This document shows positions 1 through 64,000 of a DNA stretch of 64,000 nucleotides, in pieces. Below the pieces are notes generated by a model. It did no database searches. It was given only the letters and a program-made list of their open reading frames with translations, and was not told the origin of the DNA. The DNA lies in contig NZ_PJON01000001.1 of the NCBI RefSeq assembly GCF_002900975.1, forward strand, positions 434,001 to 498,000, read 5' to 3'. A program made the translations under genes and the position numbers. The DNA comes from Tabrizicola aquatica (GTDB taxonomy: Bacteria; Pseudomonadota; Alphaproteobacteria; Rhodobacterales; Rhodobacteraceae). Each line of letters begins with the position of its first letter. The first letter of the stretch is position 1.

Positions 1-290
1 CCGCCCAGTTCGCGCAGCCCCGCGTCATCCTCCAGAAACGCCTTCAGCGTGACTGGCGAGGCCAGGGCGTTCTTCTGGATGCGCGCGGCCGCCACCTCGA
101 AGATGCGCTGGTGGACGGGGTCGAAGAAATGCTCGGCCTTCACCAGGCTGGAGATGCGGTCGAACACCTCGTTGTTGGTCAGGATCGCGCCCAGAAGCTG
201 TTGTTCGGCTTCGATATTATGGGGAAGCACCTCGGTCTCGGGGGCTGCCTGCGCCGGCACCATGGGACGTAGGGCGGTAATCTCGGTCAT
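1..290 (-). CDS. dnaB: Replicative DNA helicase DnaB, N-terminal part (cut by window edge)
   Basis: Only the first 96 or so residues are visible; the gene continues beyond position 1. The translation reads MTEITALRPMVPAQ and then LPHNIEAEQQLLGAIL, which matches the conserved opening of the DnaB N-terminal domain (E. coli has PPHSIEAEQSVLGGLM). It continues with the helical domain (HFFDPVHQRIFEVAA) that forms the hexamer collar and contacts primase. DnaB is the hexameric ATP-driven helicase that unwinds DNA ahead of the fork. The ATPase domain is not in view, so integrity cannot be judged. It is separated from pyrE upstream by 220 bases containing nested inverted repeats. Confidence 0.93.
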   Translation of the reverse strand, partial: MTEITALRPMVPAQAAPETEVLPHNIEAEQQLLGAILTNNEVFDRISSLVKAEHFFDPVHQRIFEVAAARIQKNALASPVTLKAFLEDDAGLRELG

Positions 291-429
291 GTCTGCCTCC
301 TGCCGTCGCCTTCTCTGCCCTATCCGGGGCGGGTCCGGCAATCCCGGGACATCCCTGTGGACAAGGCGGGGCGACTCGCTTGGTGTTGTGAAGTCCCGGC
401 TTCAGCCTACCACATTTCGGCCGGCGACT

Positions 430-485
430 GTGGGCAGATCGAGTCGCGGGGACTTGTCCCCAGGTCCGCCCACAGATCTGCCCAC
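430..485. terminator. Nested inverted repeats after pyrE
   Basis: A perfect 11-base inverted repeat has arms at 430-440 (GTGGGCAGATC) and 475-485 (GATCTGCCCAC). Between them sits a second perfect hairpin, GGGGAC-TT-GTCCCC, at 448-461. It lies just past the pyrE stop codon and before dnaB, both read on the minus strand. No T-run follows, so a classic intrinsic terminator is not shown; a structured transcript end or a barrier between the two genes is the simplest reading. Confidence 0.5.
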
Positions 486-510
486 CGCTTTTCCGTCATT
501 CCTCGCCGCG

Positions 511-1191
511 TCAGGCGGGTTTCCGCGCCTCTTGCCAGGCGCGGGGCGCTTGCAGGAAGCTTTCCACCTCGGCCAGGGTCGTTTCGTCAAATGACCCCTG
601 CGCCCGCGCCTCGGCCAGGACGTCCCACCAGGTGCACAGGTGATGCAGCTTCACGCCATGGGCACCCAGCTTCGCCTCGGTGTCCGGGAAGATGCCGTAG
701 TAGAAGATCACCGCCGTATGGCCGCAGGTCGCGCCCGTCTCGCGGATCGCATCGACGAAGGAAAGTTTCGAGCCGCCATCGGTGGTCAGGTCCTCGACCA
801 GCAGCACACGCTGGCCTTCGGTCATCGCGCCCTCGATCCGGGCGTTGCGGCCATAGCCCTTTGGCTTTTTGCGCACATAGGTCATCGGCAGGGCCAGCCG
901 TTCGGCCACAAGCGCGGCAAAGGGGATGCCGGCCGTCTCGCCGCCGGCGATATTGTCGAAGGCCTCGAACCCCGCCTCGCGCATCACCGTGACCGACAGG
1001 AAGTCCATCAGGGTCGAGCGGATGCGCGGGTAGCTGATCAGCTTGCGGCAGTCGATATAGGTCGGGCTGGGCAGGCCGGAGGCCAGCGTGAACGGCGTTT
1101 CCGCGTTGAAGTGGACCGCCTTGATCTCCAACAGCGCGCGGGCGGTCAGGCGGGCGATTTCTTCTTTCGGCGGGAAGGCAGAGGGGATCAT
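511..1191 (-). CDS. pyrE: Orotate phosphoribosyltransferase
   Basis: Converts orotate and PRPP to orotidine 5'-phosphate in de novo pyrimidine synthesis (cytosol). The 226-residue protein has the PRPP-binding loop [13 protein letters not shown] at residues 129-141 and the basic stretch VRKKPKGYG at 106-114, both typical of PyrE. I chose the ATG at 1191 ([11 protein letters not shown]) because AAAGGA lies about 8 bases upstream; a longer frame reaches 1263 but its extra residues do not look like the family. It follows pyrC on the same strand after an 82-base gap, so the two catalyse steps of one pathway and probably form an operon. Confidence 0.95.
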
Positions 1192-1273
1192 GCGGGGGTC
1201 CTTTCGGGCGGGCTCATCGTGCGACTGCGTCTTCTCCTCGCGGGCGACGAGTGACGAAGTCATCGAGGAGCGG

Positions 1274-2314
1274 TCAGGTCACGACGTGCCAATGCACGGG
1301 GAAACCGGGTTGGAAAACGGTGACGGGGCCGGGGTCGGCGTGGATCTTCTCGGGCCAGACGCAGGCCTCCGCCCGCTTTTCCAGCCGGATCGTGCCCTCG
1401 TTCACCGGCAGGCCATAGAAGGCCGGCCCGTGGCGCGAGACGAACCCTTCCAGCCGGTCCAAAGCGCCCTCTTCCTCGAACACATGCGCCAGCAGGGACA
1501 GGGTGTTGGTCGCCGTGAAGCAGCCCGCGCAGCCGCAGGCATGTTCCTTCAGCGCATCGACATGCGGCGCGCTGTCGGTGCCCAGGAAATACCGGGGCGA
1601 GCCAGAGGTCGCGGCCCGGCGCAGCGCCAGCCGGTGCTTTTCGCGCTTGGCGACCGGCAGGCAATAGTAGTGCGGCTTGATCCCGCCCGCGAGGATATGG
1701 TTGCGGTTGATGATCAGGTGATGCGTGGTGATCGTTGCCGCCAGACTGTCCCCACCCTCGGCCGCATAGGCCACGCCCTCTTCGGTCGTGATATGCTCCA
1801 TCACCACCCGCAATTCGGGCAGGCGGCGGCGCAAGGGGTCAAGGACCGTGTCGATGAACACCGCCTCGCGGTCGAAGATGTCCACGTGGCTGTCCGTCAC
1901 CTCGCCGTGCGTGCAAAGCGGCAGGCCGATCCGCGCCATCACCTCCAGCACCGGCATGACCTTGGTCAGGTCGCGCACCCCGGAATGCGAGTTCGTCGTC
2001 GCCCCCGCAGGATACAGCTTTACCGCCTTCACCAGGCCCGAGGCCGCGGCGCGTTCCACATCCGCGGGATCGGTGCCCTCGGTCAGGTACAGCGTCATCA
2101 GTGGCTCGAAAGCCATGCCCTTGGGCAGGGCGGCCAGGATGCGCGCGTGGTAGGCGCGGGCATCGTCCAGTGTCACCACCGGCGGCACCAGGTTCGGCAT
2201 GATGATCGCCCGCGCGAAATGGCGGGCGGTCTCGGGCAGGACGGCCTGCAGCATCGCGCCATCGCGCAGGTGCAGGTGCCAGTCGTCGGGGCGGGGTAGG
2301 GTAAGGCTGAGCAT
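1274..2314 (-). CDS. pyrC: Dihydroorotase (class II, PyrC type)
   Basis: Zinc amidohydrolase that cyclises carbamoyl-aspartate to dihydroorotate. The protein opens [19 protein letters not shown]; the HLH pair at residues 13 and 15 is the metal-binding motif, [12 protein letters not shown] carries the lysine expected to be carbamylated, and [13 protein letters not shown] and TDSAPH supply further active-site residues. At 346 residues it fits the gammaproteobacterial-type PyrC rather than the longer class I enzyme. The start at 2314 fits the family N-terminus; an in-frame extension to 2362 is unlikely. Divergent from the LprI-like gene with 88 bases between the starts. Confidence 0.95.
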
Positions 2315-2402
2315 GGTCCGGCAGGTAACGTAAACCCGACCCCGTTTCCAGTGGCATCGCATGGCCTATTGCGACAGGATCGCCGCAAATCAGGAGACCG
2401 CC

Positions 2403-2795
2403 ATGTTCCGCCCGTTCCTCGTCCTTGCCTGCCTGTCCCTTCCCGCCGCCGCGCAAGAGATCGACTGTGCCGATGCCATGGCGCAGATGGATCTGAACCA
2501 ATGCGCCTATGACGATTGGGAAGCCGCCGATGCGCAGTTGAACGACGCCTATCAGGACGCGATGGACCTGTTGCGGGACTGGGACGCCAACCTTCCCGCC
2601 GACGAGCAGGGCGGGGCCGAGGCCCTGCGCGAAGCGCAGCGCGCCTGGATCACCTTCCGCGACCAGGCCTGCGCGGCCGAAGGCTATGCGATGAAGGGCG
2701 GCAGCGCCGAGCCGCTGCTGGTCTATGGTTGCATGCGCGTCCTGACCGAAGAGCGCACCGCCCACCTTACCGGCATGGTCGACGCTTACCGCTGA
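2403..2795 (+). CDS. LprI-like secreted protein (DUF1311)
   Basis: A 130-residue protein with a clear signal peptide (FRPFLVLACLSLPAAAQ) followed by the DUF1311/LprI pattern: C-x-D-A-M-A-Q-M-D-L-N-Q-C, then AADAQLNDAYQ, and a late Cys in VYGCMRV. Such domains are periplasmic and in Mycobacterium LprI inhibits lysozyme; whether this one does so is unknown. The start at 2403 is set by the upstream AGGAG and the signal peptide. Stands alone, divergent from pyrC. Confidence 0.8.
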   Translation: MFRPFLVLACLSLPAAAQEIDCADAMAQMDLNQCAYDDWEAADAQLNDAYQDAMDLLRDWDANLPADEQGGAEALREAQRAWITFRDQACAAEGYAMKGGSAEPLLVYGCMRVLTEERTAHLTGMVDAYR

Positions 2796-2945
2796 TCACG
2801 CGCCGTTCAGGCTGGGCCGTCCCGGACCCAAAGAACGGAAGGGCTGGGCGTTCCCCCATGCGTCAGCGCAGGACATCTCCTCTGCGCGACAGTAAAGGCG
2901 GCGACACCGCGTCAGGGAAAGGGTCAACCAGACCACCCTGCGGCG

Positions 2946-3839
2946 CTAGTCCTCCAGTCCGGTCAGTTCGGCCAGCCGTCGGGCATAGCGCGGCGCGTTT
3001 AGCCGTGAGGTGACCGAGCGGCAGATCATGATCTCGCGCTGGCGGTGGCCCTGCAGCCGGGCTGCCGCCAGGATCGCCCGCAGATAGCTGCCGTTCGACC
3101 GCCGCCCGCGCCAGAGCCACGAGAAATAGGCCGGCGAGAACTTGCCCTCCATCGCGGCTTCCAGGATCCGGTCCAGGATGCGCATTTCCTTCAGCGTGTC
3201 CTCGGTCCCCTCGCCGGTGTGGCGGGCGTGCAGGGGCGTGACCCAGGGCCGCTGGAACAGGGCGGCGTGCATCGCATCTGGCCGGTGCAGGGGATCGTGG
3301 ATCAGCCAGACGCGCGAGGCGCTTTCGGTCATGTCGGGGGCATAGCCATAGCGGCTGCGAAAGTTGATCCGGCGCGCGGTGCGGTGGCGTTCGTCCCAGC
3401 CGGCCAGGGCGGGGTCCAGCGTGGCGCGTGGGGCGACCAGCACCAGTTCCGCCCCGGGCGCGGTGATCGAATAGGCCGCCGCCGCATAGCCCGCCGGCCC
3501 GGCGCCGTAAAAGATCACCCGGTCGAAATCCTCCAGGAACCCGTCATCGGCCAGCCGGTCGAAATAGCGAAACACCGCCGGATCGCGCCACCAGGTCTCG
3601 CCGTCAGCCAGGATGGTCAACAGCGACCAGCCCCGCGCCTTGGCCATCTGGTAGAACTCCGGCAGATTGTCAGCCCGGTCCTGCACCGCTCCGACATCCT
3701 CGAATGTCACCAGCAGGATTGGCCGTTCTTCGGCAAAGAACGCGTAATGCTTGTCGCCCAATGGCAGGAAGTCACCATCGCCCTCGGCAATCGCAAGCAT
3801 TGCGCGCTGCCAATCGGGGGGCGCGTCGATATCTGGCAT
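2946..3839 (-). CDS. Conserved hypothetical protein, alpha/beta-hydrolase-like
   Basis: A 297-residue soluble protein with no signal peptide. I recognise the sequence type from other Rhodobacteraceae, where similar proteins are often labelled 'phosphoadenosine phosphosulfate reductase', but it lacks the Cys pattern of CysH, so that label looks wrong. The middle reads VIFYGAGPAGYAAAAYS, which resembles the nucleophile-elbow or Gly-rich turn of an alpha/beta fold, followed by VLVAPRATLDP. The C-terminal 70 residues are basic and helical. The function is unknown. It is preceded by a 176-base gap holding a small palindrome, GTTTGC-C-GCAAAC, at 3936-3948. Confidence 0.7.
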   Translation of the reverse strand: MPDIDAPPDWQRAMLAIAEGDGDFLPLGDKHYAFFAEERPILLVTFEDVGAVQDRADNLPEFYQMAKARGWSLLTILADGETWWRDPAVFRYFDRLADDGFLEDFDRVIFYGAGPAGYAAAAYSITAPGAELVLVAPRATLDPALAGWDERHRTARRINFRSRYGYAPDMTESASRVWLIHDPLHRPDAMHAALFQRPWVTPLHARHTGEGTEDTLKEMRILDRILEAAMEGKFSPAYFSWLWRGRRSNGSYLRAILAAARLQGHRQREIMICRSVTSRLNAPRYARRLAELTGLED

Positions 3840-4015
3840 GACGTTGGGCTTTCACGGGTAATTCTGGAACTTTTCTGTCTAGAGCATGGGGCGAAAACCA
3901 AGTCTCGACAAGGCTTTGAGTGATCAAATGCCCGCGTTTGCCGCAAACAACCGCGCAAGACTGTTTCCCCGCGGCCTGTTTCGGCAACTCTCGCGAAAGG
4001 GTTAATGAATGATTA

Positions 4016-5044
4016 TCAACCAGAGGTGGAAATCTGCCTCGCCCAGGGTTTCCAAACCGTTTCGGCCTCGGTTTGCGACAGGATCCGGCTGGACGGGGTC
4101 AAAAGCAGCCGGCCATACAGCGCGCGCCAGGTCTCATCGGCCATCAGCGCGGCAAAGCGGGCCTTGCGCCAGGCCACGGCGGCGGTGTGCAAAGGACCCA
4201 GGACCGGATCGGCCAGGAGCCCCGCGCGCATGGCGGCGCTGTCCAGGGTCAGGATCGTCCGGTCCTCCTCAGTATCGAAGTTCCGCTCGACCCAATAGTC
4301 CATGCCCAGCCGGCCCACCACATTCGCGCGCCCACGGTCGGCTTTCACCAGATAACTCTCCACCGCCCCCAACGCATAATGGTTCAACTGGACCAGCCGG
4401 TGATGATCCTGACCAAGCGCACTGAAGATCCGGCCGCGGTGATAGAGCGCCGGCAGTTCGTCCCCCGATCCGTCGAACCAGCGTGGCTGCCCGTCCGCCG
4501 CCGGGCTGCGGGGGCGGTGGACGCCCAGCTTCCGATAGGTCCCGTCGTTGCGGTAAAGCGTCTTGAACAGCATCGCCCGCCAGGGCCAGTGCAGCACGGC
4601 CGGCGCAGCGCGGGTAAAGGTTTCGGTCACCGGCCGATCCGCATAGGACACCACGCCGGCATTGCCGAAGAGCCGCCAGGTCAGCGGGATCGCCGTCGCC
4701 TCGGGCAGCGCCAGCAGCAGCGCCGAAAGCGTCCGGTCGCCGACATGGACATTGACGAACTCGTCGATATCCAGCGCCAGCAGCCAGTCCGCCCCGGTGA
4801 CCAAGGGATGCCTGTCCGCCTGCTTCAACGCCGCCCATTGCGGCCCCTCGGGATGCGGCCCCGGATTGCGCACATGGACCAGCCAGCCAAGCGCCGCCAG
4901 CCGGTCCAGCATGGCGTCCGTCCCGTCGTCGCAATCGTTGGAAAAGACAAGGAAATCGGTGATCCCGCAGGCCCGGTGATGCGCCAGCCACTCCAAAAGG
5001 AAGGCGCCCTCGTTACGCACGCAAAGGACGGCCGTGATCTTCAC
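4016..5044 (-). CDS. Glycosyltransferase family 2 protein
   Basis: Shows the GT-A nucleotide-binding start KITAVLCVRNEGAFLLEWL, then FSNDCDDGTDAML and the acidic LDIDEFVN that plays the DxD metal-binding role. This is the 'Glyco_tranf_2_4' type (PF13704), commonly found in polysaccharide or cell-surface glycan synthesis; donor and acceptor are unknown. The frame is open to an upstream start at 5131, but the first 29 residues of that longer version are translated from a dispersed repeat (5054-5100), so I prefer the GTG at 5044 with GAAAGGG upstream. No other sugar genes lie nearby. Confidence 0.75.
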   Translation of the reverse strand: MKITAVLCVRNEGAFLLEWLAHHRACGITDFLVFSNDCDDGTDAMLDRLAALGWLVHVRNPGPHPEGPQWAALKQADRHPLVTGADWLLALDIDEFVNVHVGDRTLSALLLALPEATAIPLTWRLFGNAGVVSYADRPVTETFTRAAPAVLHWPWRAMLFKTLYRNDGTYRKLGVHRPRSPAADGQPRWFDGSGDELPALYHRGRIFSALGQDHHRLVQLNHYALGAVESYLVKADRGRANVVGRLGMDYWVERNFDTEEDRTILTLDSAAMRAGLLADPVLGPLHTAAVAWRKARFAALMADETWRALYGRLLLTPSSRILSQTEAETVWKPWARQISTSG

Positions 5045-5053
5045 CCCGCCCGC

Positions 5054-5100
5054 CCTTTCATACTGGCCCAAATATCCCCGCCGGAGGCATCCGCCCTCTC
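5054..5100 (-). repeat. Dispersed GGGATATTT-type repeat, copy A
   Basis: On the minus strand it reads CTCCGGCGGGGATATTTG followed by GGCCAGTATGAAAGG. The same core occurs at 8343-8402, 30089-30139 and 59670-59720. This copy sits directly upstream of the glycosyltransferase start and points toward it, the opposite orientation, relative to the gene, of the other three copies. Confidence 0.65.
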
Positions 5101-5152
5101 CACCCAGCACTACGCCGGCAAGGCGTAGCACGGACCCCGAAGGCCGGCCAAC

Positions 5153-6385
5153 CTAGAAGAAGGCCTGCAACCCCGTGATCGCCCGGCCCAGGATCAGCGC
5201 ATGGACGTCATGCGTGCCCTCATAGGTGTTCACCGTCTCCAGGTTGACCATGTGGCGGATCACCTGGAAATCCTCGGAAATCCCGTTGCCGCCATGCATG
5301 TCGCGCGCCCAGCGGGCCGCCTCCAGCGCCTTGCCGCAGTTGTTGCGCTTGATGATGCTGATCATCTCCGGTGCCGCATTCGCCTCGTCCAGCAGCCGCC
5401 CGACGCGCAGACTTGCCTGCAATCCCAACGAAATCTCGGTCATCATGTTGGCCAGCTTCAGCTGGAACAGCTGCGTCCCCGCGATCGGCTTGCCGAACTG
5501 CTTGCGATCCAACCCATACTGCCGCGCCGCGTGCATGCAGAACTCGGCCGAGCCCATGACCCCCCAGCTGATCCCGTACCGCGCGCGGTTCAGGCAACCG
5601 AACGGCCCTTTCAGCCCCTCGACGAAGGGGAGAAGCGCATCCTCGCCCACCTCCACGTCCTTCATCACGATCTCGCCGGTGACGCTGGCGCGCAGCGACA
5701 GCTTGCCCCCGACCTTCGGCGCCGACAGCCCCTTCATGCCCTTGTCCAGCACAAAGCCCTTGATCTTGCCGCCATGCGCCTCGGACTTGGCCCAGACCAC
5801 GAACACATCCGCAATGGGCGCGTTGGAAATCCACATCTTCGCGCCGTTCAGCACATAGCCGTTGGCTGTCTTTTTCGCCGTGGTCTTCATCCCGGCCGGG
5901 TCCGACCCCGCATCGGGTTCGGTCAGGCCAAAGCAACCGATGAATTCGCCACTGGCCAGCTTCGGCAGGTATTTCTGCCGCTGCTCTTCGGTGCCGTAGG
6001 CATAGATCGGATACATCACCAGCGACGATTGCACCGACATCATGCTGCGGTAACCCGAATCGACCCGCTCCACCTCGCGCGCGACCAGCCCATAGGCGAC
6101 ATAGGACGCCCCCAGCCCGCCGTATTCCTCGGGCACGGTCACGCCCAGAAGGCCCATCTCGCCCATCTCGCGGAAGATCGACGGATCGGTCGTCTCCTCG
6201 CGGTAGGCCGCCACCACGCGCGGCTGGAGCTTTTCCTGCGCATAGGCCCGCGCCGCATCGCGCAGCATCCGCTCTTCTTCCGTCAGCTGATCGTTCAGCC
6301 GGAACGGGTCCTCCCAGTCGAAGCGGCCCAGGTCGGGCGCGTCCTTGGCTTTCAGTTTCGGTGCGCTGTTCAGGGTGTCGGGCAT
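5153..6385 (-). CDS. gcdH: Glutaryl-CoA dehydrogenase
   Basis: FAD-dependent acyl-CoA dehydrogenase that oxidises and decarboxylates glutaryl-CoA to crotonyl-CoA in lysine and tryptophan breakdown. The 410-residue protein has the three acyl-CoA dehydrogenase regions: [22 protein letters not shown] and the C-terminal catalytic segment [19 protein letters not shown], where E389 is the expected base. That C-terminal wording is specific to GcdH rather than to short-chain enzymes. It is divergent from a LysR regulator (91-base gap), a common pairing in which the regulator controls gcdH. Confidence 0.92.
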
Positions 6386-6444
6386 GTCGGGCCTCCATTC
6401 GCCTGCATCACTATTGCACGAAAGGGCAGGGGCCTGCTATCGAC

Positions 6445-6468
6445 TCCCTCGCACGGGTTGATGAGGGA
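6445..6468. promoter_or_regulatory. Dyad between gcdH and LysR gene
   Basis: TCCCTC at 6445-6450 and GAGGGA at 6463-6468 form a perfect 6-base inverted repeat with a 12-base spacer, in the 91-base divergent intergenic region and just before the LysR start at 6477. LysR proteins commonly bind such dyads and regulate themselves plus the divergent gene. Binding is inferred. Confidence 0.5.
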
Positions 6469-6476
6469 AACTCATA

Positions 6477-7412
6477 ATGCTGCCCCGCCGCTACCTGCCG
6501 CCGATCCCCGCGCTGATGGCGCTGGAAGCCGTCGACCGCCTGGGCACAGCTTCCGCTGCGGCCGATGAACTCTCCCTCACCCAGGGCGCGATCAGCCGGG
6601 CCCTGCAGGGGCTCGAGGCGCAGCTTGGCGTGCCCCTCCTGATCCGCGAACGCCAGCGCCTGCGGCTGACGCCCGCCGGGCGCGATTACGTGGCCGAGGT
6701 GCGCAAGGCCCTGCATCTGCTGGCCTCTGCCTCCATCACCTTACGCGCGAATCCCACCGGCGGCGCGCTGAACCTGGCGATCCTGCCGGCCTTCGGGATG
6801 CACTGGCTGGCCCCGCGCCTGGCCCGCTTCGCGCAGACCCACCCCGAGGTCACGATCAACCTCTCCACCCGCCTGCGCCCCTTCGACTTTGCCGGCTCCA
6901 GCTTCGATGCCGCCATCCACTATGGCCGGCAGGACTGGCCCGGCGTCGCTTACCTGAAACTCATGGAGGAAGAGGTGATCGCCGTGGCCGCCCCCGGCTT
7001 TGCCGCGCTGGACAAGGCGACCGACATCCTGCGCCATCCGCTTCTGCAACTGGAATCGCGCACCGGCGACTGGGGCCGCTGGCTGGCCCACCACGGCCAC
7101 CCCGGCCAAAGGCCGCCCGGCATGATGTTCGACCAGTTCGCCACCCTGACCCAGGGCGCGATCCACGGCATGGGGGCCGCGCTTATCCCGACCTTCCTGA
7201 TCCAGCGCGAACTGGCCGAGGGGCGGCTGGTCCCGCTTTACGGCCCGCCGGTCCCGGCGCTTGGCTCCTATTACCTCGTCTGGCCCGCCATGACCCCGGA
7301 ACGCGCGCCGCTGCGGTCGCTGCGGCTGTGGTTGCAGGGCGAAACCCGCGATCCCGCCTTGACCGACACTGACCCGCCCGCCACTCTGGCCGGAACAGCG
7401 GAGGCCCCGTGA
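6477..7412 (+). CDS. LysR-family transcriptional regulator (GcvA/GcdR-like)
   Basis: A 311-residue LysR protein. The winged helix is at residues 9-66 (ALEAVDRLGTASAAADELSL, then QGAISRALQGLE), followed by the LysR effector-binding domain beginning near GALNLAILPAFGMHWLAPRL. The wording of this region resembles the GcvA subgroup. Its position head-to-head with gcdH suggests that it controls glutaryl-CoA breakdown in response to a pathway metabolite; this is inferred from context. Its stop overlaps the next gene's GTG start by 4 bases. Confidence 0.88.
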   Translation: MLPRRYLPPIPALMALEAVDRLGTASAAADELSLTQGAISRALQGLEAQLGVPLLIRERQRLRLTPAGRDYVAEVRKALHLLASASITLRANPTGGALNLAILPAFGMHWLAPRLARFAQTHPEVTINLSTRLRPFDFAGSSFDAAIHYGRQDWPGVAYLKLMEEEVIAVAAPGFAALDKATDILRHPLLQLESRTGDWGRWLAHHGHPGQRPPGMMFDQFATLTQGAIHGMGAALIPTFLIQRELAEGRLVPLYGPPVPALGSYYLVWPAMTPERAPLRSLRLWLQGETRDPALTDTDPPATLAGTAEAP

Positions 7413-8314
7413 CCCAGATCCCGACCAGCATCGACGGCGTGGAAACCCTGCTTTCGGGCCAAGGCTATGTCGCCTCGCGCGCGCTGGCGACGGTGGTGTT
7501 CCTTGCGCTGAAACTCGGCCGCCCCCTGTTCCTGGAAGGCGAGGCCGGCGTCGGCAAGACCGAGATTGCCAAGACCTTGGCCGCCGCCCTTGGCCGTCGC
7601 CTGATCCGCCTGCAATGCTACGAAGGCCTTGATGCCGCCTCGGCCGTCGCCGAATGGAACTTCGCCGCCCAGATGATCGCCATCCGCACCGCAGAAGGCA
7701 GCACCGACCGCGACCAGCTGAAGGCCGAGCTTTTCACCGAAGACTATTTGATCGAACGCCCCCTGCTTGCGGCGATGCGCCCGCAACCCGGCGGCGCGCC
7801 GGTTCTCCTGATCGATGAACTCGACCGCACGGACGAACCGTTCGAGGCCTTCCTCCTGGAAGCTCTCTCCGACTTTCAGGTCACGATCCCCGAACTCGGC
7901 ACGATCAAGGCCCCCGAACCGCCCATCGTCATCCTCACCTCGAACCGCACGCGTGAGGTGCACGACGCCCTGAAACGCCGCTGCCTTTATCATTGGGTCG
8001 ACTACCCCAGCTTCGACCGCGAATTGCAGATCCTGAACGCCCGCGTCCCCGAGGCCCAGGCCGCCCTCAGCCGCGAGGTCGTCGCCTTCGTCCAGCGCCT
8101 GCGGCATGAGGACCTGTTCAAGAAACCCGGCGTGGCCGAGGCGATCGACTGGGCCAAGTGCCTTCTTGCCCTCGACGTGATCGCTCTCTCGCCCGAGGTC
8201 ATTGCCGACACCCTGGGCGCGATCCTGAAATACCAGGACGACATCGCCAAACTGCAAGGCTCGGACGCCAAGCGCCTTCTGGACGAGGTCCGGCGCGAAC
8301 TGGCTCCCGCATGA
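7409..8314 (+). CDS. MoxR-family AAA+ ATPase (CoxD-like)
   Basis: A 301-residue AAA+ protein with Walker A GEAGVGKT at residues 44-51, Walker B VLLIDELDR and sensor region ILTSNRTREVHDALKRRC. MoxR proteins act as chaperones with VWA-domain partners; the closest described pair is CoxD-CoxE, which matures carbon monoxide dehydrogenase and related molybdenum hydroxylases. The start is GTG at 7409, overlapping the LysR stop (GTGA). A VWA gene follows, as expected. The stop codon lies within a 15-base tandem duplication. Confidence 0.87.
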   Translation: MTQIPTSIDGVETLLSGQGYVASRALATVVFLALKLGRPLFLEGEAGVGKTEIAKTLAAALGRRLIRLQCYEGLDAASAVAEWNFAAQMIAIRTAEGSTDRDQLKAELFTEDYLIERPLLAAMRPQPGGAPVLLIDELDRTDEPFEAFLLEALSDFQVTIPELGTIKAPEPPIVILTSNRTREVHDALKRRCLYHWVDYPSFDRELQILNARVPEAQAALSREVVAFVQRLRHEDLFKKPGVAEAIDWAKCLLALDVIALSPEVIADTLGAILKYQDDIAKLQGSDAKRLLDEVRRELAPA

Positions 8315-8340
8315 CTGGCCCCCGCATGACTGGCCCCCGC
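8296..8340 (+). repeat. 15-base tandem repeat across the MoxR stop codon
   Basis: Two identical copies of ATGACTGGCCCCCGC (8311-8325 and 8326-8340) follow a degenerate copy, CGAACTGGCTCCCGC (8296-8310). The stop TGA of the MoxR gene lies in the first exact copy. It looks like replication slippage that lengthened the intergenic spacer to the VWA gene. Confidence 0.85.
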
Positions 8341-8342
8341 AA

Positions 8343-8402
8343 GTCCTTTCATACTGGCGGAAATATCCCACGGGGGGTCCGGGGGGTGTGAAACCCCGCG
8401 GG
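8343..8402 (-). repeat. Dispersed GGGATATTT-type repeat, copy B
   Basis: On the minus strand it contains CCCCGTGGGATATTTCCGCC followed by AGTATGAAAGGAC, preceded by a run of G/C tracts (GTTTCACACCCCCCGG). It shares more than 30 nearly identical bases with copy C (30089-30139). It fills the MoxR-VWA intergenic spacer; part of it can fold as GGGGT-GTGA-AACCCC. Confidence 0.7.
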
Positions 8403-8412
8403 GGTCGTCAAA

Positions 8413-9672
8413 ATGGCAACGTTCCCGGACCTTCCCCTGCCCGAAAACGGCAAACTGGCCGAGAACATCGCGCATTTCGCCCGCGCCTTGCGCAAGGCCG
8501 GCCTGCCCGTCGGCCCCGGCCGCACGCTTGACGCCATCCGCGCGGTCGCGGCGGCCGGCTTTGCCCGCAAGGACGACTTCTTCCACACCCTGCAAGCCAT
8601 CTTCGTCTCCCGCCCCGAGGAACGCGCCCTCTTCGCCCAGGTCTTCCGCCTCTTCTGGCGCGACCCGCGCTACATGGAGCACATGATGACCCTCATGCTG
8701 CCCCAGATCCGCGGGGTGGCCGAGGACCGCGCCGCCCAGGCCGCCGAAAAGCGCGCGGCCGAGGCGCTTCTGGACGGGCAACTCCCCCCCATGCCCGAAA
8801 CCGGCGAGGCGCCCGAGCAGATCGAGATCGACGCCTCCGCCACCATGTCCGCCGAGGAACGGCTCAAGACCCTCGACTTCGAACAGATGTCGGCGGACGA
8901 GATGGCCCAGGCCAAGCGGATGCTTGCGCGACTTGCCCTGCCGGTCCGCCCGATCCTGACCCGCCGCAGCCAGCCCACCCCCGCCGGCCCGCGCATCGAC
9001 GCCCGCCGCACCCTGCGCGAGGCCCTGCGCCACGGCGGCGAGGTCACCACGCTGGCCCGCAAGGCCCCGGTCACGCGCTGGCCGAACCTGGTGGTCCTCT
9101 GCGACATCTCCGGCTCGATGTCGGATTACTCCCGCATGGTCCTGCACTTCGTCCACGCCGTCGCCAACCGCAAGGGCCAGGGCTGGGCGCGCGTCCACGC
9201 CTTCACCTTCGGCACGCGCCTTACGAACATCACCCGCCACCTGCGCGCCCGCGACGTGGATGCCGCGCTGAAAGCGGCGGGGGCCGAAGCGCAGGACTGG
9301 TCCGGCGGCACCCGGATCGGCCAGTCGCTGCACGCCTTCAACCGCGACTGGTCGCGCCGCGTGCTGGGGCAGGGGGCAGTGGTCCTTCTGATCACCGACG
9401 GCCTTGACCGCGACGACGCCGGGCTCCTGGGCAAAGAGATCGAGCGTCTGCACCTCTCCTGCCGGCGGCTGATCTGGCTGAACCCGCTCTTGCGCTGGAC
9501 CGGCTTTGCCCCGAAAGCCGCCGGAATCCGCGCCATGCTGCCCCATGTCGACAGCTTTCGCGCCGGGCACTCCATCGCCTCGCTTCAGGCCCTCGGTCAG
9601 GCGATCTCGGACCCGGGCGACGGGGGAGAGAAGGCGCGGCTGTTGGCGCTTCTCCGCAACCCTTCGGGTTAA
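8413..9672 (+). CDS. VWA-domain protein (CoxE-like)
   Basis: A 419-residue soluble protein. The C-terminal half is a von Willebrand A domain with the metal-ion-dependent adhesion site DISGSMS beginning at D231 and later VVLLITDGLDRDD. The N-terminal half is helical. This is the CoxE (DUF58/VWA_CoxE) family, partner of the MoxR ATPase just upstream; in the CO dehydrogenase system this pair helps build the Mo/Cu centre. Here the substrate enzyme is not in the window. The ribosome site is weak (GGGGTCGTCAAA), which fits translational linkage across the inserted repeat. Confidence 0.87.
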   Translation: MATFPDLPLPENGKLAENIAHFARALRKAGLPVGPGRTLDAIRAVAAAGFARKDDFFHTLQAIFVSRPEERALFAQVFRLFWRDPRYMEHMMTLMLPQIRGVAEDRAAQAAEKRAAEALLDGQLPPMPETGEAPEQIEIDASATMSAEERLKTLDFEQMSADEMAQAKRMLARLALPVRPILTRRSQPTPAGPRIDARRTLREALRHGGEVTTLARKAPVTRWPNLVVLCDISGSMSDYSRMVLHFVHAVANRKGQGWARVHAFTFGTRLTNITRHLRARDVDAALKAAGAEAQDWSGGTRIGQSLHAFNRDWSRRVLGQGAVVLLITDGLDRDDAGLLGKEIERLHLSCRRLIWLNPLLRWTGFAPKAAGIRAMLPHVDSFRAGHSIASLQALGQAISDPGDGGEKARLLALLRNPSG

Positions 9673-9808
9673 GTGCAGGTTATCCCTTGGCAAGTCCGTG
9701 ATATCGCATATCACGGCGCCAAGCCCTAGTTACACGGTGTCGGGCCAACGGGAACCGGGACGAATCGTCTGCGTTTTCTGCACAGCCCATCAGGATAAGG
9801 ACCTGGAT

Positions 9809-12148
9809 ATGAGAAAGCTTCTGATCTCCACCACGGCGCTCTCGGTCGCCATGAGCCCGATGGGCACGCTGCCAAGCTATGCCCAAGTGCTGAACGACGA
9901 CGGCTCAGTCACCGGGCCGGACGGCACCGTGATCTGCGCGCCGACCGCTGACGCGGCCTGCGATTTCGACGCGATCGTGCTGCAATTGCAGGCCGACGCC
10001 GAAGCCGCCGCCCAGGCCGAGGTCGAGGCGCAGGCCGCCGCTGAAGCTGCCGCCGCCGAGGCTGCTGCCGCCGAAGCCGCCGCTGCCGAAGCCGCTGCTG
10101 CGGAAGCCGCCGCCCAGGCCGAGGCCGAGGCCGCCGCCCAGGCGGAAGCCGAAGCCCAGGCCGCTGCCGAAGCTGCCGCCGCCGAAGCCGACGCGGAAGC
10201 CCAGGCCGCTGCCGAGGCCGAGGCCCAGGCCGCCGCCGAAGCCGCTGCTGCTGCCGAAGCCGCCGCCCAGGCCGAGGCCGAAGCCGCCGCGCAGGCCCAG
10301 GCTGAAGCCGAGGCTGCCGCCCAGGCACAAGCCGAAGCCGATGCCGCATCGGCCGCCGCCTCCGAGGCCGAGGCCGCCGCTTCTGAAGCGGTGACTGCCG
10401 CCGAAGAGCAGGCTGCGGAAGAACCCGTGGCGGAAGAACCGGTTGCTGAAGAACCGGCTGCGGAAGAGCCTGCCGTTGAAGAACCTGCCGCTGAAGAACC
10501 CGCTGTCGAGGAGCCTGCCGCCGAAGAACCGGTTGCCGAGGAGCCTGTGGCGGACGAGCCGGCTGCCGAAGAACCTGTCGCCGAAGAACCGGTTGTAGAA
10601 GAGCCTGCGGCTGAAGAACCCGCTGCCGAGGAACCGGTGGCCGAAGAACCTGCAACGGAAGAACCGGCAACGGAAGAACCCGCCGCCGACGCCGCCGTGG
10701 AAGGCGAAGCTGCAGTCGAAGGTGAAGCCGCTGCCGAAGCTTTGGTCGTCGAACCGACCGAAGTGCCCGAAGGCAGCGTCATCGACCCTGCCACCGGCGA
10801 TCTGATCGACGCGGAAACCGCGATGCAGGCGGTCCAGGCGGCCGAGGAAGAACTGGCCATCACCGACGGGGGCGAGATCATCGATCCCGCAGCCGGCCTC
10901 CGTGTGGCCGAGCCGGTGGACATGACCGAAGTCGAGCCGGTTGATGCGCCCGAAGTCTCGGAAGCCGAGGTCGAGACGCTGACCCAACTTCTGACCGCCG
11001 ATCCGACCGCGATCAATCCGGCCGCGCTTGCGGCTGCCGAGGCGGTGGCCGAGGCGCCTCCCGCCGAAGAGGGCGCGCCTGCCACCTTCGCCCCGACGCC
11101 GGAAGAACTGCTGTCGGCAGTGACCGAAACCCGGATCACCGAAGACTCGGTCCGCACCTCGTCCGAGGAATTCGCGGCCGCGCCGGTGACGCTGTCGGAA
11201 GGCAAGAAGAGCGGTCTTTCCGACCTTGAAAAGGCCGGTCTGCTGGTGCTGGGCGCGCTGGCCGTCGGCGCGATCATCAAGAACAACCGCGAGGCCGCGG
11301 CGGACACCACTGTCTCGACCAGCGGCGGCAGCCGTGTCGTCTCGAACACCGGCGACCGCGTGATCGTGCTGCAGCCCGACGGGACCTACCGCGTGCTGAA
11401 GGACGACGACACCGTGATCCGTCGCCCCGGCTCGGATGTGCGGACGGAAACCTTCCGCGACGGCTCGACCCGGACGATCGTGGAGCGGGCCGATGGCACC
11501 CAGGTGGTGACAATCCGCGATGCGACCGGCCGCGTGCTGCGCCGGGCGACCTATGACGACCTGGGCCGCGAGATCGTGCTGATCGACGACCTGGCGCCCG
11601 AGGAAGTCGTGGTGGTCCGCGACCTGCCGCGCCCGGAACGCCGCATCGTGATCTCGTCCTCGGACAGCGATGCCGCCCTGAAGCGCGAGCTTGCCGCGCT
11701 TGAGGCGGAAAGCGTGGGTCGCAAGTTCAGCCTGCGCCAGATCCGCGAGATCCCGGAAGTCCGGGCGCTGGCGGCGGTGATCGACGTCCAGAACGTCACG
11801 TTTGCTTCCGGCTCGGCGGCCATCTCGGCCAGCGAGGCGCGCAACCTGGCCGACCTGGGCCGGGTGATGCAGGAGCTGCTGGACGAAAACCCGCGTGAGG
11901 TGTTCCTGGTCGAAGGCCACACCGATGCGACCGGCAAGGCGGCGATGAACCTCGCCCTCTCTGACCGCCGCGCGGAATCGGTGGCTCTGGCCCTGACCGA
12001 GTACTTCGACATCCCGCCGGAGAACATGGTCGTGCAGGGCTATGGCGAGACCGAGCTTCTGGTCGACACCCAGGCCAACGAACCGGCCAACCGCCGCGTC
12101 GAGGTCCGGGTGATCACGCCGCTTCTGCGCACCGCCGACCGCGGCTGA
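9809..12148 (+). CDS. Large OmpA-family protein with Ala-rich and Glu-Glu-Pro repeats
   Basis: A 779-residue exported protein. A signal peptide (MRKLLISTTALSVAMS to SYAQ) is followed by roughly 150 residues of Ala/Glu/Gln-rich sequence likely to form helices, then 18 five-residue units of the form AEEPV/AEEPA at residues 203-292. A hydrophobic segment AGLLVLGALAVGAII lies near 476-491, then a stretch of short repeats (VLQPDGTYRVLKDDDTV). The C-terminus (about 662-775) is an OmpA domain, with FASGSAAI and VEGHTDATGKAAMNLALSDR, which binds peptidoglycan. It may be a long spacer that tethers the envelope layers; this is inference. The start at 9809 is set by the signal peptide and AAGGA upstream. 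The gene sits between CoxE-like and XdhC-like genes. Confidence 0.85.
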   Translation: MRKLLISTTALSVAMSPMGTLPSYAQVLNDDGSVTGPDGTVICAPTADAACDFDAIVLQLQADAEAAAQAEVEAQAAAEAAAAEAAAAEAAAAEAAAAEAAAQAEAEAAAQAEAEAQAAAEAAAAEADAEAQAAAEAEAQAAAEAAAAAEAAAQAEAEAAAQAQAEAEAAAQAQAEADAASAAASEAEAAASEAVTAAEEQAAEEPVAEEPVAEEPAAEEPAVEEPAAEEPAVEEPAAEEPVAEEPVADEPAAEEPVAEEPVVEEPAAEEPAAEEPVAEEPATEEPATEEPAADAAVEGEAAVEGEAAAEALVVEPTEVPEGSVIDPATGDLIDAETAMQAVQAAEEELAITDGGEIIDPAAGLRVAEPVDMTEVEPVDAPEVSEAEVETLTQLLTADPTAINPAALAAAEAVAEAPPAEEGAPATFAPTPEELLSAVTETRITEDSVRTSSEEFAAAPVTLSEGKKSGLSDLEKAGLLVLGALAVGAIIKNNREAAADTTVSTSGGSRVVSNTGDRVIVLQPDGTYRVLKDDDTVIRRPGSDVRTETFRDGSTRTIVERADGTQVVTIRDATGRVLRRATYDDLGREIVLIDDLAPEEVVVVRDLPRPERRIVISSSDSDAALKRELAALEAESVGRKFSLRQIREIPEVRALAAVIDVQNVTFASGSAAISASEARNLADLGRVMQELLDENPREVFLVEGHTDATGKAAMNLALSDRRAESVALALTEYFDIPPENMVVQGYGETELLVDTQANEPANRRVEVRVITPLLRTADRG
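10415..10684 (+). repeat. Eighteen 15-base coding repeats (AEEPV/A units)
   Basis: Eighteen tandem codon-in-frame units encode [A/V/T]-E/D-E-P-[V/A]. Synonymous codons vary between units (GAAGAACCC, GAGGAGCCT, GAAGAACCG), so the protein repeat has been kept while the DNA repeat has drifted. The unit is a polyproline-like, acidic, extended spacer within the OmpA-type protein. Confidence 0.9.
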
Positions 12149-12167
12149 TCTGCCGCCCAGACCAAAG

Positions 12168-12204
12168 ACGCGCCGCGGGGTCCTCCTCGCGGCGCGTTCA
12201 TTTT
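12168..12204 (+). terminator. Intrinsic terminator of the OmpA-type gene
   Basis: Perfect 10-base stem ACGCGCCGCG (12168-12177) and CGCGGCGCGT (12188-12197), followed by TCATTTT. It lies 20 bases past the stop codon of the OmpA-type gene and isolates it from the XdhC gene. Confidence 0.75.
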
Positions 12205-12241
12205 GGTGGCATCCCCGGGCGCAGAGACGCATACTCGCGCC

Positions 12242-13228
<987 letters not shown>

Positions 13229-14224
13229 ATGCGCTTCGGTCCGGTTCCCCTGACGGAAGCGGCCGGCGCAATCCTTGCCCATTCCGTGCCTTTGCCGGGG
13301 GGCCGGCTGCGCAAGGGCTGCACCCTTGGCCCGGACGAACTGGCCCGCCTGACCGCCGCCGGACTGACCCACGTCACGGTCGCCCGCCTTGACCCCGACG
13401 ACCTGCACGAAGATGCCGCTGCCCTGGCCGTGGCGCAGGCGCTGGTGCCCGATCCGGTCACGCAGGGGCTGGACCTGCGCGCCGTCGGCACCGGGCGGGT
13501 CAACCTGCACGCCACCGCGCCCGGCGTGGTCGAGGTGCTGGCCGACCGCGTCGATGCGCTGAACGCCACCCATCCGATGCTGACGCTTGCCACCGTCCCC
13601 CGCTGGCAACGCCTGGCGGCGGGCGAGATGGCGGCCACGGTCAAGATCATCGCCTATGGCGTTCCCGGCGCAGCGGTTGCGGCTGCCTGCGCCGCCGGGG
13701 CCGGGGCGCTTTGCCTGCACCCCGCGCGCGCCACCCGCGCGGTCCTGGTCGAGACCCACACCGACCCCGCCGCCCGCCCCCTGGGGGCCGAGGCGGTGAC
13801 CCACCGTCTTGCCGCGCTGGGGGTCAGCTTGGCGGCCCATCTGCACAGCCCGCACCGCGAGTCCGATCTGGCCGCCACCCTGTCGGGCATCGCCGGGGCC
13901 GATCTTATCCTGATCCTGACCGCCTCGGCCACCTCGGACCCGGCTGACGTGGCGCCAGCGGCGCTGCGCCGGGCGGGGGGCCGGGTCGACCGCTTCGGGA
14001 TGCCGGTCGATCCGGGCAATCTTCTGTTCCTGGGCAGCCTTGACGACACGCCGGTCATCGGCCTGCCCGGCTGTGTCCGCAGCCCGGCGCTGAACGGGGC
14101 CGACTGGGTGCTGGAGCGGGTGATCTGTGGCCTGCCCGTCACGGCGCGTGACATCGCCTGCATGGGGGTAGGGGGGCTGCTGAAGGAAATCCCCCAGCGC
14201 GGCCGCCTGCGCGAGGCGAAATGA
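13229..14224 (+). CDS. Molybdopterin-binding protein (MoeA/MoCF-like)
   Basis: A 331-residue protein starting on the base after the XdhC-like stop codon. It opens like MoeA-related proteins (MRFGPVPLTEAAGAILAHSV, LRKGCTLGPDELARLTAAGL), and the second half resembles the MoCF/MogA nucleotide- and pterin-binding fold (LAATLSGIAGADLILILTAS, then GLPGCVRSPALNGADWVLER). It is shorter than true MoeA. A role in delivering or checking molybdenum cofactor for a hydroxylase is inferred from the family and from the XdhC, CoxD and CoxE-like neighbours. It converges on infC across a shared terminator. Confidence 0.8.
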   Translation: MRFGPVPLTEAAGAILAHSVPLPGGRLRKGCTLGPDELARLTAAGLTHVTVARLDPDDLHEDAAALAVAQALVPDPVTQGLDLRAVGTGRVNLHATAPGVVEVLADRVDALNATHPMLTLATVPRWQRLAAGEMAATVKIIAYGVPGAAVAAACAAGAGALCLHPARATRAVLVETHTDPAARPLGAEAVTHRLAALGVSLAAHLHSPHRESDLAATLSGIAGADLILILTASATSDPADVAPAALRRAGGRVDRFGMPVDPGNLLFLGSLDDTPVIGLPGCVRSPALNGADWVLERVICGLPVTARDIACMGVGGLLKEIPQRGRLREAK

Positions 14225-14228
14225 AAAC

Positions 14229-14245
14229 GGGGGCAAATTGCCCCC
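14229..14245. terminator. Shared bidirectional hairpin between two convergent genes
   Basis: GGGGGCAA-A-TTGCCCCC is a perfect 8-base palindrome between the stops of the molybdopterin-binding protein gene (14224) and infC (14274). It can fold on either transcript. No clear T-run follows on either strand, though AAAAC precedes it, which reads GTTTT on the infC strand. Confidence 0.7.
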
Positions 14246-14273
14246 GCACAGGTCCAGACTGAACCGGAATGCC

Positions 14274-14813
14274 TTACTTCGGGCCGATCATCATCACCAT
14301 CTGGCGGCCTTCCAGCCGCGGAAAGCTTTCGATCTTGCCGATCTCGGCCACATCGGCCTCGACCCGCTTCAGCAATTCCAGCCCCAGCTCCTGGTGGGCC
14401 ATCTCGCGGCCGCGGAAGCGCAGGGTGACCTTCACCTTGTCGCCTTCCTCCAGGAACTTCACGACCGAGCGCATCTTCACGTCATAGTCATGCGTGTCGG
14501 TGCCGGGACGGAACTTGATTTCCTTGATCTCGATGATCTTCTGCTTCTTGCGCGCTTCCGCCTCGCGCTTCTGCGTCTCGTACTTGAACTTGCCGAAGTC
14601 CATGATCTTGCAGACCGGTGGCACGGCGGTAGGCGAGATTTCCACCAGGTCCAGCCCGGCCTCTTCGGCCATCTGCATGGCGCGGGCGGGGGTCACGACC
14701 CCGACGTTTTCGCCATCCGCCCCGATCAGGCGGATTTCCGGAGCGCGGATGCGGTCGTTGATACGAGGGCCGGTTTCGCGTTGCGGCGGGGCATTGTGGG
14801 GGCGACGGGCTAT
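14274..14813 (-). CDS. infC: Translation initiation factor IF-3, probable AUA start
   Basis: IF-3 binds the 30S subunit and proofreads the initiator tRNA-start codon pairing. The conserved sequence begins [19 protein letters not shown] and ends [15 protein letters not shown]. No ATG, GTG or TTG lies at the right place; the frame reaches an ATA at 14811-14813 ([17 protein letters not shown]), with AAAGGA 8-9 bases upstream. That gives 179 residues, matching the usual 180. A GTG at 14696 would remove the N-terminal domain. Rare start codons (AUU in E. coli) are the known basis of IF-3 self-regulation, so AUA here fits the same logic. Confidence 0.9.
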
Positions 14814-15021
14814 GGCAGTGGTCCTTTGGTCGTGGATACAGGCGGCGGCAATCTAGTCTGTGCAGCGCCGGCCCGCAACCGGCTGCGAGGGGGAATTGCC
14901 AGAAAATCAGCGGAAAAACGGCGGTGCGGCGGCTTCCGGGACATGCGGCCTTTTCATTGCCGGTGCAAGCTGCCATATCAGCCGCGTCCGGGCCCCAGCT
15001 CGGGTCAATGGAGTATTTCAC

Positions 15022-15624
15022 ATGAACAGAACTGTCATCATCGGCGCGATCGTCGTCATTCTTGCCGGTCTCGGCTACTACCAGTTCAGCTACAAGCCGG
15101 CGCAGGAAGCCGCGATGGAGCAAGAGGCTGCCGCCAAGGCCGCCGAAGCTGCCGCCGCGGAAGCTGCTGCCGCCGAAGCCGCTGCTGCAGAAGCAGCCGC
15201 CGCCGCCGAGGCTGAGGCCGCTGCCGCTGCCGAAGCTGCTGCCACCGCTACCGAAGCTGCGACCGACGCGGTCGAGGGCGCTGCCGAAGCCGTCGAAGGC
15301 GCGGCTGAAGCCGTGACCGAAGGTGCCGCCGCCGCAACCGAAGCAGCGACCGAAGGCGCCGCCGCCGCGACCGAAGCCGCGACCGAGGGTGCTGCCGCTG
15401 CGACCGAGGCTGCTACCGAAGGCGCTGCCGCCGCTACCGACGCGGCTGCTGCCGCTCTGGACCCGGCGAACTTCAACGCCGATGCCGTGGTCGCGCTGAT
15501 CGACGGCTCGGCTCTGGACGATGCGACCAAGACCACGCTGAAGACCGCCGTCGAAGCCGCCCGCGCGAACCCCGCGCTGGTTGCCGACACCGTCGCCCAG
15601 GTCAAGACCGCTCTGGGCATGTAA
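15022..15624 (+). CDS. Membrane-anchored Ala/Glu-rich repeat protein
   Basis: A 200-residue protein I cannot assign. It begins with a membrane anchor (TVIIGAIVVILAGLGYYQF), then about 55 residues of Ala/Glu-rich helix, then VEGAAEA units and four exact-length 11-residue units of TEGAAAATEAA (codons at 15316-15447). The C-terminus is a small ordered-looking helical domain (FNADAVVALIDGSALDDATK to VKTALGM). Eleven-residue Ala/Glu/Thr repeats recall amphipathic helices of LEA-type stress proteins, but the homology is unproven. The start at 15022 has GGAG 8 bases upstream. A strong terminator follows, so it is a single-gene unit. Confidence 0.75.
   Translation: MNRTVIIGAIVVILAGLGYYQFSYKPAQEAAMEQEAAAKAAEAAAAEAAAAEAAAAEAAAAAEAEAAAAAEAAATATEAATDAVEGAAEAVEGAAEAVTEGAAAATEAATEGAAAATEAATEGAAAATEAATEGAAAATDAAAAALDPANFNADAVVALIDGSALDDATKTTLKTAVEAARANPALVADTVAQVKTALGM
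15316..15447 (+). repeat. Four 33-base coding repeats (TEGAAAATEAA)
   Basis: Four in-frame 33-base units encode TEGAAAATEAA, the last degenerating to TEGAAAATDAA. Third positions differ between units, so the protein pattern is under constraint or the duplications are old. Confidence 0.85.
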
Positions 15625-15650
15625 GCCTTCGGCCCTTGGCCGGAAAACGA

Positions 15651-15681
15651 AAGGCCGCAAGGGAAACCTTGCGGCCTTTTT
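15651..15681 (+). terminator. Intrinsic terminator after the Ala-rich protein gene
   Basis: Perfect 12-base stem AAGGCCGCAAGG (15651-15662), GAAA tetraloop, CCTTGCGGCCTT (15667-15678), ending in TTTTT. The GNRA-type loop and T-run make this the clearest intrinsic terminator in the window. Confidence 0.92.
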
Positions 15682-15878
15682 CATGGCTGGACGGGATCGG
15701 TGCCGCAGGTCCGAAAGACGCCCGCGGACGCCCCGCGCCCAGCCTTGTCTTGCCGGTGCCACGCCTGCCGCCCATGCAAAAGGCCGCAGGATCACCCCGC
15801 GGCCCCCTCTGTCGGCAAAGGTTAACACCACCCTAACGCGGCGGGTTAAGAATTTGAATAAGTGGGATTATCCAAAAA

Positions 15879-15893
15879 TGTCCACCGTGGACA
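15879..15893. repeat. 15-base palindrome TGTCCACCGTGGACA, copy 1
   Basis: TGTCCAC-C-GTGGACA lies 3 bases outside the fpr stop codon. Its exact reverse complement occurs at 57319-57333, at the 3' end of hisI. The stem is perfect with a single central base. The role is unknown; it may be part of the transcript end of fpr. Confidence 0.6.
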
Positions 15894-15895
15894 GA

Positions 15896-16717
15896 TCAGA
15901 TCCCGTCGCCCACAAAGGCCTTTTCGACCACGAATTCCTTCGGATCCGAATTTGCCCCCTCGCGCAAGCCAAACCCTTCCAGGATCGCCTTCACATCGAC
16001 GTTGAAGGCCAGCGACCCGCAGACCATGGCCCGGTCCTCTTCAGGGTTCATCTTCGGCAAGCCGAGGTCCGCGAATACCTTGCCCGAGGCCAGGTTGTCG
16101 GTGACCCGCCCCATGTGATGGAAGTCTTCCCGGGTTGTGGTCGGATAGTAGCGCAGCTTGCCCTGGACCATCTCGCCGATCAGCGGGTCGGCCTCCAGCC
16201 CCTCGACCAGTTGCCGGCCATACTCCAGCTCCGCCACCTCCCGGCAGGTGTGCATCATGATGACCTGGTCGAACTTCTCATAGACCTCGGGGTCCCGCAT
16301 GAGGGACGCAAAGGGCGCCAGCCCGGTGCCGGTCGCCAGGAACCACAACCGCTTGCCGGGAAGCAGGGCATCCACCACCAGCGTCCCCACCGGTTTCGGT
16401 CGCAGGATGATCTCGTCCCCCGGCTGGATATGCTGGAGTTTCGAGGTCAGCGGGCCATCCGGCACCTTGATCGAGTAGAACTCCAGCTCTTCGTCCCAGC
16501 TGGGCGAGGCGATGGAATAGGCCCGCAACAGCGGCTTTCCGTTGTCGCCCATCAGGCCGATCATCACGAACTCACCCGACCGGAACCGCAGGGTCAGGGG
16601 GCGCGAGACGCGGAACGAGAAAAGCCGGTCGGTCCAATGCCGGACAGATGTCACGGTCTGGGCGTCGGGCAGGTGGGGTTTGGTGCGGGCGGCGTCCATC
16701 GTCTGGGCCTCGGTCAT
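15896..16717 (-). CDS. fpr: Ferredoxin--NADP(+) reductase
   Basis: FAD enzyme passing electrons between NADPH and ferredoxin or flavodoxin. The 273-residue protein follows the Rhodobacter FPR closely: FRSGEFVMIGL, the FAD-binding RAYSIASP, NADP-binding FLATGTGLAPFASLMR, CGSLAFNVDV, and a C-terminal tail ending FVVEKAFVGDGI beyond the core fold, typical of the bacterial subclass. The start at 16717 is set by GGAGG about 10 bases upstream. It lies downstream of the sulfate reduction genes on the same strand (77-base gap) and could supply reduced ferredoxin to CysI; that link is inferred. Confidence 0.93.
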   Translation of the reverse strand: MTEAQTMDAARTKPHLPDAQTVTSVRHWTDRLFSFRVSRPLTLRFRSGEFVMIGLMGDNGKPLLRAYSIASPSWDEELEFYSIKVPDGPLTSKLQHIQPGDEIILRPKPVGTLVVDALLPGKRLWFLATGTGLAPFASLMRDPEVYEKFDQVIMMHTCREVAELEYGRQLVEGLEADPLIGEMVQGKLRYYPTTTREDFHHMGRVTDNLASGKVFADLGLPKMNPEEDRAMVCGSLAFNVDVKAILEGFGLREGANSDPKEFVVEKAFVGDGI

Positions 16718-16794
16718 GGGTCTTTGCCCTCCATAGGCGAGCGGGGGCTGCAAGGGAAGTGCTTCCCCCTGCGGCCAATTCTCGGGTGGGAAGC

Positions 16795-17196
16795 TCAGGC
16801 GCGCAACCGGGCCTGATAGTGATGCGCCTGCCAGTCGGCGCGGAACTGCCATTGCTCCGCAGGCTGGCGGTCGGCGATGTCCTCGGGGATCTCGGCCCCG
16901 TCAAAGCCCACGCGGCGCAGCATGGCGTACTGGTCGGCGATCACCGGACCCTTGGCCAGAAGCTGGCCCTTGTACCCCATCTCGCGCAGGCGGCGGGCGG
17001 TAGTGAAGGCGCGGCCGTCGTTGAAGGCGGGGAAGGCCACGCGGATCAGACGCAGGCGGTCCAGATGCCCGGCCAAAGCTTGCGGGTCGTCGGTGTTTGA
17101 CAGGTCCACAGCGGTCTGATCGGTGAGGTCCGCAAGGGCCACGACCTCGGCCTGGGTGGCGGGGCTGAAACCCGCGTCGGTGACGATGACGGTCAT
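16795..17196 (-). CDS. DUF934 protein of the sulfate reduction operon
   Basis: A 133-residue protein with LRLIRVAFPAFNDGRAFTTA, RRLREMGYKGQLLAKG and FDGAEIPEDI, the hallmarks of DUF934. This family nearly always sits beside cysI/cysH and is presumed to take part in assimilatory sulfur reduction, but its role is not established. The ATG at 17196 overlaps the cysH stop by 4 bases, so the two are translationally linked. Confidence 0.85.
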   Translation of the reverse strand: MTVIVTDAGFSPATQAEVVALADLTDQTAVDLSNTDDPQALAGHLDRLRLIRVAFPAFNDGRAFTTARRLREMGYKGQLLAKGPVIADQYAMLRRVGFDGAEIPEDIADRQPAEQWQFRADWQAHHYQARLRA

Positions 17197-17957
17197 GCCG
17201 CGTTCTCCTTGGGGACTTTCACGGCCTTGCCGTCGATGAAATGGATGCCGCATTCGGTCTTGGACTGCCCACGCCAACGGCCGGCGCGGGGGTCCTCACC
17301 CGGCTTCACCGGGCTGGTGCAAGGCGCGCAGCCGATGGACGGGTAACCCTTCGCCACCAGCGGGTGCCGGGGCAGGCGGTTTTCGACCATGTATTCCTCA
17401 AGATCCTCGCGCCCCCAATGGGCCAGCGGGTTGACCTTGATGCGGAAGTCGCCCTCGTTCTCGAAGAAGTCGATGGTGCCGCGGTCAGCGTTCTGGAACC
17501 GCTTGCGGCCTGTGATCCAGCCATCGAACGGGGCCAGCGCGCGTTCCAGGGGTTCCACCTTGCGGACGTTGCAGCAGGCGTCGGTGTTGAACTGGTGCAG
17601 CGTGTTGTCGGGGTCCTCGAACGCCACGCGGGGCTGGGCGGCGCGGATGGTGCGCACGTCGCAAAGGTGCAGCTTCTCGGCCAACTCGCGCTGGTAGTCG
17701 AGCGTTTCCTGAAACAGCATCCGGGTGTCGATGAACAGGACCGGCGTCTCGGGCGCGATGACCGAGACGAGGTGCAAGAGCACGACCGACTCGGCCCCGA
17801 AGGACGACACCAGCGCCACGCGCCCCAGGTCGACGTCCTTCAACGCATGTTCCAGCACGGCAGTCGCCGAGTGGTGGCGGTAGCGCGCGTTCAGCGTGGC
17901 GACCCGTTCGGCGACGGGGCCTTCGTGACGCCCGATCTGGCCAGCGTCACGCGGCAT
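17193..17957 (-). CDS. cysH: Adenylyl-sulfate (APS) reductase, 4Fe-4S type
   Basis: Reduces activated sulfate to sulfite with thioredoxin. The 254-residue protein has the PP-loop region VSSFGAESVVLLHL and the Cys pattern of the iron-sulfur subclass: C128-C129 and C210-x-x-C213, plus catalytic C236 in TECGIHF. The CC...CxxC ligands mark a 4Fe-4S enzyme expected to use APS rather than PAPS. The ATG at 17957 lies inside the end of cysI (11-base overlap); the longer open frame reaching 18110 is part of cysI read in another frame. It sits between cysI and the DUF934 gene in one operon. Confidence 0.92.
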   Translation of the reverse strand: MPRDAGQIGRHEGPVAERVATLNARYRHHSATAVLEHALKDVDLGRVALVSSFGAESVVLLHLVSVIAPETPVLFIDTRMLFQETLDYQRELAEKLHLCDVRTIRAAQPRVAFEDPDNTLHQFNTDACCNVRKVEPLERALAPFDGWITGRKRFQNADRGTIDFFENEGDFRIKVNPLAHWGREDLEEYMVENRLPRHPLVAKGYPSIGCAPCTSPVKPGEDPRAGRWRGQSKTECGIHFIDGKAVKVPKENAA

Positions 17958-19617
17958 CTTTTTCGCCTTCGGCCTCATACAGGGCCAGCTTGAACGGTTC
18001 CATCCCGACCCGCTTGAAGGCTTGCAGGAAGGTCTCGGACGGCTCGACCCGCAGGTCCAGGTAGGCGCGCAGGATGCGTTCGATGGCGGGGACGATCTCG
18101 GTATAAGCAAAGCCCGGGCCAGTCTTTTCGCCGATCACCGCGTCTTCGGTGCCGTCGCCGCCCAGGGTGATCTGGTAGTTCTCCACCCCCGCACGATCCA
18201 GGCCCAGGATACCGATATGGCCGACATGGTGATGGCCGCAGGCGTTGATGCAGCCAGAAATCTTGATCTTCAGCGGGCCGATCTCATGCTCCAGCTTCAG
18301 CGCCTCGAAATGGGTAGCCAGTTCCTGCGCGACGGGGATCGAGCGGGCGGTGGCCAGGGCGCAGTAGTCCATACCGGGGCAGGCGATGATGTCAGACAGA
18401 AGCCCGACGTTGGCGGTCGCAAGGCCGGCCTTGGTCAGGGCCGCGTGCAGCGTCGGCAGGTCCGACTTGTGGACATGCGGCAGGATCACGTTCTGCTCGT
18501 GGCTGATCCGCAGGTCGCCGTGGCCAAAGCGTTCGGCGAGGTCCGCCATCAGGCGCATCTGGTCCGAGGAGGCGTCGCCCGGCGTCTGGCCGTGGGCCTT
18601 CAGGCTGATCGTGACGATGGCATATTGCGCGTTGCGGTGCGCGGTCAGGTTGGTGTCGGCCCAGGACCGGAAGGTCGGGTCGGCCTTGTAGAAGGCGTCA
18701 TAGGCGTCCACCGGCGCGTTGCGGAAGGCGGGGGGCGCGAAGGCGTCACGGATTTCAGCCAGAAGTTTCTGATCGTTGCCGCCGAACAGGGGGCGAAGTT
18801 CGGCGAAGCGGGCCTCGATCATCTCGGTGATCGCGTCCTTGCCGGTCTCGTGGACGGTGATCTTGATCCGGGCCTTGTACTTGTTGTCGCGGCGGCCAAG
18901 CGTGTTGTAGACGGAAAGGACGGCCTCGACGTAGGGCAACAGGTCGGCTTCGGGCAGGAAGTCGCGGACGGTGACGCCGATCATCGGGGTCCGGCCCAGA
19001 CCGCCACCGACGATGACCTCGAAACCCGGTTCGCCAGCCGCGTTGCGGACCATGCGCAGGCCGATGTCGTGGGCGCGGGTCACGGCGCGGTCATTCGGGC
19101 TGCCGGTGATGGCGATCTTGAACTTGCGCGGCAGGAACTGGAATTCCGGGTGGTCGGTGGACCACTGGCGCAGAAGCTCGGCATAGGGGCGGGGATCGGC
19201 GATCTCGTCCGCGGCGGCGCCGGCGAAATGGTCGGCGGTCACGTTGCGGACGCAGTTGCCGCTGGTCTGGATGGCGTGCATTTCCACGTCGGCCAATGCG
19301 CCAAGGATCGCGGGCACGTCGGGGAGTTTCGGCCAGTTGAACTGGATGTTCTGCCGGGTGGTGAAGTGGCCATAGCCCTTGTCCCAGGTGTCGGCGATAT
19401 AGGCCAACTGGCGCATCTGCCGGGGCGAGACGGTGCCATAGGGAATCGCCACGCGCAGCATGTAGGCGTGCAGTTGCAGATACAGCCCGTTCATCAGGCG
19501 CAGCGGGCGGAACTCGTCCTCGGTCAGCGAGCCGTCCAGCCGACGCTCGACCTGCTGGCTGAACTGCGCGACGCGGGCGCGGACGAAGGCTTCGTCAAAG
19601 TCGGAATAGGAATACAT
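17947..19617 (-). CDS. cysI: Sulfite reductase hemoprotein (nitrite/sulfite reductase family)
   Basis: Six-electron reduction of sulfite to sulfide at a siroheme coupled to a 4Fe-4S cluster. The 556-residue protein has the paired cluster/siroheme ligands CPGMDYC and SGCINACGHHHVG, and the duplicated ferredoxin-like half-domains, with TRQNIQFNW and THLNVQ-like counterparts. The size and lack of a flavoprotein subunit suggest the ferredoxin-dependent type, which suits the fpr gene downstream. The start at 19617 (MYSYSDFDEAF) follows GAGAG. It begins 8 bases after the DUF2849 stop and overlaps cysH by 11 bases. Confidence 0.92.
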   Translation of the reverse strand: MYSYSDFDEAFVRARVAQFSQQVERRLDGSLTEDEFRPLRLMNGLYLQLHAYMLRVAIPYGTVSPRQMRQLAYIADTWDKGYGHFTTRQNIQFNWPKLPDVPAILGALADVEMHAIQTSGNCVRNVTADHFAGAAADEIADPRPYAELLRQWSTDHPEFQFLPRKFKIAITGSPNDRAVTRAHDIGLRMVRNAAGEPGFEVIVGGGLGRTPMIGVTVRDFLPEADLLPYVEAVLSVYNTLGRRDNKYKARIKITVHETGKDAITEMIEARFAELRPLFGGNDQKLLAEIRDAFAPPAFRNAPVDAYDAFYKADPTFRSWADTNLTAHRNAQYAIVTISLKAHGQTPGDASSDQMRLMADLAERFGHGDLRISHEQNVILPHVHKSDLPTLHAALTKAGLATANVGLLSDIIACPGMDYCALATARSIPVAQELATHFEALKLEHEIGPLKIKISGCINACGHHHVGHIGILGLDRAGVENYQITLGGDGTEDAVIGEKTGPGFAYTEIVPAIERILRAYLDLRVEPSETFLQAFKRVGMEPFKLALYEAEGEKDAA

Positions 19618-19625
19618 GTGCGCTC

Positions 19626-19931
19626 TCAGCTGGCCAGGTCGGCTTGCTTGCCGTGGTGATAGTTCGACGGGCCGCGGGTGCGGAATTCTTCGCGGAAATG
19701 GGTCGGTTCGGGGCCGTTCGGGCCAGAGCGGGCATCGGCGAGATAGGGGCCGACCACAAGCAGTTTCTGCGCTGCGGCGTGCAGGAGGCGCATCTGGGCG
19801 TGGGCCTCGTCCTCGATCAACTCGGCCTCGTGATGGAGGGGGGACCACAGGTCGTCGGCGGTCAGATAGACCACGTCGCCTTCGCGCAGGCGATTGGCGG
19901 TGACGATCTTTGGCGTGAAGCGGCGGCTCAT
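19626..19931 (-). CDS. DUF2849 protein, first gene of the cys operon
   Basis: A 101-residue protein opening MSRRFTPKIVTANRLREGDVVYLT, typical of DUF2849, a small family found next to sulfite reductase genes in alphaproteobacteria. No function is established. Here it is the promoter-proximal gene of the operon DUF2849-cysI-cysH-DUF934, with an AT-rich control region upstream. In relatives a siroheme synthase gene (cysG) often precedes it; that gene is absent here. Confidence 0.82.
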   Translation of the reverse strand: MSRRFTPKIVTANRLREGDVVYLTADDLWSPLHHEAELIEDEAHAQMRLLHAAAQKLLVVGPYLADARSGPNGPEPTHFREEFRTRGPSNYHHGKQADLAS

Positions 19932-19960
19932 GGTGCCCTCGGCGGTCAGGAATTCTGGTT

Positions 19961-19979
19961 GGAATATAGAATATTTTCC
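19961..19979. promoter_or_regulatory. AT-rich dyad in the cys operon / Lrp control region
   Basis: GGAATATAGAATATTTTCC pairs at 7 of 9 positions around its centre and is conspicuously AT-rich in this GC-rich DNA. It lies 30 bases upstream of the DUF2849 start. Lrp/AsnC proteins prefer such AT-rich imperfect dyads, and an Lrp gene is divergent from here. Confidence 0.45.
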
Positions 19980-19983
19980 CCGT

Positions 19984-20024
19984 TCGGAACCAGTGACCCT
20001 TGCAGATAAGGACGTGTGTTCCGA
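19984..20024. promoter_or_regulatory. 7-base inverted repeat before the Lrp gene
   Basis: TCGGAAC at 19984-19990 and GTTCCGA at 20018-20024 are exact complements 27 bases apart, and a further GTGTTCCGGG lies at about 20047-20056. These sit between the cys dyad and the Lrp start, so they may be additional binding sites for autoregulation. Confidence 0.4.
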
Positions 20025-20073
20025 TACTGCGGGTGGGAAGAACCCGTGTTCCGGGAAAGAGGGGAATTCAGGA

Positions 20074-20535
20074 ATGAGTGCCGCGCTGGACGATCTGGAC
20101 CGGAAAATCCTGTCCGAGCTGCAACAGGATGCCGAGCAGTCGCTGGACGAAATCGCGCGGAAAGTGGGGTCGTCCAAGACCCCGGTCTGGAACCGGATCC
20201 GCCGGATGCGCGAGCAGGGGGTGATCACCCGGACGACCGCGATCCTGGACCCCGAAGCCCTGGGGCTGGAGGCGTGTTTCTTCGTGCTGATACGGACCAG
20301 CGAGCATGAGGCGGAGTGGCAGCGCAAATTCCTGAAGGCTTTGCGCGAACGCCCCGAGGTGCTGGAGGCCCACCGGCTGGCCGGCGACATCGACTATATC
20401 CTGAAAGTCCGGGTCAAGAATGCGCGGGCCTATGACACGTTCTATCAGGCACTGATCTCGGAGGTGCGCATTTACAACGTGACCGCACTTCTGAGCATGG
20501 AAGAGATCAAGTCGACGACCGTGCTGCCGTTGTGA
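20074..20535 (+). CDS. Lrp/AsnC-family transcriptional regulator, probable cys regulator
   Basis: A 153-residue Lrp-type protein: helix-turn-helix in the first 60 residues (LDDLDRKILSELQQ, DEIARKVGSSKTPVWNRI), then a RAM/AsnC ligand-binding domain (FFVLIRTSEHEAEWQRKF, GDIDYILKV). The divergent layout with the sulfite/APS reductase operon points to sulfur-assimilation control, and similar regulators sit beside cys genes in related bacteria. The start at 20074 has TCAGGA upstream; an in-frame extension to 19894 would cross the divergent promoter and is unlikely. Two hairpins follow the stop. Confidence 0.87.
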   Translation: MSAALDDLDRKILSELQQDAEQSLDEIARKVGSSKTPVWNRIRRMREQGVITRTTAILDPEALGLEACFFVLIRTSEHEAEWQRKFLKALRERPEVLEAHRLAGDIDYILKVRVKNARAYDTFYQALISEVRIYNVTALLSMEEIKSTTVLPL

Positions 20536-20539
20536 CGGG

Positions 20540-20576
20540 TGACCCGCTTTGGGTCATCGGTTCCTTGCGCGGAACC
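20540..20576 (+). terminator. Tandem hairpins after the Lrp gene
   Basis: Two adjacent perfect hairpins, TGACCC-GCTTT-GGGTCA (20540-20556) and GGTTCC-TTGCGC-GGAACC (20559-20576), begin 5 bases after the stop codon. There is no T-run, so termination efficiency is uncertain. Confidence 0.5.
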
Positions 20577-20698
20577 TGACGTTGCGGCAGTTTGGCTCTC
20601 CGCGCTTCTGGTAGCGGAGGCCGGTCCGTTGTGTGCCGGTAGTATCCATGAACCAGTTCACCAGAGGCGCGCCCGCTGTCCATGCGGACCACACAACG

Positions 20699-21166
20699 TC
20701 AGCGGACAGTCCCGCGTTTGGCCATGGCATTCACGACGGCGACAAAATCCTGCGCGATGTCATAGGGAATCCCGGCCTGCGACAGCGAGGCCAGCGTCCC
20801 GCCAAGGGTGGACAGGTGGCCACGGCTGCGTTCTTCGATCATGCCGTCCTGGAGCAACTGGCTGACATGGCGGCGCACGGTTTCCAGCGGAATTCCCAGA
20901 ACCTCGGCAATGCGCCGGCGCGAGATCCCGCCACGTTGTTCGGGCAGAAGCGGTGCGTTGCTTCGGGCGGCGGCATCCATGTCCGGGGTGCGCAGGACCT
21001 TCTGCACGGTGGCAAGGACGATCACGAAGAACACCTGAAACGCCTCGGCCCGCAGGCCGAAATGCTGTTGCAGCCGCAGCATCGAGCCGAGGAGCGTGTT
21101 GCCAAGATCGTTGGCCACAAGCCGCTCGTTGGCTGAAAAACTGTCCTTGTCGAGCTTCAGGCGCAT
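20699..21166 (-). CDS. Winged-helix transcriptional regulator of unknown family
   Basis: A 155-residue protein with a helix-turn-helix near residues 81-112 (ISRRRIAEVLGIPLETVRRH, then QLLQDGMIEE), the typical spacing of a winged-helix domain. The N-terminal 70 residues are helical and hydrophobic in part (AFQVFFVIVLATVQKVL), perhaps for dimerisation or ligand binding. I do not recognise a specific family or target. The next gene on the strand is the P450, which is 69 bases away but upstream in coordinate order (transcribed away), so no operon partner is obvious. Confidence 0.7.
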   Translation of the reverse strand: MRLKLDKDSFSANERLVANDLGNTLLGSMLRLQQHFGLRAEAFQVFFVIVLATVQKVLRTPDMDAAARSNAPLLPEQRGGISRRRIAEVLGIPLETVRRHVSQLLQDGMIEERSRGHLSTLGGTLASLSQAGIPYDIAQDFVAVVNAMAKRGTVR

Positions 21167-21235
21167 GCGCGAAGGTCATTCCCTACGGATCGCGGCAAGC
21201 CTTGCACACCGGCTGGGCAATGGCGAGAGCCGGGC

Positions 21236-22411
21236 CTACACCTTTACGGGCAGGGCCCTTAACCCGTGAAAATGATAGACATCGGCAAAGCGCGGCGGGG
21301 CTGCCAGGGCCAGGCCGGGATGCTGGCGGAAGAGGATGGGCAGGGCGATCTGCAACTCCAGCCGGGCCAGCGGTGCGCCGACGCAGAAGTGCAGCCCTGC
21401 GCCAAAGCTGGCGTGCGGCTTGACCGGACGGCCGGGATTGAAACGGTCGGGCCGGTCCCACTGGCCGGGATCGCGGTTCGCCGCCGCGAGCAGCAGCCCG
21501 ACCTGATCGCCGCGCCGGAACTGGTGGCCCATCACCTCGATATCCTCATAGGCATGCCGGGTGAACATGTGCAGCGCCGGGTCGAAGCGCAGGATTTCCT
21601 CGACCGTGGCCTCGACAGTTTCGGGCGCCAGTGCCGCCAGCGGCGTGCGGGTTTCCAAAAGCGTCTTGACCCCATTGCCGATGGTATGGACCGTCGCCTC
21701 ATGCCCCGCATTCAGCAGCAGGATGCAGGTCGATATCAGCTCGTCCGTCGAAAGCTTCTCGCCCTCGCTTTCGGCCGCAATCAACTGGGTGATCAGGTCG
21801 TCGGCGGGGCGGGCGCGGCGTTCCTCGACGTAAGACCGCAGGAAGGCCACGAATGCCTCGGTCGCGGTGACGGCGCGGTCCTCCATCGCGCGGGTGCGGC
21901 CGGCCATGTACATGCCGACCATCGCGTTCGACCAGGCCAGTAGGTCTGGCGCCATGCTTTCGGGCACGCCCAGCAGGCGGGCGATGATGCGGACGGGCAG
22001 GGGCTGGGCGAAGGCGGTCAAGAGGTCGAACTCGCCTTCCGGGAAGGCGGCGACCAGCTCTTCGGTCAGGGCGGTGATGTCCGGGGCAAGGCCCGCGATC
22101 CGGCGCGAGGTGAAGGCGCGCAGCACCAAGTTCCGCAGTCGCGAGTGGCGCGGCGGCTCCAGTTCCAGCATCGAATGGGCCTCGACCGCGTAGAACGGGG
22201 CAAGGTGCGGCGGGATCGGCAGGGGGTCCACGGCCTCACGCCCGAAGCGGCGGTCGCGGAAGATGGCGTTTACCGCGGCGGCGCTGCCGGTGCAGGTCAG
22301 GTTGTAGTCGGTCCAGCGGAAGAACGGACCAGCCGCGCGGGCGCGTTCGTAGAACGGATAGGGATTCTGGACGAATGTGGGATCAGTCGGGGATTGGGTG
22401 AGTTCGATCAT
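21236..22411 (-). CDS. Cytochrome P450
   Basis: A 391-residue soluble bacterial P450. The heme Cys is in FGAGLHFCVGAPLARLE, the ExxR pair is in EEILRFDP, and the oxygen-activation helix reads LLNAGHEATVH, with His in place of the more common Glu/Asp before the Thr region. The Pro-rich N-terminus (FVQNPYPFYERARAAG) matches class I P450s that take electrons from ferredoxin. The substrate is unknown. The ATG at 22411 overlaps the EamA gene's stop (ATGA), so this pair is translationally coupled. No dedicated ferredoxin gene is adjacent. Confidence 0.9.
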   Translation of the reverse strand: MIELTQSPTDPTFVQNPYPFYERARAAGPFFRWTDYNLTCTGSAAAVNAIFRDRRFGREAVDPLPIPPHLAPFYAVEAHSMLELEPPRHSRLRNLVLRAFTSRRIAGLAPDITALTEELVAAFPEGEFDLLTAFAQPLPVRIIARLLGVPESMAPDLLAWSNAMVGMYMAGRTRAMEDRAVTATEAFVAFLRSYVEERRARPADDLITQLIAAESEGEKLSTDELISTCILLLNAGHEATVHTIGNGVKTLLETRTPLAALAPETVEATVEEILRFDPALHMFTRHAYEDIEVMGHQFRRGDQVGLLLAAANRDPGQWDRPDRFNPGRPVKPHASFGAGLHFCVGAPLARLELQIALPILFRQHPGLALAAPPRFADVYHFHGLRALPVKV

Positions 22412-23322
22412 TTCCTGTCTCCGATCAGGCCCTGCGCGACGGCTGCGCCGGTCACCACGACGGCCGCGCCCAGCGTCTGCCACCAGTTCCACGGACCGCC
22501 CATCACAAAGACCATGAGCATGACGTAGAAGGGCACCGCGTTCATGTGCATCGAGGCTGCGCCGATGCCGATCCGCCCGACCGAGACGATCCACAGAAGC
22601 TGCGAGATCGCCATGGACCCGATGGCGAAGATTGCCAGCCCGCCGAATTCGACCCAGCCGATTGCGGCCCAGTCTGGCCAAGCGCCGCGCACCAGCCCGT
22701 CGGCCAGTGCGGCACAGGTGGCGACCAGCGCGCCGCCGGCGATGGTGATGGTGCTGCGGCCCAGCGGGGTCAGGTCGGGGAAGGCCCGCACCGTCTCACG
22801 CGAGCCCCAGGTGTAGACGGTGACCGAGGCGAGGGCGGCCAGAACGCCGATACCGAAATCAAGCTCGCCCTCGGCCCCGTTCACGGCGATCAGGCCACCG
22901 GCGACGGACAGCACAAGGCCCACGGCCAGCGCGCGGGTAAAGGGGCGTTGGTCAGCGATGCATTCCAGCAGGATGCCGATCACCGGCATGACCGCGCTCA
23001 CGATGGCGACGGTGACGGGATCGTTGAACTGCAGCGCGATGATGACGAAGAACGAGGCCATGCCCAGCGTCACGAAGCCGACCCCGGCCCCGGTCCTCCA
23101 GTTGGCCCCCAGCACGGCGTCCCGGCCATCGACCAGCCACCAGATCGGCAGCAGCACCGCCGCTGCCAAGAGCGCGCGGCAGGCGGTCAGCGCCAGGGGC
23201 GGCATGTGCGGAATGATCAGGTCGGCCGCAGGCAGACCGGCCGCCCAGATCACCATCGAGGCAAGGCAGATCAGGTTCGCGGCGACGAGGGATCGCCGCT
23301 CGATCGGGGCTAGGACGGTCAT
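22408..23322 (-). CDS. EamA/DMT-family transporter
   Basis: A 304-residue integral membrane protein with about ten hydrophobic segments and the two-fold EamA repeat (NLICLASMVIWAAGLPAADL in the first half; GGLAIFAIGSMAISQLLWIV in the second). DMT transporters export or exchange small metabolites. Its overlap with the P450 gene suggests a joint job, such as moving the P450 substrate or product, but this is inference. It is 59 bases downstream of tpiA on the same strand. Confidence 0.85.
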   Translation of the reverse strand: MTVLAPIERRSLVAANLICLASMVIWAAGLPAADLIIPHMPPLALTACRALLAAAVLLPIWWLVDGRDAVLGANWRTGAGVGFVTLGMASFFVIIALQFNDPVTVAIVSAVMPVIGILLECIADQRPFTRALAVGLVLSVAGGLIAVNGAEGELDFGIGVLAALASVTVYTWGSRETVRAFPDLTPLGRSTITIAGGALVATCAALADGLVRGAWPDWAAIGWVEFGGLAIFAIGSMAISQLLWIVSVGRIGIGAASMHMNAVPFYVMLMVFVMGGPWNWWQTLGAAVVVTGAAVAQGLIGDRK

Positions 23323-23381
23323 GGGGCAAGCCTAGGCAGGGGTCGCGGGCAGGGCTGGCCTGTCCGCGACAAGCGGGGTCG

Positions 23382-24125
23382 TCAGGCGGCGGAGAGGGCA
23401 GCGACAATGCCGCCGAAATCCGCGGCCTTCAGGCTGGCCCCGCCGACCAGCGCGCCATCGACATGCGGAATCGCGAAGATCTCGGCCGCGTTCGAGGGCT
23501 TGACCGAACCGCCGTAGAGAAGGCGCACCCCGTCCGCCGCATCTCCGATCAGCCCGCGCAGCCGGTCGCGCAGAAAGCTGTGAACCTCTCCGATCTCGGC
23601 CAGAGTGGGGGTGCGGCCGGTGCCGATGGCCCAGACGGGCTCATAGGCGATGACCAGGTTCGCGGCCGTCGCGCCAGCGGGGATGGAGCCGTCAAGCTGC
23701 CGGCCGATCACCGCAAGGGTCTGGCCCGCGTCCCGCTCGGCCTCGGTCTCGCCAATGCAGACGATGGCCACCAGACCCTCGGCCACCGCGGCCTCAGCCT
23801 TGGCGCGGACCTGGGCATCAGTCTCGGCATGGTCGGTGCGGCGTTCGGAATGGCCAAGGATCACATGGCTGGCGCCCGCGTCGCGCAGCATGGCGGCCGA
23901 AAGGTCGCCGGTATGGGCGCCTGAGGGTTTGGCGTGGCAGTCCTGACCGCCGACCATCAGCGCCGTCCCGCGCGCGGCCTCGGCCATTCGGGCGATCAGG
24001 GTGGCGGGGGGGCAGAGCAGCATCTCGCAGGCGGGCGCCGGATGGGCCGCTGTCAGGGCGCGCGCCTCTTCCAGGGCGGCGGCGGTGCCGTTCATCTTCC
24101 AGTTGCCGGCGGCGAGTTTCTTCAT
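23382..24125 (-). CDS. tpiA: Triose-phosphate isomerase
   Basis: Interconverts dihydroxyacetone phosphate and glyceraldehyde 3-phosphate in glycolysis and gluconeogenesis. The 247-residue TIM barrel carries NWKMNG (Lys), ILGHSERR (catalytic His), AYEPVWAIGTG (catalytic Glu) and the phosphate loops LYGGSVKP and GALVGGASL. The start at 24125 has AAGGGG upstream; an in-frame start at 24149 adds only eight unlikely residues. Confidence 0.96.
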   Translation of the reverse strand: MKKLAAGNWKMNGTAAALEEARALTAAHPAPACEMLLCPPATLIARMAEAARGTALMVGGQDCHAKPSGAHTGDLSAAMLRDAGASHVILGHSERRTDHAETDAQVRAKAEAAVAEGLVAIVCIGETEAERDAGQTLAVIGRQLDGSIPAGATAANLVIAYEPVWAIGTGRTPTLAEIGEVHSFLRDRLRGLIGDAADGVRLLYGGSVKPSNAAEIFAIPHVDGALVGGASLKAADFGGIVAALSAA

Positions 24126-24199
24126 GGTCGATCCCCTTGCTTCTGGCACAGGCCTAGCCGGTCAGAGCGCGAAGGAAAAGTGGCCAGATCGTCGTCGGA

Positions 24200-24559
24200 T
24201 CAGGTTTCCGGCTGGTCGCGGAACTTGATCGACTCGCCGCAACCGCAGGCCTCGACCACATTGGGGTTGCGGAACTTGAAACCGCTTTCGATCAGCCCGG
24301 TCTCATAGTCGATCTCGGTCCCGATCAGGAACATCTGGGCCATGGGGGCGATCATCACGCGCGCGCCGTCCTGTTCCACCACCTCGTCCAGCGGGTTGAC
24401 GGAACTGACATAGTCCATGGTGTATTCCATGCCCGCGCAGCCGCCCTTCTTCACGCCGATGCGCAGGCCCTGGCTGGCCTGCTTCTGCATCAGCCGCGCG
24501 ATCTGGCGGGTGGCGGCGGGGGTCAGGGTGACGGCGGCTTTGCCGGGTATGCCGAACAT
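24200..24559 (-). CDS. A-type iron-sulfur carrier protein (IscA/SufA/ErpA family)
   Basis: A 119-residue HesB-like protein that receives and passes on Fe-S clusters. The three conserved Cys are present: C41 in KKGGCAGMEY and C105/C107 in EACGCGES. AAAGGAG upstream sets the start. It belongs with the sufT-like gene at 26121 and the scaffold at 56441 as scattered Fe-S assembly factors; a complete suf operon is not in the window. Confidence 0.9.
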   Translation of the reverse strand: MFGIPGKAAVTLTPAATRQIARLMQKQASQGLRIGVKKGGCAGMEYTMDYVSSVNPLDEVVEQDGARVMIAPMAQMFLIGTEIDYETGLIESGFKFRNPNVVEACGCGESIKFRDQPET

Positions 24560-24583
24560 GACAGAGGCTCCTTTCCACCCAAT

Positions 24584-25399
24584 CTAGGGTGAAACACTCG
24601 GGATTCCAAGCGGGGGCAGCAACGCCAGCGCTGCCAACGTGCCATAAGCCACAACCAGCGCCCAGCCGAACGAGGCCAGCGTGCCGATGATCACGTATTC
24701 CGAGAGCGCCCGGTCGTCCTTGACCGCGCCAAAGCGCAGGATCGACTTGGCCGCCATCAGAAGGCCCACGCCCTCGGGCTGGCCGAGCAGAACCAGGACG
24801 AAGATCAGGCCGCGCTCCAGAAGACCGATGACGCGCCCTGCGCCAGGCAGGCTTTCGGCGGTGACCTCGGGTGGCAGACGCTCGGCAAAGGGCTGCATCA
24901 GAAGGCCGACGGCAAAGCCCCCGGCGCGGGTGGCCAGGATTACGCCCGTCGCCAGCGCCATCAGCGCGGGCAGATGCGTGACGGGCAAAGCGGTCGCCTC
25001 GGTCCACAGCCCCGTGCCCAGGATACCGCCATCCGCGCCGGTCACGATGGCGCCGGGCGCCCAAAGCCCGCCCTCCCAGAGGCCGGGCAGCCAAAGCGCC
25101 AGGGTAGCAAGGCTGGCCAGGTGCAGCGCCTGATCGCCCAGGAAAAGGCCTAGCCCATGCCGCCCCTTCAGTGCGGTAGCGAGGGCCAGCTTGACCACGT
25201 CGATCCCGATATGCACCAGCGCAAGCGCGAGGAGCGCAAGGTGAAGCGATCCGGTCGCGACGACAAGCATGGCATAGACCGTGGCGAAATGCAGCGCCAG
25301 CGTCAGCGGGCGCTGTTTGGTGGCGACCATCCGGTCGGTCTGCAAGATGAAATCGGCAAGGACATGGGCGAAAAGCAGGGCGACGAAGGTTTCGGTCAT
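24584..25399 (-). CDS. DUF3307 membrane protein
   Basis: A 271-residue polytopic membrane protein. The N-terminus FVALLFAHVLADFILQTDRM is the DUF3307 signature, with a conserved H-x-x-x-D in the first helix and HIGIDVVKL in a later one; about six to seven hydrophobic segments follow. The function of the family is unknown. It overlaps the SatD-like gene by 4 bases (ATGA), an arrangement I also associate with Bacteroidetes genomes, so the two probably act together. Confidence 0.8.
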   Translation of the reverse strand: MTETFVALLFAHVLADFILQTDRMVATKQRPLTLALHFATVYAMLVVATGSLHLALLALALVHIGIDVVKLALATALKGRHGLGLFLGDQALHLASLATLALWLPGLWEGGLWAPGAIVTGADGGILGTGLWTEATALPVTHLPALMALATGVILATRAGGFAVGLLMQPFAERLPPEVTAESLPGAGRVIGLLERGLIFVLVLLGQPEGVGLLMAAKSILRFGAVKDDRALSEYVIIGTLASFGWALVVAYGTLAALALLPPLGIPSVSP

Positions 25400-26043
25400 G
25401 GGGCGGGATCCTGGCGGCCTTTGTCAGCTTCCCACCGACGCAGGACCGAGGCAATGGCTGGTCCACCCGCGCCCCGCAGCCGGTCGTTTACCGCCTGTGG
25501 GCTGATGCCCAGCACCGTGCCGATCTCGTGCAGCGTCATCACCCGCGAAGGCGAGGAAAGGTGCAGCGCGGCGGCCTCGGCCTGAGCGGCGGTCCAGCGA
25601 CCCATCCTCTCGCCCAGAAGGTCGGCGATCATCCGGTCCTGTTCAAGGACCGTCTCGCCAGCGATGGCAAGTCGCCAGGCATCCCCGATCTCGTCCAGGC
25701 CCTTGCCCGACAACTCGAATGCCATGCCGGCCGCGTCGGCCAGATCGGCCGTGCCCAGGTTTTCGGCCGGACCGATGCCGATGGAGATGCGGCTTTCCAG
25801 GCCCAGCGCAACCAGGCTTGCCTGCAGGACGACCGCAGCCCGTAGCGAAAAGCGGGGGTGGTGCAGGGCGATCTGCCAGCCGTCACCCCGGAAGCGGGTG
25901 AAACGCGCGTCGCGCGGGGGGGGGTGCCAGCCGGCAATGCCGTCAGCGGCACCGCGCAAGGCCCCCATCGCGCGGTCAATCAGCGCCGCCGTCTGCCGGC
26001 CAGAGGCGACAAGGTCGCCGGTGAGGACTGCAATCCGAGTCAT
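25396..26043 (-). CDS. SatD-like protein with C-terminal HTH
   Basis: A 215-residue protein of the SatD type. Three motifs are spaced like those of a class III nucleotide cyclase fold: TGDLVAS at residues 8-14, RGDGWQ at 52-57 and ISIGIG at 86-91; the Asp residues could bind metal. The C-terminal part has a helix-turn-helix, LHEIGTVLGISPQAVNDRL, near 171-189. SatD was named from an acid-tolerance locus in Streptococcus mutans, but its activity is unknown. It is translationally coupled to the DUF3307 gene. Upstream lie paired CTTGAT/ATCAAG hexamers that could be its own operator. Confidence 0.75.
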   Translation of the reverse strand: MTRIAVLTGDLVASGRQTAALIDRAMGALRGAADGIAGWHPPPRDARFTRFRGDGWQIALHHPRFSLRAAVVLQASLVALGLESRISIGIGPAENLGTADLADAAGMAFELSGKGLDEIGDAWRLAIAGETVLEQDRMIADLLGERMGRWTAAQAEAAALHLSSPSRVMTLHEIGTVLGISPQAVNDRLRGAGGPAIASVLRRWEADKGRQDPAP

Positions 26044-26055
26044 GAAGTCCCACGC

Positions 26056-26076
26056 CTTGATCTGCGGTGTATCAAG
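26056..26076. promoter_or_regulatory. CTTGAT-N9-ATCAAG dyad upstream of satD-like gene
   Basis: CTTGAT at 26056-26061 and ATCAAG at 26071-26076 form a perfect dyad 13 bases upstream of the SatD-like start. The same hexamer pair bounds the palindrome at 26100-26119. It is a candidate operator, possibly for the HTH of SatD itself. Confidence 0.5.
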
Positions 26077-26099
26077 TCATAGGGCTTTAAATGGGAAAA

Positions 26100-26119
26100 A
26101 TCAAGCCTGCAGGCTTGAT
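26100..26119 (-). terminator. 20-base perfect palindrome after sufT-like gene
   Basis: ATCAAGCCTGCAGGCTTGAT is a perfect palindrome one base after the sufT-like stop codon. On the minus strand it is followed by a run of Ts (GATTTTTCCC), so it fits an intrinsic terminator. Because its half-sites repeat those at 26056-26076, it could also be a regulator-binding site. Confidence 0.75.
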
Positions 26120-26120
26120 G

Positions 26121-26474
26121 CTACATGAAGCCCAGTTCCAGCCTGGCTTCGTCGGACATCATGTCCATGCCCCAGGGCGGGTCAAAGGTCATGTGGACAT
26201 CGACCTGTTTCACGCCCGGCAGGGGTTCCACCGCATTGGCAACCCAGCCCGGCATCTCGCCTGCCACCGGGCAACCGGGGGCAGTCAGGGTCATGGTGAT
26301 GTCGACCTCGTTCTCCTGGCCGATCTCGATGGTGTAGACGAGGCCAAGGTCGAAGATGTTCACCGGAATCTCCGGGTCAAAGACGCTGCGGCACGCCTCG
26401 ACGATCTGCGGATACAGCGGATGGTCGGTGCTGGAGGGCTTGATCAGCGGCGCGCCCTCGATCTGGTCCTGCAT
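26121..26474 (-). CDS. SufT-like Fe-S assembly protein (DUF59/MIP18 family)
   Basis: A 117-residue protein with the DUF59 core: DPEIPVNIFDLGLVYTIEI, TLTAPGCPVAGEMPGW and VHMTFDPPWGMDMMSDEAR. This family (SufT, PaaD, MIP18) helps mature Fe-S proteins; the GC residue in the APGCP loop is the typical reactive Cys. Related genes often close suf operons, but here it stands apart, between ssb and the SatD-like gene. Confidence 0.87.
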   Translation of the reverse strand: MQDQIEGAPLIKPSSTDHPLYPQIVEACRSVFDPEIPVNIFDLGLVYTIEIGQENEVDITMTLTAPGCPVAGEMPGWVANAVEPLPGVKQVDVHMTFDPPWGMDMMSDEARLELGFM

Positions 26475-26552
26475 GTCTGTGGTCCCGGACTTGTTGTTGA
26501 CCGATTATATAGGGAATCGGCCGGCCAAGGTCCAGTGCCCGAGGGCTGCTGA

Positions 26553-27095
26553 TCAGAACGGGATTTCGTCGTCCATGTCCGAGCGGCCGCCACCGCCGCC
26601 GCCAGCCGGGGCCCCGCCGCCAAAGCCGCCGCGCCCGCTGCCCGAGGACCCGCCGCCGCCATAACCGCCGCCCGCGCCGCCTTCGTCATAGCCGCCACGG
26701 TCGTCATAGCCACCACCGCCGCCCGACGAACCGCCGCCTTCGCCGCGGCCGCCCAGCAGTGTCAGGTTGCCGCCATAGGGCCGCAGCACGATCTCGGTGG
26801 TGTACTTGTCCTGGCCGGACTGGTCCTGCCATTTCCGCGTCTCAAGCTGGCCTTCGATATAGACCGTGCTGCCCTTGCGCAGATACTGTTCGGCAATCTT
26901 GCCCAGGGCTTCGTTGAAGATCGCGACCGAATGCCATTCGGTACGCTCCTTGCGCTCACCCGACTGCTTGTCGCGCCAGGTTTCCGAGGTGGCGATGCGC
27001 AGGTTCACGACTTTGCCGCCGTTCTGGAAACTGCGCACCTCGGGGTCCCGGCCGAGGTTGCCGATAAGAATGACCTTGTTGACCGACCCCGCCAT
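26553..27095 (-). CDS. ssb: Single-stranded DNA-binding protein
   Basis: A 180-residue SSB: N-terminal OB fold ([54 protein letters not shown]), then a Gly-rich flexible linker of about 50 residues, then the acidic partner-binding tip DMDDEIPF. It coats single-stranded DNA in replication, repair and recombination. The start at 27095 has AAGGGAG upstream. A plausible promoter with an overlapping dyad lies at 27134-27175. Confidence 0.95.
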
Positions 27096-27133
27096 GCGAT
27101 TCTCCCTTGGTGTCTTGCGCGCAGCATCGGCGC

Positions 27134-27175
27134 GGTTGGTTAACAAACCTATACCGAGGCCCATGGCCGCCGCAA
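27134..27175 (-). promoter_or_regulatory. Candidate ssb promoter with overlapping dyad
   Basis: On the minus strand TTGCGG (27170-27175) and TATAGG (27148-27153) are separated by 16 bases, a fair sigma-70-like pair. A near-palindrome, GGTTGGTTAACAAACC (27134-27149), overlaps the -10 region. I see no alphaproteobacterial LexA box here, so SOS control of ssb is not supported. Confidence 0.4.
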
Positions 27176-27313
27176 CTCGATGTCATGGGGCGTGGATCGG
27201 CCGATTCCTGCCCCCAGGGCGGCAGGGGGTGGGGAATGCCTGCCGATTCCCGGCTGGAAAAATCTGCGACTGCGGCTATAGTCCCGGGCGGAAACGAACG
27301 GACGGGGTGACAG

Positions 27314-27928
27314 GTGACAGGTTCCGGCACGGTATTCACCCGGCTTGCCCTGGTTTGTGCATTGGGTCTTGGCAGCGGCGCGGCGCTGGCCGAGGGGCTG
27401 AAGCTGAGCGGGTCGACCAAGTCGCGCACGGCGCTCTTCGAATCCCAGGCCGATCTGATCGATCGCAAGCTGAAGAAGCAGTACAGCGGGTCAGTGAAGC
27501 TGACGCCGAAGTACAAGAAGGGCGAAGAGGTGGCCGCCGAGGCGGTGCCGAAGTTCCGCGGCAGCTACAAGGGTGAATACCTGGAGGTCGCCAAGGCCGT
27601 CGCCCGCAAGCATGGCGTCCCCGAGGACCTGTTCCTGCGCCTTGTCCAGCAGGAATCGGGTTGGAACCCCGGTGCGGTCAGCCACAAGGGGGCGACCGGC
27701 CTGGCGCAACTGATGCCGGGAACGGCTCAGAAGTTGGGCGTCGATATCGACGATCCAAGCCAGAACCTGGAAGGCGGCGCCCGCTATCTGCGGATGATGT
27801 ACGACAAGTTCGGCAGCTGGCGTCTGGCGCTGGCGGCCTATAACGCGGGGCCGGGCGCGGTGGAACAGCACGACGGCATCCCGCCCTATGCCGAGACCGA
27901 GAATTACGTGAAGGCGATCCTGGGCTGA
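27314..27928 (+). CDS. Lytic transglycosylase (SLT domain)
   Basis: Cleaves peptidoglycan glycan strands in the periplasm. The 204-residue protein has a signal peptide ([17 protein letters not shown]), a basic linker, and an SLT domain with catalytic E114 in [20 protein letters not shown], then AQLMPGTA and the [12 protein letters not shown] motif. The start is probably GTG at 27314. It is a short single-domain enzyme, like many in Rhodobacteraceae. A hairpin repeat follows the stop. Confidence 0.88.
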
Positions 27929-27934
27929 GCGCAG

Positions 27935-27966
27935 GCGTAAGGTGGGCGATATCGCCCACCCTACGC
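27935..27966. repeat. Hairpin repeat GTAAGGTGGGC/GCCCACCCTAC, copy 1
   Basis: Sixteen-base arms (27935-27950 and 27951-27966) pair with one mismatch. It lies between two convergent gene ends, the transglycosylase and the ABC ATPase, and shares its stem (GTAGGGTGGG) with 63186-63214. It probably acts as a shared transcript end. Confidence 0.7.
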
Positions 27967-27976
27967 CCGACCTGGC

Positions 27977-30058
27977 CTATTCGGCGGCCACCTTGATCAC
28001 CGGTTCCATCTCTTCCAGCACCTTGCGCGACAGGTGGCACTTGATCTGGTGCCCACCTTCCAGCACCTGCACTGGCGGCACCTCGCGTTCACACAGGCCG
28101 CCGGGGACCTGCGACTTCCAGCGGCAACGGGTCTGGAACGGGCAACCGGGCGGTGGGTTCATCGCGCTGGGGATATCGCCTTCCAGCACGATGCGCTTGC
28201 GGATCACCTTGGTGTCGGCAATCGGCACGGCAGATAGCAGCGCCTCGGTATAGGGGTGGTAGGGGGGCGAAAAGACCTGGTCGGTCGTTCCCATCTCGAC
28301 CACATGACCAAGGTACATCACCATGACCCGGTCCGAGAGATAGCGCACGATCGACAGGTCGTGGCTGATGAACAAGAGCGTCGTGCGGTTCTCGCGCTGG
28401 ATGTCCATCAAGAGGTCGGTGACGGCGGCCTGGACCGAGACGTCCAGCGCACTGACCGGCTCGTCCGCCACGACGACCTTCGCGCCGCCCGCAAAGGCCC
28501 GCGCGATGCCGACGCGCTGCTTCTGGCCGCCGGACAGCTGCCGGGGCATCCGCTCGGCAAAGGCGCGGGGCAGCTTTACCAGGTCAAGGAGTTCGAGCAT
28601 CCGCTGCTGTCGTTCGTCGTCCGACTTGCCGAACTTGAAGATCTCCAGCGCCCGGATGATCTGGCGGCCCACAGACATCGAGGGGTTCAGCGTGTCGAAC
28701 GGGTTCTGGAACACCATCTGCACCTGGCTGACGGTGTCGGTGTTGCGCTTCTGGATCGGGGTGGACTGCACGTTCTCGTCAAACAGCATGATGCTGCCGC
28801 TGGTCGCGGTTTCCAGCCCCATCAGCACCTTGGCAAAGGTGGACTTGCCGCAGCCGGATTCGCCCACGATGGCCAGGGTCTCGCCCTCATGCGCCTCGAA
28901 GCTGAGCGTCTCGTTCGCCTTTACCACCTTCTTCGTGCCGCCGCCGAAGGCACCGGAGGAGATCGCGTAATACTTCTTCAGATCCTCCATCTTCAGGACC
29001 ACGCGGCCGATCGGCGCCTTTTCCTTGACCGCGCGCTTGGCGGGAGGGGCGGTCCAGTCGATCTCTTGCCAGCGCAGGCAGCGCGTTTCGTGCCGGTCGC
29101 TGTCGGGGACCGGGAACATCGGCACCTCGGTGGCGTCGCAGCGGCCCTTCTGGAAATAGTCGCAGCGCGGGCCGAAATTGCAGCCGGGCGGGCGTTCGTG
29201 GGGCAGGGGAAAGTTGCCGGGGATCGAGATCAGGGGCCGTGCGTTCTTGTCCGCCCCTGGCAGCGGGATCGAGCGGAACAGCGCCTGGGTATAGGGGTGG
29301 CGCATCTCGTCGAAGACCTGTTCGACATTGCCAGTCTCGACCGCCTCGCCGGAATACATCACGCAGATCCGGTCGCAGACGTCCATCACCAGCCCAAGGT
29401 TGTGGCTGATGAACAGCATCGAGGTGCCGTATTTCTCGCCCAGCTCCTTGACCAGATCGACGATCCCGGCCTCGACCGTCACGTCCAGCGCCGTGGTAGG
29501 TTCGTCAAGGATAAGGAGCGCGGGTTTGGCCATCAGCGCCATGGCGATGACGATGCGCTGTTGCTGGCCGCCTGAAAGCTGGTGCGGATAGGCGTTGATG
29601 ATCCGGTCTGGGTCAGGCAGCCGCACATCGGCAACGATCTGGCGGGCAAGCGCCCAGGCATCCGCCTTCGACATCCCGGAATGGATCATGGGCACTTCGG
29701 CCAGCTGCGCCCCGATCTTCATCGCCGGATTCAGGCTGGCCATCGGTTCCTGGTAGATCATCGCGATCTCGGAGCCGCGGATGTGGCGCAGCTCTTCATC
29801 CCCCATGTTGGTCAGGTCTCGGCCCTTGAACTTGATCGACCCGCCGACAATCCGGCCGGTCTTGCCCAGTTCCCGCATGACGGCCAGGGCGACGGTGGAC
29901 TTGCCACAGCCGGATTCGCCCACCAGCCCCATCGCTTCGCCCGGCATCACGGTGCAGGAGAAATCCATCACCGCCGGGATTTCCCGCAGGCGGGTGAAGA
30001 AGCTGATCGAGAGATGCTCGATCTCCAGGATCGGTTGCGAGGGGTCCCAGTCTGCCAT
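27977..30058 (-). CDS. Peptide-type ABC transporter, fused double ATP-binding protein
   Basis: A 693-residue cytoplasmic ATPase made of two complete nucleotide-binding domains, equivalent to DppD and DppF joined in one chain. Each half has Walker A GESGCGKST (first at residues 47-55), a signature (LSGGQQQR, LSGGQKQR) and the oligopeptide-transporter C-terminal extension with Cys-rich ends (PPGCNFGPRCDYF, PPGCPFQTRCRW). It powers uptake through the two permeases upstream in the operon. The start at 30058 has GAAGGAG; the frame's longer start at 30097 runs into a dispersed repeat. Confidence 0.92.
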   Translation of the reverse strand: MADWDPSQPILEIEHLSISFFTRLREIPAVMDFSCTVMPGEAMGLVGESGCGKSTVALAVMRELGKTGRIVGGSIKFKGRDLTNMGDEELRHIRGSEIAMIYQEPMASLNPAMKIGAQLAEVPMIHSGMSKADAWALARQIVADVRLPDPDRIINAYPHQLSGGQQQRIVIAMALMAKPALLILDEPTTALDVTVEAGIVDLVKELGEKYGTSMLFISHNLGLVMDVCDRICVMYSGEAVETGNVEQVFDEMRHPYTQALFRSIPLPGADKNARPLISIPGNFPLPHERPPGCNFGPRCDYFQKGRCDATEVPMFPVPDSDRHETRCLRWQEIDWTAPPAKRAVKEKAPIGRVVLKMEDLKKYYAISSGAFGGGTKKVVKANETLSFEAHEGETLAIVGESGCGKSTFAKVLMGLETATSGSIMLFDENVQSTPIQKRNTDTVSQVQMVFQNPFDTLNPSMSVGRQIIRALEIFKFGKSDDERQQRMLELLDLVKLPRAFAERMPRQLSGGQKQRVGIARAFAGGAKVVVADEPVSALDVSVQAAVTDLLMDIQRENRTTLLFISHDLSIVRYLSDRVMVMYLGHVVEMGTTDQVFSPPYHPYTEALLSAVPIADTKVIRKRIVLEGDIPSAMNPPPGCPFQTRCRWKSQVPGGLCEREVPPVQVLEGGHQIKCHLSRKVLEEMEPVIKVAAE

Positions 30059-30088
30059 GGTCGTCTCCTTCGGAGGGCGGTGGACCGG

Positions 30089-30139
30089 GAGTTTCACACC
30101 CCCGGACCCCCGTGGGATATTTGGGCAAAGCTGAAAGGC
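30089..30139 (+). repeat. Dispersed GGGATATTT-type repeat, copy C
   Basis: Contains GTTTCACACCCCCGGACCCC followed by CGTGGGATATTTGGGCAAAG and CTGAAAGG. It lies in the 82-base space between the second permease and the ATPase genes and closely matches copy B, including the G/C tracts. On the operon's coding strand it reads AAATATCCCACG, the same relative orientation as copies B and D. Confidence 0.7.
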
Positions 30140-30140
30140 A

Positions 30141-31304
30141 TCAGTCCTTCAGGCTTTCTTCGCGCAGGCCATCGGCCAGAAGGTTCAGGCCAAGGACCAG
30201 GCTCATCAGGGCAAGGGCGGGCGCCAGGGCGGAATGGGGGAAAAGCGTCAGCGTCTTGCGGCCGTCGTCGATGGTCGAGCCCCAGTCGGGGCTGTCCGGC
30301 GCGACGCCCAGGCCGAAGAAACCCAGCGTGCCAAGAAGGATGGTCGTATAGCCGATCCGCAGGCAGAAGTCGACGATCAGCGGGCCGCGCGCGTTCGGCA
30401 GGATCTCCCACAGCATGATGTACCAGGGACCCTCGCCGCGGGTCTGGCCGGCGGCCACGTAATCGCGCGCCTTCAGGTCCATCACGATGCCGCGCACGAT
30501 GCGGAACACGGTGGGCGAGTTCACGAACACGACCGAAACAAAGACGTTGAGAAGGTTCGGGTCCATCGACCAGACGCCCAGCGGGTCCATGTTGAAGGCA
30601 AGGCCGGAATAGGCCCAGAGGCCCACGACCAGCACCACGCCGACATAAAGGTTGCGTTTCTTGGGGTCGGTGAAGAACCGGGCGTTGAAGAGGACCGTCA
30701 GGAAGATGATCGGGAACAGGAACAGGACGGCCGCCATCACCACCGGAATGCCGGTCAGCCGGATTTCGGGTGTGACCAGAAGGTAGAAAAGCAGGATGAC
30801 CGGGAAGGCCAGCACCAGGTTCGAGACGAAGGACAGTGTCGTGTCCAGCCGCCCGCCGAAATAGCCGGCGGGCACGCCAAGCGTGATGCCGACCATGAAG
30901 GCAAAAAGCGTCGCCGCCGGGGCAATGGAGAGGACCGAGCGTGCCCCCATCACCATCCGGCTGAACACATCGCGCGCAAGATGGTCGCCGCCCAGCAGGA
31001 AGTGGCTGTAGGCGCCCTCGATCTCGCCGGCAAGCGGGGTGCCCAGCGGCTTGTTCTTCATGCCTGAGAACTGGCTATAGGGGTCGAAGGTGATGATCTG
31101 GTCGGCGAAAAGCGCGGTGAACACCCAGAACATCACGATCCCGAAGCCGATCATCCCGACCGGGCTGTCGAAGAGCTTGCCATAAAGACCCAGCCGCCGC
31201 TTGAAGCTGATCGACAGGGCAAAGGTCGCCGCCAGCGCGACCCAGACCGGCAGGAACTGGATCAGGATGCGGCCGAAGATGGCAGAATAGGCGAGGGTGT
31301 CCAT
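30141..31304 (-). CDS. ABC transporter permease (DppC type)
   Basis: A 387-residue inner-membrane permease. It shows the DppC pattern: N-terminal helix, FALFADQI-like segment, HFLLGGDHLARDVFSRMVMG and the cytoplasmic coupling loop TRGEGPWYIMLWEILPNARG. It is longer than usual DppC (about 300), with extra hydrophobic sequence in the middle (PKKRNLYVGVVLVVGLWAYS) that may add membrane helices. It pairs with the permease at 31317, 12 bases upstream. Confidence 0.88.
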   Translation of the reverse strand: MDTLAYSAIFGRILIQFLPVWVALAATFALSISFKRRLGLYGKLFDSPVGMIGFGIVMFWVFTALFADQIITFDPYSQFSGMKNKPLGTPLAGEIEGAYSHFLLGGDHLARDVFSRMVMGARSVLSIAPAATLFAFMVGITLGVPAGYFGGRLDTTLSFVSNLVLAFPVILLFYLLVTPEIRLTGIPVVMAAVLFLFPIIFLTVLFNARFFTDPKKRNLYVGVVLVVGLWAYSGLAFNMDPLGVWSMDPNLLNVFVSVVFVNSPTVFRIVRGIVMDLKARDYVAAGQTRGEGPWYIMLWEILPNARGPLIVDFCLRIGYTTILLGTLGFFGLGVAPDSPDWGSTIDDGRKTLTLFPHSALAPALALMSLVLGLNLLADGLREESLKD

Positions 31305-31316
31305 GGTCCGCGCCCC

Positions 31317-32396
31317 TTACGAAAGCCGGATGCGCGGGTTCAGGAAGACATAGCCGATGTCCGAGATCAGCTGGGTCACCAGCACCACGAACACCGCCAC
31401 GACCGAACAGCCGAGCAGAAGGTTGATGTCATTGTTGCCTGCGGCCTGGACCAGGGTCCAGCCGAAGCCCTTGTAGTTGAACAGGGTCTCCACGATCACC
31501 ACGCCGTTCAACAGCCAGGGAAACTGCAGCATGATCACCGTGAAGGGTGCGATCAGCGCGTTGCGCAGCGCGTGGCGCATCACGACCTGACGGAAGCTGA
31601 CCCCCTTCAGCCGCGCGGTGCGGATGTATTGGGCGGTCATCACCTCGGTCATGCTGGCGCGCGTCATCCGGGCGATGTAGCCAATGCCGTAAAGCGCGAT
31701 GGTCAGGACGGGGAGGGTGAAGCTCCAGAAGGTGATGTTGTCGGGCGACGAGGCGCCCTGGAACAGCGTCTTGCCGTCGATCCAGCCCCATTCGGCCAGC
31801 AGCGGCGACAGGCCTGTGACGGGCGACGCGAGCAGCGCCACGAGGATTACGCCCGAGACATATTCCGGGGTCGCGGTGGTCGCGATGGAAAAGGTGGACA
31901 GCACCCGGTCGGTCCGGGTGCCCTCACGCATCCCGGCGACGACACCGATCACCAGCGATGTGGGGATCATGACGATCATCACCCACAGCATCAGCCACCC
32001 GGTCGAGGCGAGCATCCCGCCCAGATAGGGCAGAACCTCGGTCTTGGCGAAGGTGGAGAAGCCCCAGTCGCCTTGCAGGATGCCGCAGAACCGGGGCGCG
32101 ATGGCCGGATCGCTGCCGGCTTCGAAGCAGCGGCCGCGCGCGACACCCTTTTCGTCCACGTTGCTCCAGCCGGGCACGATGCCCAGCCATTGGCCATAGC
32201 GGCCCAGCACCGAACCGCCATGCCCGTTCTGCTCGATCCAGGCGGCGACCGATTCGTCCGACATGCGGACCGAGCCTTCGCTGCGGGCAAGCTTTTCCAG
32301 GTTGGGTGGCAGGTTCGTGAGGTAGAAAACGACGAAGGTCAGCACGAAAGCCGTCAGGATCATAAGTCCGACGCGGCGGGCCACGAAAATCAGCAT
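31317..32396 (-). CDS. ABC transporter permease (DppB type)
   Basis: A 359-residue inner-membrane permease beginning MLIFVARRVGLMILTAFVLT. The coupling loop ARMTRASMTEVMTAQYIRTA followed by RLKGVSFRQVV is typical of DppB/OppB. The periplasmic segment after helix 1 is enlarged by roughly 25 residues and holds two Cys (GRCFEAGSD and PRFCGILQGD), which could form a disulfide. The start at 32396 follows GAGGT. Confidence 0.88.
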   Translation of the reverse strand: MLIFVARRVGLMILTAFVLTFVVFYLTNLPPNLEKLARSEGSVRMSDESVAAWIEQNGHGGSVLGRYGQWLGIVPGWSNVDEKGVARGRCFEAGSDPAIAPRFCGILQGDWGFSTFAKTEVLPYLGGMLASTGWLMLWVMIVMIPTSLVIGVVAGMREGTRTDRVLSTFSIATTATPEYVSGVILVALLASPVTGLSPLLAEWGWIDGKTLFQGASSPDNITFWSFTLPVLTIALYGIGYIARMTRASMTEVMTAQYIRTARLKGVSFRQVVMRHALRNALIAPFTVIMLQFPWLLNGVVIVETLFNYKGFGWTLVQAAGNNDINLLLGCSVVAVFVVLVTQLISDIGYVFLNPRIRLS

Positions 32397-32475
32397 AAGG
32401 CTACCTCTGCTCCATGCGGGCAAGGCGAGATGCCACGGTCCGGGATCGGTCGCGGCAGGCTGGGAAGGGCCGTGT

Positions 32476-32505
32476 GGCCGGGCACGCGCATCGGCGCGCC
32501 CGGCC
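32476..32505 (-). other. GC-rich hairpin between binding-protein and permease genes
   Basis: GGCCGGGC (32476-32483) pairs with GCCCGGCC (32498-32505), with a partly paired CGCGC/GCGCG interior, in the 119-base gap after the binding-protein stop. Hairpins here in ABC operons commonly stabilise the upstream mRNA, so more binding protein is made than permease. No T-run follows. Confidence 0.6.
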
Positions 32506-32515
32506 GATTACGGGT

Positions 32516-34150
32516 TTATGCAAGCGACCACTTGTAGTGCAGGTGGTCGTTGGACGGGTGCCGCTCGACGTTGAAGCCTTCCTTCACGTGGGCGAAGAGC
32601 GAGCGCCAGTAGGGCTGGATGATATAGCCCTCATCCTGCACGATCGCTTCCATCTTCGCCATGACTTCGCGCCGGGCATCGGCATCGGCCAGCGCCAGAG
32701 CCTGGGTCATCAGGTTGTCGAACTCGGCATTTGCCATGCCGGTTTCATTCCAGGACCCCGTGGACGTATAGGCCAGCGACATGTTCTGGACCGCCAGCGG
32801 GCGGTGGTTCCAGGTCGTGGAGCTGAACGGATACTTCTGCCAGTCGTTCCAGAAGGTCGAGCCCGGCATGACCGTGTGCTTCACGTTCAGGCCGGCGTCC
32901 TTCAGCTGCGCCACCACGGCGGCGGTGGTCGCAGCTTCAAAACCGTCGTCCAGCGAGATGACCTCGAACTCGGTGTCAGTCAGACCCGCGGCAGCCAAGG
33001 CCGGGGCCAGCTTGGACGGGTCGATCACCTGGGCCGGCAGCGGGGCATATTCCGGGTGAACCGGGCAAGCGTGGTGGTTTTCCGCCGTGGTGCCCAGGTT
33101 GTTGTAGCCCAGTTCCAGCACGACTTTCGGATCGACGGCCAGCTGGATCGCCTGACGCACGGCCTTGTCCTTGTAAAGGTCCGAGGTGGCCGAGTTCATC
33201 CGCACCACGATCGTGGCGGCGGTGACGACTTCCAGCTTCTTCCAGCCAAGCGCGTCCATCTGTTCGATGAAGTCGCCGGTGGTTTCATAGTTGCAGTCGA
33301 TCTCGTCCGAGGCGGCGAGGTTCACCATGGTCGACGGGTCGGTGCCGAAGTCGATGTAGTGGATCTCGTCCAGGGGCGCGGTGCCACCCCACCAGGTGTG
33401 GTTCGGCGCGCGGACCAGAATGGCCTTCTGCCCGACGGAGACTTCCTGCGGGACATAGGGCCCGGTGCCGATCGGGTTGGTTGCCGGGTCCGATCCGTCG
33501 ACAAAGCTGGAGTGGACAACAGCGCAGGGATAGTCGGCGACGTTCGGGACAATCGCCACGTCCGAGGACGAGAGGTTCAGCTGGACGGTGTAGTCATCAA
33601 CCTTGACCACCGCACCTTCGCGCAGTTGCTTGGTCGTTGCGTCGGCCAGGCCCGGGAAGCGGCTGGCGGTCGAACTGCCTTCGACGTTGCCATCGGCCCA
33701 GCGGGCAAAGTTGCGCACCACGTCGTCGGCGGTGAAGGGATCACCGTTGTTCCAGGTGATGCCCTGGCGGACCTTCAGCGTGTACTGGGTGGCGTCGGCG
33801 TTGGCTTCCCAGCTTTCCAGCAGGCGGCCTTCGAAGGTGCCGTCGGCGTTGTACTGGATCAGGTACTCCAGCCAGCCGCGATAGATGTTGGAAATCTGCG
33901 GCCAGTCGGCCAGGCGCGGGTCCTTGGTGCCCTTCACTTCCATGGCGCAGCGGATCACGCCGCCGACCTTGGCCTCTTGCGCCTGGGCCGGGGCGGGCAG
34001 GCCGATCAAGCCATAGGCGGCTGCGGCGGACACGCCCAGCGCGGTGGAACGGGACAGGAACTCACGCCGGCTGATCTTGCCGGCAGAATATTCTTCTGCA
34101 TGCATCCGGGCCGCCGGGTGCAGCCGGGTGGCGTCGGTCTTGTGGGTCAT
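32516..34150 (-). CDS. Peptide-type ABC transporter substrate-binding protein (Tat-exported)
   Basis: A 544-residue periplasmic binding protein of the SBP family 5 (DppA/OppA-like). The N-terminus carries a twin-arginine signal ([11 protein letters not shown], then [11 protein letters not shown] and AQAQE). The family signature region appears as [20 protein letters not shown] and FTADDVV, and the C-terminal half has the usual [12 protein letters not shown]-type helix. The ligand may be a peptide or another oligomeric solute. It is the first gene of its operon, preceded by a 236-base gap and an AraC gene on the same strand. Confidence 0.9.
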
Positions 34151-34386
34151 CTGTGTCTCCCTGACAGGCTTATGATCATTATCGTTCTTTGTTTCGGTCG
34201 CCCGAAATCGCTGGCCAGCTGTTCGGCCACGGTTACAGACCACGACCGGACGGCCGCGTCTCCGCGCTCCCCCAAGGTCCATTGCGCAACTTTTTCGGCC
34301 GCACGTCAACGACTGCTTTCGTCGCTTCATGTAACAAATGCGACATGCATCTGTCGAAAACGCATATACTCGCGCAGCGATTGCGG

Positions 34387-35187
34387 TCAGGCGCTGCGGC
34401 GGAATGCGGAAGGCGACTTGCCCGTGAGGTGCTGGAAGGCGCGGGTGAAGTACGCGGCCGAGTTGAAGCCCAATTGCTCGGCGATGCGGCCGACGGGAAG
34501 CTTGGTCTCGGACAGAAGTTTGCGCGCCTCGAAGATACGGCGATCCTGCAAAAGCGCGCTGGCTGGTCGGCCAGAAGCGGCGTTGCAGCAGCGCGTCAGG
34601 TGCGTGGGGGTAACGCCCAGCGCCGCCGCGAAATCGCCGACGTTCATGCCGGTGCGGAAGTTCCGTTCCAAAAGCGTGGTGTAGCGGGAGACAAGGCGGC
34701 GCGTGGCGTCGGGCTTCGGCGCCTCGCCCGGTTCGGCCTTCCTGGCCTGGCGTTCCAGCCAGACGCCAAGAAGGCCCATGTAATGCTGGGTCGCCCGGTC
34801 ATGCGCCGGCACGTCGCTTTCCAACTCGCGCAGGATCGAATCGAGCAGGATGTTCACTTCCTGCTGGGCGTGAACCTCACGGATACGCAGGTGTTGCGGG
34901 GTCTTGGGCAGGACGATGTCGCAGTCGCGGCCAAAAAAGACGGCCGTGCCAAAGACCTGCGGGCCGGCCTCGAAGCCGTGCATGACGCCGGCCGGGATGA
35001 AGATGGCGTTATGGGCGGTATAGCCGCGCGTGACCCCGGCGATGGTGATCCGGCCCTGGCCCTTGGTGAACCACAAAAGGCAGGGCTCGGACAAGGACCG
35101 CATCGCCTCGACCCGCCAGCGGCCGCCGGCGGCGAGGCGGGGGATGGCGACAAGGCGGAAGGACGAGGTGGGCGACGGCAGCTTCAT
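34387..35187 (-). CDS. AraC-family transcriptional regulator
   Basis: A 266-residue regulator with an N-terminal cupin-like sensor domain ([26 protein letters not shown]) and a C-terminal double helix-turn-helix ([39 protein letters not shown] followed by [13 protein letters not shown]). It lies just upstream of the ABC importer on the same strand and may control it. Two DnaA-box-like sequences occur upstream of its start. Confidence 0.85.
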
Positions 35188-35300
35188 CGCGCTGGGACCT
35201 TGTGTTCAACTGTGCCTGGCCAGTTAAGCAGCAAGGCTTTCCCGGCCCAAGCGGATTTCGGCGGGGCGGAACCGACTTGTCCACCGAAATCAGACTATTC

Positions 35301-35321
35301 TGTGCATAACCCTGTGGATAA
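35301..35321. promoter_or_regulatory. Two DnaA-box-like 9-mers upstream of the AraC gene
   Basis: TGTGCATAA (35301-35309) and TGTGGATAA (35313-35321) both fit TTATNCACA on the minus strand, in the same orientation and 12 bases apart. They lie in the gap between miaA and the AraC gene. They may be binding sites for DnaA acting as a transcription factor. Confidence 0.5.
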
Positions 35322-35358
35322 GCGGAAAGCCGCTTAAAGGTCGCTTCGCAAACGCAGG

Positions 35359-36225
35359 TTAAGGCAGAGAAATCTGCCGCCACGCACCCATGTTCGATCT
35401 GAACCAGGTCCGCTGCCGTTTGGCATATTGCCGGCTGGCCAGGGTGGCGGCATCGGTTGCCTCTTGCAGGGTCATCTGTCCTTGCAGATGGGAGATCAGT
35501 TCCGGCGCCCCGATGGCGCGAGAGGCGGGCCGGCGCGGGTCCCAGTCGGCCAGGTTTGCCCGTGCCTCATCCAGCGCGCCATCGGCCAGCATCGCGGCGA
35601 AACGGTGATCGATCCGGTCGTTCAACCAGGTGGTTTCCGGCGTAAGAACAAGGGCATCGGCCTGCGGTAGTGGCAAGAGTGGCGGCGGCGTGTCGTCCTG
35701 CCAGGCGGCAAGCCCCCGGTCAGTGGCGCGCCAGACCTCCCAGGCGCGCTGGACGCGGACCGGGTTCAACGGGTCGATCCTGGCGGCGGTGGCGGTGTCC
35801 AGTTCGGCCAGCAGGGCGGCGCGTCCCTCGGCGGCCATGCGGGCGTCGGCCTCGGCGCGGACTGACGGAGGAACCTCGGGGATCTCGGCGAGGCCTCGGG
35901 TCAGGGCGGTAAAGTTCAGCCCCGTGCCGCCGACGATCACCAGGGGCCGGTCGAGAAGCGGCGCCACCTCGCGCAGCCAGTGGCCTACCGAATAGGGCTG
36001 GTCGCGCCCGACATGGCCGTAAAGCGCATGGGGCAGGGCGGCCTCGTCGGCCGGGCTGGGGCGGGCGGTCAGGATGCGCCAGTTGTCATAGACCTGCAGC
36101 GCATCCGCGTTCACGATCAGACGGCCGTCGCGCGCCGCAAGCTCCATCGCCAAGGCGGATTTCCCGCTGGCCGTCGGGCCCGCGATCAGCACGGGCGCCT
36201 CGCGCGAAATGCCGGTTGTCTGCAC
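35359..36225 (-). CDS. miaA: tRNA dimethylallyltransferase
   Basis: Adds a dimethylallyl group to A37 of tRNAs that read UNN codons. The 288-residue protein has the P-loop [18 protein letters not shown], then [30 protein letters not shown] and the C-terminal [13 protein letters not shown] placed the start at a GTG (36225, [16 protein letters not shown]); the open frame continues to 36327 but would overlap the divergent pyrH start. The start codon choice is uncertain. Confidence 0.88.
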
Positions 36226-36307
36226 CTGAAACCCCGGTTGAACCTGCCGCGGTTTTGCGACATTTTGCGGCCCAGTCCAAACACAAAACGAAATGCAGGG
36301 GGGTGCC

Positions 36308-37030
36308 ATGTCTGAGCCGGCCACCAAATACAGCCGCGTGATGCTGAAGATCTCGGGCGAGGCGCTGATGGGGGACCAGGGCTATGGCCTGCACCCCCCG
36401 ACCGTGGCGCGCATCGCCGAAGAGGTGAAGTCGGTCCGCGACATGGGCGTCGAGATCTGCATGGTCATCGGCGGCGGCAACATTTTCAGGGGCTTGCAGG
36501 GTAGCGCCCAGGGCATGGAGCGTACGACGGCGGATTACATGGGGATGCTGGCCACGGTGATGAACGCACTGGCGATGCAGTCCGCGCTGGAATCCATCGG
36601 CGTTTTTACCCGCGTTATCAGTGCCATCCCGATGGACCAGGTCTGCGAGCCCTACATCCGCCGCCGCGCGGTCCGGCACCTGGAGAAGAAGCGGGTCTGC
36701 ATCTTCGCCGCCGGCACCGGGAACCCCTACTTCACCACCGACACCGCCGCCACGCTGCGGGCCAGCGAGATGGCCTGCCAGGCGATCTTTAAGGGCACCA
36801 AGGTCGATGGCGTCTATGACATGGACCCGAAGAAGCACGCCCATGCCAAGCGTTACGACCATGTCACCTACGACGAGGTCCTGGAAAAGCATCTGGGCGT
36901 GATGGACGCCACCGCCATTGCGCTGGCCCGCGACAACGCTCTGCCGATCATCGTCTTCAGCCTGGACGAGCCGGGCGGGTTCCGGGGGATTCTTGCGGGC
37001 GAGGGGACCTATACCCGCGTGCAGGGATGA
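36308..37030 (+). CDS. pyrH: UMP kinase
   Basis: Phosphorylates UMP to UDP, feeding RNA, DNA and cell-wall precursors. The 240-residue amino-acid-kinase-fold protein has [20 protein letters not shown], the nucleotide-binding [30 protein letters not shown] and [12 protein letters not shown]. It opens the envelope/translation cluster, but its stop overlaps (ATGA) a hypothetical gene rather than the usual frr. Confidence 0.96.
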
Positions 37031-37836
37031 GAGCTGCGCTGGCCCTGTCTCTGCTGCTCGCGGCCCCTGCCAATGCCAACGCCGAACTTCTGGACTTCAT
37101 GGGCGGCCAGGGCTGCACCTTTGGCACCGAAAGCCGCGCCGCTGCGGTCGCTGCAGGGTTTGCGGAGGCGGATATTGACGCCCTGATCGCCACCGCGCTT
37201 GCCGAGAGCGACGCCGAGCAGCAGGGTGCGTATGTGGTGCTGGAGCGGCAGATCTGCACGATCCGTCTGCCCGACGGCATTTCCAGCCCCTACAGCGTCG
37301 CGTCGCCCGAGATCGTAGCGATCACCACGCCGATCAACGAGTTTGCCTCCGAGGGTCAGCCCGGCTGTTTCCTGACCAATCCGCGCGCAACCTTCGAATC
37401 CCTGGGCTTGGACGAGCGGGACTACTACCGTTTCGTGGCGGCGGGCATCCTGTCCGGTGATCTTCGCCAGTTCGGCCAGGACCCGCTGACTGTCCCCAAG
37501 GGGCTACGTGTGGTCAGCGAGGAATGCGCGGCCACGGCGGATATCGACGCGATCCGTAGCGGTCATGTTCGGCTGCAATCGGTCTTTGGCGAATATGTGC
37601 GACAGCTGGGCGAAAGGATGCCGTGTGAAGGCCCGCTGCCGGACGTCATGTGGACGACCGTACTGTCCGACCTTCTGCAGGAAGCGGACGCGACCTATCC
37701 CTACGATCCGCCACCCGCCGACTACAATGCCTGGCTATGGCTGGAGTATTTGCTGATCTTCGAGGCGGCAGGGTGGCAGGAACGACGGGGGACCAACTCG
37801 GACGAGGCAATGCCACCGCTCTGCCACTACGACTAG
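37027..37836 (+). CDS. Secreted Cys-containing hypothetical protein between pyrH and frr
   Basis: A 269-residue protein I do not recognise. It has a signal peptide ([20 protein letters not shown]) and then at least six Cys (for example [47 protein letters not shown]), consistent with disulfides in the periplasm. No membrane segment follows the signal. It overlaps the pyrH stop by 4 bases, so it is translated from the same message; frr follows 99 bases later. Its base composition is similar to its neighbours. Confidence 0.72.
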
Positions 37837-37935
37837 CGGACAGGCCGGGCGCTTGCCCCTATACCCCCGGCCTCCCGCTCTGCTATAGAGCGCAAAATCG
37901 CCCAACGGCGAGGACGACAGAAGGAGCCTGACCCC

Positions 37936-38499
37936 ATGGCAGACGATATCGAGATCGACACCGACGACCTGCAGCGCCGGATGGACGGCGCGATGAATGC
38001 GCTGAAGCATGAATTCGCCAGCCTGCGCACGGGCCGGGCGTCCGCCTCTATCGTGGACGCGATCCAGGTCGAGGCCTACGGCCAGATGACCCCGATCACC
38101 CAGCTGGGCACGGTGAACGTCCCGGAACCCCGGATGGTGGTGATCAACGTCTGGGACAAGGGCATGATCCAGAAGGTCGAAAAAGCGATCCGGGAATCGG
38201 GTATCGGGATCAACCCGGTCACCGACGGCCCGCTGATCCGCCTTCCGATCCCCGAGTTGAACGAGGAACGCCGCAAGCAATTGACCAAGGTCGCCGCAGG
38301 CTATGCCGAGAACGCCAAGGTCGCGATCCGCAACGTCCGCCGCGACGGGATGGACCAGATCAAGAAGGCCAAGTCCGCCGGCATGGGCGAGGACGACCAG
38401 AAGATGTGGTCGGAAGAAGTGCAGGAGATGACCGACAAGGCCATCGCCGCCGTGGACAAGGCGCTTGAGGCCAAGCAGGCCGAGATAATGCAGGTCTAA
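37936..38499 (+). CDS. frr: Ribosome recycling factor
   Basis: Splits post-termination ribosomes with EF-G. The 187-residue protein has the three-helix-bundle hallmarks: [39 protein letters not shown] and [26 protein letters not shown] upstream sets the start. A TATAGA lies at 37884-37889, a possible -10 for an extra promoter. Confidence 0.97.
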
Positions 38500-38513
38500 C
38501 GGGGGCGGGGCGC

Positions 38514-39248
38514 GTGTCGAAGGATCTGGCAAGCGAGGCAGGCCTTCGGCCCGTCAACCATCTGGCGATCATCATGGACGGCAACGGCCGCTGGGCCACG
38601 AATCGCGGCTGGCCGCGTCTGGTCGGCCACCGGCGCGGGGCCGAGCGTGTGCGCGAGATCGTCAAGGCCGCGCCTGACCTTGGGATCAAGTGGCTGACGC
38701 TCTACGCCTTTTCGACCGAGAACTGGAAGCGGTCCACCGAAGAGGTGCTGGGCCTGATGGCGATCTTCGCCCGCTATATCGAGCGTGAGGCCGAGCGGCT
38801 GTCGAAGGCCGGGGTGCGCATGCGCTTTATCGGCGAACGCGGCCGCCTGGACCCCAAACTGCAGCGCATGATGGCGGGGATCGAGGCGCGGACAGCCAAT
38901 TGCGACCGGCTCAATTTGACGGTGGCTGTGAACTATGGCGGCCGGGACGAGATCCTGCGCGCGGTGAAGAAGATCGCCGAGGACGCGGCCTCGGGTGTGC
39001 TGGACCCGCAGCATCTGACCGAAGGCGCCTTCGCCGACCGGCTGGACACCGGCGGGCTGCCCGATCCCGACCTGGTGATCCGCACCAGTGGCGAGACGCG
39101 GACGTCGAACTTCCTACCCTGGCAGGCGGCTTACGCGGAATATGAATTCACCGGCACGCTATGGCCCGACTTCACCGCTGAAGAACTGGCCGGGATCGTC
39201 GCCCGCTTCGGCAACCGCGAGCGGCGCTTTGGGGGCGTGCTGAAATGA
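38514..39248 (+). CDS. uppS: Isoprenyl transferase (undecaprenyl diphosphate synthase)
   Basis: Makes the C55 lipid carrier used for peptidoglycan and O-antigen. The 244-residue protein has LAIIMDGNGRWATNRG, AFSTENWKR, LTVAVNYGGRDEI and DLVIRTSGETRTSNFLPWQ, with the catalytic Asp in MDGNGRW. The start is GTG at 38514. Overlaps cdsA by 4 bases. Confidence 0.95.
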   Translation: MSKDLASEAGLRPVNHLAIIMDGNGRWATNRGWPRLVGHRRGAERVREIVKAAPDLGIKWLTLYAFSTENWKRSTEEVLGLMAIFARYIEREAERLSKAGVRMRFIGERGRLDPKLQRMMAGIEARTANCDRLNLTVAVNYGGRDEILRAVKKIAEDAASGVLDPQHLTEGAFADRLDTGGLPDPDLVIRTSGETRTSNFLPWQAAYAEYEFTGTLWPDFTAEELAGIVARFGNRERRFGGVLK

Positions 39249-40084
39249 GCGAAGAGCAGGGCGGCGCAAACTCGATTCCCCCCGGCCGTCCGGTCGGCCG
39301 GTGGGAGGACCTGCGCAAGCGCGTCGTCTCGGCCGTGGTGCTGGTCGCTGTGGGCGGGGCCGAGATCTGGCTTGGCGGGCCGTCCTTTGCGGTGCTGGTC
39401 GTGCTTCTGACCGGCGCGATGGTCTGGGAACTGGCCACGATGACCGCGCCAGACCACCACAACACGCCCTTGGGGCTGGCGGCGCTGGCCGCGGTCAGCC
39501 TGGGGGCGGCGCTGTTCATTGCCGATCCTTTCGCGACGGCATTCCTGCTGGTGCCCGCGCTGGCCATCGCCTTGACCGACCGGCGGGATCGGCGGCTGTC
39601 CAGCCTGTATTCGGTGGCGATCATGGTGGCAGGCTATGGGCTGGTCGATCTGCGGATGTCGGCGGGCACGCCCGTGATCCTTTGGCTGGTGCTGATCGTC
39701 GTCGCCTCGGATGTGCTGGGCTATTTCGTCGGCCGCATCCTGGGTGGGCCGAAGTTCTGGCCGGCGATCAGCCCGAAAAAGACCTGGAGCGGCACCCTGG
39801 CCGGTTGGCTCGGCGCGGGGCTGGTCGGCCTGGGCTTCTGGCTGGCGGGCTATGGCACGCCGGCGCTGGTGGCTTTGTCGGTGGCGATCGCGCTGGCCGG
39901 GCAGATGGGCGACATCTGGGAAAGCTGGATCAAGCGGCGCTGCGGGGTCAAGGATGCGTCCTCGCTCATCCCCGGCCATGGCGGAGTGCTGGACCGGTTT
40001 GACGCGCTGATCGGCGCGCTGGTGGCCCTGATGGTGCTGGGCCTGGTGATTGACCTGCCCCTGCCGGGGGTGGCGGCGGGGTGA
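39245..40084 (+). CDS. cdsA: Phosphatidate cytidylyltransferase
   Basis: Integral inner-membrane enzyme that makes CDP-diacylglycerol from phosphatidic acid and CTP. The 279-residue protein has several hydrophobic helices and the CdsA signature near the C-terminus, SWIKRRCGVKDASSLIPGHG followed by GVLDRFD, plus GGPKFWPAISPKKTWSG. It sits between uppS and dxr with overlapping ends. Confidence 0.94.
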   Translation: MSEEQGGANSIPPGRPVGRWEDLRKRVVSAVVLVAVGGAEIWLGGPSFAVLVVLLTGAMVWELATMTAPDHHNTPLGLAALAAVSLGAALFIADPFATAFLLVPALAIALTDRRDRRLSSLYSVAIMVAGYGLVDLRMSAGTPVILWLVLIVVASDVLGYFVGRILGGPKFWPAISPKKTWSGTLAGWLGAGLVGLGFWLAGYGTPALVALSVAIALAGQMGDIWESWIKRRCGVKDASSLIPGHGGVLDRFDALIGALVALMVLGLVIDLPLPGVAAG

Positions 40085-41265
40085 TGCGCAGCGTTTCGAT
40101 CTTTGGCGTCACCGGGTCTATCGGCGCGCAGACGGTGGACCTGCTGCGCCGCGCGGCACCGGGGACCTACCGCGTCGTCGCGGTGACGGGCGGGCGCAAC
40201 ATCGCGGCCCTGGCCGAAGCGGCGCGGGAGTTGCGGGCCGAGGTGGCGGTCTGCGCCGAAGAGGCCGGGCTGGAAGAGCTGCGTCAGCGGCTGGCAGGCT
40301 CGGGCGTCGAGGTTGCGGCGGGGGCCGCGGCGATAGCGGAAGCCGCCGACCGCCCGGCCGACTGGGTGATGAGCGCGATCGTCGGCGCGGCGGGGCTGGT
40401 GCCGGGGTTCCGCGCGCTGCGGAATGGGACGACGCTGGCGCTTGCCAACAAGGAATCGTTGGTGACGGCCGGGCCGCTCCTGATGGCCGAGGCCGCCGCA
40501 CACGGCGCGCGCATCCTGCCGGTGGACAGCGAACATTCGGCCATCTTCCAGGCCCTGGCGGGTGAGGATGTGGCTGCGGTGGAGCGGATCATCCTGACCG
40601 CGTCCGGGGGTGCCCTGCGCGACTGGCCGCTGGAGCGCCTGGCCCGTGCAACGGTGGCCGAGGCGCTGGCGCATCCGAACTGGGCCATGGGGCAACGCAT
40701 CACCATCGATTCGGCCAGCATGTTCAACAAGGCGCTGGAAGTGATCGAAACGCGTGAGTTCTTCGGCGTGGCACCCGAGCAGGTCGAGGTCATCATCCAC
40801 CCCGAATCCCTGATCCACTCGATGGTCGGGTTCCACGACGGGGCGATCATGGCCCATATGGGAGCGCCCGACATGCGCCACTCCATCGGCTATGCGCTGA
40901 ACTGGCCGGCGCGTGCGGCGCTGCCCGTGGCGCGGCTGGACCTCGCGCAGATCGCAAGCCTGACCTTCCGCGCCCCGGACCTCGACCGCTATCCCGCCCT
41001 GCGCCTCGCGCGGGAAGTGATGGCGCGCCGGGGCCTGGCGGGGGCCGCATTCAACGCGTCCAAGGAGATCGCCCTGGATCATTTCCTGGACGGCCGCCTG
41101 GGCTTCATGCAGATGTCTGGGGTCGTCGAGGACACGCTTTCGGCACTGGACGCCGAAATGGGCGCGGCAAATCTTCCGGGAAGCCTTGAGGATGTGCTGG
41201 CGATGGACCATCTGGCACGGACAAGGGCGGGCGAAGCCGCGCGCCGGATCGCAGGAGAGCGCTGA
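40084..41265 (+). CDS. dxr: 1-Deoxy-D-xylulose 5-phosphate reductoisomerase
   Basis: First committed step of the MEP isoprenoid pathway; it makes the precursors that UppS uses. The protein (393 residues from this ATG; a GTG three bases earlier is possible) has the NADPH site SIFGVTGSIGAQTVDLL, LALANKESLV, the metal site VDSEHSAIFQ and ASGGALRDWPLERL. The ATG overlaps the cdsA stop (TGATG). Confidence 0.95.
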   Translation: MRSVSIFGVTGSIGAQTVDLLRRAAPGTYRVVAVTGGRNIAALAEAARELRAEVAVCAEEAGLEELRQRLAGSGVEVAAGAAAIAEAADRPADWVMSAIVGAAGLVPGFRALRNGTTLALANKESLVTAGPLLMAEAAAHGARILPVDSEHSAIFQALAGEDVAAVERIILTASGGALRDWPLERLARATVAEALAHPNWAMGQRITIDSASMFNKALEVIETREFFGVAPEQVEVIIHPESLIHSMVGFHDGAIMAHMGAPDMRHSIGYALNWPARAALPVARLDLAQIASLTFRAPDLDRYPALRLAREVMARRGLAGAAFNASKEIALDHFLDGRLGFMQMSGVVEDTLSALDAEMGAANLPGSLEDVLAMDHLARTRAGEAARRIAGER

Positions 41266-41268
41266 CCC

Positions 41269-42606
41269 ATGGACCTTCTTGCAAGCCTCGGCCCGGCCAT
41301 CGGTGGCACGGCCTGGACAGTGTTCTTCTTCATCGTCGCGCTGTCGGTGATCGTCTTTGTCCACGAGTATGGCCACTACATCATCGGACGCTGGTCCGGC
41401 ATCCATGCCGAGGTCTTTTCGCTGGGCTTTGGCCCTGTCCTGTTCAGCCGCCGCGACCGGCGCGGCACGCAGTGGCAGATCGCGGCCATCCCTTTCGGCG
41501 GCTATGTCAAGTTCCTGGGCGATGCCGATGCCAGTTCGGTCCGGCAGGGCGAGGTTGCGGGGCTGAGCGCCGAGGAACGGCGGCACACCATGGCGGGCGC
41601 GCCGCTGTGGGCGCGGACCGCGACGGTGGCTGCGGGGCCGGTGGCGAATTTCATCCTGACGCTGATCCTGCTGATCGGCATGGTGGTTGCTTTCGGCGTC
41701 CCGCGCGAGGAACCCACCGTGGGCGAAGTGCGCGCCTATCCGTTCGAGGGCCCCTCGTTGCAGGTGGGCGACGTGATCACCGCGATCGAGGGCCGCCCCA
41801 CCCCCGACACCGAGGCGTTCGGCGCGGCGATGGCCGATCTGCCAGTCAAGCGCGTGATGAACTACACCGTACGCCGCGGCGATCAGGTGCTGGAGGTAGA
41901 GGGGCCGCACCTGTACTCGGCCATCGTCGGGACCGTGGTGATCCGTTCGGCCGCCATTGATGCCGGCCTGCAGGAAGGCGACGTGATCCTGTCGCTTGAC
42001 GGCATCGAGATCACCACCTTCCAGGAACTGCGCGGGATCGTGCAACAAAGCGAAGGCCGCCCGCTGCCGATGACGGTCTGGCGCAACGGCGAGACGTTCG
42101 ATCTGACCCTCTCGCCCCGCCTGCGCACCACCGAGGATGAGGGCGGCCAACTGGTCGACCGCTATCAGATCGGCATCTTCGCGGGCCTCGCGTTCGAGCT
42201 TGCCACCCGCAATGTCGGGCCATGGGAGGCTGTCAGCCTGGCCGGCTCGCAGATGGCGGGGATGGTCACCTCGACCTTCTCGGGCTTGTGGAACATCATT
42301 TCGGGGCAGATCACCAGCTGCAACCTGTCTGGCCCCATCGGGATGGCCGAAAGCATGGGCGACGCGGCACGGATCGGCGGGGAAAGCTTCCTGCTGATGC
42401 TGGCGGTCATGTCGCTGGGCGTCGGCATCCTGAACCTGTTCCCGATTCCGGTGCTGGATGGCGGACATCTGGTGTTCTACGCCTATGAGGCGGTGATGCG
42501 CCGTCCGCCGCCGGACCGGGCGCTGCGGGTGATGATGATCATGGGCCTGAGCATCGTGATCGCGATCATGCTTTTCGCCCTGTCGCGCGACCTTTTGTGC
42601 GTCTGA
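41269..42606 (+). CDS. rseP: RseP-family site-2 zinc metalloprotease
   Basis: Intramembrane protease that cleaves anti-sigma factors and leftover signal peptides. The 445-residue protein has the zinc site HEYGH (H32, E33, H36) in the first helix, periplasmic PDZ domains (about residues 110-290), and a C-terminal LNLFPIPVLDGGHLVFYAYE carrying the third metal ligand. It comes 4 bases after dxr and before bamA, the usual order. Confidence 0.95.
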   Translation: MDLLASLGPAIGGTAWTVFFFIVALSVIVFVHEYGHYIIGRWSGIHAEVFSLGFGPVLFSRRDRRGTQWQIAAIPFGGYVKFLGDADASSVRQGEVAGLSAEERRHTMAGAPLWARTATVAAGPVANFILTLILLIGMVVAFGVPREEPTVGEVRAYPFEGPSLQVGDVITAIEGRPTPDTEAFGAAMADLPVKRVMNYTVRRGDQVLEVEGPHLYSAIVGTVVIRSAAIDAGLQEGDVILSLDGIEITTFQELRGIVQQSEGRPLPMTVWRNGETFDLTLSPRLRTTEDEGGQLVDRYQIGIFAGLAFELATRNVGPWEAVSLAGSQMAGMVTSTFSGLWNIISGQITSCNLSGPIGMAESMGDAARIGGESFLLMLAVMSLGVGILNLFPIPVLDGGHLVFYAYEAVMRRPPPDRALRVMMIMGLSIVIAIMLFALSRDLLCV

Positions 42607-42657
42607 CCCGCGCCGGTCGGCAATCCTGACCTTGGCGTGCGGGCAGCCGGACCACAA

Positions 42658-42680
42658 GATGTGGGAAAGTTATCCACATC
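42658..42680. promoter_or_regulatory. DnaA-box-like site within a dyad upstream of bamA
   Basis: TTATCCACA (42670-42678) is an exact DnaA-box 9-mer. It is the right half of a dyad, GATGTGG (42658-42664) and CCACATC (42674-42680). It lies 15 bases upstream of a TTGACA at 42693. Confidence 0.45.
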
Positions 42681-42692
42681 GGGCGCAGGCTT

Positions 42693-42721
42693 TTGACAAA
42701 GCTTGGCTTTCCCGGTAGTCA
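42693..42721 (+). promoter_or_regulatory. Candidate bamA promoter
   Basis: TTGACA at 42693-42698 is a consensus -35 box; 17 bases on lies TAGTCA (42716-42721), a poor -10. The bamA start follows 30 bases later. The -35 match and spacing are the support. Confidence 0.4.
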
Positions 42722-42751
42722 ATCCGCAAAGCATAGACACGGCGAGGACCA

Positions 42752-45100
42752 ATGATGCAGATGACCGATCGCAAGGCCAAAGACCGGTCGTCCAAGGCAA
42801 AGGCACGCGCCCGCCTGCTGGCCACGGCGCTTTTCATCGGCGGTGCAACGGCTTCTGCGCCGTTCCTTAACCCCGCCTATGCGCAGGTCTTTTCCTTTTC
42901 GAACGTCGTGATCGAGGGGAATGAGCGGGTCGATGCCTCGACCATCCTGAATTATGCCGGAATCAACCGCGGTCAGGAGGTCTCGGCCGCCACGCTGAAC
43001 GACGCCTATCAGCGCATCGCCAATTCGGGTCTGTTCGAGACGGTGGAACTGGTGCCGCAGGGCTCGACCCTGGTGATCCGGGTCAAGGAATACCCGATCG
43101 TCAACGTCATCAGCTTCGAAGGCAACAAGCGTCTGAAGGACGAACGCCTGGCCGAACTGGTGCAAAGCCAGTCGCGCCGGGTCTATTCGCCGATCCAGGC
43201 CGAAAGCGATGCCGCCGCGATTGCCGAGGCCTACCGCGTCTCGGGCCGTCTGGCGGCCAGCGTCACGCCGAAGATCATCCGCCGGTCGGACAACCGCGTC
43301 GACCTGGTGTTCGAGATCACCGAAGGCCGCGTGGTCGAGAACGAGCGGATTTCCTTCGTCGGCAACCGCGCCTTCAGCGACCGCCGCCTGCGCCAGATCC
43401 TGGAGACCAAGCAGGCCGGGTTCCTGCGCCAGTTCATCCAGCGCGACACCTTTATCGCCGAGCGGCTGGAGCTGGACAAGAAGGTGCTGACCGACTTCTA
43501 CCAGTCGCGCGGCTATATCGATTTCCAGATCACCGACGCCAGCGCCGAAGTCAGCCGCGAACGTGACGCGACCTTCGTCACCTTCACCGTGCGCGAGGGG
43601 CTGCCCTACACCATCGGCGCCGTCACCGTCGTGTCCGAGGTCGAGGGCGTGGACGCCGCAGCCTATCAAGAGGTCGCGCGCATCCGCACTGGGCAGACCT
43701 ATTCGCCGCTCTTGATCGACAACAACATCACCCGGATGGAAACCCTGGCGCTGAAGCAGGGGCTGAACTTCGTCCGGGTCGAGCCGCGCGTGACCCGCGA
43801 CGATCGCAATCAGGCGGTGGACATCGAATTCGCCATCGTCCGCGGCGAGCGGGTGTTCGTCGAGCGGATCGACATCGAAGGCAATGCCACCACGCTGGAC
43901 CAAGTGATCCGCCGCCAGTTCCGCACGGTCGAGGGCGATCCGCTCAACCCGCGCGAGATCCGGCAATCGGCCGAACGCATTCGCGCCCTGGGCTATTTCT
44001 CGGACGCACGGGTCGAGGCCGAGCCGGGTTCGGGCCCGGATCAGGTGGTCGTCAACGTCGACGTCGAAGAGCAGCCCACAGGCAGCCTGTCGTTCGGTCT
44101 GTCCTATTCGGTCGCCAGCGGCACCGGCTTCAACATCGGCTTCTCGGAAACCAACTTCCTGGGCCGGGGCCAGGCGCTGTCGTTGGCGCTCAGCTCGGGC
44201 ACCAGCAGCCAGAACTCCAGCTTCAGCTTCACCGAACCGGCGCTTCTGGGCCGCGATCTTAGCTTCTCGGTCGGGGGCTACTACCGGACCAGCGAAAGCG
44301 ATAATGCCGAGTACGACACCCGCAACATCGGGCTGACCACCGGCATCGGTTTCCCCTTGGGCGAGCAGTCGAACCTGAGCCTGACCTTGCGCCTGTCCGA
44401 GGACAAGCTGGAAGGCATCAGCGCCGACAGTTCGGCCATCCTGCAGGCCGAGGACGACGAGCCGGCGCTGCGCACCTTCTCGCTGGGGTATGAATACGAA
44501 TACGACACCCGCATCACCGGTCTGAACCCCAAGGGCGGCGTGCTGCTGCGCTTTGGCCAGGATTTCGCCGGTCTTGGCGGGGACACCAAGTATATCGAGA
44601 CCACGGCGCTGGCCCTGGCCGAGACCAAGGTCTGGAACGAGGAAGTCACCATCCGCGCGATCTTCGAGGGAGGGGCGATCACCTCGCTGGGCGACAACGT
44701 CACCCGCGTGACCGAACGCTATTTCGGCAACGGCAAGATCCGCGGGTTCGAACCCAACGGCATCGGTCCGCGCGACCTTAACGCGGTCAACCAGGACGCG
44801 CTTGGCGGCAACCTGTTCGCCGTCGCCCGGTTCGAGGCCGATTTCCCTCTGGGCCTGCCCGAGGAATACGGCATCTCGGGCGGCGCATTCCTGGACGTGG
44901 GCAGCGTCTGGAGCCTGGACAACACCGCAGGGACCGGCGGGCCGGTGGATGACAGCTTCAACCCGCGCGCCTCGGTCGGCCTGTCGGTGTTCTGGACCAC
45001 GCCCATCGGGCCCCTGCGCTTCAACTTCAGCCATGCGCTGAAGAAGGAAGAGTATGACGAGGAACAGAACTTCGACCTGACCATCTCGACGCGGTTCTGA
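42752..45100 (+). CDS. bamA: Outer-membrane protein assembly factor BamA
   Basis: Central outer-membrane beta-barrel insertase. The 782-residue protein has a signal sequence (ATALFIGGATASA to NPAYAQ), five POTRA domains in the first 400 or so residues (the first opens FSFSNVVIEGNERVDASTIL), then a 16-strand barrel with GRGQALSLAL, the LGRDLSFSVGGYY strands, LRFNFSHAL and the C-terminal aromatic ending DLTISTRF. It is followed after two bases by ompH, its periplasmic helper. Confidence 0.96.
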   Translation: MMQMTDRKAKDRSSKAKARARLLATALFIGGATASAPFLNPAYAQVFSFSNVVIEGNERVDASTILNYAGINRGQEVSAATLNDAYQRIANSGLFETVELVPQGSTLVIRVKEYPIVNVISFEGNKRLKDERLAELVQSQSRRVYSPIQAESDAAAIAEAYRVSGRLAASVTPKIIRRSDNRVDLVFEITEGRVVENERISFVGNRAFSDRRLRQILETKQAGFLRQFIQRDTFIAERLELDKKVLTDFYQSRGYIDFQITDASAEVSRERDATFVTFTVREGLPYTIGAVTVVSEVEGVDAAAYQEVARIRTGQTYSPLLIDNNITRMETLALKQGLNFVRVEPRVTRDDRNQAVDIEFAIVRGERVFVERIDIEGNATTLDQVIRRQFRTVEGDPLNPREIRQSAERIRALGYFSDARVEAEPGSGPDQVVVNVDVEEQPTGSLSFGLSYSVASGTGFNIGFSETNFLGRGQALSLALSSGTSSQNSSFSFTEPALLGRDLSFSVGGYYRTSESDNAEYDTRNIGLTTGIGFPLGEQSNLSLTLRLSEDKLEGISADSSAILQAEDDEPALRTFSLGYEYEYDTRITGLNPKGGVLLRFGQDFAGLGGDTKYIETTALALAETKVWNEEVTIRAIFEGGAITSLGDNVTRVTERYFGNGKIRGFEPNGIGPRDLNAVNQDALGGNLFAVARFEADFPLGLPEEYGISGGAFLDVGSVWSLDNTAGTGGPVDDSFNPRASVGLSVFWTTPIGPLRFNFSHALKKEEYDEEQNFDLTISTRF

Positions 45101-45102
45101 GG

Positions 45103-45675
45103 ATGCTGCCGGCGCGAAAGCCCGGCATCTGCTGGCTGCGTCCGGCGCTGCTGGCCCTGATGCTGGCAGCCCCGGTCCAGGCGCAGGAAGCCGCGCCCGA
45201 GCCGCTTGCCGCCGCGCCGGTTCTGACCCTGGATCAGGAGCGTTTCTTCGTCGAATCCGCCTTCGGCCGTGCCGTCCTTGCGCGAGAGCGCGACGCTTTG
45301 CGTGTGCTGGAAGAAGAAAACAAGCGAATCGAAGCCGAACTGATCGCCGAGGAGCAGTCGCTTACCGAGCTGCGCCGGACCCTGCCGCCGGACGAGTTCA
45401 CCGCCCGCGCGACTGCTTTCGACGAAAAGGTGGAACGCATCCGCGACGAGCAGGACGCCAAGGCGGCCGCGCTGACCACCGGCAGGGATGATGAACGCCA
45501 GCGCTTCCTGCAAGCTGCGATCCCGGTGCTTGGCGAACTGCTCAGCGAAAGGCAGGCGGTGGCGATCCTGGACAAGGCCATGATCATCCTGTCGCTCTCG
45601 GTCATCGACGTCACCGACGAGGCTATTGCCCGCGTCGATGCCGTGCTGCCTTCGGCCGGCACCCCCGCGCCGTAA
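45103..45675 (+). CDS. OmpH/Skp-family periplasmic chaperone
   Basis: A 190-residue exported protein with a signal peptide (PALLALMLAAPVQAQ) and a long charged coiled-coil middle (RDALRVLEEENKRIEAELIA, then EEQSLTEL), the shape of Skp arms, ending in AVAILDKAMIILSLSVIDVT as in OmpH. It probably ferries unfolded outer-membrane proteins to BamA. A 69-base gap separates it from fabZ, where lpxD sits in many other bacteria. Confidence 0.88.
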   Translation: MLPARKPGICWLRPALLALMLAAPVQAQEAAPEPLAAAPVLTLDQERFFVESAFGRAVLARERDALRVLEEENKRIEAELIAEEQSLTELRRTLPPDEFTARATAFDEKVERIRDEQDAKAAALTTGRDDERQRFLQAAIPVLGELLSERQAVAILDKAMIILSLSVIDVTDEAIARVDAVLPSAGTPAP

Positions 45676-45744
45676 GTTGGGAAACTTGTCACCTGCAGCG
45701 CGACTTGCTAGCTACGGGCGCAAGGCAAAGGGAAGGGCAAGACC

Positions 45745-46206
45745 ATGGACGCCACCAGCGCAACGACCGCCGATCTGGAGCTGATCCAGCGGATCATCCC
45801 GCACCGTTATCCGTTCCTCTTGATCGACAAGGTCCGGGACATCGTGCTGAACGAAAGCTGCGTCGGCATCAAATGCGTCACGCTGAACGAGCCGCAGTTC
45901 CAGGGCCACTTCCCCGGCATGCCGATCTTCCCCGGCGTGATGATCATCGAGGCGATGGCGCAGACCTCGGGCATCCTGGTCGGCCTGTCGATGGACCTGG
46001 TGGACAAGAACGCCAAGGTGTTCTTCATGGGCGTTGATGGCGTGAAGTTCCGCCGCAAGGTCGTGCCAGGCGACGTGCTGGAGTTGCACGTCAAGGCGCT
46101 GCGCGGCGGCGGGCGGGTGTGGAAGTTCGAAGGCAAGGCTTTTGTCGAGGGCGAGCTGGCCTGCGAGGCCACCTTCATGGCCATGTTCGACGTGCCCAAG
46201 GCATGA
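45745..46206 (+). CDS. fabZ: 3-Hydroxyacyl-ACP dehydratase
   Basis: Dehydrates 3-hydroxyacyl-ACP in fatty acid synthesis, competing with lipid A synthesis for the same substrate. The 153-residue hotdog protein has catalytic H55 and E69 in [19 protein letters not shown] and the usual [14 protein letters not shown]. Overlaps lpxA by 4 bases. Confidence 0.96.
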
Positions 46207-47009
46207 GCATCCATCCGTCAGCAAAGGTCCATCCCTCGGCCGTGGTCGAGCCCGGTGCCGTGATCGGCGAGGGGTGCGAGGTCGGCCCCTTCTGCCTGGT
46301 CGGGCCCGAGGTCACGCTGGGCGCGCGGGTGGTGCTGAAAAGCCATGCCGTTGTCACCGGCTGGACCGAGATCGGCGATGAGACGGTCATCTTCCCCTTC
46401 GCGACCGTGGGCGAGGTTCCGCAGGACCTGAAATACCATGGCGAGCGGACGCGGCTGGTGATCGGCAAGCGTTGCCGCATCCGCGAGGCTGCGACGCTGA
46501 ACACCGGAACGGAAGGCGGCGGCGGGGTCACTCGGGTCGGGGATGACGTGCTGATCATGACCGGCGCCCATGTCGGCCATGATGCCCAGATCGGCAACCG
46601 GGTGATCCTGGTGAACCATGTCGCCATCGCCGGGCATTGCGTCCTTGGCGATGACGTGATTGTCGGCGGGCTGTCCGGCGTGCACCAATGGGTGCGGATC
46701 GGTCAGGGCGCGATCATTGGCGCGGTCACCATGGTGACGAATGACGTGATCCCCTATGGCCTGGTGCAAGCCCCACGGGGCGAGTTGGACGGGTTGAACC
46801 TTGTCGGCCTGAAACGCCGGGGTGTCGATCGGTCCGAGATCACCGCGCTCCGCGCCGCCTATCAGACGCTGGCGCAAGAGGATGGCAGTTTCCAGGACCG
46901 CGCCCGCAAGTTGGCCGAGGAAAGCGACAGCGCGCTGGTGCGTGAGATTGCCGATTTCATCCTGACGAAGTCGGACCGCAGCTTTCTGACCCCCAAAGGT
47001 GGGCGGTGA
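46203..47009 (+). CDS. lpxA: UDP-N-acetylglucosamine O-acyltransferase
   Basis: First step of lipid A synthesis. The 268-residue protein is a left-handed beta-helix of hexapeptide repeats ([20 protein letters not shown] onward), with the catalytic His region [13 protein letters not shown] and the [11 protein letters not shown]-terminal switch. The ATG at 46203 (MSIHPSAKV) overlaps fabZ; an in-frame codon further upstream lies inside fabZ. Confidence 0.95.
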
Positions 47010-47809
47010 GGACCGCGATCATCGCCGGGCAGGGCCGTCTACCTGCCGCGCTTGCTGCTGCCATGCCCGCGCCGCCCCTGGTCGCCGCGCTGGACGGTTT
47101 CGCGCCCGAGGGGCTGACCGTGGACCTGCGCTTCCGGGTGGAGCGTCTGGTTCCCTTCCTGCGCGCGTTGGAGCGGGACGGTGTCGGCCAGGTGATCTTT
47201 GCCGGGGCCGTTACCCGGCCGCGGCTTGATCCCGCGCTGCTGGACGAAGCCACCGCCGCGCTCCTGCCGCGCCTGATGACGGCGATGGCGCAAGGGGACG
47301 ACGCGACGCTGCGGGTGGTGATCGAACTGTTCGAAGAGTTCGGCTTTTCGGTCGTCGGGGTGGAAGCGGTTGCGCCCGCCCTCTTGCCCGGGGCGGGGGT
47401 GCTGGCCGGCACGGTCACGCCGCGCGATGAGGCTGATGCAACGCGGGCGGCGGCGATTGTCGCGGCGCTTGGCGCGGTTGATGTGGGGCAGGGTGCGGTG
47501 GTGGCGCAGGGCCTGTGCCTGGGGGTCGAGGCGCTGCCGGGGACGGATGCACTTTTGGCGCAGGTGGCCGGGATTGGCGCGCTGCGGCCTGATCCCGCGC
47601 GCGGGCGGGGCCTGTTCTACAAGGCCGCGAAGGCCGGGCAGGATCGCCGGATCGACCTGCCGACGCTGGGTCCGCAAACGCTGCGCGCCGTCGCAGCGGC
47701 GGGCCTGGGCGGGGTGGCGTTCGAGGCCGGCTCGGTCATCTGCCTGGACCTGGCCGAAATGCAGGACCTGGCGCAGGAGTTGGGCCTTTTCCTTTGGGCG
47801 CGGGGATGA
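47006..47809 (+). CDS. lpxI: UDP-2,3-diacylglucosamine pyrophosphatase LpxI
   Basis: Hydrolyses UDP-2,3-diacyl-GlcN to lipid X; LpxI is the alphaproteobacterial replacement for LpxH. The 267-residue protein has the family's IIAGQGRLPAALA start, VGVEAVAPALL, VAQGLCLGVEALPGTD and the C-terminal AGSVICLDLAEM. The start is GTG at 47006, overlapping lpxA. Lies between lpxA and lpxB, which confirms the role. Confidence 0.93.
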   Translation: MRTAIIAGQGRLPAALAAAMPAPPLVAALDGFAPEGLTVDLRFRVERLVPFLRALERDGVGQVIFAGAVTRPRLDPALLDEATAALLPRLMTAMAQGDDATLRVVIELFEEFGFSVVGVEAVAPALLPGAGVLAGTVTPRDEADATRAAAIVAALGAVDVGQGAVVAQGLCLGVEALPGTDALLAQVAGIGALRPDPARGRGLFYKAAKAGQDRRIDLPTLGPQTLRAVAAAGLGGVAFEAGSVICLDLAEMQDLAQELGLFLWARG

Positions 47810-47888
47810 TCCGGGGCCGGCTCATCGCTTGGCTCGCGCAACGCTCTTGGCTGGGTGCCCCGCAGCGAAGAGGGGACGCAGTCCCACG

Positions 47889-49031
47889 ATGAGCGGTCCG
47901 GTGAAGCTCTTCCTCATCGCGGGCGAACCCTCGGGCGACCGGCTGGGCGCAGCATTGATGGCGGGGCTGCAAAGCCTGACGCCGGTCGAGTTCGCGGGGA
48001 TCGGTGGGCCGCTCATGCAGGCCGAGGGGCTGGAAAGCCTGTTCCCGATGGAAGAGCTTTCGGTCATGGGCATCGCCGAGGTGCTGCCGAAGTACTTCCA
48101 ACTGAAACGCCGCATCCGCGAGGCGGCCGAGGCGGCGCTGGCCAGCGGGGCCGAGGCGCTGGTGACGATCGACTCCCCCGACTTTTCGTTGCGGGTCGCG
48201 GCGATCGTGAAAGCGGCGCGCCCGGACTTTCGCACGATCCACTATGTCGCGCCCTCGGTCTGGGCCTGGCGTCCGGGGCGTGCGGCAAAGATGGCGCGGG
48301 TGATCGACCATGTGCTGGCGCTGCTGCCGTTCGAACCGCCCTATATGACCGCCGCCGGCATGACCTGCGATTTCGTGGGGCACCCGGTGGTGGCAGAACC
48401 GCTGGCGTCTCAGGCCGAGATGGCCCCCTTCGCCGTTCAGGGGCCGCTCTTGCTGGCGCTGCCGGGATCGCGCCGGGGAGAGGTCACGCGCCTTGCCCCG
48501 GTCTTTGGCGAGGTGGTGGGGCGGCTGAAGGCGCGGCATCCCGACCTGCGGGTCGCGCTTCCCACCGTGCGCGGCGTGGCTGACCTGGTGCGCGAGGTAA
48601 CGGCCACCTGGCCGGTCGTGCCGCAGATCATCCAGGACCCCGGCGCCAAGCGCGGTGCCTTCGCGGCGGCGGATGTGGCACTGGCGGCCTCGGGGACGGT
48701 GTCGCTGGAGCTTGCGGCGAACGCCTGTCCTATGGTCATCGCCTATGACATGCATCCGCTGACGCTGTGGCTCATGCGCCGCGCTGCGCTGATCGACACG
48801 GTGACGCTGGTGAACCTGGTCAGCGAGACCCGCGTGGTGCCCGAATTCATCGGCCCCGACTGCCGCGCCGACCGCATCGCCCCTGCGCTGGAGGCGGTGC
48901 TGGCCGATCCCACGGCGCAGCAGGCCGCGATGGCGCTGACAATGGAACGGCTGGGGCAGGGCGGCGAGGCCCCTGGCCTCAGGGCTGCACGGTCGGTGCT
49001 GCAGGCTCTGCGGCCGGGGCTTCCCCGTTGA
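47889..49031 (+). CDS. lpxB: Lipid-A-disaccharide synthase
   Basis: Joins UDP-2,3-diacyl-GlcN and lipid X into the lipid A disaccharide. The 380-residue GT-B-fold protein has KLFLIAGEPSGDRLGAALM, LVTIDSPDFSLRVA, YVAPSVWAWRPGRA, LALPGSRRGEV and ALAASGTVSLELA. The start at 47889 (MSGPVKLFLIA) follows a 79-base spacer after lpxI. Its last 53 bases overlap the convergent DUF2059 gene. Confidence 0.95.
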   Translation: MSGPVKLFLIAGEPSGDRLGAALMAGLQSLTPVEFAGIGGPLMQAEGLESLFPMEELSVMGIAEVLPKYFQLKRRIREAAEAALASGAEALVTIDSPDFSLRVAAIVKAARPDFRTIHYVAPSVWAWRPGRAAKMARVIDHVLALLPFEPPYMTAAGMTCDFVGHPVVAEPLASQAEMAPFAVQGPLLLALPGSRRGEVTRLAPVFGEVVGRLKARHPDLRVALPTVRGVADLVREVTATWPVVPQIIQDPGAKRGAFAAADVALAASGTVSLELAANACPMVIAYDMHPLTLWLMRRAALIDTVTLVNLVSETRVVPEFIGPDCRADRIAPALEAVLADPTAQQAAMALTMERLGQGGEAPGLRAARSVLQALRPGLPR

Positions 49032-49485
49032 TGATCGCCAAAACCTGCGGCATCAGCCCGGCAGAGGTGTCATTCACCAGGGCCGCCAGCCCCGGTTGCT
49101 GCGCGGCGCTTAGCTGCGGCAGCTTGGCCATGACCGACCGTCCTTCCGGCGTGGCGTAGAAGTCGCGCAGCGCCGTAATCTCGGCCAGCGTCATCAGGTC
49201 GGCCATGATCTCGGCCTGGTCGCGCATCAGATCGGTCATCGGCTGGGTGAAGGTGTCGAGGTAGAGCGTCCTGATCTGCGCGACCTGCGCCTCGGTCAGC
49301 GTCTGCCCGCCCGCCGCCACCTGTTGCAGGATCGGCTGGTACATCGTCTCGATCACCGCAGCCATGTCGAAGCCCTGCAGCGCAAAGTCGACATATTCCG
49401 CCGCGACCGCCACCCGTTCCTCGCGGGTCTCAGCCAGGGCCGGCAGGGGAAGCAGCAGCAGCGCCGCGAGAGCAAGAGGTTTCAC
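48979..49485 (-). CDS. DUF2059 secreted protein
   Basis: A 168-residue exported protein with a signal peptide ([18 protein letters not shown]) and the DUF2059 core ([52 protein letters not shown]). The function is unknown. Its 3' end overlaps the convergent lpxB by 53 bases, and its start overlaps the mnmA stop by 4 bases. Confidence 0.83.
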
Positions 49486-50627
49486 GAGGCTTGTCCTTTC
49501 CAGATCCAGCCGCCGCCAAAGATGCGGCTGCCTTCGGGGGCGTAAAACACGCAGGCCTGCCCGGCGCTGACCCCGTCTTCGGGCGCCAGAAGTTCCACCT
49601 CGGCGGTGGTGGGGCCGGTCGGGCGGATGATCGCCTCACGCGGGGGGCGGGTGGAGCGGACCTTGACCTTCAGGTGCCACTCGGGGCGGCTGTCAAAGGG
49701 GGCATCGCCCAGCCAGTTGATCCCGCGCACCGGGATGATGCGGGTGGAAAGTGCCGCCTTCGGCCCGACGATCACGCGCCGCGTGGCGGGGTCCAGCTTG
49801 ACGACATACAAGGGCTCGCCCAACCCGCCGATCCCCAGGCCCTTGCGCTGGCCGATGGTGTAATGGATCACGCCCCGGTGTTCGCCAAGAATAGTGCCGT
49901 CCAGATCCACGATCTCGCCCGGATCGGCGGCGCCAGGGCGCAGCTTCTCGATCACCGCCGCATAGTCGCCGTTCGGGACAAAGCAGATGTCCTGGCTGTC
50001 GGGCTTGTCGGCCACCGGCAGGCCATACTTCGCCGCCAGCGCCCGGGTCTCGGCCTTGGACGCGAGGTGCCCCAGCGGGAAGCGCAGGTAGCTCAGCTGT
50101 TCCGGCGTGGTCGAGAACAGGAAATAGGACTGGTCCCGCGCGGGATCGGCCGCCTGGTGCAACTCGGCCCCGTGGTCGCCGACCTTGCGCTGGATATAGT
50201 GGCCGGTCGCCATGCAATCGGCGTCAAGGTCCTTGGCGGTGGCCAGAAGATCCTTGAACTTTACCCGTTCATTGCAGCGGATGCAGGGCACCGGGGTCGC
50301 GCCCGACAGATAGGCGTCGGCGAATTCCTCGATCACCGCCTCGCGGAAGGTGTTTTCATAGTCCAGGACGTAGTGCGGAAACCCCATCGTCTCGGCCACC
50401 CGGCGCGCGTCATGGATGTCGCGGCCCGCGCAGCAGGCGCCCTTCTTGGCCAGTGCCGCGCCGTGGTCGTACAGTTGCAGCGTGACGCCGACGACATCGT
50501 ACCCCTCTTCGGCCAGCATCGCGGCCACGACGCTGCTGTCGACACCGCCGGACATGGCGACGACGACCCGCGTTTCCGAGGGGGGCTTCGGGAAGCCAAG
50601 CGAGTTGAGGGCCAGGTCGCGCGGCAT
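49482..50627 (-). CDS. mnmA: tRNA-specific 2-thiouridylase MnmA
   Basis: Thiolates U34 of tRNAs for Lys, Glu and Gln. The 381-residue protein has the PP-loop [36 protein letters not shown], the catalytic Cys regions [16 protein letters not shown] and [12 protein letters not shown], and a C-terminal barrel ending [19 protein letters not shown]. Divergent from sciP across 125 bases. Confidence 0.95.
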
Positions 50628-50752
50628 GGGTCAGGGTCCGATCTTGGGAATGTCAGGGAATATATGAAAATGCTCTGCACTCTCAATCCCCCGTTTCAGG
50701 AATGATTAAGCCTGTTCCGCCATCCTTCCGCTGCATGATCGAGGGATTGCCC

Positions 50753-51031
50753 ATGTTTCTGAAGCGCGTCGATGGTCCAAGGCAGGTGACCCTGCCCGAT
50801 GGCAGCATCCTGACCCGGGCGGACCTGCCGCCCGCCGATACCCGCCGCTGGGTCGCTAGCCGCAAGGCCGTGGTGGTCAAGGCGGTGGTCTACGGCCTGA
50901 TTCCCCAGTCTGAGGCGCTGGAACGCTATGCGCTCTCGGAAGAAGAGTTCGCGCTGTGGCGCAGCGCGGTGGAAAAGCACGGCGACCAGGGCCTGAAAGT
51001 CACGGCCATCCAGAAATACAGACAACTTTAA
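50753..51031 (+). CDS. sciP: SciP-like CtrA inhibitor (DUF1153)
   Basis: A small DNA-binding protein that, in Caulobacter, binds CtrA and blocks its activation of targets. From the ATG at 50753 it is 92 residues: FLKRVDGPRQVTLPDGS, LPPADTRRWVASRKAVVVKA and a helix-turn-helix (LIPQSEALERYALSEEEFAL). GAGGGA 7 bases upstream supports this start over the in-frame ATGs at 50702 and 50735. It lies directly upstream of ctrA, its regulatory partner. Confidence 0.88.
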   Translation: MFLKRVDGPRQVTLPDGSILTRADLPPADTRRWVASRKAVVVKAVVYGLIPQSEALERYALSEEEFALWRSAVEKHGDQGLKVTAIQKYRQL

Positions 51032-51058
51032 ATTGTTTTGCGCTCTCGCTCTGGCAAA

Positions 51059-51073
51059 GTAACTCTGTGTTAA
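51059..51073 (+). promoter_or_regulatory. CtrA-binding site in the ctrA promoter
   Basis: GTAA-CTCTGTG-TTAA matches the CtrA consensus TTAA-N7-TTAA with one mismatch and lies 57 bases upstream of the ctrA start. Autoregulation by CtrA is well known in alphaproteobacteria. Confidence 0.6.
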
Positions 51074-51129
51074 CCATTGCGACCCAATGTCATTAACGAT
51101 GTGACTGCGGAGCGGAGTATAACGGTAAA

Positions 51130-56094
<4,965 letters not shown>

Positions 56095-56119
56095 GGCCGT
56101 CGCAGGGAGTTTTGCCTTC

Positions 56120-56144
56120 GTTCTCAAATGTTCTTAAAAAGTTC
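56120..56144 (+). promoter_or_regulatory. Alphaproteobacterial LexA (SOS) box
   Basis: GTTC-N7-GTTC occurs at 56130-56144 (GTTC TTAAAAA GTTC), with a third GTTC at 56120-56123. Direct GTTC-N7-GTTC repeats are the LexA operator of Rhodobacter and Caulobacter. It lies 56 bases upstream of the preferred start of the small membrane protein. Confidence 0.7.
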
Positions 56145-56199
56145 TTTACAGGGTTAACGATCTATGAGAACAATTCAGCAACACATCATGGAGGACGCG

Positions 56200-56322
56200 A
56201 TGAAAGACGCCATGAATACCCTGCTGACACATTCTCCGAAAGGCGCTGTCGAGGATCTGGTCGGCCTTGCCGCGCTGTTTGTGATCGTTTTCGCCGTGCT
56301 CTCGTTGCCCGGCCTCGCCTGA
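56200..56322 (+). CDS. Small single-pass membrane protein, probably SOS-induced
   Basis: A 40-residue protein starting MKDAMNTLLTHSPKGAVEDL and ending in a hydrophobic segment, VGLAALFVIVFAVLSLPGLA, enough for one membrane pass. GGAGGA lies 5 bases before the ATG at 56200; in-frame ATGs at 56164 and 56188 give longer forms. A LexA-type box stands upstream and a strong terminator downstream, so this is a self-contained transcription unit. SOS-induced mini membrane proteins such as SidA of Caulobacter block division; by analogy this may do the same. There is no sequence proof of that role. Confidence 0.62.
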   Translation: MKDAMNTLLTHSPKGAVEDLVGLAALFVIVFAVLSLPGLA

Positions 56323-56406
56323 CGTTTTCTGCCCCGCGCTCTGTCCCCCAAGGGTGACGGTCCGCCTTGCCTGGCCCACCGTCCGCCGTTTCCAGACGCG
56401 CTACTG

Positions 56407-56441
56407 CCGCCGCCATCCCTTCGGATGTGCGGCGGTTTTTT
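56407..56441 (+). terminator. Intrinsic terminator after the small membrane protein
   Basis: Stem CCGCCGCCATCC with GGATG-T-GCGGCGG around a short CTTC loop, followed by TTTTTT (56436-56441). It ends the recG/small-protein transcription and abuts the stop codon of the convergent scaffold gene. Confidence 0.88.
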
Positions 56442-56884
56442 CATGCGGCGGCCAGGGCAAGCTCCGTCGCCTCGCAGGCGGCGTCCAGGGCCAGTAGGAT
56501 CGAGGCGTGGCGGTTCTTGTAATCGCGGGCGGGGAGAAGAACCTCGTAGCCATCGAAGGGTGCGGCCGGGACCGGGCCTGCCTCCTTCAACATGGCCCGC
56601 AGGGCGTCGCGGGCTGCGACAAGCTCGCCAAGGGTGCGACCGACCGCGACCCCGCCCAGCACCGCAGCCGAGGCCTGGCCGAGGGCGCAGGCCTTCACGT
56701 CCTGGGCGAAGTCGGCGATGCGGCCGTCCTTCACCACCACATCCACCGTCACCGTCGAGCCGCAGAGAGGCGAGCGTTTCCGGGCCGTCCCTTGCGGCGC
56801 GGCCAGCCGGCCGTGGTGCGGGATATCGGCGGCCAGCGCGAGGATGCGGGCGGAGTAAAGCTTGATGAGGTCGCTGTCGCTCAC
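56441..56884 (-). CDS. NifU/IscU-like iron-sulfur cluster scaffold protein
   Basis: A 147-residue protein of the NifU N-terminal (IscU/SufU) family. Cys ligands C41 (SPLCGSTVTV) and C66 (KACALGQASAAVL) are present. In the place of the third family Cys (LHCSVL in IscU) it has NRHASIL, an Ala, while the preceding His is kept; C137 comes later and is not equivalent. Cluster assembly on this scaffold may therefore differ, or it may serve transfer. Divergent from hisI across 84 bases. Confidence 0.82.
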   Translation of the reverse strand: MSDSDLIKLYSARILALAADIPHHGRLAAPQGTARKRSPLCGSTVTVDVVVKDGRIADFAQDVKACALGQASAAVLGGVAVGRTLGELVAARDALRAMLKEAGPVPAAPFDGYEVLLPARDYKNRHASILLALDAACEATELALAAA

Positions 56885-56968
56885 GTGGAATGATCGCCTT
56901 CGCTCATGGTATGTCCCCTCTGAGGGCTGTATGTAGCCCCGCGTTGACCGCCTGCCAAGGAGAGAGCC

Positions 56969-57340
56969 ATGCCCTTTGATCCGGCCACACTGAAGTATGA
57001 TGCGGCGGGGCTGGTCCCTTGTGTCGCGCAGGATGCGGGGTCGGGCGAGGTGCTGATGGTCGCCTGGATGAACGCCGCCTCGGTCGCGGCGACGCTGGAG
57101 ACGGGGAAGGTCACCTATTGGTCGCGCTCACGGGGGGCGTTCTGGGTGAAGGGGGAGTCCTCGGGTCACCATCAGCGGCTGGTGGAGCTGCGGGTGGACT
57201 GTGATCGGGACTGCTTGCTGGCCCTGGTCAGCCAGGAGGGGCCGGCCTGCCACACCAACCGGCGGTCCTGCTTCTATACGGCGGTCCGGGACGGGGAAGA
57301 GGTCGAGATCATGGTTCCTGTCCACGGTGGACAAAACTGA
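56969..57340 (+). CDS. hisI: Phosphoribosyl-AMP cyclohydrolase
   Basis: Third step of histidine synthesis. The 123-residue single-domain enzyme has VLMVAWMNAASVAATLETGK, TYWSRSRGAFWVKGESSGH and zinc/magnesium ligands in VDCDRDCLL and CHTNRRSCFYT. No HisE domain is fused to it. GGAGAG upstream fits the start. Its 3' end contains the second copy of a 15-base palindrome. Confidence 0.94.
   Translation: MPFDPATLKYDAAGLVPCVAQDAGSGEVLMVAWMNAASVAATLETGKVTYWSRSRGAFWVKGESSGHHQRLVELRVDCDRDCLLALVSQEGPACHTNRRSCFYTAVRDGEEVEIMVPVHGGQN
57319..57333. repeat. 15-base palindrome, copy 2 (inside the hisI 3' end)
   Basis: TGTCCACGGTGGACA is the exact reverse complement of the sequence at 15879-15893. It encodes the hisI residues around PVHGG, 5 bases from the stop codon. 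Confidence 0.6.
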
Positions 57341-57375
57341 AGAATCCAACAAACACAAAAACTTGCCCGTGGGCG

Positions 57376-58221
57376 TTAGGGATTTGGTAACCCGACCATC
57401 CGGCGGATGTCGGCTGGGGTCGCGCCCTCGGCCCGGTACTTCTGGATCGCCCGCGCATCGTCGCGCTTCGCCAGCCGCTTCCCGGCCGCGTCGCGGATCA
57501 GCCGGTGGTGGTGATAGATCGGCGTCGGCAGGTTGAAGAGGCGCTGCAGGATCACCTGCACCGGGGTAAAGTCGAACAGATCCTCGCCCCGGATCACATG
57601 AGTCACGCCCTGGTCGGCATCGTCAAAGGCCGAGGCGAGGAAATAGGCCACGATCTCCTCGCCCTTGCGCGACAGGACCACATCGCCAATCCGGGCCTGT
57701 GCCTCAACCGCGTCGATGCGGTGCAGGCCGGGGTGGGCCGGGCCGGTTTCGGTGAAGCTGAGGTCTTCCGTCCCAAGCAACGTCAACGCGGCGGCAAGGT
57801 CCAGGCGCAGGGCATCGCCGGGCAGGCGCGAGGTCATCGGGCGGCCGCGACAGGTGCCGGGATAGACGTTGAAGGCCACGCCCTCTTGCGGGGCGGCAAG
57901 CGCGGCGCGGATGTCCGAGCGGGTGCAAGAGCAGGGGTAGAGAAGGCCTTTGTCTTCAAGGGTTTCAAGGCGGGTGTTGTAGCTGGAGATGTGCGGCGCC
58001 TGGCGATGGATCGGGCCGTCCCAGGTCAGGCCAAGCCAGCGCAGGTCGTCCTGGATCAGCGCGTCATACTCGGGCCTGCAGCGGTCGAGGTCGGTATCTT
58101 CCATCCGCAAGAGGAACCTGCCGCCGGCGGCGCGGGCCATGTCGTGGGCCAGGATGGCGGAATAGGCGTGGCCCAGGTGCAGGGGGCCAGTCGGACTGGG
58201 GGCGAAGCGGGTTACGAACAT
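57376..58221 (-). CDS. gluQ: Glutamyl-Q tRNA(Asp) synthetase
   Basis: A truncated GluRS paralogue that glutamylates queuosine in tRNA(Asp) without using a tRNA(Glu). The 281-residue protein has the HIGH-type motif FAPSPTGPLHLGHAYSA, zinc ligands in YPCSCTRSDI and YPGTCRG, VIRGEDLFDFTPVQ and the KMSKS counterpart KRLAKRDDARA. It lacks the anticodon-binding domain, as expected. The start at 58221 lies 76 bases after trmFO on the same strand. Confidence 0.93.
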   Translation of the reverse strand: MFVTRFAPSPTGPLHLGHAYSAILAHDMARAAGGRFLLRMEDTDLDRCRPEYDALIQDDLRWLGLTWDGPIHRQAPHISSYNTRLETLEDKGLLYPCSCTRSDIRAALAAPQEGVAFNVYPGTCRGRPMTSRLPGDALRLDLAAALTLLGTEDLSFTETGPAHPGLHRIDAVEAQARIGDVVLSRKGEEIVAYFLASAFDDADQGVTHVIRGEDLFDFTPVQVILQRLFNLPTPIYHHHRLIRDAAGKRLAKRDDARAIQKYRAEGATPADIRRMVGLPNP

Positions 58222-58297
58222 GGTGGCCCGTCCCAGGCCTGACCCCGGACCGTCCGGGCTGCATGAGGCGCGGGGGCCGGGGCGGGGGCGGGGTTTC

Positions 58298-59629
58298 TTA
58301 CGCGGCGAGCCATGCTTGGAACGCCTCTTTCGCGCGGTCCGTATAGGCCTTGTAGCGGACGGCACGGCCCTTGCGGCCGCCCCTGGCGTCAATGGGGGGG
58401 AAGAGGCCGAAGTTCACGTTCATCGGCTGGAAGGTCTTGGCCTCGGCCCCGCCGGTGATGTGGGTGACAAGCGCGCCCATGGCGGTTTCGGGTGGCGGGG
58501 GCGGCAGGGTTTCGCCCTTGATTTCGGCGGCGGCCATCCGGCCCGCGAGCAGGCCCATCGCGGCGCTTTCGACATAGCCTTCGACGCCGGTGATCTGGCC
58601 GGCAAAGCGGATATGCGGGTGGCTTTTCAGCCGCATCTGGCTGTCCAGAAGCGTGGGCGAGTTGATGAAAGTGTTGCGGTGGATGCCGCCAAGGCGGGCA
58701 AAGCTGGCGTCCTGCAAGCCGGGAATCATTTTCAGGACAGAGGTTTGCGCGCCGTACTTCATCTTGGTCTGGAAACCGACGATATTGTAGAGCGTGCCCA
58801 GCTTGTTGTCGCGGCGCAGTTGCACCACGGCATAGGGCTTCTGGTCCGGCTTGTGTGCGTTCGTCAGGCCGACGGGCTTCATCGGCCCGTGGCGGAGGGT
58901 CTCGCGGCCGCGTTCGGCCATGACTTCGATCGGCAGGCAGCCGTCGAAGTAGCCGGCGGTCTCGCCCTCGTGAAACTGGGTCTTTTCCGCTGCGAGAAGG
59001 GCGTCGATGAAGGCCTCATACTCGTCACGGGTCATCGGGCAGTTGATATAGGCGCGTTGTTCTTCCTCGGTCTCGCCCTTGTCGTAGCGGCTTTGCATCC
59101 AGGCGGTGTCCATGTCGATGCTGTCGGCATAGACGATGGGGGCGATGGCATCGAAGAAGGCCAGCGCCTCGGCCCCGGTGGCGGACTTGATCGACTGCGC
59201 CAGCGCCGGGCTGGTCAAGGGGCCGGTGGCGATGATCCAGTGGCCGGATGAAGGAAGCTCGGTAACCTCTTCATAGGACGTGGAAATCAGCGGGTGCGAT
59301 TTCAGCTTTGCCGTCACCGATTGCGCAAAGGGGTCGCGGTCGACGGCAAGGGCGCCACCGGCGGGCAGGCGGTGTTTCTCGGCCATCTCCATCACCAGGC
59401 CGCCGGCGGTGCGCATTTCCCAGTGCAGCAGGCCTACGGCGTTCTGTTCGTGGTCGTCCGAGCGGAAGGAGTTCGAGCAGACCATCTCGGCGAAATCGCC
59501 GGTACGGTGAGCGAAGGTGGCGACCTTGGGCCGCATCTCGTGCAGCACGACGGGGATGCCGGCGTTCGCGGCGGCCCAGGCGGCCTCGGTTCCGGCCATG
59601 CCGCCGCCGATGATGTGAAGTGTGTCCAT
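58298..59629 (-). CDS. trmFO: Methylenetetrahydrofolate-tRNA-(uracil-5-)-methyltransferase TrmFO
   Basis: FAD and folate-dependent enzyme making ribothymidine at U54 of tRNA. The 443-residue protein has the FAD site [20 protein letters not shown] and the two conserved Cys in [10 protein letters not shown] and [13 protein letters not shown]. The start at 59629 ([10 protein letters not shown]) is clear. Together with gluQ it makes a tRNA-modification pair. Confidence 0.95.
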
Positions 59630-59669
59630 GGGGGAGGATGTAGCTTTGTGCGGCTGGTGGCGCAAGGAG

Positions 59670-59720
59670 GGGCGCTGCCCCTCGCGCTGCGCGCTCACCC
59701 CGGGATATTTGGGGACAGAA
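59670..59720 (-). repeat. Dispersed GGGATATTT-type repeat, copy D
   Basis: Plus strand reads GGGCGCTGCCCC, then CCCCGGGATATTTGGGGACA. It spans the end of the small hypothetical gene and supplies its last codons (encoding LSPNIPG) and stop. On that gene's coding strand it reads AAATATCCC, as copies B and C do in their operons. Confidence 0.65.
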
Positions 59721-60005
59721 AATTGGCGTCGCGGTGGGCTTTCGTGAAGGCGGTGGGGTCGTCCGTGCGGTGGCCCAAGGCGGCGGCTTTCAGGAAGAAA
59801 CCGGGCGCGGGGAGGTGGTCGGACGAGAGGCGCTGGCGGAGAAGGGCGGCGCGGAAGGGTTTGCCGGTGGCGGCGTCCACCTCCATCAGGGATTCCAGCT
59901 GGGCGGTAAGGTCGGCCATGCGGAGGCCAAGGTCCTTGGCAAGCTGGCCGTAGGTGGCGGTCTGGCCCGCAGCCGCCAGGGCTGCGAGCCGTTGTTCCAG
60001 CGGGG

Positions 60006-60009
<4 letters not shown>
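59695..60009 (-). CDS. Small conserved hypothetical protein after gyrA
   Basis: A 104-residue protein with an HTH-like N-terminal segment ([20 protein letters not shown]) and [21 protein letters not shown] recognise similar small proteins beside gyrA in related bacteria but no function. The start is GTG at 60009, overlapping the gyrA stop (GTGA), so it is coupled to gyrA. Its final seven residues come from a dispersed repeat. Confidence 0.68.
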
Positions 60010-62723
<2,714 letters not shown>

Positions 62724-62914
62724 GAGGGCGCGCGCCTTCCGTGCGGGATCAAGATGTAGCAGGCAAAAGGATACACCATCCCAGCTATGGGGTGCAATGC
62801 CGGCTGTGCCTAGGATTGGCAGCCATCAAGATCGAGTGACAACTTTTTGTTTTCATTGATTTTTAAGCGGCGTCTGACATGATTCCGCGAGGACCACCAG
62901 AAAGGACGGGCGAC

Positions 62915-63184
62915 ATGGTCGGGCACGAGACGGAGTTGATGCTGAAGGGCTATGGCCTGACAACGGCCGAGCTTTACTATCGGATGCCGGATTATCGTAA
63001 TGTTCTCAACAGCTTCATCTGGCAGGAGTATGACCTTGCCCCGGATTATCCGAAGCTTTTTCAGTTCATCGAGTTCTGGCACGACCAGATTGAAGGCCCG
63101 TTGCATTCGGTGCGCTTTACCCATCGCAAGCTGATCGCCCCGGGCGAGTGGCGCAATGTCGTGGGGGAGTTTCGCGTGCATTGA
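62915..63184 (+). CDS. Usg family protein
   Basis: An 89-residue protein: MLKGYGLTTAELYYRMPDYR, IWQEYDLAPDYPKLFQFIEF and EGPLHSVRFTHRKLIAPGEW. This is the alphaproteobacterial Usg family, small proteins often found near tryptophan-biosynthesis genes; the function is unsettled. Start at 62915 has AAAGGAC upstream. Divergent from gyrA with a 191-base gap. Confidence 0.83.
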   Translation: MVGHETELMLKGYGLTTAELYYRMPDYRNVLNSFIWQEYDLAPDYPKLFQFIEFWHDQIEGPLHSVRFTHRKLIAPGEWRNVVGEFRVH

Positions 63185-63185
63185 G

Positions 63186-63214
63186 CGTAGGGTGGGGTTG
63201 AATCCCACCCTACG
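63186..63214. repeat. Hairpin repeat CGTAGGGTGGG/CCCACCCTACG, copy 2
   Basis: Perfect 11-base arms at 63186-63196 and 63204-63214 around a 7-base loop, one base after the Usg stop. It shares its stem with 27935-27966. It could stop Usg transcription or be a mobile-type palindromic repeat. Confidence 0.7.
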
Positions 63215-63258
63215 GCTGAACCTTGCGTCGGGCAGCGGCTTTGAGTAGGGCCGCCGGC

Positions 63259-64000
63259 ATGACGCGCCCCGCTTCCATACCGCTGCCCCTGACCAGTCTT
63301 GACGCGCTGGAGCGGGCCGGATTGACCGACCCGGCCGAGCGTGCGGTCCTGGATGCGGTGGCGGCCGAGTTCCGGGTGCGGATCTCTCCGGCGATGGCCG
63401 AGGTTGCGTCGGACGGTGTGCGGGCGCAGTTCGTGCCGGACGCGCGCGAATTGCAGGTAGTGCCGGAAGAATTGGCCGATCCGATCGGCGATGATGCGCA
63501 TCGGTCGGTGCCGGGACTGACGCATCGCTATCCCGACCGGGCGATCCTGCATGCGACGCAGACCTGCGAGGTCTATTGCCGCTTCTGTTTCCGGCGCGAG
63601 ACGGTGGGGGAGAGCGGTACCTTGGCCGAGGTCGAGTTCGACCGGGTGGTCGACTATTTGCGCCGGACGCCGGCGGTGCGCGAGGTGATCTTTACCGGGG
63701 GCGATCCCTTGGTCCTCTCGGCGCGGCGGCTGGGGGCGATGCTGGACCGGCTGGAGGCGCTGGGGACAATGGACCTGGTGCGGTTCCACACGCGGGTGCC
63801 GGTGGTGGCGCCCGAGAAGGTGAGCGGGGCCCTGGTCGCGGCTTTGGACCGGGCGCTGCCGGTCTGGCTGGTGGTGCATACCAACCATCCCGACGAGATG
63901 ACTGGGGCAGCGGCAGCGGCCTTGCGGCGTCTGAACCGGGCGGGGGTGCCGCTTTTGTCGCAGACGGTGTTGCTGCGGGGTGTGAATGCGGATGCCGACA
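63259..64000 (+). CDS. Lysine 2,3-aminomutase-family radical SAM protein (cut by window edge)
   Basis: The first 247 residues are visible. The radical SAM Cys triad is C103, C107 and C110 in CEVYCRFCFRR, with VIFTGGDPLVL as the SAM-binding glycine motif, and VRFHTRVPVVAPEKVSGALV as in KamA/EpmB. EpmB enzymes make beta-lysine for elongation factor P; free-lysine KamA is the alternative. The sequence is also like the short EpmB type, but without the end the two cannot be told apart. The gene starts 45 bases after the hairpin. Confidence 0.88.
   Translation, partial: MTRPASIPLPLTSLDALERAGLTDPAERAVLDAVAAEFRVRISPAMAEVASDGVRAQFVPDARELQVVPEELADPIGDDAHRSVPGLTHRYPDRAILHATQTCEVYCRFCFRRETVGESGTLAEVEFDRVVDYLRRTPAVREVIFTGGDPLVLSARRLGAMLDRLEALGTMDLVRFHTRVPVVAPEKVSGALVAALDRALPVWLVVHTNHPDEMTGAAAAALRRLNRAGVPLLSQTVLLRGVNADAD

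Follow-up and report, generated by a model that had tools for sequence, protein, structure and literature searches.

A gene for a 40-residue membrane protein lies immediately behind recG in Tabrizicola aquatica, and comparison across genomes gives good support to a conserved small single-span protein under predicted LexA-type control. The gene itself, the selection on its coding sequence, its GTTC-N7-GTTC box, its promoter, its conservation and the hydrophobic span of its product are supported by the data given below. We propose, with a probability of about 0.5, that the gene belongs to the SOS response and that its tiny product acts as a checkpoint in the inner membrane, delaying cell division in a SidA-like way. 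The window, that is, the whole stretch of DNA analysed, comprises 64,000 nucleotides of contig NZ_PJON01000001.1 (positions 434,001 to 498,000), and within it the small transcription unit sits between recG and a convergent SufU-like gene, with the following features in and around it (window coordinates).

54010-56094, + strand: recG, the 5' neighbour of the small ORF (NCBIfam NF008164 RecG, 1108.7 bits)
56120-56144, + strand: three GTTC half-sites (56120, 56130, 56141), the predicted LexA operator (from the sequence)
56145-56174, + strand: predicted sigma-70 promoter, TTTACA-N18-AACAAT (promoter scan)
56168-56182, + strand: second, imperfect LexA-type site, GAAC-N7-CAAC (from the sequence)
56190-56195, + strand: ribosome binding site, GGAGGA (from the sequence)
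56200-56322, + strand: ORF of the 40-residue single-span membrane protein, ATG at 56200, stop codon included (profile, dN/dS-like ratio, invariant residues)
56406-56441, + strand: Rho-independent terminator, hairpin 56406-56436 leading into six T at 56436-56441 (fold)
56441-56884, - strand: SufU-like gene, convergent (46.5 bits, under the model cut-off of 92.5)

The initial annotation had described a GTTC-N7-GTTC box with a third GTTC, a GGAGGA ribosome site, a tiny protein with one membrane span and a terminator, all behind two DNA repair genes, and each of these elements was found again at the positions listed, the other repair gene 5' of the small ORF being that for the NAD-dependent DNA ligase LigA, which like RecG was assigned by NCBIfam. 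The half-sites at 56120 and 56130 are separated by six bases (N6) and those at 56130 and 56141 by seven (N7), and the resulting box at 56130-56144 (GTTCTTAAAAAGTTC) adjoins the -35 element. A scan of 55900-56900 for promoter-like sites gave TTTACA-N18-AACAAT alone (mean 0.0 and sd 0.2 in shuffled sequence), and the GAAC-N7-CAAC site, which was absent from the initial annotation, overlaps the -10 element and the predicted transcription start. The terminator stretch (56375-56445) folds at -29.4 kcal/mol (z -4.62), and none of 200 shuffles was as stable; the hairpin at 56406-56436 was not in the output of a generic terminator scan. Longer forms of the protein were considered in a comparison of 49 loci with upstream bases, from which one short locus (L043) was left out. 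A 52-residue form from the in-frame start at 56164 is unlikely, its start being inside the predicted promoter and its frame being off by one base in several relatives, and a 44-residue form from the in-frame start at 56188 is also unlikely, this ATG being missing in two loci (L019 and L020).

Among 20 loci of the genus, the pairwise differences at codon positions 1, 2, and 3 numbered 1486, 613, and 2940, respectively, and the dN/dS-like ratio was 0.133 (all pairs, relatedness uncorrected); by this comparison the ORF is under purifying selection. The length was exactly 40 residues in 80 of 91 unique loci. In these 80 members Asp19 and Gly22 are invariant (80/80), while Leu34 is kept in 79, Pro37 in 76 and Leu26 in 74. 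Hydrophobic residues predominate at positions 20-36 (judged by composition), which, with the length of 40 residues, agrees with the very short single-span inner-membrane proteins of the SidA family. Lysine or arginine is common at position 6 (80%) and position 11 (83%), and neither occurs at positions 19-40 in the 80 members. The positive-inside rule is the basis for reading membrane topology, and because of this distribution of basic residues the protein reads as having its N-terminus inside and its C-terminus outside, with about four residues beyond the membrane. Variation is greater in the N-terminal part than in the span, so that the span with its polar edge is probably the working part.

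The protein is not confined to Tabrizicola. The single protein as query gave matches in 31 of 32 genomes of the genus and in 84 of 295 genomes of Rhodobacteraceae, and a profile built from 34 members (A1) matched 270 of the 295 at E≤0.1 (240 of 260 among good assemblies), 247 of these matches being at E≤1e-5 and 23 being weaker. In an order-wide draw the profile matched 145 of 149 genomes at E≤0.01, and every listed genome belonged to Rhodobacteraceae. In a class-wide draw of 385 genomes, which included at least five members of Rhodobacteraceae, 19 matches were obtained at E≤0.05; five were strong, all of them in Rhodobacteraceae, and the other 14 were partial, weak matches in other families (E 0.003-0.043), which we take as chance. 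The small protein thus seems to be present in most of the Rhodobacteraceae genera tested and to be specific to this family, as far as a 40-residue profile and our sampling reach. Several genomes (G033, G129, G249, G261, and others) gave two or three profile matches each, and the extra ones are either chance matches or second copies. As for a mobile origin, the protein of a relative as query gave no phage match and one plasmid record only, so that the gene is not like a phage gene or an ordinary plasmid gene. That record is a 1.58 Mb replicon of Pseudorhodobacter turbinis, deposited as a plasmid, which carries a copy (NZ_CP039965.1:332590-332709, - strand) 72.5% identical to the relative's protein; this replicon may be a chromid or may hold a moved core region.

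The initial annotation had regarded the box, ribosome site, ORF, and terminator as a complete miniature transcription unit. That the unit is complete and of SOS type is well supported by comparison across loci, but in a single genome the box by itself is close to what chance would produce: the window holds two copies of GTTC-N7-GTTC where 1.39 are expected (38 of 100 shuffles had two or more), and genome-wide there are 101 matches against 88 for the reversed control pattern. The only other occurrence in the window, at 34047-34061 (- strand), has a GC-rich core (GTTCCTGTCCCGTTC), and two per window is within chance. Since the box is not significant in a single genome, conservation across genomes was used instead, and it is this conservation that makes the box significant.

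For this purpose, 98 loci were drawn from the best single-protein matches, the best profile matches and 40 further listed profile matches, and with the window's own locus they gave 99 rows, of which 91 were unique after removal of identical ones. The sampled profile matches were all about 1e-12 or stronger, and the first locus set overlaps the 34 rows of A1; the short locus L043 is included in the box counts. An exact GTTC-N7-GTTC was found within 160 bases upstream in 90 of the 91 unique protein-selected loci, including 40 of the 40 further loci, and recG was upstream in 86 of the 91. Conservation of frame and box in relatives, which had been suggested as a check, was therefore observed for both the protein (270 of 295 family genomes) and the box (90 of 91). 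The third GTTC was present in 78 of the 90 box-bearing loci, the downstream site GAAC-N7-[GC]AAC in 83 of 90 (the perfect form GAAC-N7-GAAC in six of 90), and the 15-base gap from the -35 region to GAGAACA was identical in 73 of 90. Five loci (L025, L033, L046, L321, and L332) keep box and protein, while RecG was not found upstream within loci of about 1.5 kb; the small unit may be able to leave recG.

The association also held in the reverse direction. When the exact promoter pattern was scanned over contigs of GTDB genomes, blind to the protein, at least 118 places were found, and among the matches listed 116 of 118 encode the protein (>15 bits, within 400 bases), with recG upstream in 114 of these 116. 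The places listed lie in what we take to be Rhodobacteraceae/Rhodobacterales genera, or in MAGs labelled Alphaproteobacteria, Pseudomonadota or Paracoccaceae. Of the two misses among the matches listed, one runs into the end of its locus, and the second lies in Paracoccus amoyensis (L178), whose intact promoter is followed by a divergent 32-residue hydrophobic ORF; this ORF resembles the protein in its Asp...Leu-Pro layout and may be a minimal form of the span. Allowing up to three mismatches, the promoter was found in 85 of the 91 protein-positive loci and in none of the 20 protein-negative genomes searched (of 25 negatives). Among the 23 weakest protein matches it was found in five, all behind recG and with hydrophobic ORFs of 39-47 residues among the frames that follow, which we judge to be divergent relatives; the remaining 18 may be chance protein matches or may have diverged promoters.

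The same type of box, on the opposite strand, precedes lexA and recA in the genus. GAAC-N7-GAAC stands before lexA in all 17 loci examined (in the 17th, which is incomplete, at the right offset) and before recA in the 17 of 17 loci that reach far enough upstream; 18 genomes of the genus had a recA match, and L304, which starts at a contig end, was left out. In carriers from other genera, 18 of 19 lexA promoters have the box within 250 bases, and the 19th (L359) has it at -258. In non-carriers, 11 lexA loci were examined out of 15 with a lexA match, and nine of the 11 have the box within 250 bases, L374 offering just 170 bases upstream. Together with the operator found at the promoter of the small gene in 90 of 91 unique protein-selected loci, LexA control of this gene is well supported by comparison, and membership of the LexA regulon is claimed at the level of sequence only. 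Of the 20 protein-negative genomes searched, 15 retained a lexA match, which indicates that the gene is dispensable in some lineages and that its loss is not simply loss of lexA; of the 20 carriers searched, 19 had such a match. The absence of a lexA match from five of 20 negatives and one of 20 carriers gives no clear link between the two losses (one-sided Fisher 0.09). Five genomes (G039, G060, G064, G198, and G225) had neither a small-protein match nor a lexA match, G039 and G064 being less than 90% complete; G090, a protein-negative genome, had only a partial lexA match below the cut-off, and G100 is a carrier with no lexA match.

No convincing match to the small protein was found in Pfam, NCBIfam or PHROGs, and Rfam was likewise empty. 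For the 34 members of A1, Pfam gave one single-member match (E 0.025) and no LysM domain, NCBIfam two single-member matches (E 0.067 and 0.074), and PHROGs none at E≤0.01; the 52-residue form gave PA2779_fam in NCBIfam (E 0.09, 12.9 bits against a cut-off of 40) and nothing in Pfam, and Rfam gave no match at E≤1 in 55900-57000. Elsewhere in the window, NCBIfam gave nothing at E≤1e-5 for two overlapping frames (57505-58239 and 58220-59248, both + strand) that lie between gyrA and a hisI-like gene. Literature searches in open-licence PMC papers named no such gene, and no description of the coupling of DNA damage to division in Rhodobacteraceae was found there. The word recG does not occur in the main text of the Dinoroseobacter LexA paper, and the predicted LexA targets compared from its text do not include the small gene (PMC6473078). 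The small protein would represent a new protein family within a known kind, that of SOS-induced small membrane proteins.

How such a protein would act may be outlined as follows. In the undamaged cell, LexA would keep the promoter shut by occupying both the phased GTTC repeats that adjoin the -35 element and the imperfect site that overlaps the -10 element. Upon DNA damage, RecA would trigger cleavage of LexA, and a short mRNA of about 56181-56440 would be made. Its 40-residue product would insert into the inner membrane with the basic N-terminus on the cytoplasmic side, leaving a short Pro-Gly-Leu-like tail outside. The span, bounded by invariant Asp19 and Gly22 at one end and by Leu34 and Pro37 at the other, would dock on a membrane complex, of which the septal cell-wall synthase FtsW/FtsI/FtsN is the likeliest, so that division would be delayed until repair is complete. 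We favor this SidA-like role because the size, the apparent topology and the predicted regulation fit SOS-induced small membrane proteins. The SidA-like block of division is an analogy, and FtsW, FtsI or FtsN as the direct target is held with somewhat lower confidence than the role of division inhibitor; the sequence gives no pointer naming FtsW.

Two alternatives concern the gene and its regulator. That there is no gene here, and that what is conserved is a promoter or a terminator with an ORF beside it by chance, is exceedingly improbable. The promoter and the protein are conserved to about the same degree, as such an account would have it, but the codon-position differences (1486, 613, and 2940), the dN/dS-like ratio of 0.133 over the 20 genus loci and the length of exactly 40 residues in 80 of 91 unique loci all speak for a coding sequence. 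It is very unlikely, too, that the GTTC repeats are read by another regulator and that the gene lies outside the SOS response. The motif extends well beyond a single LexA box, its AT-rich core is unlike the boxes of lexA and recA, and 15 of 20 genomes lacking the gene keep a lexA match, all of which would suit such a regulator; on the other side stand the GTTC-N7-GTTC on the opposite strand at lexA and recA of the same genus and, for carriers belonging to other genera, the box that 18 of 19 lexA promoters have within 250 bases.

Granted an SOS-induced membrane protein, its action might be different from the one proposed. An adaptor for another target, such as a membrane protease, a transporter, a respiratory complex, or the machinery of DNA uptake or of gene transfer agents, is the strongest competitor, one that we still regard as unlikely. 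Polar, glycine and proline residues that are conserved within the span and next to it would suit a helix packing against a fixed partner, which they do not name, and confinement to one family, as far as sampled, would fit a lineage-specific partner as well; however, the window neighbors (ligA, recG, and the SufU-like gene) offer no link to another system, and the SOS-induced small membrane proteins discussed in PMC13396833 act on late division. Far less probable is a TisB-like peptide, which would depolarize the membrane and favor dormancy. Small size, a single hydrophobic span and LexA-type control are what one would expect of it, but there is no Rfam match within 55900-57000, the predicted leader is short, no lysine or arginine occurs in or after the span, and a near-universal presence at one conserved place under strong purifying selection is unlike a type I toxin. 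We therefore retain the SOS division checkpoint as the preferred reading. In its fullest form, which we put forward tentatively and at slightly less than even odds, the protein would be the missing SOS division checkpoint of Rhodobacteraceae, a new family unrelated to SulA, SidA, and YneA, in which a near-bare Asp-x-x-Gly...Leu-x-Leu-Pro helix, expressed from a multi-site LexA promoter of unusual conservation, halts the synthesis of septal wall.

Members of Rhodobacteraceae abound in aquatic habitats and serve as laboratory models; a near-universal 40-residue gene with its own damage-type promoter offers a direct test of how damage and division are coupled in them. The case also illustrates how curated protein-family libraries can lack a gene that is close to core in a large family.

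TisB of Escherichia coli is an SOS-induced, LexA-controlled short membrane peptide and a type I toxin with an antisense RNA. The small protein resembles it as a short membrane peptide under (here predicted) LexA control, but no counterpart of such an RNA was found at 55900-57000 among the described RNA families of Rfam; the predicted leader in the window is short. YneA of Bacillus subtilis binds TM7 of FtsW through its span and blocks septal wall synthesis, and it requires its extracellular LysM domain for activity (PMC13396833). YneA and ChiZ of Mycobacterium tuberculosis are similar to the small protein in being DNA-damage-induced with one span, but both carry LysM outside, for which the approximately four residues after the span of the small protein leave no room (PMC13396833). 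SosA of Staphylococcus aureus is likewise an SOS-induced membrane division inhibitor, without LysM (PMC6851548; PMC13396833), in another phylum. DidA of Caulobacter is a small single-span division inhibitor induced by DNA damage, but it has 71 residues, is induced by DriD rather than LexA, and binds FtsN (PMC4211646).

Also among the closest counterparts is SidA of Caulobacter crescentus, a 29-residue SOS-induced inhibitor that blocks division through FtsW (PMC4211646; PMC13396833). Both proteins are alphaproteobacterial and tiny, with an inner-membrane location and LexA control, the latter being predicted for the small protein. They differ in length (29 against 40 residues), SidA being compared by description only, and outside Rhodobacteraceae the profile gave nothing but weak and partial matches, found in 14 genomes of the class-wide draw of 385; we claim no membership of the SidA family. 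It has been proposed that SidA, SosA, and ChiZ also meet FtsW, on models that are not high-confidence according to their authors (PMC13396833). The place of the SOS-induced small membrane inhibitor is filled by unrelated proteins in different lineages, and the Rhodobacteraceae protein, if our reading is true, would be an independent case for the proposed convergence of SOS membrane inhibitors on FtsW (PMC13396833), in a form that is little beyond one helix.
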